Source of the DNA: Prevotella sp.
GTDB lineage: Bacteria > Bacteroidota > Bacteroidia > Bacteroidales > Bacteroidaceae
Length of the DNA stretch: 38,037 bases
Direction of reading: 5' to 3'
Assembly: GCA_017467535.1 (NCBI GenBank)
Contig: JAFUST010000001.1
Location: 1 to 38,037 of the forward strand
This document shows, in pieces, positions 1 to 38,037 of the stretch. Each line of letters opens with the position of its first letter. Position 1 is the first letter of the stretch. The position numbers and the translations under genes were made by a program. Below the pieces are notes generated by a model. It saw nothing but the letters and a program-made list of their open reading frames with translations, had not been told where the DNA came from and searched no databases.

Positions 1-230
1 ACGACACCATCGAGATGATGCCACTGGAGGCACAGACGGACCGACTGACACAACTGCTCGACTATAGCGAGCAGGCCCTGACGCCACAGACGCTCCGCGT
101 GTTCCAGTTGCGCTACCAGCAACGGAAGACCTACGCCGAGATTGCTGCCACACTCGGCATCAGCGAAGCCGCCGTCTATAAGCATCTCGCCCAGGCACTC
201 CAGAAAATCAAGTCTCACTTTAAACCCTAA
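1..230 (+). CDS. ECF-type RNA polymerase sigma factor, C-terminal part (5' end outside window)
   Basis: The open frame enters from the left edge (first full codon at base 3) and stops at 230, so only the last 76 or so residues are present. They form a sigma-70 region 4: a helix around LTPQTLRVFQLRY, then a helix-turn-helix in the YAEIAATLGISEAAVYKHLAQ stretch, ending in a basic tail. Region 4 contacts the -35-like promoter element. The short spacing to the next three genes on the same strand suggests an operon of sigma factor, membrane protein and exported proteins, a common ECF layout in Bacteroidota. Family assignment is firm; the regulon and subgroup cannot be read from the fragment. Confidence 0.88.
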   Translation, partial: DTIEMMPLEAQTDRLTQLLDYSEQALTPQTLRVFQLRYQQRKTYAEIAATLGISEAAVYKHLAQALQKIKSHFKP

Positions 231-234
231 GGCA

Positions 235-708
235 ATGGACAAGACAGAAAGACTCCTACGGATGATGGAACATCCAGAACAGTATAGCGACGCGCAGTGG
301 CAGGAACTGCTCAGCGACGAGGAATGCCGCGAACTCTACGAGGTCATGCGCCTCAGTGCCTCCGCCTTCGAGGCCGAAGATGCCAAGGAGAAGATTGCCA
401 ATGACATCAAGGACGAGGAATGGCAGAAGTTTGAAACTAAGTACTTCCCGCAGAAGCAGCATTCGTGGGGATGGATGCAGATAGCAGCGATGTTCGTCGG
501 TGTGCTGATGCTCAGCGGCATCGCCTTGACGGCTGTCCACGTTGCCAGTCACGGCTCCAGTGAGGAGTGCGTGGCGTATGTATATGGCGAGGAAACTACT
601 GACCGAGAAACCGTTATGGAAGAGATGAAGCGATTGATGGGAGAGATAGCCGAGGATGATCCTCAGGACAATATAGAACAACAGTTGAACGATTTATTCA
701 GTCATTAA
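235..708 (+). CDS. Single-pass membrane protein next to ECF sigma factor, possible anti-sigma factor
   Basis: 157 residues, starting at the ATG four bases after the sigma factor stop; an upstream in-frame extension to 142 would overlap the sigma gene and is unlikely. The N-terminal 80 residues are acidic and helical, one hydrophobic segment (WMQIAAMFVGVLMLSGIALTAVHV) lies near residues 80-104, and a short acidic C-terminal part would lie outside the cytoplasm. A cytoplasmic helical domain plus one membrane span directly after an ECF sigma gene fits an anti-sigma factor. No zinc-binding anti-sigma motif (HxxxCxxC) is visible, so the role is inferred from context and topology only. Confidence 0.75.
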   Translation: MDKTERLLRMMEHPEQYSDAQWQELLSDEECRELYEVMRLSASAFEAEDAKEKIANDIKDEEWQKFETKYFPQKQHSWGWMQIAAMFVGVLMLSGIALTAVHVASHGSSEECVAYVYGEETTDRETVMEEMKRLMGEIAEDDPQDNIEQQLNDLFSH

Positions 709-714
709 AGCGAT

Positions 715-1161
715 ATGAGACAGATACTGATCATCATCATGGCGTGGCTCCTGACGTTTGCCACTGCCCAAGCCCAGAGCGGACTCAACGTAGCACCTCT
801 CTTCGAGGGCAAGGTCATACCCCAGCAGCGTATGGTGGAAACACGAGTAAGGGGCAAGATGCTCTCGAAGTATCAACTCAGTTACTTCCGCAGCATCAGG
901 TTCAAGGCTGACAACAAGCAGGAAATCAATCGTGTTCACAATCTGATAGAACAGGACATAAAGGCATTTCCCGGCTTTGCCTATGCCGAGAATTACTCCA
1001 GTGAGAAGAGCCGCTCAAAAGAAACCCTCATGCTCCAACTGCCAAAGGCAGACGAGCAGAATCGTTTCCTCTGCTATAAGCGCGACAACGAGGAGATAAC
1101 GGTGATCTACATGGAAGGTGCGCTCAATTCCATCTATACATTACGAGAATTAATCAAATAA
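715..1161 (+). CDS. Small exported protein of unknown function
   Basis: 148 residues with a clear N-terminal signal peptide (MRQILIIIMAWLLTFATAQAQ), so the mature protein is probably periplasmic or outer-membrane associated. The mature part has a mixed alpha/beta look, with a charged central helix around KADNKQEINRVHNLIEQDIKAF and a C-terminal segment rich in beta residues. It starts six bases after the previous stop and precedes a barrel-like gene, so it is probably co-transcribed with the sigma factor. I do not recognise catalytic motifs. It resembles small DUF families confined to Bacteroidales, but I cannot name one with confidence. Confidence 0.75.
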   Translation: MRQILIIIMAWLLTFATAQAQSGLNVAPLFEGKVIPQQRMVETRVRGKMLSKYQLSYFRSIRFKADNKQEINRVHNLIEQDIKAFPGFAYAENYSSEKSRSKETLMLQLPKADEQNRFLCYKRDNEEITVIYMEGALNSIYTLRELIK

Positions 1162-1175
1162 AACAGTACGACGAT

Positions 1176-2060
1176 ATGAAAAAACTATTTATTCTGATGC
1201 TTTTGGCTGCATCGGCCTCAGCAGTTTCGGCAACCACAGCCGACAACGACACCCTGACCATCCTTAGTCCCAACAAGGTACGCATCGTCACAGGCGACTC
1301 CGTCCAGAAGATAAAGGTCTACGGTCGGGAGAGCGACGACAAATACACCTACGAGAGTCAAATTCTCCTGGTAGACTCCAACTACGTTAGCGAGACCAGC
1401 ATCAACAAGGACAATTGGAGTTTCGACTTTGTCAGGAAGCACAGCAAGGGCAACGGCTATCCTCTTGAAAGAAACTCAGTCAGTTCCCGTCTGGCCGTTG
1501 GCCTCTGCTATAGTGCAGGCGCCGACTTCAAGGGCCCTCAGTCCGTAGGCAGTTCTTGGGAGATCATGTGGACCATCGCAGAGATGGAGAAGTTTGCCTA
1601 TGGCAAACGGAATGGCTACTCGATTGGCTTTGGGTTAGACTGGCGAAACTTCCGCATGGATGGCCGCTCGAAGTTCCTGAAACTGGGCGATGGAACCATC
1701 ACTGAAGAAAACCTGCCTGACGGTTATGACCCCAACTTCTCGCGCATAAAAGTGTTCAGCCTGACGGTTCCTGTCATGTGGAAACATCGTGCCAAGGGCT
1801 TCACCTTCGGACTTGGCCCCGTGATCAACTTCAACACCTATGCCAGCATCAAGAATCGCTACAGGGATGCTGAAGGGCAGAAGCACAAGGAACTATACAA
1901 GAAGATTCACCAACGCCCCATCACGGTAGACATCATGGGCGAAGTGAACATCCACGACTGGTTCAGCATCTATGGCAAGTTCTCGCCCATGACCATTCTG
2001 AGTTCCACCTATGCCGACGGTGTAAACTTCCAGCCCGTATCATTCGGAGTGTATTTCTGA
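1176..2060 (+). CDS. Exported outer-membrane beta-barrel-like protein
   Basis: 294 residues with signal peptide MKKLFILMLLAASASAVSA. After about 60 residues the sequence becomes alternating hydrophobic/polar with many aromatic ends (for example RLAVGLCYSAGADFKG, YSIGFGLDWRNFRM, FTFGLGPVINFNTYAS) and closes with a strand ending in aromatic Phe (FQPVSFGVYF). This is typical of an 8-10 strand outer-membrane barrel. It is the last gene of the sigma-factor cluster and meets the AraC-fusion gene tail to tail 30 bp away. It may be a target or an envelope sensor partner of the sigma system, but that is inference. Confidence 0.78.
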   Translation: MKKLFILMLLAASASAVSATTADNDTLTILSPNKVRIVTGDSVQKIKVYGRESDDKYTYESQILLVDSNYVSETSINKDNWSFDFVRKHSKGNGYPLERNSVSSRLAVGLCYSAGADFKGPQSVGSSWEIMWTIAEMEKFAYGKRNGYSIGFGLDWRNFRMDGRSKFLKLGDGTITEENLPDGYDPNFSRIKVFSLTVPVMWKHRAKGFTFGLGPVINFNTYASIKNRYRDAEGQKHKELYKKIHQRPITVDIMGEVNIHDWFSIYGKFSPMTILSSTYADGVNFQPVSFGVYF

Positions 2061-2090
2061 TTTGCACTGCTTGCTGCCTGGCATCGGCCA

Positions 2091-3725
2091 TCACCGCTTC
2101 ATGTCGGTGGGGCTGTGGCCGAACTCCTCCTTGAAGCACTTGGTGAAGTAACTGGGGGCGGTGAAGCCTACGGCATAGGCCACCTCGGAGATGGTCTTGT
2201 CGGTGGTGAGCAGCAACTGGTAGCCGCGGTTCAGACGGGCCGTGCGCAGCAGTTCGACGGGCGACGAGTCGGTGACGGACTTCACCTTGCGGTAGAGTTG
2301 CACGCGGCTCAGGTTCATCTCTGCCGCCAGGTCCTCTACGCTCAGGTCGCTCTCCGACAGGCGCTTCTCCACCACCTCCTTGAAGCGGGTGATGAAAAGG
2401 CCGCCAACAGACTCTCCCCCGTCCCCTCCCTGTAAGGGAGGGGAGTAGTCACTTTCTCCATCTTCAGGACTATCCACTCCCCTCCCTTCAGGGAGGGGTT
2501 GGGGGAGAGTCTGCTGAGTGAGAGTCTGCTGTGTCTCCACATTCCACAGGTTGTTCACCACACGCTCTCGCTGCAGGTTCATCTTGCCGCGGTGATAGAG
2601 GTAGAAGAAGAAGATGGTGAGCAGCAGCAGGATGATGACCACCAGGGACAGGACGTTGATGATATGCTGGGTGTCCAACTGCTGCAGATAGTTGTCGGCA
2701 CGCTGGTGCAGGCGGTCCAGATAGTCTGACTGGCGGGCCATCTCCTCACTCTGCATCTGCAGCGCATGGGCGTTCTGGCGGGTGACCAGAGCCGACATGA
2801 GACGTATCTCCTTGTCGAAGGGCCGTCCGTCAAGTATGTCGACGGCCACCTGGAGCAGACGGTCGCCATGCGTGGGATAGATATAAGTGGCATCGAGGAT
2901 GGAGTCCTCCACCAGACGGATGCCCCCACCCTCGCCGGGCAGGCCGTCGATGCCGCAATAAAGTGATGAGTGCAAAGTGGAGAGTGAAGAATTTGCTGCC
3001 GCTTTTCGGGCGCCCATCGCCATGCGGTCGTTCTGGCCGAAGACGAAGTCGATGGGGCCCACATCGGTGCCCACGCTGTCCAGCCACTGGCGGGTGGCCT
3101 CGTAGCCGCTCTCCTCGGTCCAGTCGCCCTGCAGCGTGGCCACCAGACGGATGTCGGGCCAGGCCTTCAGCGCATCGGCGACGCCCAGGTGACGCTCGAT
3201 GGCGGGCGACGAGCCCTGCAGGCCCATCACCTCGAGCACCTGTCCGCGGCCCTGCAATCGCTGGGCCACATAGTCGCCCATCGTGCGGCCCATCTCGTAG
3301 TTGTCAGCACTGATGAAGGCGGTGTATTTCTCTGAACTGGTCTTACGCTCGAAGACGATGACGGGTATGCCGCTGTCGTAGGCGCGGTCGATGGCGGGCG
3401 AGATGGTCTGCACCTGATTGGGGGCCACGATGAGCAGGTCGATGCCCGTGCCCAGGAGGCTGTCTATCTGCTGCACCTGGCGCTCGTCGCTGTCGTAGGC
3501 GGCGGCAAAGCGCAGTTCCACGTCGTCCTTGTTGCAGTAGGCGCCCATGCGCAGTTCGGAGTTCTGCTTCTCGCGCCAGATGTCGGCCGAGCACTGCGAC
3601 ACGCCGATGACATACTTGGCCTGGCGCTGTGAGCACGACAGGCACAGGAGGACGACGAGCAGCACACACAGGCAGGCAGCCGGTCGTGCCGAAGAGAGAT
3701 ACGTCTGAGGATATTTCATGACCAT
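2091..3725 (-). CDS. Membrane-anchored sugar-binding/AraC hybrid regulator without kinase domain
   Basis: 544 residues. An N-terminal lipoprotein-like or signal-anchor segment (ending LLCLSCS) leads into a LacI/RbsB-type periplasmic binding domain (about residues 35-300: IGVSQCSADIWREKQN, then the IDLLIVAPNQ and IPVIVFER strands). A coiled coil (about 315-350) and one membrane span (NVLSLVVIILLLLTIFFFYL) follow, then a short linker, then an AraC-type double helix-turn-helix at the C-terminus (DLAAEMNLSRVQLYRKV and TISEVAYAVGFTAPSYFTKCF). In the usual Bacteroidota hybrid two-component proteins, histidine kinase and receiver domains sit between membrane and DNA-binding parts; here they are absent. 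The linker instead carries a 102-bp palindromic repeat in frame. It follows the GH3 gene by 19 bp, so it probably senses a sugar and controls that gene. The start may be either of two nearby ATGs (3725 or 3719). Confidence 0.9.
   Translation of the reverse strand: MVMKYPQTYLSSARPAACLCVLLVVLLCLSCSQRQAKYVIGVSQCSADIWREKQNSELRMGAYCNKDDVELRFAAAYDSDERQVQQIDSLLGTGIDLLIVAPNQVQTISPAIDRAYDSGIPVIVFERKTSSEKYTAFISADNYEMGRTMGDYVAQRLQGRGQVLEVMGLQGSSPAIERHLGVADALKAWPDIRLVATLQGDWTEESGYEATRQWLDSVGTDVGPIDFVFGQNDRMAMGARKAAANSSLSTLHSSLYCGIDGLPGEGGGIRLVEDSILDATYIYPTHGDRLLQVAVDILDGRPFDKEIRLMSALVTRQNAHALQMQSEEMARQSDYLDRLHQRADNYLQQLDTQHIINVLSLVVIILLLLTIFFFYLYHRGKMNLQRERVVNNLWNVETQQTLTQQTLPQPLPEGRGVDSPEDGESDYSPPLQGGDGGESVGGLFITRFKEVVEKRLSESDLSVEDLAAEMNLSRVQLYRKVKSVTDSSPVELLRTARLNRGYQLLLTTDKTISEVAYAVGFTAPSYFTKCFKEEFGHSPTDMKR
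2410..2511. repeat. 102-bp nested palindromic repeat inserted in-frame in the regulator gene (family P1)
   Basis: Two arms (2410-2450 and 2468-2511) are near-perfect inverted copies that begin with GACTCTCCCCC on both outer edges, and each arm is itself a hairpin (CCCTCCCTG facing AGGGAGGG). The element is exactly 34 codons long and adds a Pro/Gly-rich linker (PLPEGRG ... PPLQGGDGGE) to the host protein without breaking the frame. It has the shape of a MITE-like element and resembles the P2 palindromes near waaA in layout, though not in exact sequence. Confidence 0.85.
2962..2989. repeat. 28-bp block of four heptamers inside the regulator gene
   Basis: Four consecutive imperfect 7-bp units of the form AGTGNNN run from 2962 to 2989. 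They encode the serine-rich insert NSSLSTLHSSLY in the binding domain of the hybrid regulator. The same unit type recurs in the GH3 gene and near 12527. Confidence 0.75.
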
Positions 3726-3744
3726 TGATTCGTCGTTCTGGCCA

Positions 3745-5991
3745 TCACAAGTTTACGTTCAGCGTCTGCAGGTCCTTCTCGGCACTCGACGCGCCGACCA
3801 TCACCTCATACTGGCCAGGCACGACACGCATGGTGTTGGTCTGGGCATCCCAGGTCTCGAAGCGCTCGCGGGGCAGGCTGATCTCCACCTGCCGGCGCTC
3901 GCCGGCCTTTAGACTAACGCGGGCATAGCCGCGCAGGGTCTTCACGGGGCCTTCGGCATCGGCGGTACGGCGCAGGTAGACCTGCACGATCTCCGTTCCC
4001 TCGCGCTTGCCGGTGTTCTTCACGCTGACGGTGACTTTGCCGTCGTGGTACGACGGCTTACCGTACTTGAAGGTGGTGTAACTCAGTCCGTAGCCGAAGG
4101 GATAGAGCGGCTCGCCGTGGAAGTAGCGGTAGGTGCGGCCGGCCATGTGATAGTCTTCGAAGGGAGGCAACTGCGAGTCGTCCTTATAGAAGGTGACGGC
4201 CAGTTTGCCGCTGGGGTTGTAGTCGCCAAAGAGCACGTCGGCCAGGGCGTGACCGCCCTGCTCGCCGGCATACCAGGCCTGAACGATGGCGTCGCAGGTC
4301 TCGTTCTGCTCCTGCGTCAGGGCCACGGCCGAGCCGCTGCAGTTGACGAAGACAACCTTCTTGCCCGCCTCGTGCAGGGCCTTCAGGATGTCGCGCTGCA
4401 CCTGCGGCAGTTCTATCGACGTGCGGTCGCCATTGTCGAAGCCGGGAGCCTGCACACGGGCCTGCTCCTTCTCCAGATTGGGCGAGATGCCGCCCACGAA
4501 GATGATGGTCTCAGCCTTGCTGGCAGCCTGCAGTATCTCGCTGATGGTGTAGGTCTTCTCGCCCTTCTCCACCATCTGCAGCGTGGTGCTGCCGTCGGCA
4601 GCCTCAGTCTGACGGCCCACGGCCATCTCCTTCACAGTCATGTCGGTGATGCTGCACGCCGTGAGATAGTCCACGGGGCCCACCTTGGTCTGGATGCCCT
4701 CCAGCGGGGTCACGGTGTGAGAGGGCTGGCCGAAATAGATGCCCCACAGCATGGTGGAGTCGGCGGCATTGGGGCCCATCACCATCAGTGATGAGTGATT
4801 AGTGATGAGCGATGAGCGGAGCGGCAGCACGCCGTTGTTCTTCAGCAGCACCATCTGCTCGCAGGCCATCTGGCGGGCCAGTTGCTTGTGCGCCTTCGAG
4901 GCCACCACGCTCAGGGGAATCTGCGTCCAGCCCACCTGCTCGTCAGGATCGAAGTCGCCCAGTTCGAAGCGGCCCTTCAGCAGTCGGCGCACGCTGACGT
5001 CGACCTCGCTCTCCTTGATGTCGCCACGACGCACGGCTTGGGGCAGACTGTGGTAACTGCGTCCGCACTCCACATCGGTACCGCTGAGCACGGCCTTGGC
5101 CGAAGCGGCAGCCGAGTCGGCCGACACCTCATGGCGATTGGGCTTGTAGAAGTCGTCGATGGCTCCGCAGTCGCTCACCACCAGCCCGCGGAAGCCCCAC
5201 TCCTGGCGCAGGATCTGCTGCAGCAGACGGTTGGAGCCGCAGCAGGGGTCACCCTCGAAGCGCTGGTAGGCACACATCACCTGCTCCACCTGTCCCTCCT
5301 GCACCAGCGTCTTGAAGGCGGGCAGATAGGTCTCCCACAGGTCACGGGCAGGCAGGTCCTCTATGTTGAAACTGTGGCGCAGTTTCTCCGGGCCGCTATG
5401 CACGGCATAGTGCTTGGCACAGGCGTGCAGTTTCAGATACTTGTCGGAGCGGTGCTGGTCGAAGGCCGACTGGCCCTGCAGGCCGCGCACCACGCAGAGG
5501 CCCATCTGGGCATTCATGAACGGATCTTCGCCGTAGGTCTCCTGGCCGCGTCCCCAGCGAGGGTCGCGGAAGATGTTGATGTTGGGCGTCCAGAACGACA
5601 GGCAACTGTACTTGCCCACCTTGCCCTGCTGACGGGCCAGCATGTTCTTGGCACGGGCCTCGTCGCTGACGGCCACATAGATGCGCTCGATCAGGTCGTT
5701 GTCGAACGAGCAGGCCATACCGATGCACGAGGGGAACACAGTGGCCACGCCATTGCGCCCCACGCCGTGCAGGGCCTCGCTCCACCAGTTCCAGGCGGGG
5801 ATGCCCAGCCGGGGTATGGCCGGCGAGCCGTTCATCATCAGCCGAGACTTCTCCTCCAGCGTCAAGCGGCCCAGGAGGTCTTCCACACGCTGGTCCACTG
5901 ACAGGCTGCTGTCCTGATAGGGATACTGTTGGGCACCCACGCTCAGCGTGCCAGTAAGCATCAGACTGAGCAACAAGAATACCTTCTTCAT
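3745..5991 (-). CDS. Glycoside hydrolase family 3 enzyme (beta-xylosidase/beta-glucosidase type)
   Basis: 748 residues from the ATG at 5991; the frame can be extended to a TTG at 6000, but the ATG gives a standard signal peptide (MKKVFLLLSLMLTGTLSVGA). The GH3 N-terminal barrel shows WWSEALHGVGRNG, FPSCIGMA, DPRWGRGQETYGEDP and KHYAVHSGPE. VVSDCGAIDDF holds the catalytic aspartate nucleophile (the D of SDCGA). The second alpha/beta sandwich and a C-terminal fibronectin III-like domain (VSVKNTGKREGTEIVQVYL) follow. The WWSEALHG and SDCGAI motifs are most like beta-xylosidase-type GH3 enzymes; exact substrate is not proven. A heptamer repeat adds RSSLITNHSSL before the second domain. It is the first gene of an operon with the regulator and is probably periplasmic, releasing xylose or glucose from oligosaccharides. 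Confidence 0.93.
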   Translation of the reverse strand: MKKVFLLLSLMLTGTLSVGAQQYPYQDSSLSVDQRVEDLLGRLTLEEKSRLMMNGSPAIPRLGIPAWNWWSEALHGVGRNGVATVFPSCIGMACSFDNDLIERIYVAVSDEARAKNMLARQQGKVGKYSCLSFWTPNINIFRDPRWGRGQETYGEDPFMNAQMGLCVVRGLQGQSAFDQHRSDKYLKLHACAKHYAVHSGPEKLRHSFNIEDLPARDLWETYLPAFKTLVQEGQVEQVMCAYQRFEGDPCCGSNRLLQQILRQEWGFRGLVVSDCGAIDDFYKPNRHEVSADSAAASAKAVLSGTDVECGRSYHSLPQAVRRGDIKESEVDVSVRRLLKGRFELGDFDPDEQVGWTQIPLSVVASKAHKQLARQMACEQMVLLKNNGVLPLRSSLITNHSSLMVMGPNAADSTMLWGIYFGQPSHTVTPLEGIQTKVGPVDYLTACSITDMTVKEMAVGRQTEAADGSTTLQMVEKGEKTYTISEILQAASKAETIIFVGGISPNLEKEQARVQAPGFDNGDRTSIELPQVQRDILKALHEAGKKVVFVNCSGSAVALTQEQNETCDAIVQAWYAGEQGGHALADVLFGDYNPSGKLAVTFYKDDSQLPPFEDYHMAGRTYRYFHGEPLYPFGYGLSYTTFKYGKPSYHDGKVTVSVKNTGKREGTEIVQVYLRRTADAEGPVKTLRGYARVSLKAGERRQVEISLPRERFETWDAQTNTMRVVPGQYEVMVGASSAEKDLQTLNVNL
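4787..4814. repeat. 28-bp block of four heptamers inside the GH3 gene
   Basis: Four units of the AGTGATG type run without gap, followed by a fifth degenerate unit. On the coding strand they give the in-frame insert SSLITNHSSL at the start of the second GH3 domain, a surface position where an insertion would be tolerated. Confidence 0.78.
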
Positions 5992-6016
5992 AGTCGTCAA
6001 TTAGTTGTTTTGCCTG

Positions 6017-6024
6017 CAAAAGTA
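6017..6024 (-). promoter_or_regulatory. Bacteroidota -7 element for the GH3-regulator operon
   Basis: TACTTTTG on the minus strand matches TAnnTTTG and lies 26 bases before the GH3 ATG. No good -33 TTTG is seen at the right spacing. It is divergent from the element at 6068. Confidence 0.6.
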
Positions 6025-6036
6025 CAAAATAAATAT

Positions 6037-6064
6037 GAATAAGCATTACGAATTGTGAATTATT
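6037..6064. repeat. Degenerate heptamer block in the divergent promoter region
   Basis: The 28 bases can be read as four 7-bp units similar to those in the coding genes (GAATAAG, CATTACG, AATTGTG, AATTATT). They sit exactly between two divergent promoters. The similarity is weaker than in the coding blocks. Confidence 0.4.
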
Positions 6065-6067
6065 TCG

Positions 6068-6075
6068 TACCTTTG
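6068..6075 (+). promoter_or_regulatory. Bacteroidota -7 element before the M15 pseudogene
   Basis: TACCTTTG matches the TAnnTTTG consensus 33 bases before the ATG of the broken peptidase gene, so the remnant may still be transcribed. Confidence 0.6.
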
Positions 6076-6108
6076 CAGACAGATTTTTTCCAGAACCGAT
6101 ATACAACC

Positions 6109-6524
6109 ATGCGACTATGGATGCTTGCCGCCCTCTTTATTTGCGGCATACAGGCCCTGCAGGCTCGCCCAGGGAATGACGGCACGACGTCTACGGTGCC
6201 GATGACGAGACGCAGATGCGCCACAACAACTCGTCGGCCTTCTGCTACCGCCCCGTCTCCGGCAGTAAGACGCTGTCGAAGCATGCCCGCGGACTGGCCG
6301 TCGACATCAACCCGTTCTACAATCCCTACTACAAGGACCGCCCTGACGGCACCCGCTACGTGCAGCCCGCCACCGCCGTAATATACTGCGACCGCACGAA
6401 GACCTTCCCCTACAAGATCACCCGCGGCGACCTCTGCCACCGCCTCTTCACCGAGGCCGGCTTCAGGTGGGGCGGCGACTGGCGCTCCTGCAAGGACTAT
6501 CAGCACTTTGAGTTTGTTGAGTAA
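6109..6524 (+). pseudogene. M15 family peptidase (D-Ala carboxypeptidase-like), internally deleted and frameshifted
   Basis: The ATG at 6109 opens a signal peptide (MRLWMLAALFICGIQALQA), but this frame soon loses meaning. From about 6180, in another frame and just after a TGA at 6177, comes a clear M15 C-terminal half: VYGADDETQMRHNNSSAF, then SKHARGLAVDINP with the HxxGxAxD zinc-site pattern, and GDLCHRLF ... DYQHFEF with the second zinc histidine. Family members have roughly 80-100 more residues between signal peptide and this point, so an internal deletion joined the two parts out of frame. The original enzyme would trim peptidoglycan stem peptides in the periplasm. As it stands it is very probably non-functional. 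Confidence 0.8.
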
Positions 6525-6602
6525 TAGTAAGCATTCGTAGAAATGAGCCGTTCTGCAAATGCTTATGGTAATGACGGAAATTTCTTTCCTTACTTAAGAA
6601 TC

Positions 6603-6680
6603 GCCGACCCATCACGGGCCGGCGACTTTCGTTTTCTTTTTGGCCTCGGCCTACTCTCACGAGCGGGGAAGGCCTGATGT
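6603..6680. repeat. 78-bp direct repeat, left copy
   Basis: This stretch is almost identical (about two differences) to 7891-7968, and the two copies bracket the DUF1016 gene. It contains a GCCGACCC/GGGCCGGC stem-loop followed by a T-rich run, and a second stem GGCCT ... AGGCC. The first part could act as an intrinsic terminator on the plus strand. A short ATTAACAATT follows both copies. Confidence 0.85.
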
Positions 6681-6763
6681 ATTATTTTATTAACAATTGG
6701 AAACCTTACTTTAAATAATGTGTAAAAACGCTATTCAAACGCGTCTTTCTCACAAAAAAACTA

Positions 6764-6771
6764 TACCTTTG
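6764..6771 (+). promoter_or_regulatory. Bacteroidota -7 element before the DUF1016 gene
   Basis: TACCTTTG fits TAnnTTTG and lies 22 bases before the ATG at 6794, between the left direct repeat and the gene. The -33 element is not obvious. Confidence 0.55.
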
Positions 6772-6793
6772 TACCACATAACAAAAGAAATAC

Positions 6794-7872
6794 ATGATAG
6801 AGAATCCTAATGAGTTAACTCAAGAACTGCGCAGTGCAGTTAAAATCATCAAGACAGCAATTCTTCAAAGTCAGGCTCGTGCCGCAAGAATGATAAGCGG
6901 CTCCCAGTTGTCTTTATATTTTGGCGTGGGGCTCTATGTATCGGCCAATTCACGCGAAGGAACTTGGGGCACAGGAGCCATCAAATCCATCAGTGAACAG
7001 TTACAAAGAGAGTTGCCTGGTTTACGTGGATTCTCTGAGGAGAGTATCAAGAAGATGCGCACGTTTGCAGAATTTTGGGCTCAATACATAAATCGGTCGC
7101 CGTTGGCGACCGAATTAATCGGGACGAATTTCTGGGTATCAGTTTCTCGCACCACATGGAGATTCTACACAAGACGAGGAACATACAGGAGGTCTTGTAC
7201 TGCATTCATGAAGCCGTTATACACCAATGGGATAAATATACATTACGTGATGTGCTCAAAGCCGGCATACCTCAGCCAAATCACACTGCCCCCAACAACT
7301 TTATGCAGACCATGCCTACGCCCAGGACTGCAATAAAAGCCATCCGTATGTTTAAGGACGAGTACCTGCTGGACTACATCAACGTGGAAGATATCGATGC
7401 TGAGGAAGAAGGCGATGTGGACGAGTCGGTTGTTGAGCAACGCATTGTTCAGAACATAAAGCGTTTCATTATGACACTCGGGCGCGACTTCGCTTTTGTC
7501 GGCAATCAGTACCACTTGGAAATCTTTGGCGAGGAGATGAAGAGCGACCTTCTGTTTTTCAATCGTGAGTTGAATGCTCTGGTGGCTATCGAACTGAAGA
7601 AAGGGAAGTTCAAACCAGCCTATTTGGGGCAACTATACGCCTATATGCAAGTGCTCGACGATAAGGTGCGTAAGCCCCACGAAAACCCCTGTATCGGTAT
7701 CGTGCTGTGCAGAAGTGCCAATCAGGCTTATGCAGAATATGCTGTTCGCGACTACAACAAGCCAATGGGAGTATCGACCTACAAGACACTTGCCGATATG
7801 CCCACACCGATGCAGCAAATCCTGCCTGATATAGAAGAGTTGAAGAAACTTATGGATGATGAACGAGAATAA
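6794..7872 (+). pseudogene. DUF1016 (YhcG-type) PD-(D/E)XK nuclease, frameshifted
   Basis: Two overlapping frames together make one complete DUF1016 protein of about 360 residues. The first (from 6794) gives the N-terminal winged-helix-like DUF1016 part, with SQLSLYFGVGLYVS and SIKKMRTFAEFWAQY. The second carries on with NRDEFLGISFSHHMEIL and the C-terminal nuclease: FVGNQYHLEI, DLLFFNRELNALVAIELKKGKF (the D ... ELK catalytic pattern) and GQLYAYMQVLDD. The switch lies around 7110-7125 and one extra base there would restore the frame, so a one-base deletion or an assembly error explains it. No canonical slippery site is seen. The family is found beside restriction systems and mobile elements; here the gene stands alone between direct repeats, which suggests an inserted cassette. 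Confidence 0.85.
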
Positions 7873-7890
7873 CCTACCAACAAATAAGCC

Positions 7891-7968
7891 GCCGACCCAT
7901 CACGGGCCGGCGACTTTCGTTTTCTTTTTGGCCTCGGCCTACTCTCACGAGCGGGGGAGGCCTAATGT
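7891..7968. repeat. 78-bp direct repeat, right copy
   Basis: Near-identical partner of 6603-6680, placed just after the DUF1016 stop. The GCCGACCC/GGGCCGGC hairpin with the T-rich tail can serve as a terminator for the gene. Same orientation as the left copy. Confidence 0.85.
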
Positions 7969-8018
7969 GTCTTAAATTAACAATTAAAAAGCGAACTTCC
8001 TTTTACAGAAGTCGTCGT

Positions 8019-8070
8019 CAAAGCGAGGACTCGAACCTCTCTATACGCCTGCCGTCCAGGCTGCTTTGCG
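8019..8070 (-). other. tRNA-like remnant (T-arm plus acceptor-like stem)
   Basis: Read on the minus strand, CGCAAAGC and GCTTTG form an acceptor-like stem. Inside it sit a hairpin GCCTG-gacgg-CAGGC and a T-arm-like hairpin AGG-TTCGAGT-CCT with the canonical TTCGAGT loop. The D-arm is missing and the hairpin loop is five bases without a proper anticodon, so this is not a working tRNA. It may be the scar of an integration at a tRNA 3' end. Confidence 0.4.
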
Positions 8071-8087
8071 CAAAATATAACAGAGTT

Positions 8088-8612
8088 TTACTTTTTATCC
8101 TTCTTTAGAATGAAACCCAAACCACCGAGAGAATAGTTTCTTCTTGCTTGATTGCGTATGTTATTATCAACATTTTCAATTGGTTTAAGGCTATCGTTAG
8201 TTATCTCACTTGATATATTTATCTTCTCTTGCATAGAGCCCAAATCTCTGTTAATCTTTATAACCTGATCCACCATTTGCTCGGTACTTCTGCTCAAGAT
8301 ATTAGTATAGGTCTCAATAGATTTTACAGCCGTTTTCACCGCATTCCATTGCTGAGAAGATTCCTTCATTGAGTAGAAAGAGTACATGATAGCAAATATT
8401 GACAAGACGATAGACAACAGCGTCGCTGTAAATGATAGGAATGTCATTATCCTGTGTTCGAACATCTGGATATTTGTGCAAAGTAGGGCAGCAAGTATCA
8501 CTATGATGACTATAAGCGAACAGATTACCCACCAGTAGTGGGCAAGGCTAGTTCCCTTTTCTGCCATACCCTGATCGTGATTATCTTGATTGAGTCGAAT
8601 TGTTGTCCTCAT
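8088..8612 (-). CDS. Two-span membrane protein with C-terminal helical region, unknown function
   Basis: About 174 residues from the ATG at 8612. A longer start at 8666 would overlap the upstream gene by 86 bases, and a shorter ATG at 8567 would avoid overlap altogether; the choice is open. Two adjacent membrane helices (WWVICSLIVIIVILAALLC and MTFLSFTATLLSIVLSIFAIMY) are followed by about 80 residues of polar, probably coiled-coil helix (AVKSIETYTNILSRSTEQMV) and a basic end. This topology resembles small membrane modules with a cytoplasmic coiled coil. No enzymatic motif is seen. It overlaps or abuts the upstream gene, so the two are probably co-transcribed. Confidence 0.65.
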   Translation of the reverse strand: MRTTIRLNQDNHDQGMAEKGTSLAHYWWVICSLIVIIVILAALLCTNIQMFEHRIMTFLSFTATLLSIVLSIFAIMYSFYSMKESSQQWNAVKTAVKSIETYTNILSRSTEQMVDQVIKINRDLGSMQEKINISSEITNDSLKPIENVDNNIRNQARRNYSLGGLGFILKKDKK

Positions 8613-9000
8613 TGTTCGTCTTTGTTTCTGGATTATCCAACTCAGATACTCGTTCTCTATATTCATTTATCACATCAGTCAATAACTTGATGAGTCTACC
8701 GATAAGAGCATGCCCGTTTTCTTTGGAATAGACAAAGCAGTCAGCAACTATCCATGGTCTATTGTCTATTTCCAATATCTTGGCCACCTTGAATTGCTGG
8801 TTGATTTCAGCAATGATGTCTCTCCGCTCTTTAACGTCATGATCTTCTATCTTGGGCAAAAACATCCGGAAGAAGAAAGGGTCATCTGGAAACGAGCGAA
8901 AAAGGAAATACAGTCCATTGACGCTGAATACGACATCATTGTCATCTCGCATCGCCGCTAATCCATTTTCCTCCAAGTATTCGTCCAGTATCTTTCTCAT
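8581..9000 (-). CDS. YbjN/secretion-chaperone-like small protein
   Basis: 139 residues, cytoplasmic, with no signal peptide. The order of segments (helix MRKILDEYLEENG, strands DVVFSVNGLYFLFRSF and FFFRMFLPKI, helix ERRDIIAEINQQF, strands AKILEIDNRPWIVADCFVY, long C-terminal helix) matches the YbjN or type III chaperone-like fold. Such proteins often bind partners rather than catalyse reactions. It is paired with the membrane protein downstream. The fold assignment rests on pattern only and the function is unknown. Confidence 0.65.
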   Translation of the reverse strand: MRKILDEYLEENGLAAMRDDNDVVFSVNGLYFLFRSFPDDPFFFRMFLPKIEDHDVKERRDIIAEINQQFKVAKILEIDNRPWIVADCFVYSKENGHALIGRLIKLLTDVINEYRERVSELDNPETKTNNEDNNSTQSR

Positions 9001-9029
9001 TGTCAGAATTGACTAATTGCTTTATAAAT

Positions 9030-9061
9030 CTGGGGCGTAAGGCACAATGCCTGCGCCCCAG
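9030..9061. terminator. Strong hairpin downstream of the 48-residue ORF
   Basis: CTGGGGCG and CGCCCCAG pair perfectly and enclose a second stem AGGCA/TGCCT. On the plus strand it is followed by a T-rich stretch; on the minus strand, the direction of the genes here, the tail is AT-rich but weak. Probably a terminator or 3' end stabiliser. Confidence 0.6.
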
Positions 9062-9091
9062 AATTTTTGTTTACTAATTAGTGTTCACTGA

Positions 9092-9238
9092 TTAATCATC
9101 ATCATAACTGGGACCATCACCAGTATCTTCACCAGGAATAGTTACACCAGTGTTGGTGCCATCGCTAGCGCAAACAATCTTGCATGCCTCAATGACCACA
9201 GCCTCCATATCAGGAGTAATATATGCTTTCTTGTTCAT
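9092..9238 (-). CDS. 48-residue small protein downstream of surface-protein gene
   Basis: A complete ORF with ATG at 9238 and TAA at 9092. It begins MNKKAYITPDMEAVVIEA and continues with two cysteines (ACKIVCAS), a Gly/Thr-rich middle and an acidic end (GPSYDDD). The N-terminal pattern (Lys-rich, Y-x-x-P-x-x-E) is like many short Bacteroidales proteins of unknown role that I recall, but no function can be given. It lies between two strong hairpins and shares the strand of the large surface protein upstream, so it may be expressed from its transcript or separately. Confidence 0.6.
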   Translation of the reverse strand: MNKKAYITPDMEAVVIEACKIVCASDGTNTGVTIPGEDTGDGPSYDDD

Positions 9239-9273
9239 CTTATTTCTTCTTTAATTTTGTTTGAAATGAAAGA

Positions 9274-9313
9274 GAGTTCGCCCACGCTCTTTTATAAATA
9301 GGTGAGCGAACTC
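9274..9313 (-). terminator. Hairpin after the large surface-protein gene
   Basis: GAGTTCGC and GCGAACTC pair perfectly, with extra pairs inside. On the minus strand it is followed by a pyrimidine-rich TCTCTTTCATTTC. It separates the surface-protein stop (9334) from the small ORF and could be a partial terminator. Confidence 0.6.
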
Positions 9314-9333
9314 CTGTTAGCATTCGGTGCTAT

Positions 9334-12309
9334 TTACTTAATAACGATCTTCTTACCGTTGTTGATGTAAACACCCTTCTGAGTGGGAACACCCTGCAGT
9401 TTCACACCATTCAGCGTGTACCAGCCCTGTGCGGGAACGAGTTCTCCATCTGCAGTGATAGCGCTGATAGCAGTTGTGCTGCCATCGGCCTCTTCAATGT
9501 AGATACGTGCCTCTGATGCAGGCTCACCGCTGACTGTAGTAAGGTAAGCATCGAAACCACGGAGAGAAGCCTTCGTTGAATTCATACCGAGATTAATAGC
9601 GTCAGTTGAGGTATTAAGCCAGTAGACAAGATTCTCTACATCACCTTCATCGATAGTATTCTTAATCACCCACACATCGTTCTGCTCAGTGACAGTCTTC
9701 GGAGCAACGATGCTAACCTTATTGAAGGTAACATCTGACAACTTCACCTTAGACTCGACCTTCACCAGGAACGGAGTGTAAGCAGGAATAGCATCAAGAG
9801 AAACCTTGAAACTCAGTCTATCACCAGTCTGCTGGAATCTGTCAAAGATAGCGTAAGAATTAACCGTGTTGCAGAACTCGAACGGAGTAATGTCGAACGG
9901 CAGAGAGATAGAATACCACTGACCTGCGTTCAGAGTCTTGTGATTGATCTTGATATTCAACTTCTTGCCAGCATTCTCAGTCAACAAGACAGTATTTGTC
10001 TTTGCAGCAGAATATTGAACATTGGCAGCATCCAACTCAATCACTTCACTTGTTGTTGCAGTCAACTGGCCTGGCTGAGCAGTGAGGGTATAGTTGTTCT
10101 GGGCGGCGTTGTATGCAGTCACACCAGCAGCAACGATGATGATACCATTGTAGTACACACCATTCTCAGCATCACCAGAAGCAACAGTACCATGAGTCAG
10201 GGCGTGTGCAACCAACTTGTCGGAGGCATCAATGTCAGTATTTTCTGATTCATCCTTTACAAGAACACCAGCCGTCACATTGTAAGCCAATGACAGAGCA
10301 TTGTAGATAGCGGTCAGGTCATCACCTGTTGGAGCGGTACCTTCAAACGTAATGGTCGTAGCGCCAGCCTCTGCGGTGACAGTCTCGCCAACCATGTGGA
10401 CCTGGGGTGCGGCCTTAACTGTCAGAGCAGCACGTTTGATGGTGTATGTTCCGTCGTATGTATCTACTGCATCGATAGTGATATCATAGTTGGTGAGCGG
10501 AGAGAGTGCGGCAATCAGAGCCGTTTTGTCGAACGTAATAGTGTAGTCACCAGCAGGAGCATTGGTAGCATCCTTACTTTCAGGATACTGAACGGTCAGC
10601 GAAGCATTAACAGCAGCACGGATTTCGTCAGTGATTTCTGCGTCATCCACACCGACAATCTCTGCTGTAAGAGCAGACTGGGTTCCCTTATAGGTAGAAT
10701 TTGCATTGTTAGCCCAAACCTCAACACCACCGATGGCATTGATCTTGAAAGTACCAGCCTCAGCAATCGTGAATTCGTAGTTGTCGTAAGTGACCCCCTG
10801 AGGAAGAGTAGCGGTGAGCGTATAAGTGCCGGCATTTGTATTGCCAGTTCTAGTCAGAGAGACCTTCTTACCATCAGCGAAGATGGTAGCGAAGTCATCA
10901 CCCGTGGCCAGACCTGTACCGTCGCTTACACCAGTGATAACACCTTCGTCGTTCTTAACTGGAGTACCAATCCAAAGGTCGGCCTCAGCAGCATCGGTAG
11001 CCTCCTGGAACTTCTTCGAATTATTTGTACCAAAGTCATAGTCGACGCTCTTCGGAGTGATAGACACTTCTTTCTTGCTGACAATTATCTTACCCACGTT
11101 ACCTACCTTCACGTTGTAGTTCTTGATCTTGGCCTGATCTTCTGCAGACAAGATGGCGCGTACCTGATAGGTACCAGCATTCAGGATAGTAGCATCTGAT
11201 GATTCGACTTCCTCGGCAGAAGCGGTGGTTCCATCAAACAACTTCAGAGTGATTGTTGCAGTATTCAGAATGGCACCCTTCAGCATATTACCCTCCAAGT
11301 CTGACTCAAGCACATCTACCCACTGCAGGTGAGCAGCATTTGACAGTTTGTAGTCGTCAACGCCCGTGTAGAACTTCTGGTGAGAGTATGTGAGTTCGTC
11401 ACCAACAGTGCGCAACTGCACAGTCTTTCTGTTAATGGTGTAGGTCTTGCTGGCCTCACCAGAGTAGTTATCGCCAGCAGCGGTAATGGTTACGGTGTAA
11501 GCACCAGCATCAATAATCTGCTCTGCCGTCTTGGCATCCTCACCCAATTTATAGGAAACCGTGTAGTCAGTTGTCAGGGCGATTGCGTTACTTCCGTCAG
11601 TGACAGTCACCGTAGGAGCCTGAGCAGCACCGGTAAACGTCTTTGCAGTCATGTCGGCAATCATGGAAGCAGCAAGCGCCTTCTTGTTAACAGTCAGCGT
11701 ATTAGTCTGTGGAGTGAAGGTGTAGTTGGTAGAAGTAAGACCACTCACAACAGGAGTCACGATGTAATTCTGTGCCTTACCTTTTGTAGCATGACCAGCC
11801 TCATAAGCCACATCGTCTTTCGTGGTGGTGAAGGTAACTGTACCGCTGTAAACGCCACTCTTGGGATTTTCTTCTTCGTCCAAGTCAGAGGCAGCGAAAC
11901 CTGAGAACGTAGCGGTGTAGGCAGGAATTGGGTCACCAAAAGTAATGGCCGCAGGATTTGACAAGCCTACCGTCACCTCCTTCTTGGTAATGTTGAAGGT
12001 TGTCGTGTTGGCTGTGGGCTGTACATGGGTACCGCTGTTGGTGACGGTCACGGTATAAGTACCGAAGTCCTTGATGGTCGCCTTGTCCCAAGAAATAGTC
12101 CAACCATTTTCACCATTCGTAATGGTAACATCCTGGGCATGGTCTGTACCGTTGTACAACTTGACAACAGGGGCCTTTACAGTACCGTCGTAGGGAACTG
12201 AACTTGCGTCGTCGATTGTCGCCGTAACAGTCCAGTTACCATAACTGTCCGCCCATCCTGCCAACGGCAAGAGCGACAATAACATCAAAATAAGAAAATT
12301 TTTTCTCAT
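9334..12309 (-). CDS. Large repetitive surface protein with MBG/YDG-type repeats and T9SS-like C-terminal tail
   Basis: 991 residues with signal peptide MRKNFLILMLLSLLPLAGWA. The middle is built of several Ig-like repeats of about 80-100 residues, with recurring phrases such as DAGAYTVTITA, NAGTYTLTATLP and APAGDYTITF that each end in short KK or NRK linkers (FNITKKEVTV, LTVNKKALAA, YTINRKTVQL). This is the MBG/YDG-type repeat pattern of bacterial adhesins. A later beta-rich domain (about 790-930) leads to the tail GWYTLNGVKLQGVPTQKGVY followed by a basic end, which resembles the T9SS sorting tails of Prevotella-like bacteria. It is therefore probably exported by the Por system encoded at 25731-31702 and held at the surface. 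The repeats suggest a role in attachment; the ligand is unknown. Confidence 0.88.
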   Translation of the reverse strand: MRKNFLILMLLSLLPLAGWADSYGNWTVTATIDDASSVPYDGTVKAPVVKLYNGTDHAQDVTITNGENGWTISWDKATIKDFGTYTVTVTNSGTHVQPTANTTTFNITKKEVTVGLSNPAAITFGDPIPAYTATFSGFAASDLDEEENPKSGVYSGTVTFTTTKDDVAYEAGHATKGKAQNYIVTPVVSGLTSTNYTFTPQTNTLTVNKKALAASMIADMTAKTFTGAAQAPTVTVTDGSNAIALTTDYTVSYKLGEDAKTAEQIIDAGAYTVTITAAGDNYSGEASKTYTINRKTVQLRTVGDELTYSHQKFYTGVDDYKLSNAAHLQWVDVLESDLEGNMLKGAILNTATITLKLFDGTTASAEEVESSDATILNAGTYQVRAILSAEDQAKIKNYNVKVGNVGKIIVSKKEVSITPKSVDYDFGTNNSKKFQEATDAAEADLWIGTPVKNDEGVITGVSDGTGLATGDDFATIFADGKKVSLTRTGNTNAGTYTLTATLPQGVTYDNYEFTIAEAGTFKINAIGGVEVWANNANSTYKGTQSALTAEIVGVDDAEITDEIRAAVNASLTVQYPESKDATNAPAGDYTITFDKTALIAALSPLTNYDITIDAVDTYDGTYTIKRAALTVKAAPQVHMVGETVTAEAGATTITFEGTAPTGDDLTAIYNALSLAYNVTAGVLVKDESENTDIDASDKLVAHALTHGTVASGDAENGVYYNGIIIVAAGVTAYNAAQNNYTLTAQPGQLTATTSEVIELDAANVQYSAAKTNTVLLTENAGKKLNIKINHKTLNAGQWYSISLPFDITPFEFCNTVNSYAIFDRFQQTGDRLSFKVSLDAIPAYTPFLVKVESKVKLSDVTFNKVSIVAPKTVTEQNDVWVIKNTIDEGDVENLVYWLNTSTDAINLGMNSTKASLRGFDAYLTTVSGEPASEARIYIEEADGSTTAISAITADGELVPAQGWYTLNGVKLQGVPTQKGVYINNGKKIVIK

Positions 12310-12526
12310 AATGCTTTGTTTTAAATTGTTAATAAATAAATTGTTAATAAAGAATGTATTCGTTTCTTGTTTTCTTTTCTCTCATTTGAGGTTTCTTCGA
12401 CCACGCCTGATCTCAGAAAGATGAGCACACAGCGGTGCTGGCCAGTTTCTCCCCCAAACTGACGACCTTCACGCAGAGTTCCTATTGATGGATGCCATCA
12501 TTGCCTCGCTATGGCGGAAGCAAATT

Positions 12527-12554
12527 CTTCACTCTTCACTATTCACTCTTCACT
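12527..12554. repeat. 28-bp block of four heptamers in the leader
   Basis: Three exact CTTCACT units and one ATTCACT unit run without gap. This is the most regular block in the window and lies outside any gene, right beside the T-run of the structured RNA. Confidence 0.8.
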
Positions 12555-12569
12555 TAAAAATATGGAAAC

Positions 12570-12670
12570 AAAAAAGACGTGGGAGTTTGTATCTCTCCGC
12601 GCCTATCCCTGTTGTCAGGCTCTAGCATTGCCCCTTCATAAGGATAAGCAACGTAGAGCCTGCCCACGTC
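12570..12670 (-). ncRNA. Structured leader RNA or attenuator ending in a U-run
   Basis: On the minus strand GACGTGGG and CCCACGTC close a stem of 8 bp. Directly inside, CAGGCTCT pairs with AGAGCCTG (8 bp), and this encloses further TTGC/GCAA and CCTT/AAGG stems. A run TTTTTTG follows the outer stem, as in an intrinsic terminator. Immediately upstream a GTCAGG/CCTGAC stem would use the same GAC bases as the outer stem, so the two could be mutually exclusive, as in an attenuator. I cannot match it to a known riboswitch class. Confidence 0.55.
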
Positions 12671-13003
12671 AGGCGATATACATATACACACTACCACCTG
12701 ACACACTCCCCCTCCGCTTTGGGCTATATATGCTAAGATGGTACGCCTCCTCGCGGAGGGTACACCTTATTATATATAAGGGGAAATATCAGGCGCAGGG
12801 TGTGATATAATCATCAACCCAAACGTAGACGTCTCTGTTGCATCACCGCTGTATGAAGATTCAAACTTGCTAGATTTGACAAACACAGACAGGTAACGTC
12901 AAGAAAACGTCTTTCCGAGACTGGCCGTACAACTGGCCTGAGGCCTCGTTCCACAAAATATATTTTGCAAACCCACCCACGCAAGGGCAGGCTATTTCGG
13001 GTG

Positions 13004-13034
13004 CAAAGATAAACATAATTTTCCAATCACCAAA
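13004..13034 (-). promoter_or_regulatory. Consensus Bacteroidota promoter facing the surface-protein leader
   Basis: On the minus strand TTTG (13031-13034), a 19-base spacer and TATCTTTG (13004-13011) match the Bacteroidota -33/-7 consensus exactly. Confidence 0.72.
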
Positions 13035-13089
13035 GAATTTTAAGAAAAAATGTGCGATTTTTTATTCTTTGGAAAGAAATTGGCGAGAA

Positions 13090-13265
13090 TTATCTGGTCA
13101 ATCCAAGCGTTGGAAGGACTTGTGCCGAGCGTTGGAACAAAGTGTTCCGAGCGTCTGAACAAAGTGTTCCAAGCCTTGGAACAAAGTGTTTCAGGGCTCG
13201 GAACAAAATGTTCCAAGGCCTGGAACGCCTCGTTTCAAAGCATCGGAGAACGACTCGGGCTTTTC
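13090..13265. repeat. Tandem array of 22-bp imperfect repeats beside waaA
   Basis: Units of exactly 22 bp run in register from 13112 to 13243 (six units), with decayed units on both sides. The typical unit is GGAACAAAGTGTTCC plus seven variable bases, so each contains a short palindrome (GGAAC/GTTCC). It lies just past the waaA stop, between waaA and the divergent promoter region, and contains no credible gene. Confidence 0.8.
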
Positions 13266-13616
13266 AGGACGAAATCAGAGGAAGACGTCGGAGAGTATCT
13301 TGTCGGTGGCACCGGCCTGACCGTTGACGTAGGCGGCAGCCTGCTGGCCGGCCTGCTGCAGGAAGGGGGCATCGGCAGAGAAGCGGTCCATGAGGCGCTG
13401 GAAGTCCTCATAGCAGGTGATCTCGAAGCCGCCGCCCTGGGCCTTCAGGCCCTGAGCCTCCTGGAACTTCTGGTTCTCCGGGCCGAAGATGACGGGTACG
13501 CCCCAGACGGCTGCCTCGAGGGTGTTGTGGATGCCCACGCCGAAGCCGCCGCCCACGTAGGCCACGGTGGCATAGCGGTAGATGCTGGAGAGCAGGGCGA
13601 AGCAGTCGATGATGAA

Positions 13617-13652
13617 AGCCCCCCCTACTGCCCCCTAGGGGGCTTATTTAGA
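13617..13652. repeat. P2 palindrome, single copy carrying the waaA stop codons
   Basis: AGCCCCCCCTACTG followed by CCCCCTAGGGGGC is the same unit as at 13836, but with one base change that makes TAG and a neighbouring TAA in the waaA frame. Compared with the readable copy, GAA became TAA and TCG became TAG. Confidence 0.8.
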
Positions 13653-13835
13653 CTGTAGGGTGGTGTAGCGGGTGACCTGACGGTCGTCCAGTAGTTTCTC
13701 TATCTGCTGGAGGTGGTCTTCGCCGATGACGTGGGGGGCGATGATCAGGCGCCACTCCGGGTGCTCACGGAAATAGCGGATGAAGATTTCTTCGTCAGGC
13801 GGCCACGACGAGCCGGCCACAAACACTTTGGGACA

Positions 13836-13926
13836 AGCCCCCCCTACTGCCCCCGAGGGGGCTTCTGTAGTATTGCTGTTGAGAAACAGAACTATCGTGT
13901 CCCCCTCGGGGGACGAAAGGGGGGCC
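13836..13926. repeat. 91-bp P2 inverted-repeat pair inside waaA, read in-frame
   Basis: Two arms (left from 13836, right ending at 13926) are inverted copies starting with a run of Cs on the outer edges, each with an internal CCCCCGAGGGGG-type hairpin. A small CTGTT/AACAG stem lies at the centre. In the waaA frame it encodes the insert SSPEGDTIVLF ... APSGAVGGA. It looks like a nuclease-less (MITE-like) form of the element at 14559-15046. Confidence 0.85.
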
Positions 13927-14558
13927 ACTTCTTTTACCTGCAGCACGCGATCGAAGCGGGTGTCGCCGGTGACGGTGGCGTTGGTCAGGCCGATGGTGGC
14001 GAGCAACTGGCGGCTCTGCTCGTTCTGCACGTAGAAGTGGGTGAAGCAGCGCAGCACGCGGCCATACTGGTGGCCGTACCAGCGGAAGAAGACCTGGCCA
14101 GGACGGAAGATGCTACTGACGCTATAGACGGGCACGCCGCGGTGCTTCAGGATATGCAGATAGTTGTACCAGAACTCGTACTTGATGAAGAAGGCCATCT
14201 CGGGGCGGATGGTGCGCAGGAAGCGGCGGGCGTTGCGGATGGTGTCGAGCGGCAGGTAGCAGATGATGTCGGCCCCGGCATAGTTCTTGCGCACCTCGTA
14301 GCCGGAGGGCGAGAAGAAGGTGAGCAGGATCTTCAGTTCGGGGTGGTCGCGCTTGATCTGCTCCATGAGGGGGCGGCCCTGCTCAAACTCGCCGAGCGAG
14401 GCGGCGTGGAACCAGACGTAGCGGGCCGAGGGGTCTACTTTCTCGCGGAGCACGTGGAAGGCGTCGCGCTCGCCGCGCCACATCTTGCGTACCTTCTCGT
14501 TGAAGAGGCTGTAGACGGCCACGCCCAGCAGGTAGAGATAGATAATCAGGTTGTACAT

Positions 14559-14598
14559 GGAGCCCCCCCTTCTGCCCCCGAGGGGGCTACTATAGTTT
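14559..14598. repeat. P2 palindrome, left arm of the DUF559 unit
   Basis: The arm starts one base upstream of the waaA ATG (14556-14558) and so replaces its normal upstream region. The CCCCCGAGGGGG core can fold into a hairpin in the RNA just before the waaA start. Confidence 0.82.
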
Positions 14599-14616
14599 TG
14601 TTGGTTGTATTATTCA

Positions 14617-14985
14617 TCACAGATTCGCTTCTATGGTCTGCAATACTTTATTAACATCATTAAACAACTCTTCGTTGGTGAATCTCACCACCCTGTAGCC
14701 TCTGTCCTCCAGCCACTCCTGCCGCAATGCATCTGAGACTTGCTGATGTGGCATCTGATGGTATCCCCCATCCAGTTCGACAACCAGTTTACTCGGCAGA
14801 CAAGCAAAGTCTACTATATACCCCCCAATGATATGCTGGCGTTTGAATGATACTCCCAGACCCTTAGCCTTCAGATAGTTCCACAGCAACTCTTCTGCCT
14901 CGGAAGGATGATTTCGGTTGTAGCGCGCATAATCCCGAAGGAGGGTATAAAGAGTTTTGTCTGCGGTCTGGTAGTCGTATGCCAT
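14617..14985 (-). CDS. DUF559 family endonuclease-like protein
   Basis: 122 residues. The family belongs to the PD-(D/E)XK/Vsr-like nuclease group. Visible marks are the N-terminal helix region ARYNRNHPSEAEELLWNYLK, the strand LGVSFKRQHIIGGYIVDFAC (with the conserved D of the active site), the following KLVVELDGGYHQ (the E-x-D/H part) and DRGYRVVRFTNEEL near the end. Full length for the family. It starts 10 bases after the gltX stop and ends 19 bases before the left palindrome arm. Such proteins are assumed to cut DNA, but a specific role for this family is not established to my knowledge. Its bracketing by palindromes makes a role in their movement an attractive guess. Confidence 0.88.
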   Translation of the reverse strand: MAYDYQTADKTLYTLLRDYARYNRNHPSEAEELLWNYLKAKGLGVSFKRQHIIGGYIVDFACLPSKLVVELDGGYHQMPHQQVSDALRQEWLEDRGYRVVRFTNEELFNDVNKVLQTIEANL

Positions 14986-14995
14986 TCTTTGACAT

Positions 14996-16603
14996 TTAAT
15001 TGGCAGCAGGCATCGTAGCCCCCTCGGGGGCCGAAGGGGGGGCTCCTAATACTTCTATGGCTTTCCTCGTACGGCGGATGACCTCTTCCTTGCCCAGGAA
15101 GGCGGAGAGTTCGTACATGTCGGGGCCTTGGCCGGTGCCTACGAGGGCGATGCGCCAGGCGTTCCAGGGCTTGATGCCGGTCTGCTCCACCCAGGGGTCG
15201 ACGACGGCCTTCTGGCCTTCCACGCTCCAGTCGGTGATGGTCTCCAGCACGGCGGCCAACTGACGCATCTGGTCGGCCGTCTGCTCGTTCCAGTTCTTGC
15301 GGATGAACTTGTCACCCTCGCGGTCGAAGTCTGTGGGGGCCACGAAGAAGAACTTGGTGAGGGGCCACAGGTCGCTGGGGAAAGAGATGTTGCGCTTCTT
15401 CTTGTTGCCCAGGCTGTCGGTATACTCGATGACCTTGGTCTTCATCATCCTGACCACCTCGGCCTCCTGCTCGGCGGTGGCCGTGATGCCGTTCTCGCGG
15501 AGCACCTTGTCGAAAGCGGGGCACCAGTCGGCCTCGGGACGACGCAAGAGGTACTGGTGGTTGAACCAGGCGGCTTTCACATAGTCGAACTTGGCGCCGG
15601 CCTTCGAGCACTTGGTGAGGTCGAAGAGGCTGACCATCTCGTCGAGCGACATGAGTTCCTGGTCGTTGCCGGGACTCCAGCCAAGCAAGGCCAGGAAGTT
15701 AATCACGGCTTCGGGCAGGTAGCCCTGCTCGCGATAGCCCGAGGAGACCTCGCCCGTCTTGGGGTCGTGCCACTCCAGGGGGAACACGGGGAAGCCCAGT
15801 TTGTCGCCGTCGCGCTTCGAGAGTTTGCCGTTGCCTACGGGCTTCAGCAGCAGGGGCAGATGGGCGAAGCGGGGCATGGTGTCCTGCCAGCCAAAGGCCT
15901 GGTAGAGCATGACGTGGAGCGGTGCGGAGGGCAACCACTCTTCGCCACGGATGACATGAGTGATCTCCATCAGGTGGTCGTCGACGATGTTGGCCAGGTG
16001 GTAAGTGGGCAGTTCGTCCTTACGCTTGTAGAGCACCTTGTCGTCGCAGATCTCGCTCTTGACGCGCACCTCACCACGAATCAGGTCGTCGACCAGCACC
16101 TCCTGCCCGGGTTCCACGCGGAAGCGCACCACCCAGGTGTCGGTCTCCTCGATGAGCCGCTGCACCTCGTCGGCGGGCAACGTCAGCGAGTTGCGCATCT
16201 GCTGGCGGGTGTGGCAGTCGTACTGGAAGTTCTCTATCTCCCGGCGCTTCTGCTCCAGTTCCTCGGGCGTGTCGAAGGCCACGTAGGCCTTGCCCGTGTC
16301 CAGGAGTTGCTGCACATATTTCTTATAGATGTCGCGACGCTCGCTCTGGCGATAGGGGCCGTAGTTGCCGCCGAAGGACACGCCCTCGTCGAACTGGATG
16401 CCCAGCCAGCGGAAGGACTCGATGATGTAGTCCTCGGCACCGGGCACGAAGCGGGTGGTGTCGGTATCCTCGATGCGGAACACGAGTTGGCCGCCGTGCT
16501 GGCGGGCAAAAAGGTAGTTGTACAGGGCGGTGCGCACGCCGCCGATATGGAGGGGTCCCGTGGGACTGGGTGCAAAGCGCACCCTCACTTTTCTCTCTGT
16601 CAT
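14996..16603 (-). CDS. gltX: Glutamate--tRNA ligase
   Basis: 535 residues from the ATG at 16603; the frame is open far upstream, but that part is antisense to pgpH and starts before the promoter. The class I synthetase charges tRNA-Glu in the cytoplasm. The HIGH motif appears as [20 protein letters not shown] and the KMSKS-like motif as [21 protein letters not shown] and the anticodon-binding helical C-terminal half ([20 protein letters not shown]) are also present. The last 16 residues ([16 protein letters not shown]) do not belong to the family: they are encoded by the right arm of the palindromic element, so the original C-terminus has been replaced or extended. The enzyme should still work, as the tail is outside the conserved domains. 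Confidence 0.96.
15016..15046. repeat. P2 palindrome, right arm, forming the gltX 3' end
   Basis: On the minus strand it reads GGAGCCCCCCCTTCGG followed by CCCCCGAGGGGGC, inverted relative to the arm at 14559. It is translated as [11 protein letters not shown] at the end of GltX. Confidence 0.82.
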
Positions 16604-16628
16604 TGCTTGCTTTTCGTTATTTTGCCTG

Positions 16629-16660
16629 CAAAGGTACGAATAAGCGAGCGAATAACCAAA
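16629..16660 (-). promoter_or_regulatory. gltX promoter
   Basis: On the minus strand TTTG (16657-16660), a 20-base spacer and TACCTTTG (16629-16636) fit the Bacteroidota consensus, 25 bases before the gltX ATG. Confidence 0.75.
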
Positions 16661-16716
16661 TTTATTTGGGTTTTTCCGAGCGGGAGTGCCTTCGAATACA
16701 GTCAAAGGTACGAAAT

Positions 16717-16744
16717 AATTCTTAATTCTTGATTCATTATCCAT
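16717..16744. repeat. 28-bp heptamer block between divergent promoters
   Basis: Four units (AATTCTT twice, GATTCAT, TATCCAT) lie between the gltX and pgpH promoters, overlapping the expected -33 position of the pgpH promoter. Confidence 0.6.
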
Positions 16745-16754
16745 AATTATTTCG

Positions 16755-16762
16755 TATCTTTG
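16755..16762 (+). promoter_or_regulatory. pgpH -7 element
   Basis: TATCTTTG matches TAnnTTTG 22 bases before the ATG at 16784. It shows that the longer open frame starting at 16760 cannot be the true start. Confidence 0.65.
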
Positions 16763-16783
16763 CATCGTAATTTGCATAAAAAG

Positions 16784-18838
16784 ATGAGAAACTTCAGATT
16801 CAAGATAGACCTGACGTGGCGCGACGTGCTGCTCCGCGCAGCACTGGTGGTGTGCACCACGGCCATCATCGTGTGGTTCATGCCGAGGGACAACAGGCCC
16901 AACTTCAAGCCGGAGGTGGGCAAGGTGTGGCGATACAACGACCTGACGGCCACCTTCGACTTCCCCGTGCAGAAGAGCGACTCGGTGATCCAGGCCGAGC
17001 GGGCCCAGGCGCTGCTGGACTATGAGCCATACTACACGCTGAACAAGCAGACGGCCCAGCAGCAGGAGCAACTGCTGACGGAGCAGATGGAGAAGGAGGG
17101 CCACACGCTGGGCACCGCCCTGAAGTGGACCATCATCGCCCAACTGCGCAACGCCTACCGCCAAGGCATCGTGGACACCAAGGATCCGGTGGGCGGAGAG
17201 GCCGACACGCTGCACACCCTGCGGCGCATAGACGACAAGGAGACAAGGAGCATCAGGGGCAGCAGCGTGCTGACGCCCCGGCAGGCCTACGAACTGATCA
17301 TGCAGTCGCCTGTCATCATACAGAACCAGGAGAAACTGGAGGACCTGAACCTGAACGACTTCATCGTGCCGAACCTGACGTACAACAGCGTGCTGAGCGA
17401 CTCGGTGAGGGAGCAACTGCTGAGCAGCGTGCCCATGAGCAGCGGCGTGGTGCAGCGCGGACAGAAAATCATAGACCAGGGCAGCGTGGTGACCGAGGAC
17501 ACCTATCAGGTGCTGCTCTCCTTCATGAAGGAGATTGACCGGAGGCACACCACGCAGTCGGGCTTCAACACGGTCATACTGGGCGAGGTGATCTATGTGT
17601 TCCTGGTCATCCTGGCCTTCACCGTCTACCTGTCGCTCTACCGCAAGGACTACTTCGAGGAGATGCGCTCCATCGGTATGCTCTATGCGCTGATCATCGT
17701 CTCTACGGTCATGGCGTCGCTGATGGTCAGCCACAGCGTGCTGCACGTCTACATCCTGCCCTTCGTGGTCATACCTATCTTTATACGCGTGTTCATGGAT
17801 TCGCGGACGGCCTTCATGGCCCACACGTCGATCATCATCCTGTGCGCCTGCCTGCTGCAGAAGCCACTGGAATTCATCGCCGTGGAGATGGCGGCAGGAC
17901 TGGCGGCCATCTTCTCGCTGAGGGAGATGTCGTCGCGCTCGCAACTGTTCTGGACGGCAGTGGCAGCCACGTCGGCAGCCATGCTGGCCAACCTGGCCGT
18001 CTATCTGATACGCAACAACGACATCAGCCGCATAGACAGCAGCGAGTATATCTATCTGGCCATCTGCGGCATCGTCATCTTCTGCTGCTATCCCCTGCTC
18101 TACCTCATCGAGAAGTTCTTCGGCTTCATCTCCGACATCACGCTCATCGAACTGTCGGACATGAACAAGGACTTGCTGCGACGGATGAGCGAGGTGGCCC
18201 CCGGCACCTTCCAGCACAGCATCCAGGTGGGCAACCTGGCGGCGGAGATAGCCCGCCGCATCGGGGCCAACCCGCAACTGGTGCGCACCGGTGCCCTCTA
18301 TCACGACATCGGCAAGATGCAGAACCCCATCTACTTCACCGAGAACCAGTCGGGCGGCATCAACCCGCACGACCAACTGTCGTACATAGAGAGCGCACAG
18401 ATGATCATCAGCCACGTGACCGAGGGCCTCAAGTTGGCCGACAAATACAACCTGCCCGTGCAGATTCGCGACCTGATAGCCACCCACCACGGACAGGGCA
18501 AGGCCAAGTACTTCTATATAAAGTATAAGAACGAGCACCCCGACGAGCCCGTGGACGACCTGCTCTTCACCTACCCCGGCCCCAACCCCTTCACCAAGGA
18601 ACAGGCCATCCTGATGATGGCCGATGCCGTGGAGGCCGCCTCGCGCTCGCTGCCCGACTATACTGAGCAGAGCATCCGCACGCTGGTGAACCGCATCATC
18701 GACTCGATGGTGGACGACGGCTTCTTCCGCGAGTGCCCCATCACCTTCCGCGACATCCAGTATGCCAAGACGGTGCTCATCGAGAAACTGAAGACCATCT
18801 ACCACACTCGCATCAGTTACCCGGAGATGAAGAAGTGA
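16784..18838 (+). CDS. pgpH: 7TM-HD family membrane phosphohydrolase (PgpH-like c-di-AMP phosphodiesterase)
   Basis: 684 residues. An N-terminal membrane anchor ([19 protein letters not shown]) and an extracytoplasmic domain of about 220 residues ([20 protein letters not shown]) are followed by about seven membrane helices (residues 270-450). The C-terminal cytoplasmic HD domain shows [36 protein letters not shown] (HD metal ligands), [15 protein letters not shown] and [16 protein letters not shown]. This order is that of the 7TMR-HD family, whose studied members hydrolyse cyclic di-AMP. The substrate here is inferred from the family. It is transcribed divergently from gltX and followed by a perfect hairpin. 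Confidence 0.93.
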
Positions 18839-18864
18839 GCAAAAGGGTGCTAACGACACTCTAT

Positions 18865-18896
18865 TTTCTGCACAGAATGCACGTTCTGTGCAGAAA
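18865..18896 (+). terminator. Perfect 13-bp hairpin after pgpH
   Basis: TTTCTGCACAGAA and TTCTGTGCAGAAA pair perfectly around a six-base loop, 26 bases past the stop codon, with a T-containing stretch a little downstream. Probably the transcript end; the U-run is imperfect. Confidence 0.65.
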
Positions 18897-18938
18897 TGTG
18901 CACTTTTATAGTTAATATTCTTTAAATGCTGCACACTT

Positions 18939-18972
18939 TTTGTTTCCGTGTGCGGTAATATGCTTACCTTTG
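18939..18972 (+). promoter_or_regulatory. Promoter of the first FadL-like gene
   Basis: TTTG (18939-18942) and TACCTTTG (18965-18972), separated by about 22 bases, stand 34 bases before the ATG at 19006. Confidence 0.68.
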
Positions 18973-19005
18973 CACCCGATTTTAACAAAAGTTTGTTTAA
19001 AGGAT

Positions 19006-20544
19006 ATGAAAAGTTTAAAGGCAATGATGGCCGGCGTGATGCTGACCGCCACGACAACCACCGCACTGGCTGGTGGCATTCTGACCAACACGAATCAAAG
19101 TATTGACTTCCTTCGCAACCCCTCCCGCGATGCTGCCATCGGCCTCGACGGTGTGTACTCTAACCCCGCCGGCGTGGCATTCCTGCCCGCAGGCTTCCAC
19201 CTTGGCTTCAACTGGCAGTACGCTCACCAGACGCGTACCATCACTTCCACCAGCCCCGCTCTTGCACTGGGCCGCAAGAACGACGGTTCGACCACCAAGC
19301 AGTTTGAGGGTGTGGCCGATGCTCCCTTCATCCCTTCGCTGCAGGCTGCCTTCAACACGGGCAACTGGAGCCTGCAGTTCAACTTCTCCGTGCCTGGCGG
19401 CGGCGGTGCTTGCGAGTTTGAAGACGGTCTCGGCTCGTTTGAGAGCGTGGTGGGCAACATCGCCACTCAGTTGCAGCCCCTCGGTGCAGCCGGCTACGAC
19501 ATGGACGGCTATATGCAGGGACGCCAGTACTACTTCGGCTTCCAACTGGGTTCGGCCTACAAGATAAACGACAACCTGTCCGTCTATGGCGGTCTGCGCA
19601 TACTCTACGGCACAGCCACCTATAAGGCCAAGATCAGCAATATCATGGTGAAGCAGGCTGCTAACGGCGCTTACATTGAGTTCGGCCGCTTCCTCGAGGG
19701 TGCAACGAGCACTATCGATGCAGGCTACAATCAGGCCACGGCCGGCCTTGCTCAGATTAACAGCGGCATTGCCCAGTATCAGGCTGCCGGCATCCCCGTA
19801 CCCGCCGAACTGCTGCAGCAGCAGGCCGTCGTCGAGGGTACCATCGCCCGACTGGAAGGCACGAAGGAGAGCCTTAACTCCCTGCAGAAATACTCTGAGG
19901 GCGTCAACCTGCTCTGTAACCAGTCGAGCGTGGGCGTGGCTCCTATCATCGGCATCGACTACAAACTGAACGACCAGTTCAACTTCGCCGCCAAGTATGA
20001 GTTCAAGACGCAGATCCGCATGAAGAACGAGTCGACGGTGAACAAGGCCAGCGAGATTCCTGCCGTCAACAAGTTCCGCGACGGCGAGAAAGTGAACGAG
20101 GATATGCCTGCACTGCTGACCGTGGGTGCCATGTGGAGCCCCATCAGCGATGTGCGCATCAATGCCGGCTGGCACCACTACTTCGACAAGAGTGCTTCGT
20201 GGTACAACAATACCCAGGACCTGCTCGACCATGACTCCAACGAGTTCCTGCTGGGTGGTGAGTGGGATATCAACGACCGCTTCACGGTGTCTATCGGCGG
20301 CCAGTTGACCCGCTACGGACTGACTGATGAATACATGAACGATATGTCGTTCGTGACCAACAGTTACAGCATCGGCTTCGGTGCCAACTACAAGGCCAAC
20401 GACCGCATCACACTGAAGGCCGGCTACTTCCAGACCGACTATGAGAACTACGACCGCACGGACTATCCCCCGCTGTCGGGACAGAACGACTCGTTCACCC
20501 GCACCAACCGCGTGCTGGGCATCGGTTGCGACCTCACTTTCTGA
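19006..20544 (+). CDS. OmpP1/FadL-family outer-membrane transporter with helical insert
   Basis: 512 residues from the ATG at 19006 (an extension to 18940 would overlap the promoter). Signal peptide [22 protein letters not shown] is followed by [21 protein letters not shown] and [19 protein letters not shown], the N-terminal hatch of FadL-type channels. Barrel strands run to the aromatic end [10 protein letters not shown]. Such proteins let hydrophobic compounds such as long-chain fatty acids cross the outer membrane. Around residues 225-300 there is a helical stretch ([18 protein letters not shown] ... [18 protein letters not shown]) that the neighbouring paralogue lacks; it probably forms an extracellular or plug extension. 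The ligand is unknown. Confidence 0.9.
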
Positions 20545-20548
20545 TGGT

Positions 20549-21868
20549 TCAGAACTTATAGTCCAGCCCGACACCAATCACGTGGTTGGTGCGGCTATAG
20601 ACATCGCTACCAGCATAAGGAGTCCCAAGATAGTTGGGACTCTCTTTTTGATAGTCGCTGTAGAGCGAACAGAAATAACTGACGTTGAGGCGCACCCGAT
20701 CGCTGAGGTTGACGGCACCGCCAAGTCCCAGCGAATAACTGTCGCAGGCAAACGAGGTGTTCTGCTGATAGTTGTCGGCAAGCCCGTAGTCGGTGCGCTG
20801 TCCGCCGCACGAGACGGTGAAGCGGTCGTTGATGTCCCACTCCACGCCCAGCAGAAACTCATGGGTGCCATCGGCCAGTTCTTTCTGCCGGTCATTCAGC
20901 ATCTTGGCATGACGGTCGTCAAAGAAATGATACTCCATGGCGGCGCGCAACTGCGGGGTGAACGCATAGCCCACGGTCAGGGTGAGCAGCGACGGCATGT
21001 CGTAGCGCGTCTTCATGCCGTCCTGATAGGCCGCCACCTTGCTGCCCAGCAGGACTGCCGTCTCCTGAGCACTCTTGCCGGCAATCTCGGCCGTCAGTTC
21101 CTTGGTATCGTTCTCTGGATTGAGGCGGGTGCGAAACTCGTAGCGGGCGGCTACCGTGACGGGGCCCCGATGATAGTCAAGGCTGACGATGGGCGCAAAG
21201 CCCCACCCCGTCTGCGGGCAGTCGAGGCGAAGGTTGACGAGCGCATTGCCACCCATGTCGGCCACCACATGTCCCTGATAGTAGCCGTCGTAATAGCAGG
21301 CCCGCATGCCAACAGCAGCCGACAAGCAGTCAAGCAGGCGGTAGGTGAAACAGGCCTGACCGCCGTAGATATACTGCTTGCCCTTCATCTGTGAGTCGAG
21401 CGTATACTGGCCGGGGGCCACGCCGCTTTGCGCCAGCATGGCCACCACGGGCACGTTGAACATGGGCACGCCCTCGTTGTACTCCACATAGCCGCCGCTG
21501 CCCACGATGCCCACCATCGCAGAGACGGCCCAGCGGTCTTTCTTGTAGGAGGCAAAGAGAGCCGGCACAATGGGTGCAGAGGCCTCGCCCCTATACTTCT
21601 GGCGGAAGTCCTGCCCGAGGAAGCCGGGGATAGCGGTCTCGATGTCACGGTTTTGCCACGGCTTCTGAAGGTTGAGCGACAATTGCCACCCCTCGTGCCC
21701 CCAGGCCAGTCCGGCGGGGTTACTGTAGGCGGCATCGATCTCGGTCGAGGCACCGCGGGCAAACATACGGTCGAAGGCAATGTGATAGTTGGTGTTGGTC
21801 ATCAGGCCACCGGCCTGCGTTGGTAGCCAGCACACGGCAAGGCTTACGGCAAAAAACAGTCTCTTCAT
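20549..21868 (-). CDS. OmpP1/FadL-family outer-membrane transporter, paralogue
   Basis: 439 residues. Signal peptide MKRLFFAVSLAVCWLPTQA, then GGLMTNTNYHIAFDRMFARG and EIDAAYSNPAGLAWGHEGW, matching the hatch region of the gene at 19006. Shared barrel phrases include [20 protein letters not shown] against [20 protein letters not shown], and both end in TNHVIGVGLDYKF or a close variant. The two genes converge with four bases between stops, so they are tail-to-tail paralogues, probably from an inverted duplication. It lacks the helical insert of its partner. An AraC-type regulator is divergent from it. Confidence 0.9.
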   Translation of the reverse strand: MKRLFFAVSLAVCWLPTQAGGLMTNTNYHIAFDRMFARGASTEIDAAYSNPAGLAWGHEGWQLSLNLQKPWQNRDIETAIPGFLGQDFRQKYRGEASAPIVPALFASYKKDRWAVSAMVGIVGSGGYVEYNEGVPMFNVPVVAMLAQSGVAPGQYTLDSQMKGKQYIYGGQACFTYRLLDCLSAAVGMRACYYDGYYQGHVVADMGGNALVNLRLDCPQTGWGFAPIVSLDYHRGPVTVAARYEFRTRLNPENDTKELTAEIAGKSAQETAVLLGSKVAAYQDGMKTRYDMPSLLTLTVGYAFTPQLRAAMEYHFFDDRHAKMLNDRQKELADGTHEFLLGVEWDINDRFTVSCGGQRTDYGLADNYQQNTSFACDSYSLGLGGAVNLSDRVRLNVSYFCSLYSDYQKESPNYLGTPYAGSDVYSRTNHVIGVGLDYKF

Positions 21869-21893
21869 ACAAAAGGGTTATTGTTGTCGCTTG

Positions 21894-21901
21894 CAAAATT
21901 A
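21894..21901 (-). promoter_or_regulatory. -7 element of the second FadL-like gene
   Basis: TAATTTTG on the minus strand fits TAnnTTTG and lies 25 bases before the ATG at 21868. No good -33 box is seen, so it may need an activator, for instance the divergent AraC protein. Confidence 0.55.
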
Positions 21902-21965
21902 GTCAGATTCAGGCAATAAACGGTTAACGAATCCGTTCTTTTAATTGCAATATTGTAAGATTCTT

Positions 21966-22814
21966 ATGCTAATAGACACTATCTCGCTGGAATTGCTCAG
22001 CAACACCGAGCAATGGAAGGAGAACGGACAACTGGCCGTGTCAGACCGTTTCTTCATCTTGCGCAACTTCAGTTTTGCGCACAAGGACTTTCTGAAGAGT
22101 TCGCAGCCCTACCGCCTGCAGGAAGGCCGTGTGGTCATCGTCAAAAAGGGATGGGCCCACTATGCGTTCAACCTGCAGGACTATCACTTCACTGCCGGCG
22201 ACCTGGTGGTGTTTCTATCTGACACACTCATCGAGAAACGCGGCCACTCCAGCGACTTCGAGGTCGATGCCTTCTCGTTCGACTACCAGAGTCCTTCGCT
22301 GCCCCAGTTAGGCAAGGGCTTCTTCTGGATCCATCAGGACGAGCACACGCGCCCCATCATCAGCCAGCACTTCAACCTCATCTGGGACATGGCCCACTGG
22401 GAACCGTTCCCCATAGAGAGCGTCAGGCTGCTGCTCAACTCGCTGCTACTGTTCATCAACCGACAGACAGGACAGTCATCCACCAGCCCGGCCAGCAGGA
22501 CAGACGAGATGCTGCGCCGCTTTGTCTCGCTGGTCAGCCGCCACGCAGCCCGCGAGCGCAGCATACCCTTCTACGCCGGCAAACTCTGCATAGCCCCCCA
22601 CTATCTGAGCACACTTGTGAAGCAGGCCAGCGGTCGCACCGTGATGCAATGGGTCAACGAGACGGCGGTCAAGGAAGCCAAGGTGTGGCTGGCCTACAGC
22701 GACGAAAGCATCGCCCAGATCAGCGACTATCTGCACTTCCCGTGTCCTGCCTCGTTCACCAAGTTCTTCAAGCGCGAGACGGGCCTGACACCCAGCGAAT
22801 ACAGGCAGGCATAG
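21966..22814 (+). CDS. AraC-family transcriptional regulator
   Basis: 282 residues from the ATG at 21966 (the TTG at 21945 is a less likely start). The N-terminal half is a cupin-like sensing domain (VVIVKKGWAHYAFNLQDYHF, FTAGDLVVFLSDTLIEK). The C-terminal 100 residues form two helix-turn-helix motifs (FYAGKLCIAPHYLSTLVKQA and SIAQISDYLHFPCPASFTKFFK, ending in GLTPSEYRQ). It is divergent from the FadL-like gene at 21868 with 97 bp between starts, so it may control it and possibly itself. The effector is unknown. It ends five bases before the priA stop, which faces it. Confidence 0.9.
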   Translation: MLIDTISLELLSNTEQWKENGQLAVSDRFFILRNFSFAHKDFLKSSQPYRLQEGRVVIVKKGWAHYAFNLQDYHFTAGDLVVFLSDTLIEKRGHSSDFEVDAFSFDYQSPSLPQLGKGFFWIHQDEHTRPIISQHFNLIWDMAHWEPFPIESVRLLLNSLLLFINRQTGQSSTSPASRTDEMLRRFVSLVSRHAARERSIPFYAGKLCIAPHYLSTLVKQASGRTVMQWVNETAVKEAKVWLAYSDESIAQISDYLHFPCPASFTKFFKRETGLTPSEYRQA

Positions 22815-22819
22815 GCCAG

Positions 22820-25081
22820 TCACAGCGGATCTACGTCGTAGTAGATCTGGAGCGAACTATAGCGCTTGTCTTGCAGCATCTGCTGCTGGGCAAGCGCTAA
22901 ATATTGGCGCACACGGGGCATATCGATGCCCGTCTCCAGTTTGAGCACAATCTTGCGGATGCTCAGCGTCTTGACTCGTGAGACGGCAGGTTTGTCCGGC
23001 CCCAGCACACGGTCGCCGAACCACTGGCGCAGACGACTGCCCAGTTCAATGCCGGCCGTGGTGACCACCTCGTCACGGCGATGCTTCAGATAGACATAGA
23101 TGAGCCGATAGAAGGGAGGATAGTGGAATGCCTGCCGCTCAGCGGCCAGCGCCTGGTAGAATGCGGTATAGTCGTTGCGCACCACCTGCTGGATAATCGG
23201 CAGGTCCGGACTTTTGGTCTGCAGGATGACCAGGCCGCGCTTGCCCTTCCTGCCGGCACGTCCGCTGACCTGCGCCATCATCATGAAGGCGTGTTCGTAG
23301 GCACGGAAGTCGGGCTGGTTGAGCATACCGTCGGCATGAAGGATGCCCACCACCGAGACGCGGTCGAAGTCGAGCCCCTTGGAAATCATCTGCGTGCCGA
23401 TGAGCAGATTGGTTCGCCCGCTGGAGAAGTCGGTGATGATACGCTCATAGGCATTGCGAGTCCGGGTGGTGTCGAGATCCATGCGGGCCACACGGGCATC
23501 GGGGAATATCTCGCGGATCTGGTCTTCTATCTTCTCCGTGCCGTAGCCGCGCCCCTTCAGTTCCTTGTTGCCGCAGGCAGGACAGGCCGCCGGAATCTGG
23601 TAAGAGAAGCCGCAATAGTGGCAAGTCAGTTGGTTGAGATTGCGGTGGAGCGTCAGGCTGACGTCGCAATGCTCGCAGCGGGGCACCCAACCGCACTGGT
23701 TGCACTCAAGCATCGGTGCCCAGCCGCGACGGTTCTGGAAAAGGATGGCCTGCTCCCCCCGCTCCAACGCCTCGCGCACCTTGGTCAGCAGCAGCGGCGA
23801 GAAGGGGCCGTTCATCATCTTGCGACGCTGCAGGTCCTTCGTGTCCACCACCTGTATCTCCGGCAGTTCGATGCCCTGATAGCGTTCCTTCAGTTCCACC
23901 AAACCGTATTTGCCCGTCCGGGCATTATGATAGGTCTCCATGGCTGGCGTGGCCGTGCCGAGAAGCACCTTGGCCCCCAGCATGATGGCGGCACTGCGGG
24001 CATGATAGCGCGGGGCGGGCTCCTGCTGCTTGTAACTGGTCTCATGCTCCTCGTCGACAATGACGAGTCCCAGCCGTTGGAAAGGCAGGAAGACAGCACT
24101 GCGGGCCCCCAGGATGACATCGTAGGGGTTGCCCGACAGTTGTTTCTGCCAGATCTCCACCCGCTCGGCATCGCTATACTTAGAATGGTAGATGCCGAGA
24201 CGATTGCCAAAGACCCGCTGCAGACGCTGCATCATCTGCACGGTGAGCGCAATCTCGGGCAACAAGTAGAGCACCTGCCGGTGCTGCTCCAGTTCGCGCT
24301 GGATGAGGTGGATGAATATCTCTGTCTTGCCGCTGGAGGTCACGCCATGCAGCAGCGTGACACGCTTCTGCAAGAACGAGAAGAGTATCTGGTTGTAGGC
24401 TTCCTGCTGGGCAGGGTTCAGCATCTTGATCTGTTCGGGATGGGGCTCACCGCCGTGGTTCAGCCGTCCGACCTCCACCTCGTAGGTCTCCAGCAGTCCG
24501 CGCTTCACGAGTTGGTTGAGCACGGGCAGCGTCGTCTCGGCAGCGTTCATCAGTTCCTCACGGGTAATCTCCTGCACGGGCTCACGGCATTCGTTTCCTT
24601 CGATGGTGTCCCAGCGCGACAGCGAGAGATAGGCGATGAAGGCCTCCTGCTGCTTAGCGGCCCGGGTGAGCATATTGAGCGCAACGTGCAATGCCGGCTC
24701 ATTACGATAGGGAGCCGTCAAGCGGATGTAAGTCTCGGTGCGCGGCTTATAGCCCTCTTCGGCCTTCAAGCCGGCAGGCAGCGCAGCCTTGTAGACCTCG
24801 CCGATTGGCGACATATAGTAGTCGGCTATCCATTGCCATTGCTTCAACTGGGCGGGCAAGAGGATGGGCGAGACATCGAGCACCTGCATGACGGGCTTCA
24901 CATCGTAGCCCTGCGGCGGCTGGTCGTGCAGCCGAGCCACGATACCTACATGAGTCTTGTTCTTTCCGAAAGGTACGAGGACACGCTTGCCCGCCGTCAC
25001 CTCGTCCTGCATGGCCGCAGGCACGGCATAGGTGAAATAGCCATCGAGTGGCACGGGCAATATGACGTCAGCGTAGTTCAA
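22820..25081 (-). CDS. priA: Primosomal protein N' (replication restart helicase)
   Basis: 753 residues, full length. PriA reloads the replicative helicase at stalled forks. The N-terminal DNA-binding domain (YADVILPVPLDGYFTYAVP) is followed by helicase motifs: Walker A LLHGVTSSGKTEIFIHL, DEEH box LVIVDEEHETSYKQ, and later FQNRRGWAPMLEC. The zinc-binding insert has paired cysteines (CNQCGW, CEHCDV, CHYCGF, CPACGN). The C-terminal helicase lobe shows LIGTQMISKGLDFDRVSVVG and QVSGRAGRKGKRG. It starts two bases after the stop of the small barrel gene, so it is probably the last gene of the long T9SS operon, an unusual neighbour for a DNA-repair gene. Confidence 0.97.
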   Translation of the reverse strand: MNYADVILPVPLDGYFTYAVPAAMQDEVTAGKRVLVPFGKNKTHVGIVARLHDQPPQGYDVKPVMQVLDVSPILLPAQLKQWQWIADYYMSPIGEVYKAALPAGLKAEEGYKPRTETYIRLTAPYRNEPALHVALNMLTRAAKQQEAFIAYLSLSRWDTIEGNECREPVQEITREELMNAAETTLPVLNQLVKRGLLETYEVEVGRLNHGGEPHPEQIKMLNPAQQEAYNQILFSFLQKRVTLLHGVTSSGKTEIFIHLIQRELEQHRQVLYLLPEIALTVQMMQRLQRVFGNRLGIYHSKYSDAERVEIWQKQLSGNPYDVILGARSAVFLPFQRLGLVIVDEEHETSYKQQEPAPRYHARSAAIMLGAKVLLGTATPAMETYHNARTGKYGLVELKERYQGIELPEIQVVDTKDLQRRKMMNGPFSPLLLTKVREALERGEQAILFQNRRGWAPMLECNQCGWVPRCEHCDVSLTLHRNLNQLTCHYCGFSYQIPAACPACGNKELKGRGYGTEKIEDQIREIFPDARVARMDLDTTRTRNAYERIITDFSSGRTNLLIGTQMISKGLDFDRVSVVGILHADGMLNQPDFRAYEHAFMMMAQVSGRAGRKGKRGLVILQTKSPDLPIIQQVVRNDYTAFYQALAAERQAFHYPPFYRLIYVYLKHRRDEVVTTAGIELGSRLRQWFGDRVLGPDKPAVSRVKTLSIRKIVLKLETGIDMPRVRQYLALAQQQMLQDKRYSSLQIYYDVDPL

Positions 25082-25083
25082 TA

Positions 25084-25716
25084 TTAGAAGAGGTAGGTCA
25101 ACGATATCGACCAGACATTGGTGGCCGATTTGGCACGGTGCATCGTCTGGTCGGCCAGTTGCGTGTTCAGGGTGTCCCAGGTGAAGTCGGCCGTCTTGCC
25201 TAACTGGATGTTATAGTAGAATGCGGCCTCCAGATGGCTGCCCACCTGCACGCCGCCGCCCAGGTTCAGGCTGAGTTTGGTGTCTTGCAAAGTAAAATGG
25301 TTGCGATAGCCCTCCAGGTCCTCCCAGTAGAAAGAGGCCGAACCCACATTGTAGGCCAACTGGGGGCCGGCACTGACAAAGGCTCCCACCATGCCCAGCA
25401 GATGAATGCCCGCACGGACATTACCCGGAATGAGGACAGTCTTCTGGGTGAGCGACTCATCGGCCACCTTCAGCGTCCGCTGGTCGTAGAGCACCGAGGC
25501 ATCGACACTCAGGAAGGGCAGCGGCGTACCGATGTGGAGGGTCGGGCCGACAAAGAAGCCCGTGCGGTTCGACTTGTCCAGCACACTGCTATTAAAGTCC
25601 ATGCTGGTCACGTCGACACCACCCCGCAGACCAACCTTGATGCTCTGCGAGAACGATGGTACGGTTCCAAGCCATACCACCATCAACAGGAGTACTATGT
25701 GAAGTCGCCTTCCCAT
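25084..25716 (-). CDS. Small outer-membrane beta-barrel protein in the T9SS operon
   Basis: 210 residues with signal peptide ending SFSQ. The strand pattern (SIKVGLRGGVDVTSMDF, GFFVGPTLHIGTPLPFLSVDAS, RAGIHLLGMVGAFVSAGPQL, KLSLNLGGGVQVGSHLEAAFYY, WSISLTYLF) is that of an eight-strand outer-membrane barrel with a terminal Phe. It is placed between gldN and priA with spacings of 14 and 2 bases. It resembles the PorT-like small barrels linked to T9SS, but I cannot call it PorT for certain. Confidence 0.82.
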   Translation of the reverse strand: MGRRLHIVLLLMVVWLGTVPSFSQSIKVGLRGGVDVTSMDFNSSVLDKSNRTGFFVGPTLHIGTPLPFLSVDASVLYDQRTLKVADESLTQKTVLIPGNVRAGIHLLGMVGAFVSAGPQLAYNVGSASFYWEDLEGYRNHFTLQDTKLSLNLGGGVQVGSHLEAAFYYNIQLGKTADFTWDTLNTQLADQTMHRAKSATNVWSISLTYLF

Positions 25717-25730
25717 TCTGATGATTTATT

Positions 25731-26840
25731 TTAGTGACGTTCACGACGCACCGACACACGGGGCGATGACGAGCCACCCGTGGACTTCGATGAGGAACCC
25801 TTAGAACGGCTGACACTGGAAGAGCGGCTCTTACGCTCCTTCTTGGCAGCCGCCTTGGCCTGCTTGGGGTCGGCACTGGCGATGCTGTCCAGCGAGTCAC
25901 GCTTGGCCTTGTCGCCGAAGATATTGTTGCGGAAGGCAGCCAGTTCGGCCTCAATGCGCTTCTGCTCGGCGGTCAGTTTCGTGGAGTCGTTGCCGGCAAT
26001 CTGAGCCAGTGTCTTGCCCAGTCGGTTGGCGGTCTTGTAGATGGTGCCCTTATACTTGTTGAGCGTGAAATAGTCATCCAGGCTCATGATGGCGGCATCG
26101 TTCACATCGCTGGTCTTCACGGTCTGACGGCTCAGGTAAGGCTCCACCTCAGCATACTTCACCCAGAAGAGCGGATACTTGGCAGCCTCGCCACCGAAGT
26201 CATCCTCGCGCAGCATCACGGGGCAGATGGCCTGCGGCTTGATGTGGAATGACGAGTTGGCCTGATCGTAGTAGGCACTTTCCTTCAGGTAATACATCTT
26301 CACCTCGGCCGAGGGGATGTCGCTGTTCTCCACCTTCAACTTGCCGTCCTTCTCCTCGTACCAGATGTGGTAGTTGTCCAGCACGGTCTTCATGTCGACC
26401 TTGGCCGTGGCATCAAGCACCTCGTTGCCGTCGAGCCGATACTCGTAGACAGGGATGTAGCCATTGAGGGCCAACTTGAAGATATAGGTGAAGAGATTCA
26501 GTTGCTTGCCCACAGGCTCCACGGGGTCGTAGAGTCCGGCATTGGCCTCATCGCTGAGGTCCACCTCACGGTAGATGTCGCGCCGCCACACCACGTCCTC
26601 CGGCATATCGAGCGCCGTGGGATACTGGATGCGCATACGCTGGGTCATGCCCTGGTTGCCGCCGTTGGCCTGTTGTTGCTGCTGAGCGGTCTGTTGCTGC
26701 TGGGTGCGGCTCTTCTTAGGCTGGGCATAGCAAATTGAGAATTGAGAATTAAGAATTGAGAATTGCACGCACAAGGCCACAAGCACCAATCTCAGTATCC
26801 AATTACGATTGCTTTTATTTGTCTTTGTTTTCATAATCAT
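25731..26840 (-). CDS. gldN: Type IX secretion ring component GldN/PorN
   Basis: 369 residues from the ATG at 26840; another ATG lies at 26834 and a TTG at 26843. GldN/PorN forms a periplasmic ring with the lipoprotein GldK at the outer membrane. The core shows DMPEDVVWRRDIYREVDLSD, LFTYIFKLALNGYIPVYEYRLDG and KMYYLKESAYYDQANSSFHI, hallmark segments of the family, then MSLDDYFTLNKYKGTIYKTAN. The C-terminal 60 residues are basic and serine-rich. The signal peptide carries a heptamer-repeat insert (QFSILNSQFSI), followed by a Gln-rich stretch. Position after gldM is canonical. Confidence 0.95.
   Translation of the reverse strand: MIMKTKTNKSNRNWILRLVLVALCVQFSILNSQFSICYAQPKKSRTQQQQTAQQQQQANGGNQGMTQRMRIQYPTALDMPEDVVWRRDIYREVDLSDEANAGLYDPVEPVGKQLNLFTYIFKLALNGYIPVYEYRLDGNEVLDATAKVDMKTVLDNYHIWYEEKDGKLKVENSDIPSAEVKMYYLKESAYYDQANSSFHIKPQAICPVMLREDDFGGEAAKYPLFWVKYAEVEPYLSRQTVKTSDVNDAAIMSLDDYFTLNKYKGTIYKTANRLGKTLAQIAGNDSTKLTAEQKRIEAELAAFRNNIFGDKAKRDSLDSIASADPKQAKAAAKKERKSRSSSVSRSKGSSSKSTGGSSSPRVSVRRERH
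26733..26760. repeat. 28-bp block of four heptamers inside the gldN signal peptide
   Basis: Four units of AATTGAG type (one AATTAAG) run without gap. On the coding strand they give QFSILNSQFSI in the hydrophobic part of the signal peptide, an unusual place for an insertion. Confidence 0.8.
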
Positions 26841-26858
26841 CAATCTTCAATTATCACT
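26838..26858. repeat. Three heptamers at the gldM-gldN junction
   Basis: CATCAAT, CTTCAAT and TATCACT follow one another and cover one of the possible gldN start codons. They match the heptamer consensus of the other blocks. Confidence 0.5.
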
Positions 26859-26860
26859 AT

Positions 26861-28420
26861 TTATTTCACGATGATTTCCATTGACGTGGGCAGGGTGCGC
26901 TCGATGCCATCGGGGCCGATGGCCTTTACACGGGAGATGTAGAAGCGGCGGTTGCGCGTCAACTTGCGGAAGGTGTCCTTCTGACGGGCCGAGAACTTGT
27001 CGCCCTCGCCCACCATCGGCACGGCATTACCCATATTGTCGTAGAAGACGGTCTCAAACGACAGCACACGGAAACCGATGTCGAGGATGCCATCGTCGAT
27101 GGCGGCACCAATGCCGTCGATGGCCATCAGGCTGGCCTTTGCCAAGCCGCCACCCTTGTAGCGTATCGGACTGCCTTTCTCATCCTTCATATCTATATAA
27201 GGTGTAGGGTCAGGCAGACGGCGCACTCGGAAGGTGAACTGTCCCATCTGCTGCGGACGGCCCGTATTGGTCGACGTGACGGTGATGGTTGCGTCCTGAC
27301 CGATCTGCGTTGGCTTGGCGATGTAGCGGCCAGGCCCCGTGGGAGTCAGCGATCCATTGGTCATCGTGGCCGAGATCTTGTTCTGCGGCACACCCGGCAC
27401 AGAGATGCTGATGGGGTTGGCATAGCCCGCATAGAGCATATTCATCAGGTCGGCCGAAACGGTGGCCGAAGGGTCTACAACGGTGTACTTCTGCTCGAAG
27501 TCGCGGCGAATCTGGTCTCCGTTGCCGTTGATGGTCTGTATGTAGCCGGAAAGGGTGAAATCACCCGTGCTGGTGCAGATCCGCTCGTAGATATTGTCCT
27601 GCAGGTCCACCTTCTGATTGCCTATATAGATTTCAGGAATCTGAGTGGTGTCGACGGCGGCCATCACGATGTGGGCCGAGAACTTGTCGCCACGCACGAT
27701 GGTCTGCGAGTTGGGGATGACGAAGGCCTCGAGGGCGTTGACGCGGATGTCCTTCACGTCGATGTTCTGCACCAAGGTATGCAGCACCTCCTTCTCGGCG
27801 TTACGCACGTCGCTCTGCAACTTGGAGAGCAGCGTGACGGCAGCAGCGGCCGGCATCGACTCAAACATATACTCCTGCCAGTTCTTGCCCAGCCCTGTGG
27901 GGGGCACGTCTGTTGTCAGGTCGCTGGCTATGCGACGCTGCTGCGCCGTGTCGGGAATCATCGTCAGGATGCGCTCACGATAGGCATCGATGGCACCCTT
28001 CAGTTCCTCGCCCCGGCCACGGCCTGGGGCCAGCATCACCTGATTGGCAGCCTCCAGGTCCTCCTTGTTCTGCAGGCTGGCGGGGTTGCCGTTCTTGCCG
28101 TCTGCCTCACGGGCGATGGCCAGTTTCAGGTCAGACGCCAGATTGTATAGCGAGTCGCTGAGCGACTTCACCTGCTGCGCCTTATCGTACCACTCGCGCA
28201 CCTTCTGCGGATTGGCCTGCATCTGCTGCTCGAAATCCTCATAGATGGCCAGGTTTTCCTTCGCTGCATTCTCGGTGGTGCGGTTCAGGCTTTCCTCCAC
28301 GATGGAGAAGCCGTTGAGCACCTCATTCGAGACATTCAGCGCAAGCATGGCCATCAAGACGACATACATCAGATTGATCATCTTCTGGCGCGGAGATACG
28401 GGTCTTTTCTTAATTGCCAT
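26861..28420 (-). CDS. gldM: Type IX secretion motor protein GldM/PorM
   Basis: 519 residues. The N-terminal membrane helix with its preceding basic residues (KKRPVSPRQKMINLMYVVLMAMLALNVSN, residues 3-32) is typical: it sits in the GldL motor at the inner membrane. The long periplasmic part (helical residues 35-210, then beta domains such as VIPNSQTIVRGDKFSAHIVM and GRYIAKPTQIGQDATITV) reaches the GldK/N ring. The full-length protein converts proton-motive force to rotation with GldL. It overlaps gldL by 11 bases, indicating tight co-translation. Confidence 0.96.
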   Translation of the reverse strand: MAIKKRPVSPRQKMINLMYVVLMAMLALNVSNEVLNGFSIVEESLNRTTENAAKENLAIYEDFEQQMQANPQKVREWYDKAQQVKSLSDSLYNLASDLKLAIAREADGKNGNPASLQNKEDLEAANQVMLAPGRGRGEELKGAIDAYRERILTMIPDTAQQRRIASDLTTDVPPTGLGKNWQEYMFESMPAAAAVTLLSKLQSDVRNAEKEVLHTLVQNIDVKDIRVNALEAFVIPNSQTIVRGDKFSAHIVMAAVDTTQIPEIYIGNQKVDLQDNIYERICTSTGDFTLSGYIQTINGNGDQIRRDFEQKYTVVDPSATVSADLMNMLYAGYANPISISVPGVPQNKISATMTNGSLTPTGPGRYIAKPTQIGQDATITVTSTNTGRPQQMGQFTFRVRRLPDPTPYIDMKDEKGSPIRYKGGGLAKASLMAIDGIGAAIDDGILDIGFRVLSFETVFYDNMGNAVPMVGEGDKFSARQKDTFRKLTRNRRFYISRVKAIGPDGIERTLPTSMEIIVK

Positions 28421-29255
28421 TGTTATCCAGTTTAGGCATATTCACCGTCATGGCCTCAATCATGCGAGTGTATATCTTGTTCAGTTCGGCAATCTGCTCG
28501 GCCATGCGCTTCGACTGCTCGTTGATCTGGTCGATGGTGCCGATTTGCTGCGAGGCGCCCTTGAGTTGCATCTCGTAGACCTTGCAGATACCGGTCAGCG
28601 TGCGGTTCAGGTTCTCCATCTCCTCGCTGTCGCGGGTCAGACGTTCGCTCTGCTCGGAGACCTTCTGCAGAGTCTCGGTCAGTTTCTTCAACTGGTCCAC
28701 ATAGTTATTCGTAGCCTCCTCCATGTCGGGATTCAGGTCGGGCAGTTCGGGAGCCACTACGCCACCGATGCCGCCAATGACGCCGCCGCCCACGAGTTTG
28801 GAGCCTTCTGACTGGAGGTTTGCTCCGTCCAAACCTGGAGTTTGCTCCGTGCTCTCTGGCAGTCCGCTGCCGCCGCCGATGATGATGGTGCCGCCACCAC
28901 CGACGCCAACGCCGCCAACGGCCACGCCACCGCCGCCGATGGCCACCTGGCCCTCACCATTGGCAACAACGCCTGACAGACCTTCGGCCTCAACATGCGT
29001 AGGCAGGTCCATACCGTCGGCCGTCTTGTCGAAGGGTCGGTCGAAGGCTGCGATGAAAAACACGATGACCTCGGTACCCATGCCCAGGAACAGCATAAAG
29101 TTGGCACCCGGCAGGTGGGTCAGTTTGAAGAGCGTACCGAGAATCACAATCGATGCGCCCCAACTGTAGGCATAGTTCATAAACGTCTGCCCAGGGACGC
29201 TATCCAGCCACTTCTGCAAGCGGTAGATAATATTGAATTTACTATATTTAGTCAT
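28410..29255 (-). CDS. gldL: Type IX secretion motor protein GldL/PorL
   Basis: 281 residues. Two N-terminal membrane helices (FMNYAYSWGASIVILGTLFK and MLFLGMGTEVIVFFIAAF, including the conserved glutamate in GTEVIVF needed for proton flow in this family) precede a cytoplasmic part. The middle is unusually glycine-rich (IGGGGVAVGGVGVGGGG) with a 22-bp-period DNA repeat that encodes TPGLDGANLQSEG. The C-terminal 100 residues are a long coiled coil (YVDQLKKLTETLQKVSEQSE). With GldM it forms the inner-membrane motor. The start ATG at 29255 gives a standard N-terminus. Confidence 0.95.
   Translation of the reverse strand: MTKYSKFNIIYRLQKWLDSVPGQTFMNYAYSWGASIVILGTLFKLTHLPGANFMLFLGMGTEVIVFFIAAFDRPFDKTADGMDLPTHVEAEGLSGVVANGEGQVAIGGGGVAVGGVGVGGGGTIIIGGGSGLPESTEQTPGLDGANLQSEGSKLVGGGVIGGIGGVVAPELPDLNPDMEEATNNYVDQLKKLTETLQKVSEQSERLTRDSEEMENLNRTLTGICKVYEMQLKGASQQIGTIDQINEQSKRMAEQIAELNKIYTRMIEAMTVNMPKLDNNGN
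28811..28854. repeat. Two 22-bp-period units inside gldL
   Basis: TTTGCTCCGT recurs at exactly 22 bases spacing within similar GGAG context. The units resemble the GGAGGCTTCAAAC units near 37637. Because 22 is not a multiple of three, each unit is read in a different frame. Confidence 0.55.
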
Positions 29256-29257
29256 GT

Positions 29258-29283
29258 CGTTATTACGTTATTTCGTTATTACG
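29258..29283. repeat. Three octamer repeats between gldK and gldL
   Basis: CGTTATTA, CGTTATTT and CGTTATTA follow one another in the 35-base spacer just upstream of the gldL start codon. No function is apparent. Confidence 0.55.
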
Positions 29284-29290
29284 CCTCACA

Positions 29291-30754
29291 CTATTTCCGT
29301 GCCTTCTTGGCCGAGGCCTTCACGGGCTTGGCCTTGTCGCTTGTGGTGTTAGCCAGGCTGCGCACACAGCGGAAGCCAATGTAGGAGCGCGGCTGGTTCT
29401 GGTATTCACTCGAACGCCAGGCCGAGCGGATGTAACTCTCGGGGTCTTTCCACGAGCCGCCACGCACGCTCTTCTTCTTCAGGCGATAGGGGTCTTCAGC
29501 GGCAGCGTTATATTTCAACTGCGGGTTGATGTCGTTCATGGCATCCACGCCGGCCTCGGTGAAGATGGTAGACGTCCACTCAGCCACGTTGCCGGCCATG
29601 TCGTAGAGGCCGTTGGAATTGGCACTGTAGATGCCCACCTTCGACGTGATGAGGTTGCCGTCCTTGGTGTAGTTGCCGTTGTCGGGCTTGAAGTTGGCAT
29701 AGAAGCAGCCCTTGCCGCTGGCCACATCCTCGTTGTCCCAGGGGAACTCGTTCTGGTCCTTGCCACGGGCGGCATACTCCCACTCGGCCTCTGTCGGCAG
29801 ACGGTAGCGCTGCACGAAGCGGGCGGCAGGACCGAGGCCTTTCAGCAGAAACTCGGTGCGCCAGGCGCAGAAGGCGTTGGCCTGCTCCCAGGTGACGCCC
29901 ACCACGGGATAGTCGTTGTAAGCCGAATTGGAGAAGTAACTGCGCATGTAGGTCTCGTTGTCGGCATTGGGGAAGTCGTTCACCCAGCAGGTCGTGTCGG
30001 GATAGATATTGACGATGTAGGTATTCAGGAAGTCCCAGGGGCCGGTCAACTGGCGGTTGATGGTCTGGCGCACGATGTTGCCTTCATCGTCGATATAGGC
30101 CGTATCCTTCGAAATCCACACCTGCTCGTTGGGGTTCACGGTGACGTCGGTATTCAGGTTACGCTCCGATGGGTTCAGACGGTTACGACGCAGGGCAGCC
30201 TCGGTATAGTCGTAGATCTCGTAGCGATAGTTCATCTGGCTGGCGTCGAGCATTTTTTCACCTGTCACGGGATTGGTCACGTAGACGCTCTCGATGGCAC
30301 GCAGTTCATCCTCATTGGGCTTGCGGGGCAATGATTTCTTCCAGTTCAGATGGGGCTTCACGGGGTCGCCGTTCTTGTCTTCCTCTATCTTGTAACTCTC
30401 GTCGCCGCCATAGTTGGGATCGGCCAGACGCTCACGGATGATCGAGTCGCGCACATAGTTGACAAACTGGCGATACTCCGAGTTCGTAATCTCCGTATCG
30501 TCCATCCAGAAGCCCTCCACCGAGATGTCCCTCACGGGTGTCTGCTTGCCCCAGAGGGAATCGGTATTCTCTATACCCATGCGCAGATGGCCTCGCTTGA
30601 CGAGCACCATTCCATAAGGCGCAGGCTCTGAGAAAGCCTTGCCGCTGGCACCCGTCAACTCGCCGCCTGACGACGTGGCGGTCTTGCCGCCGAAGCAACT
30701 CGTCAGTAAAAGCACCGAAACAGTGCATAGCACTATGCTCAATTGTTGTTTCAT
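29291..30754 (-). CDS. gldK: Type IX secretion outer-membrane-ring lipoprotein GldK/PorK
   Basis: 487 residues. A lipoprotein signal with lipobox LLLTSC is followed by a formylglycine-generating-enzyme-like (FGE-sulfatase) fold: YGMVLVKRGHLRMG, VEGFWMDDTEITNSEYRQF, YPVVGVTWEQANAFCAWR, YRLPTEAEWEYAARGKDQ, LYDMAGNVAEWTS and VRGGSWKDP. In GldK this fold is structural, not catalytic. It forms the periplasmic ring with GldN below the outer membrane. The gene lies between porP and gldL as in other Bacteroidota. Confidence 0.96.
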   Translation of the reverse strand: MKQQLSIVLCTVSVLLLTSCFGGKTATSSGGELTGASGKAFSEPAPYGMVLVKRGHLRMGIENTDSLWGKQTPVRDISVEGFWMDDTEITNSEYRQFVNYVRDSIIRERLADPNYGGDESYKIEEDKNGDPVKPHLNWKKSLPRKPNEDELRAIESVYVTNPVTGEKMLDASQMNYRYEIYDYTEAALRRNRLNPSERNLNTDVTVNPNEQVWISKDTAYIDDEGNIVRQTINRQLTGPWDFLNTYIVNIYPDTTCWVNDFPNADNETYMRSYFSNSAYNDYPVVGVTWEQANAFCAWRTEFLLKGLGPAARFVQRYRLPTEAEWEYAARGKDQNEFPWDNEDVASGKGCFYANFKPDNGNYTKDGNLITSKVGIYSANSNGLYDMAGNVAEWTSTIFTEAGVDAMNDINPQLKYNAAAEDPYRLKKKSVRGGSWKDPESYIRSAWRSSEYQNQPRSYIGFRCVRSLANTTSDKAKPVKASAKKARK

Positions 30755-30763
30755 ATATGCAGT

Positions 30764-31702
30764 TTATAATATTCTCACACTCTGATGCCGGTTACGCCCC
30801 TTCTTGAAGAGGTTGATGTCGGTCTGATAGCCCACGAAGAGTTCGTGACTGCCGTTGCCGATGCTGACGGCGCCGGTGTACATCTCGTAACTATAGCCCA
30901 GCATGATGCCGTGGAACGTGCCGCCCAGATAGACGGTCACCGAGTTGGAGGGGCTGTAGCCCGCGCCGGCATACATCACCTTCCCGTCGTGCTGGTAGGT
31001 CAGGCGGGCTGTCACGTCGGCCCGATAGCCCACCCCGTCTGAGCGTCCCATCACAGAGGGCTGTATTGATAAGAACGGATTTCTCAGCCGAATATTGCAT
31101 CCGGCCATCAAATAATATGCGCGGTCCACATCCAGTTCGTTCGTTTCGCCCAGTTCCACCTGGGGTGCCAGGGCGTGCTGAACGGCGGCTCCCAGGTACC
31201 ACCACCGGTGCTGATAGTAGAGGCCGGCACTCAGGTCGAAGGCCGTCCCCGTGGCATCGCTGGTCGAGAAGGCATCGTCGCCCGATTCCCGCAAGTCCAC
31301 CTTCGAGCCACTCATCGTCTCACTCAGGAAGCCGGGCTGCACGCCGATGCTCAGCGTACCGCCGAAGAGCCGCTGCTTATAGGCATAGATGACCGAGAAT
31401 CGCTTATGGGAAAAGATACCTATATCGTCGTTCATCAGTTGAACGCCCACACCATGATAGGCTCCAGCGAAATAGAAGGGCATGTCGGCTGTGGCGAAGA
31501 GGGTACGCGGGTTGTGCTCGAAGCCCACCATCGACATATTGTAGGCAGCCGTCACGTTCAGTTTCGCCTGCTTGCCTACTGCGGCAGGGTTATAGGCCGA
31601 CTCCATCGACCAGTAGTGACTGAACGATGGATCGTACTGCGCCGCTGCTTCCTGCAGGGCCGCCAATAACAGGGCCAATATCGTGAGAATTCGCCTTAAC
31701 AC
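30764..31702 (-). CDS. porP: Type IX secretion-associated outer-membrane protein PorP/SprF
   Basis: 312 residues. The start is a GTG at 31702, giving signal peptide MLRRILTILALLLAALQEAAAQ; no internal ATG would leave a signal peptide. The mature start YDPSFSHYWSMESAYNPAAVG matches the family's Y-DP-F-Y--N-NPA pattern. Fourteen or so barrel strands follow (GGTLSIGVQPGFLSETM, GTAFDLSAGLYYQHRWWYLG). PorP/SprF proteins bind the T9SS ring or help anchor cargo. It is the first T9SS gene in the operon, 10 bases before gldK. Confidence 0.93.
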   Translation of the reverse strand: MLRRILTILALLLAALQEAAAQYDPSFSHYWSMESAYNPAAVGKQAKLNVTAAYNMSMVGFEHNPRTLFATADMPFYFAGAYHGVGVQLMNDDIGIFSHKRFSVIYAYKQRLFGGTLSIGVQPGFLSETMSGSKVDLRESGDDAFSTSDATGTAFDLSAGLYYQHRWWYLGAAVQHALAPQVELGETNELDVDRAYYLMAGCNIRLRNPFLSIQPSVMGRSDGVGYRADVTARLTYQHDGKVMYAGAGYSPSNSVTVYLGGTFHGIMLGYSYEMYTGAVSIGNGSHELFVGYQTDINLFKKGRNRHQSVRIL

Positions 31703-31746
31703 GTAGTTAATAACGCAAAACTCACCTCATTTATTATATATTCAGA

Positions 31747-34700
31747 CTACTTGAATACCAATTTCTTTCCTTTTTTAATGTAAAGTCCCTTACCAGGACG
31801 AGCCACACGCTGCCCCTGCAGAGTATAATACACATCGGGCTCTCGCAGGCTGAAGGTCGTGGTCGACACCGAAGACACGGCGGATGCGGGCCTGTAGACT
31901 GCCAGCGACCGATAGATCTGGTAACTGCTGTTTCCCAAGAGATTAACCGACAGGCCATCCGCCTCAGAAAGACACTGCCCAATCAGCAACAAGGAGTCGG
32001 CTGCCTGATAAACGGTTTCGCCCTGTCCCTGCAGATAGGACACCTGGCAGATGTCGCCCTTCATCGCATCATTGAGCGTGATGGTAAAGTCATTATTAGT
32101 ATTCATTCCATAGCCCACGAAGTAGAAATAATAGTTCGAGTTCTTGCTCGTAAAAGTCAGACCGTCATAAAGGCCTGTCACGCTCTTGCCATACAATGTC
32201 GACCGCATCCAGGGCAACTGGCCTGTGCCATCGAATCCTTTGATGGCAGATGTCGTCTTCAGCGCCATCCAGCCACCGCCGGGTGCCTCATCTGAAGTGA
32301 AATCGACATATTTAGACAGGCCATAGGCACCATTGGCTTCCACGTTGGCGTAGTGAGTCATGCCATCTTCATCCACCACCTGCACAATCGCATTGCCAAC
32401 AGCCTGGCCCTGAACGATCAGTATAGCAGAGCCTTCCGCCTCCTTTTCTACCGTAAAGTCATTCATCGAGTCGCCGTTCAGGTCAACCATCGCCACCTGC
32501 TTGATGGCCTTTCCGTTCATTGCCTTCACACGATAGGCGGGATAGAAGTTGCCGCCTCCCATCTGCCGCATCCCTGTCAGTTGCAAGTCCAAAGCGGACT
32601 CTGCCGTTGACAAGGGAACCAGCATCACACGGGAGTTCAGGCCAGAAGGCACCAACGACCAGCCAGCATAACTTGCGGAACTGATATTTGACATATTGAT
32701 GTCCTCAAAGATGCGCCACTCCGTACCATTCTTATCCATCTGTCGGATACGATTAGCCGGCAGGTTGGTGACCTCTATCTTCAGCGTATTGCTGCCTTCC
32801 TTTACCAGCCCCTTGCAGTCGAGCACGAAGGGGGCAGCCCAGGCACATCCCAGATACTCTCCATTGAGCCACACCCGGGCACTCTCTCTGACATCACCCA
32901 GGTTCAGCCGGAATCCTGCATTAGCCGCCTTCATCTGCTGAGCCGTCACCACGAAGCCAGTCTCATAGGTGCCCGTCCCCATAAAGTCTTCCAGACCATC
33001 CAGGGTCTCCCAAGTCTGTAGTTTGTCCAACAATGTGCGGGAAGGCGCATCACTGCCGTCTGCCACATAGAACGACCATTGTCCATCAATTTCAATGCCA
33101 GCCTGTTCATAAACTTCCTGAGCCGTAGCATCGGTTGCCACGTCAGCGTTATAGGTCTGCAGAATGACTGACTGGCCCGACTTCAGGCTCAGCCACACCC
33201 GCTGGTCTTTCACAACAGCCTTGCTGATATCGCCGGTCATCGGGTCGAAGAGCGCCACACTCGCAAAGGGCACGGCCAAGGTGACATAGCCCTCCACATC
33301 GTCCGGTGTCAGATTAGCGACGAAATAATGGTAGCCCGTGTCGTTGGAACGACGAATCACGTCCAGCCCCATCTCTGTGCGCATGGCCTCCGATGCGATG
33401 TTTAGGCCGCTCAGATCGGCAGGCGTATTGCCATAGACCACAGTGGCTCCAGCGGCCACCAGTTCGTCCAGATGAGTCTTCACACTATCCGGCAGATTCG
33501 TGCTTACCGGCACCACCAGTGCCTTGTAGGTAGTGCCTGCCGCCGTTTTCAGCAGACCATCGGCATAGGTCGTCGTCATCAGAAAGCGCTCGCTGGTATA
33601 GTCGCAGTCCAGTCCCTGTGCCTCCAGATTCTTCACGCAGGTCTCCAGTTCCGACATCTTTGTCGACATGGTGTTGATATCGAACAGTAAAAGACGATTC
33701 TGGAACGCCGTGCCAGTGGTCTTTTTCATCGCGTTGGCAAAGGGAGCATAGACCAGCACATCGTTGTCTGGTTTTCCCATCTGCATAAAACTCTGCACGC
33801 GCTCTATATACTTCATCATTGAGGGTGCATCATGCCAGATGCTGTTGGTAGGACTCATGTCGATGGCCGCATAGAACTTCCACCCCGGCCAAGCGGCCTC
33901 CTTGGGCGAATAGGCCGTGCCATGAAAGAGGACATGGTTCACGCCGGCAGCAAACAGCAGGTCGAGTTCCGGCTTTATCTGGGACAACGAGGTACGGAAA
34001 TGCTCTGTCAGCCAGGTCATCGATTCACTCGACACCAATGGTTTGCCCGTAATATGGGCAGCGCTGGAGGCATACTTCAATGTGGCTTTTGAACTGAGGG
34101 CCGACAGATAGTAGCCCGCATCGTTCCGTAAGCCCTTGATGCCGAAACTGTTCATATAGAAATTCTCTATCTCGGGGATATCGGCCTCGGCATAGAGGTC
34201 TATCAGGTTGCCCGGTGAACCGTGGGCTTGGTTACGCGTCGTGGCCCCGTGACTGTGGGCCCATGCCGTCCACTGCCGCGTGAAATTGTCACGCAGCATA
34301 TCGCTCAGCGTCTGCCTATAGTCGGCATAGACCTGGGCGTCGCGGTTCAGCAACTTATCCAGATTCTCTTCCAGTTTGTAGCCACGGCGACTCTCAAACT
34401 GCTCAAACATCCTAGTTGTCCAGTCTGCCTGAGTGATCTCATAGGAATCATTAAAGAACGAATGGGGCCAAGGATTGCCGCCTGCTTCAAATCGCGTGTC
34501 GAAGTACTTCAGGTAGTTGGCCACTGCCGTAGAGTCGAAATGATCAAGCACGAGGCCATCGCTGCCCGGCGACGGACGCTTCACCGCCATCACACCATAC
34601 TGGATGTAGGCGGCTATCACCTGCCATTGTCCCTCGGGAGCCACCCACTTCAGGTTTCTCCCGCTCACCATGCTTGTCAGTTCTGTGACCTGTCCACCAT

Positions 34701-35202
34701 TATCCTTTTGCGGGAAAGCCATCACCTTCTGCAGCGTACCGCCAGAGGCACCCAGCGTCAGCGACTGCTCCGTCTTTCCGTCACCAGTCAGGGTGAACGT
34801 CTCCGTCAACAGTTTGCTGGCCGACTCGGTCTGCTTCACCATCGGGCCGCCAAAAGGCCAACCCGTGCCGGTAGTCATATCAATGTCTATGTCCAGTTGT
34901 TCACCTAACTGCTTGGTGTATTTCAGCATCTCAAGCCACTTGGGAGTCAGGAAGGTGATATTCTTCGATGCATTGTTCTTCACCGAATAGATGGGTGTGA
35001 TCTCGAGCGTACCGATACCCGCCTGAGCATATTGCTCCATATTCCACTTCAGGTTCTCCTCGTCAACGGCAGAGCCCAGCCACCACCAGCGGCTGCCAGC
35101 CTTCATTTCACGTTTCACCTCCGGCCATTGGGCCACCTGCTGTGCATACATAGAAGTGGCACCAAATGCCACCATGCACAATGTCATCAGATACTTCTTC
35201 AT
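31747..35202 (-). CDS. GH106-type glycosidase (alpha-L-rhamnosidase-like) with T9SS-like tail
   Basis: 1151 residues from the ATG at 35202 (a GTG at 35205 is less likely). Signal peptide MKKYLMTLCMVAFGATSMYA. The catalytic part starts EVKREMKAGSRWWWLGSAVD and contains IDMTTGTGWPFGGPMV and SPGSDGLVLDHFDSTAVANY, the typical GH106 alpha/beta-barrel segments. Later come a beta-sandwich with ARVWLNGEYLGCAWAAPFVL, and a further carbohydrate-binding-like domain. The final residues (YYTLQGQRVARPGKGLYIKK) form a sorting tail like that of the protein at 9334. It probably removes rhamnose from plant polysaccharides such as rhamnogalacturonan, outside the cell or at its surface. Substrate is inferred from family. 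Confidence 0.92.
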   Translation of the reverse strand: MKKYLMTLCMVAFGATSMYAQQVAQWPEVKREMKAGSRWWWLGSAVDEENLKWNMEQYAQAGIGTLEITPIYSVKNNASKNITFLTPKWLEMLKYTKQLGEQLDIDIDMTTGTGWPFGGPMVKQTESASKLLTETFTLTGDGKTEQSLTLGASGGTLQKVMAFPQKDNGGQVTELTSMVSGRNLKWVAPEGQWQVIAAYIQYGVMAVKRPSPGSDGLVLDHFDSTAVANYLKYFDTRFEAGGNPWPHSFFNDSYEITQADWTTRMFEQFESRRGYKLEENLDKLLNRDAQVYADYRQTLSDMLRDNFTRQWTAWAHSHGATTRNQAHGSPGNLIDLYAEADIPEIENFYMNSFGIKGLRNDAGYYLSALSSKATLKYASSAAHITGKPLVSSESMTWLTEHFRTSLSQIKPELDLLFAAGVNHVLFHGTAYSPKEAAWPGWKFYAAIDMSPTNSIWHDAPSMMKYIERVQSFMQMGKPDNDVLVYAPFANAMKKTTGTAFQNRLLLFDINTMSTKMSELETCVKNLEAQGLDCDYTSERFLMTTTYADGLLKTAAGTTYKALVVPVSTNLPDSVKTHLDELVAAGATVVYGNTPADLSGLNIASEAMRTEMGLDVIRRSNDTGYHYFVANLTPDDVEGYVTLAVPFASVALFDPMTGDISKAVVKDQRVWLSLKSGQSVILQTYNADVATDATAQEVYEQAGIEIDGQWSFYVADGSDAPSRTLLDKLQTWETLDGLEDFMGTGTYETGFVVTAQQMKAANAGFRLNLGDVRESARVWLNGEYLGCAWAAPFVLDCKGLVKEGSNTLKIEVTNLPANRIRQMDKNGTEWRIFEDINMSNISSASYAGWSLVPSGLNSRVMLVPLSTAESALDLQLTGMRQMGGGNFYPAYRVKAMNGKAIKQVAMVDLNGDSMNDFTVEKEAEGSAILIVQGQAVGNAIVQVVDEDGMTHYANVEANGAYGLSKYVDFTSDEAPGGGWMALKTTSAIKGFDGTGQLPWMRSTLYGKSVTGLYDGLTFTSKNSNYYFYFVGYGMNTNNDFTITLNDAMKGDICQVSYLQGQGETVYQAADSLLLIGQCLSEADGLSVNLLGNSSYQIYRSLAVYRPASAVSSVSTTTFSLREPDVYYTLQGQRVARPGKGLYIKKGKKLVFK

Positions 35203-35227
35203 CACGAGCGTTTTTGATTAATGGGTA

Positions 35228-35235
35228 CAAAGTTA
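35228..35235 (-). promoter_or_regulatory. -7 element of the GH106 gene
   Basis: TAACTTTG on the minus strand matches TAnnTTTG and lies 26 bases before the ATG at 35202. It may also drive the downstream porP-gld genes. Confidence 0.62.
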
Positions 35236-35279
35236 CGAAATTATTTCTACTCACACGCTACAAATTCAAAATATTTTCG

Positions 35280-35287
35280 TAATTTTG
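35280..35287 (+). promoter_or_regulatory. -7 element of the iorA-iorB operon
   Basis: TAATTTTG matches TAnnTTTG and lies 34 bases before the iorA ATG. It rules out the longer frame beginning at 35285. Confidence 0.62.
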
Positions 35288-35320
35288 CACCGATTTCGAA
35301 ACCTACAGACTGTATATACG

Positions 35321-36952
35321 ATGAAAGAGAGAAAATTACTATTGGGCGACGAGGCCATCGCACTGGGAGCCATCCATGCCGGACTGTCCGGCGTGTACGC
35401 CTACCCCGGCACGCCGTCTACAGAGATCACCGAGTTCATTCAAGGCAACAGCCTGGCTCGCGAGCGGGGCATCCACAGCCGCTGGTCTACCAACGAGAAG
35501 ACGGCCATGGAGGAGGCCCTGGGCATGTCGTTCATGGGCAAGCGCGCCTTGGTTTGCATGAAGCATGTGGGCATGAACGTCTGTGCCGACCCGTTTGTCA
35601 ACAGCGGCATGACGGGCGTCAATGGCGGCGTGGTGGTGCTGGCTGCCGACGACCCGTCGATGCACTCCAGCCAGGACGAGCAGGACAGCCGCTTCTACGG
35701 CAAGTTCGCCATGATTCCCATCTTCGAGCCGTCTAACCAGCAGGAGGCCTACGACATGATGGCCGCCGCCTTCGACTACTCCGAGCAGCAGAAACTGCCC
35801 GTACTGATGCGCGTCACCACCCGCATGGCCCATAGTCGCGCCGTCGTCCAGTGTGTCGACGTACCACGTCAACAAAACGCCCTTAACTACAACGCCGAGG
35901 CCAAAAACTGGGTGCTCCTGCCTGCCAATGCCCGCCGTCGCAACGACATCGTGACCGCCCAGCAGGCCGCCCTCGAGCAGGACGCAGCCAACTCCACCTA
36001 CAATATATATAAGGAAGGGAGCGACAAGAGTCTGGGCATCCTGACCAGTGGCATCGGCTACAACTACGTGATGGAGTGCTTCAACGGCCAGTGCCCCTAC
36101 CCCGTCCTGAAGATTTCGCAGTACCCCCTGCCGAAGGCCCTGGTACGCCGTCTCCTCGACGAGTGCCAGCAGGTGCTCATCGTCGAGGAGGGCCAGCCCT
36201 TCATCGAGGACATCGTGCGTGGCGTTGCCGAACTGAAGAATGTTCGAGGCAAACTCGACGGCACCCTGCCCCGCACGGGTGAACTCACGCCCGATGCGGT
36301 TAAGCAGGCGCTAGCCCAACTATTAACTATTAACTATCAACTATCAACTGACAACGGCTTCGCTACATGCGAAGACGTTGTCCCCCGTCCCCCCGCACTC
36401 TGCCAGGGCTGCGGCCACCGCGACGTCTATGCCGCGCTGAACGAGGTGCTGAAGGAGTACGACAATCCCCGCGTCTTCGGCGACATCGGCTGCTACACGC
36501 TGGGCTTCCTGCCCCCGTTCCGCGCCATCCACTCCTGCGTCGACATGGGAGCCTCCATCACCATGGCCAAGGGTGCTGCCGACGCTGGCCAGTGGCCTGC
36601 CGTGGCCGTCATTGGCGACTCCACCTTCACCCACAGCGGCATGACCGGCCTGCTCGACGCCATCAACGAGAATGCCAACATCACCGTCATCATCAGCGAC
36701 AACCTGACCACCGGCATGACCGGCGGACAGGACTCTGCCGGCACCAACAAGTTCGAGGCCATCTGCCGAGGCCTGGGCCTCAGCGACGAGCACCTGAAGG
36801 TGGTCGTTCCCCTGCCGAAGAACATGCCGGAGATCACGCAGGTCATCCGTGATGAGATCAACTACCACGGCACCAGCGTCATCATCCCCCGCCGCGAGTG
36901 CATGCAGACCCTGCAGCGCCACCTGAAGCAGCAAAAGGCAAAAAAGAACTGA
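35321..36952 (+). CDS. iorA: Indolepyruvate ferredoxin oxidoreductase, alpha subunit, without C-terminal ferredoxin domain
   Basis: 543 residues from the ATG at 35321. With IorB it oxidises arylpyruvates (from Trp, Phe, Tyr) to aryl-acyl-CoA using thiamine diphosphate and ferredoxin. The N-terminal pyrimidine-binding domain shows GVYAYPGTPSTEITEFIQ and CMKHVGMNVCADPFVNSG. The C-terminal TPP-binding domain shows RPPALCQGCGHRDVYAAL, FGDIGCYTLGFLPPF and VAVIGDSTFTHSGMTGLLDA. The chain ends soon after VIIPRRECMQ, where archaeal and many bacterial homologues continue into a two-cluster ferredoxin domain. The clusters must be supplied otherwise, or the enzyme differs. A heptamer block adds LLTINYQLST between the domains. 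Confidence 0.95.
   Translation: MKERKLLLGDEAIALGAIHAGLSGVYAYPGTPSTEITEFIQGNSLARERGIHSRWSTNEKTAMEEALGMSFMGKRALVCMKHVGMNVCADPFVNSGMTGVNGGVVVLAADDPSMHSSQDEQDSRFYGKFAMIPIFEPSNQQEAYDMMAAAFDYSEQQKLPVLMRVTTRMAHSRAVVQCVDVPRQQNALNYNAEAKNWVLLPANARRRNDIVTAQQAALEQDAANSTYNIYKEGSDKSLGILTSGIGYNYVMECFNGQCPYPVLKISQYPLPKALVRRLLDECQQVLIVEEGQPFIEDIVRGVAELKNVRGKLDGTLPRTGELTPDAVKQALAQLLTINYQLSTDNGFATCEDVVPRPPALCQGCGHRDVYAALNEVLKEYDNPRVFGDIGCYTLGFLPPFRAIHSCVDMGASITMAKGAADAGQWPAVAVIGDSTFTHSGMTGLLDAINENANITVIISDNLTTGMTGGQDSAGTNKFEAICRGLGLSDEHLKVVVPLPKNMPEITQVIRDEINYHGTSVIIPRRECMQTLQRHLKQQKAKKN
36322..36349. repeat. 28-bp block of four heptamers inside iorA
   Basis: Two ATTAACT and two ATCAACT units run without gap, and a degenerate fifth follows. 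They are read in-frame as LLTINYQLST, in the linker between the two iorA domains. Confidence 0.8.
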
Positions 36953-36991
36953 CAGAAATTATTATAATTATTCTAATTTCTTTCCAAGACA

Positions 36992-37564
36992 ATGAAAACC
37001 GACATCATCCTTTGCGGCGTGGGAGGACAAGGCATCCTCTCCATCGCCACCATCATAGGCGAAGCCGCCATGAACGAGAACCTCTACATCAAGCAGGCCG
37101 AGGTGCACGGCATGAGCCAGCGCGGCGGCGACGTGCAGTCCAACCTGCGCATCTCCTCTGACCCCATCCACAGCGACCTCATCCCACGGGGCGGAGCCGA
37201 CGTCATCATTTCCATGGAGCCCATGGAAGCCCTGCGCTACCTGCCCTGGCTGAAGCAGGACGGCTGGATCATCACCTCGTCAACACCCTTTGTCAACATC
37301 CCCAACTATCCCGACATGGAGGTCATCCGGGCCGACCTGGCCAAGTTGCCCAACGTCATCCTGCTCGACATCGAGCAGAAGGCCAAGGACAACGGCGTGC
37401 CCCGTTCGGCCAACGTCATCCTCCTGGGTGCCGCCCAGCGGGCCCTCGGCATCGAGTACGAGAAACTGGAGGATGCCATCCGCCGCGTCTTCGGCCGCAA
37501 GGGCGAGGCCATCGTCGAGGCCAACATCAAGGCCCTGGCCATCGGCCGCGACGCCCAGAAGTAA
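36992..37564 (+). CDS. iorB: Indolepyruvate ferredoxin oxidoreductase, beta subunit
   Basis: 190 residues, full length for the family (2-oxoacid:acceptor oxidoreductase gamma-type domain). Marks are DIILCGVGGQGILSIATIIG, EVHGMSQRGGDVQSNLRI and NVILLGAAQRALGI. It binds CoA and completes the IorAB enzyme. It starts 39 bases after iorA; the spacer contains AGAAATTA/TAATTTCT inverted repeats (36954-36981) that may fold into a hairpin and tune expression between the two. Confidence 0.95.
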   Translation: MKTDIILCGVGGQGILSIATIIGEAAMNENLYIKQAEVHGMSQRGGDVQSNLRISSDPIHSDLIPRGGADVIISMEPMEALRYLPWLKQDGWIITSSTPFVNIPNYPDMEVIRADLAKLPNVILLDIEQKAKDNGVPRSANVILLGAAQRALGIEYEKLEDAIRRVFGRKGEAIVEANIKALAIGRDAQK

Positions 37565-37636
37565 AGCCTTCCAGACAAGTTACACTGCCTGCACTGCCAC
37601 CAAAACAACTTCCATACGATACGCCCTTGATTCTGG

Positions 37637-37702
37637 TTGTTTGGAGGCTCCAAGCGAGGTGTTTGGAGGCTTCAAACAGGTGGTTTGGAGGCTTCAAACC
37701 AA
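37637..37702. repeat. Three 22-bp tandem repeats after iorB
   Basis: Three units of exactly 22 bp share TTTGGAGGCTTCAAAC or a close variant, itself an imperfect palindrome (TTTG ... CAAA). Same period as the array at 13090. Confidence 0.82.
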
Positions 37703-37753
37703 CACGCGAATGTCGCTGTGGTCCATGACCGTGGTGCTCTTGTGGGGTGCCTC

Positions 37754-37832
37754 GGTGAAGGTCGCTTCCAGCGGCCCTATACTACCTTCTCTCTCGTAGA
37801 GAGAAGTACGTATAGGCCCTGAAGCCTTCACC
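37754..37832. repeat. 79-nt imperfect inverted repeat (long hairpin)
   Basis: From outside in, GGTGAAGG pairs with CCTTCACC, CTTC with GAAG, CTATAC with GTATAG, and CTTCTCTC with GAGAGAAG around a TCGTA loop. It has no terminator U-run, so it is either a structured RNA or a small inverted-repeat element. Confidence 0.68.
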
Positions 37833-37897
37833 TCGGCAAGTGCTGACTCGTGCTTGACCTTTGGCCGCTTCACAACGCCTCTTGAACAAGTTTTTCT

Positions 37898-37928
37898 TTT
37901 GCATTTCACTCTTTTTTTCGTAACTTTG
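37898..37928 (+). promoter_or_regulatory. Consensus promoter, first of two
   Basis: TTTG (37898-37901), a 19-base spacer and TAACTTTG (37921-37928) match the Bacteroidota consensus exactly. A perfect GCGCTC/GAGCGC hairpin begins right after the -7 box. Confidence 0.72.
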
Positions 37929-37980
37929 CGCTCTGTGAGCGCGAACTTACTCCGTCTCGGCAAAAAAAAGAATAAATTCT

Positions 37981-38011
37981 TTTGTTTTGTTCTCAACTTT
38001 TCGTAACTTTG
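37981..38011 (+). promoter_or_regulatory. Consensus promoter, second of two
   Basis: TTTG (37981-37984), a 19-base spacer and TAACTTTG (38004-38011) repeat the same arrangement 83 bases downstream. The target gene is beyond the right edge. Confidence 0.72.
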
Positions 38012-38037
38012 CCGCAAAGGATTATTCAAATGTGGGA

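What the first reader, a model, noticed from the sequence alone, without database searches (positions are those of the whole stretch)
14559..15046. A DUF559 nuclease gene bracketed by nested palindromes: possible new nuclease-bearing mobile unit
Two GC-rich arms, inverted relative to each other and both starting GGAGCCCCCCC at the outer edge, enclose one complete DUF559 gene and nothing else. Each arm is itself a hairpin. The unit is wedged between the last codons of gltX and the start codon of waaA, and the same arms without the nuclease occur inside waaA. Autonomous and nuclease-less forms side by side resemble a transposon with its MITEs, or REP sequences with a RAYT enzyme, but the enzyme here is a Vsr/PD-(D/E)XK type. 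The layout is seen directly; mobilisation by DUF559 is inference.
Basis: partly seen in the sequence, partly recalled or inferred. Interest (0 to 1): 0.82.

Follow-up and report, generated by a model that had tools for sequence, protein, structure and literature searches.

The report
Nuclease gene paired with palindromic repeats
A small DNA-cutting-enzyme gene sits between two mirror-image hairpin repeats, the same pairing recurs in many bacteria, and each enzyme branch tends to go with its own repeat type, so this enzyme family probably helps to spread a widespread class of bacterial DNA repeats whose mover was unknown.

Summary
A DUF559 gene (14617-14985, -) lies between inverted 35-nt palindromic arms. 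Of 112 DUF559 loci examined in 100 genomes of the genus, 92 have an arm pair (17 of 648 shifted controls); so do 59 of 80 named loci from many phyla (10 of 413 controls). Arm type tracks the enzyme tree, also after dropping homologous positions. Genomes with a strong DUF559 match carry a median of 44 hairpins of one pattern, those without 1; Y1 transposases (the RAYT fold) show no such link. At the gltX-waaA junction relatives show empty, single-arm, nuclease-free-pair and nuclease-bearing forms; a syntenic sister species lacks the unit. Same-genome enzymes are at most 71% identical, so a multiplying transposon is not seen; the system resembles REPIN/RAYT with an unrelated Vsr/EDxHD-like nuclease. 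Cleavage and copying are inferred. Against: 20 of 112 loci lack arms, and some hairpin-rich genomes lack a detected cognate enzyme. Paper searches listed nothing linking DUF559 to such repeats. New variant of a known kind.

The parts
14559..14593 (+). left palindromic arm (type A), hairpin core 14574-14587
14617..14985 (-). DUF559 (Vsr/EDxHD-like) nuclease gene, 122 aa
   Evidence: PF04480, E 4.3e-32; E31, D59, E70, D72, H76, D85 near-invariant
15012..15046 (-). right palindromic arm (type A), inverted partner, hairpin core 15018-15031; the gltX frame reads through it
13836..13926 (.). nuclease-less inverted arm pair (REPIN-like) in frame inside waaA; cores 13849-13862 and 13900-13913
   Evidence: relatives compared
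13617..13643 (.). single type A arm at which the waaA open frame ends
2409..2512 (.). nuclease-less pair of type C hairpins (2424-2442, 2480-2497), shared with sister species G392; a DUF559 gene with type C arms is elsewhere in the genome (L003)
13644..14558 (-). waaA (KDO transferase) N-terminal open frame, host gene at the left edge
15047..16603 (-). gltX (glutamyl-tRNA synthetase), host gene at the right edge; its frame runs on to 14996

Best explanation
The unit is a REPIN-like pair of inverted palindromes with a single DUF559 nuclease gene inside. Each DUF559 clade is the cognate enzyme of one palindrome type. It recognises that palindrome, as duplex or as an extruded or single-stranded hairpin, and cuts or nicks at it; repair of the break copies arm pairs to new sites. 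Nuclease-less pairs therefore spread in trans, while the nuclease copy mostly stays single and is gained or lost at its locus. Shown: bracketing, enzyme-arm co-variation, association with hairpin number, presence and absence at one junction. Inferred: that the enzyme is active, that it binds and cuts the palindrome, and that this drives the copying.
For: Bracketing: 92 of 112 loci in the genus against 17 of 648 shifted windows; 17 of the 30 best-scoring phylum loci against 3 of 168; 59 of 80 named loci against 10 of 413. Within-locus matching: in 71 of 92 loci no other locus's arm matches better than the own partner, median score 26.5 within and 8 between (partly built in, because the arms were picked as the best-matching pair). 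Co-variation: arm state (tail out, in, unclear, none) needs 23 changes on the enzyme tree against 33 shuffled, 0 of 200 as low; Spearman 0.37 after dropping 104 pairs at homologous positions, highest of 999 permutations 0.18. Type-specific number: type A hairpins at least 5 in 5 of 5 genomes with the A-clade enzyme and 5 of 95 without; type D at least 3 in 4 of 4 and 4 of 96 (thresholds set after seeing the counts). Overall number: 55 genomes with a DUF559 match under 1e-15 have a median of 44 hairpins, 45 without a median of 1 (p 1.6e-13); 40 against 1 after taking off two per DUF559 match. Strong Y1_Tnp matches show no link (p 0.99). Phylum: 45 of 80 genera with the enzyme against 4 of 60 without; within-family permutation p 6e-4. 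Acidic and histidine residues near-invariant in 105 sequences; profile reaches 3r3p, a mobile intron protein, at E 1.4e-5.
Against: 20 of 112, 13 of 30 and 21 of 80 loci lack an arm pair by my test; of six plasmid-collection records opened, one reached the cut-off of 13. Five of ten genomes rich in type A hairpins lack a detected A-clade enzyme, and the window's own genome holds 48 type D hairpins with no D-clade enzyme found, though it is 79% complete. The crossed test of type D hairpins against the A-clade enzyme is also borderline (p 0.05). Eight of 45 genus genomes without the enzyme have 10 or more hairpins and 8 of 55 with it have fewer. With two hairpins taken off per DUF559 match the phylum test weakens to 24 of 126 against 13 of 170, p 0.003. 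The genus p-values are not corrected for phylogeny. E. coli ycjD is not bracketed: both neighbouring repeats lie downstream. No target-site duplication or clean excision was seen.
Confidence: 0.65

Rival explanations
1. DUF559 is a homing-endonuclease-like parasite of REPINs: it cuts REPINs without an insert and copies its own gene between their arms, while something else spreads the REPINs.
For: Its relative 3r3p is a mobile intron protein; PMC9403480 places a DUF559 gene in the EDxHD homing family (one passage); the gene lies in the loop of an arm pair; same-genome copies are diverged.
Against: Hairpins are scarce where DUF559 is absent and Y1_Tnp does not explain them; arm orientation and sequence follow the enzyme clade, which a parasite of independently moved REPINs would not need.
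Confidence: 0.16
2. It is an autonomous transposon: DUF559 acts as transposase on the outer arms and moves the whole unit; nuclease-less pairs are its MITEs.
For: 114 pairs of enzymes at least 60% identical sit at positions without detected flank homology and have alike arms (median similarity 0.50 against 0.22 for pairs under 45%); unit present or absent at one junction.
Against: No same-genome pair above 71% identity in 105 pairs (draft assemblies could hide identical copies); no target-site duplication seen at the few sites compared; I know of no transposase of this fold (recalled).
Confidence: 0.1
3. Arms are terminators or insulators around a host repair or defence nuclease (Vsr-like mismatch repair); the co-occurrence reflects regulation or tolerance, not mobility.
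For: Caulobacter VsrA is a DUF559 protein hypothesised to be a VSP repair enzyme (PMC12907096, passages).
Against: Hairpins also occur by tens to hundreds per genome, far more than two per DUF559 gene, and inside coding genes; arm type follows the enzyme clade.
Confidence: 0.06
4. The palindromes are ordinary RAYT-moved REPs and DUF559 is a bystander.
For: 64 of 100 genus genomes hold some Y1_Tnp match.
Against: No association of strong Y1_Tnp matches with hairpin number (p 0.99); the window's genome has only a 24-bit Y1 fragment yet 58 hairpins of one pattern.
Confidence: 0.03

Closest known systems
REP/REPIN with RAYT (TnpA-REP, Y1 HUH tyrosine transposase)
   Same: Inverted palindrome pairs, several types per genome each with its own small enzyme, enzyme in single diverged copies, many enzyme-less pairs (PMC3116915, passages).
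   Different: The enzyme is an unrelated Vsr/PD-(D/E)XK-type nuclease; pairs also lie in frame inside genes; types B and C lack the GTAG tag.
EDxHD / Vsr-like homing endonucleases (I-Bth0305I; that 3r3p is this protein is recalled)
   Same: Detectable sequence relation (3r3p, E 1.4e-5).
   Different: No intron or intein seen; no room for the extra DNA-binding region described for that family (PMC3943268, passages) in a 122-aa protein; flanked by palindromes.
CGTC-tagged REPs and Rickettsia palindromic elements
   Same: Palindromes without a known dedicated transposase; some lie in frame inside genes (PMC3733652, abstract and passages).
   Different: No CGTC-type arm was seen next to DUF559 genes; that search used short motifs recalled from memory on the loci then held, so this stays open.
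MITEs with an autonomous partner
   Same: Nuclease-bearing and nuclease-less forms share arms.
   Different: No target-site duplication seen and no multiplying autonomous copy.

Membership tests
DUF559 (PF04480) | Profile match over the curated cut-off | tested here: met
   110.7 bits against 20.6
REPIN | Two inverted REP palindromes with a short spacer, in many copies per genome | tested here: met
   58 hairpins of one pattern in the own genome, reversed control 0; many of the listed places lie in close pairs
RAYT system | Partner enzyme is a Y1 HUH tyrosine transposase | tested here: not met
   Partner is PF04480; Y1_Tnp presence not linked to hairpin number
RAYT system | Enzyme clade specific to palindrome type | tested here: met
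   with exceptions: 5 of 10 type A-rich and 4 of 8 type D-rich genomes lack a detected cognate enzyme
GTAG-tagged REP | Unpaired GTAG at the palindrome foot | tested here: inconclusive
   Type A arms read GTAG on the inner side but its last G is in the stem; types B and C lack it, read by eye
EDxHD homing endonuclease | Catalytic-domain homology | tested here: met
   3r3p, E 1.4e-5 by profile; family assignment of DUF559 in PMC9403480 (one passage)
EDxHD homing endonuclease | Cleaves a cognate insert-less site and is copied into it | not testable with these tools
   needs biochemistry or crosses
DNA transposon with MITEs | Target-site duplication or precise ends | tested here: inconclusive
   None seen at the four sites aligned with G392; flanks vary
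DNA transposon with MITEs | Recent multiplication of the autonomous copy in a genome | tested here: not met
   105 same-genome pairs, highest identity 71%; most genomes are drafts

The most novel reading that the evidence does not exclude
DUF559 proteins are a second, independent class of REP-associated enzymes, spanning many phyla, that drive the spread of very common GC-rich palindromes (the CCCTCTCCC..GGGAGAGGG plus GGGGTGAGGG type, and the types seen here), perhaps including the repeat next to E. coli ycjD. They would do so by a nuclease-and-repair route rather than by tyrosine transposition.
Probability: 0.48. Interest if true: 0.93.

Novelty: new variant of a known kind. Interest (0 to 1): 0.84.

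Why it matters
Many bacterial palindromic repeats have no known mover; [quoted passage not shown] This work names a candidate mover for another widespread palindrome class, from an enzyme family still called DUF, and gives a prediction testable in laboratory E. coli through ycjD. It would mean that REP-like genome parasitism evolved twice with unrelated enzymes, and it suggests one source of in-frame palindromic inserts in bacterial proteins.

Tried and rejected
CGTC link: looked for DUF559 genes flanked by CGTC-type repeats; a grep with short motifs recalled from memory gave 4 matches in the loci then held (2 in L280, 2 in L297), none next to the gene. Not pursued. E. coli as a clean empty-site experiment: a stretch covering sapF-ycjD-fabI is matched over at least 80% in 3333 of 5426 genomes, but the two genomes without it that I opened have RND pump genes there instead, so no clean empty site. 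Annotated plasmid-collection records: of six opened, one (L297) reached the arm cut-off. Target-site duplications: four own-genome sites aligned with G392; flanks too changed to fix the ends. Rfam: no match in the window at gathering scores. Phages: 6 of 50,697 records hold a relative. PDB rows at E 0.06 to 0.4 (PvuRts1I, toxin B-subunits) were taken as chance or remote and not followed. The phylum association is partly circular because each bracketed gene brings two hairpins; the corrected version is reported.

Dropped rows: of 132 DUF559 matches, 112 were examined; 20 fragments or weak rows (58.7 bits or less) were not fetched. The tree left out 3 of the 112 (domain score under 60). In one search, 3 of 30 junctions (L071, L074, L086) could not be classed. 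In one search only the 30 best loci were taken of many more matches.

Full report
Observation. The window holds one complete DUF559 gene (14617-14985, - strand, 122 aa; PF04480 E 4.3e-32) between inverted arms 14559-14593 and 15012-15046, 35 nt and 94% complementary. Each arm contains its own hairpin core; the core pattern gives 9 strand matches at 5 places in the window against 0.57 expected. The unit lies between waaA and gltX; the gltX frame runs on through the right arm. A nuclease-less pair sits in frame inside waaA, and the waaA open frame ends at a single arm.

The same genome. The genome (2.39 Mb, 79% complete) has two more DUF559 genes. One reads in frame into a gmk-like sequence, the other lies between two phenylacetate-CoA-ligase-like genes; these names are my reading of the ORFs. 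Both are bracketed by inverted arms, each of another type. The genome has 58 hairpins of the pattern CCCTCC-N0-8-GGAGGG and none of the reversed pattern, and 48 of a further type, D.

Bracketing is general. One search gave 132 DUF559 matches in 62 of 100 genus genomes; I examined 112. Arm pairs scoring 13 or more flank 92 of 112; 17 of 648 windows shifted within the same loci reach that score. Among the 30 best phylum loci 17 do, against 3 of 168 controls. Among 80 named loci 59 do, against 10 of 413; those with arms include Pseudomonadota, Chloroflexota, Thermodesulfobacteriota, Bacteroidota, Nitrospirota and Caldisericota. Of six plasmid-collection records opened later, one did. Several outside the genus lie in frame inside long genes, read by eye as restriction-modification subunits and a methionine synthase.

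Arms belong to their locus and to their enzyme. In 71 of 92 loci no other locus's arm matches better than the own partner; the median score is 26.5 within loci and 8 between. This is partly built in, since the arms were chosen as the best-matching pair; the shifted controls are the fair test. On a tree of 109 enzymes the arm state (tail out 74, in 14, unclear 4, none 17) needs 23 changes against 33 shuffled, 0 of 200 as low; the five type A loci form one group with SH-aLRT 88; many forks are weakly supported. Protein identity and arm similarity correlate at 0.37 after removing 104 pairs at homologous positions, highest of 999 permutations 0.18.

Copy number follows the enzyme. Genomes with a DUF559 match under 1e-15 (55) have a median of 44 hairpins (pattern), those without (45) a median of 1, p 1.6e-13; in genomes at least 90% complete 65.5 (28) against 1 (24). 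Taking off two per DUF559 match leaves 40 against 1, p 2e-11. Exceptions: 8 of 45 without the enzyme have 10 or more, 8 of 55 with it have fewer than 10. Strong Y1_Tnp matches (23 genomes) show nothing, p 0.99. By type, with thresholds set after seeing the counts: A hairpins many in 5 of 5 genomes with the A-clade enzyme and 5 of 95 without; D in 4 of 4 and 4 of 96; crossed tests p 0.35 and 0.05. In the phylum 45 of 80 genera with the enzyme and 4 of 60 without have 3 or more hairpins of one pattern; within-family permutation p 6e-4. The corrected count is weaker, 24 of 126 genomes against 13 of 170, p 0.003. Phylogeny is not corrected for in the genus test.

Gain and loss. At the gltX-waaA junction of 30 loci (window included) 5 have the nuclease-bearing unit, confirmed by a DUF559 profile; 1 has a nuclease-less pair, 3 a single type A arm, 1 another repeat type, 15 a short spacer of 5-76 nt, 2 other longer inserts without DUF559, 3 could not be classed. 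The sister species G392, syntenic with the window (pieces 88-99% identical), lacks the unit and has a 45-nt spacer. It has a type C-like arm in the waaA loop where the window has a type A pair. One type A arm of the own genome is absent there, one type C pair lies where G392 has other sequence, one type C pair is shared. No target-site duplication was evident.

No multiplying transposon seen. The most alike of 105 same-genome enzyme pairs share 71%, the median is 47%; most of these genomes are drafts, in which near-identical copies can be lost. RAYTs are described as single-copy and apparently unable to move themselves (PMC3116915, passages).

The enzyme. E31, D59, E70, D72, H76 and D85 are kept in 102 to 105 of 105 sequences. 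A profile reaches 3hrl, an endonuclease-like protein, at 2e-34 and 3r3p, a mobile intron protein, at 1.4e-5. PMC9403480 puts a DUF559 gene in the EDxHD homing family (one passage), and PMC12907096 describes a Caulobacter DUF559 protein as Vsr-like (passages). The fold was not predicted.

Mechanism. Most likely the enzyme recognises and cuts its cognate palindrome, and repair of the break copies arm pairs elsewhere, so that nuclease-less pairs spread in trans. The cutting and copying steps are inference.

E. coli. ycjD, between sapF and fabI, is annotated as DUF559; a query over that stretch is covered to at least 80% in 3333 of 5426 genomes. A repeat of the same style next to it has a median of 19 places in the 5375 genomes that have any; I recall it as box C, which no call confirms. 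ycjD is not bracketed.

Print. Papers holding DUF559 (14) and PF04480 or COG2852 (5), and REP, REPIN and related searches (of which the larger ones list only their top rows), showed no link between DUF559 and palindromic repeats. I saw listings and starts of abstracts, and passages of six papers: PMC12907096, PMC9403480, PMC3733652, PMC12306157, PMC3943268, PMC3116915. The library lacks most subscription papers.

Noticed in passing
L293 2480-3062; L301 1878-2231 (E. coli sapF-ycjD-fabI): E. coli ycjD is a DUF559 gene beside GC-rich palindromic repeats; one of them has a median of 19 places per E. coli genome.
   Followed up: partly
window 13275-14558: waaA is split at a single type A arm (13617-13643) into a 304-aa frame and a downstream remainder; whether the gene still works is unclear.
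   Followed up: no
L168, L169, L171, L175, L177, L178, L189: DUF559 domains sit in frame inside long genes (read by eye as restriction-modification subunits and a methionine synthase), with arm-like sequence translated on either side.
   Followed up: partly
own genome G000, e.g. C2:2158-2262, C3:10366-10477: 48 type D hairpins (CCCCCTAANTTAGGGGG) but no D-clade enzyme found in this 79% complete genome.
   Followed up: partly
window 12563-13061: A stretch of about 500 nt matches parts of three other G392 contigs at 72-78% identity (L323, L327, L334), perhaps another dispersed repeat.
   Followed up: no
window 16703-16762: 18-nt inverted repeat CAAAGGTACGAAATAATT, 94% complementary, 24 nt apart, upstream of gltX.
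   Followed up: no
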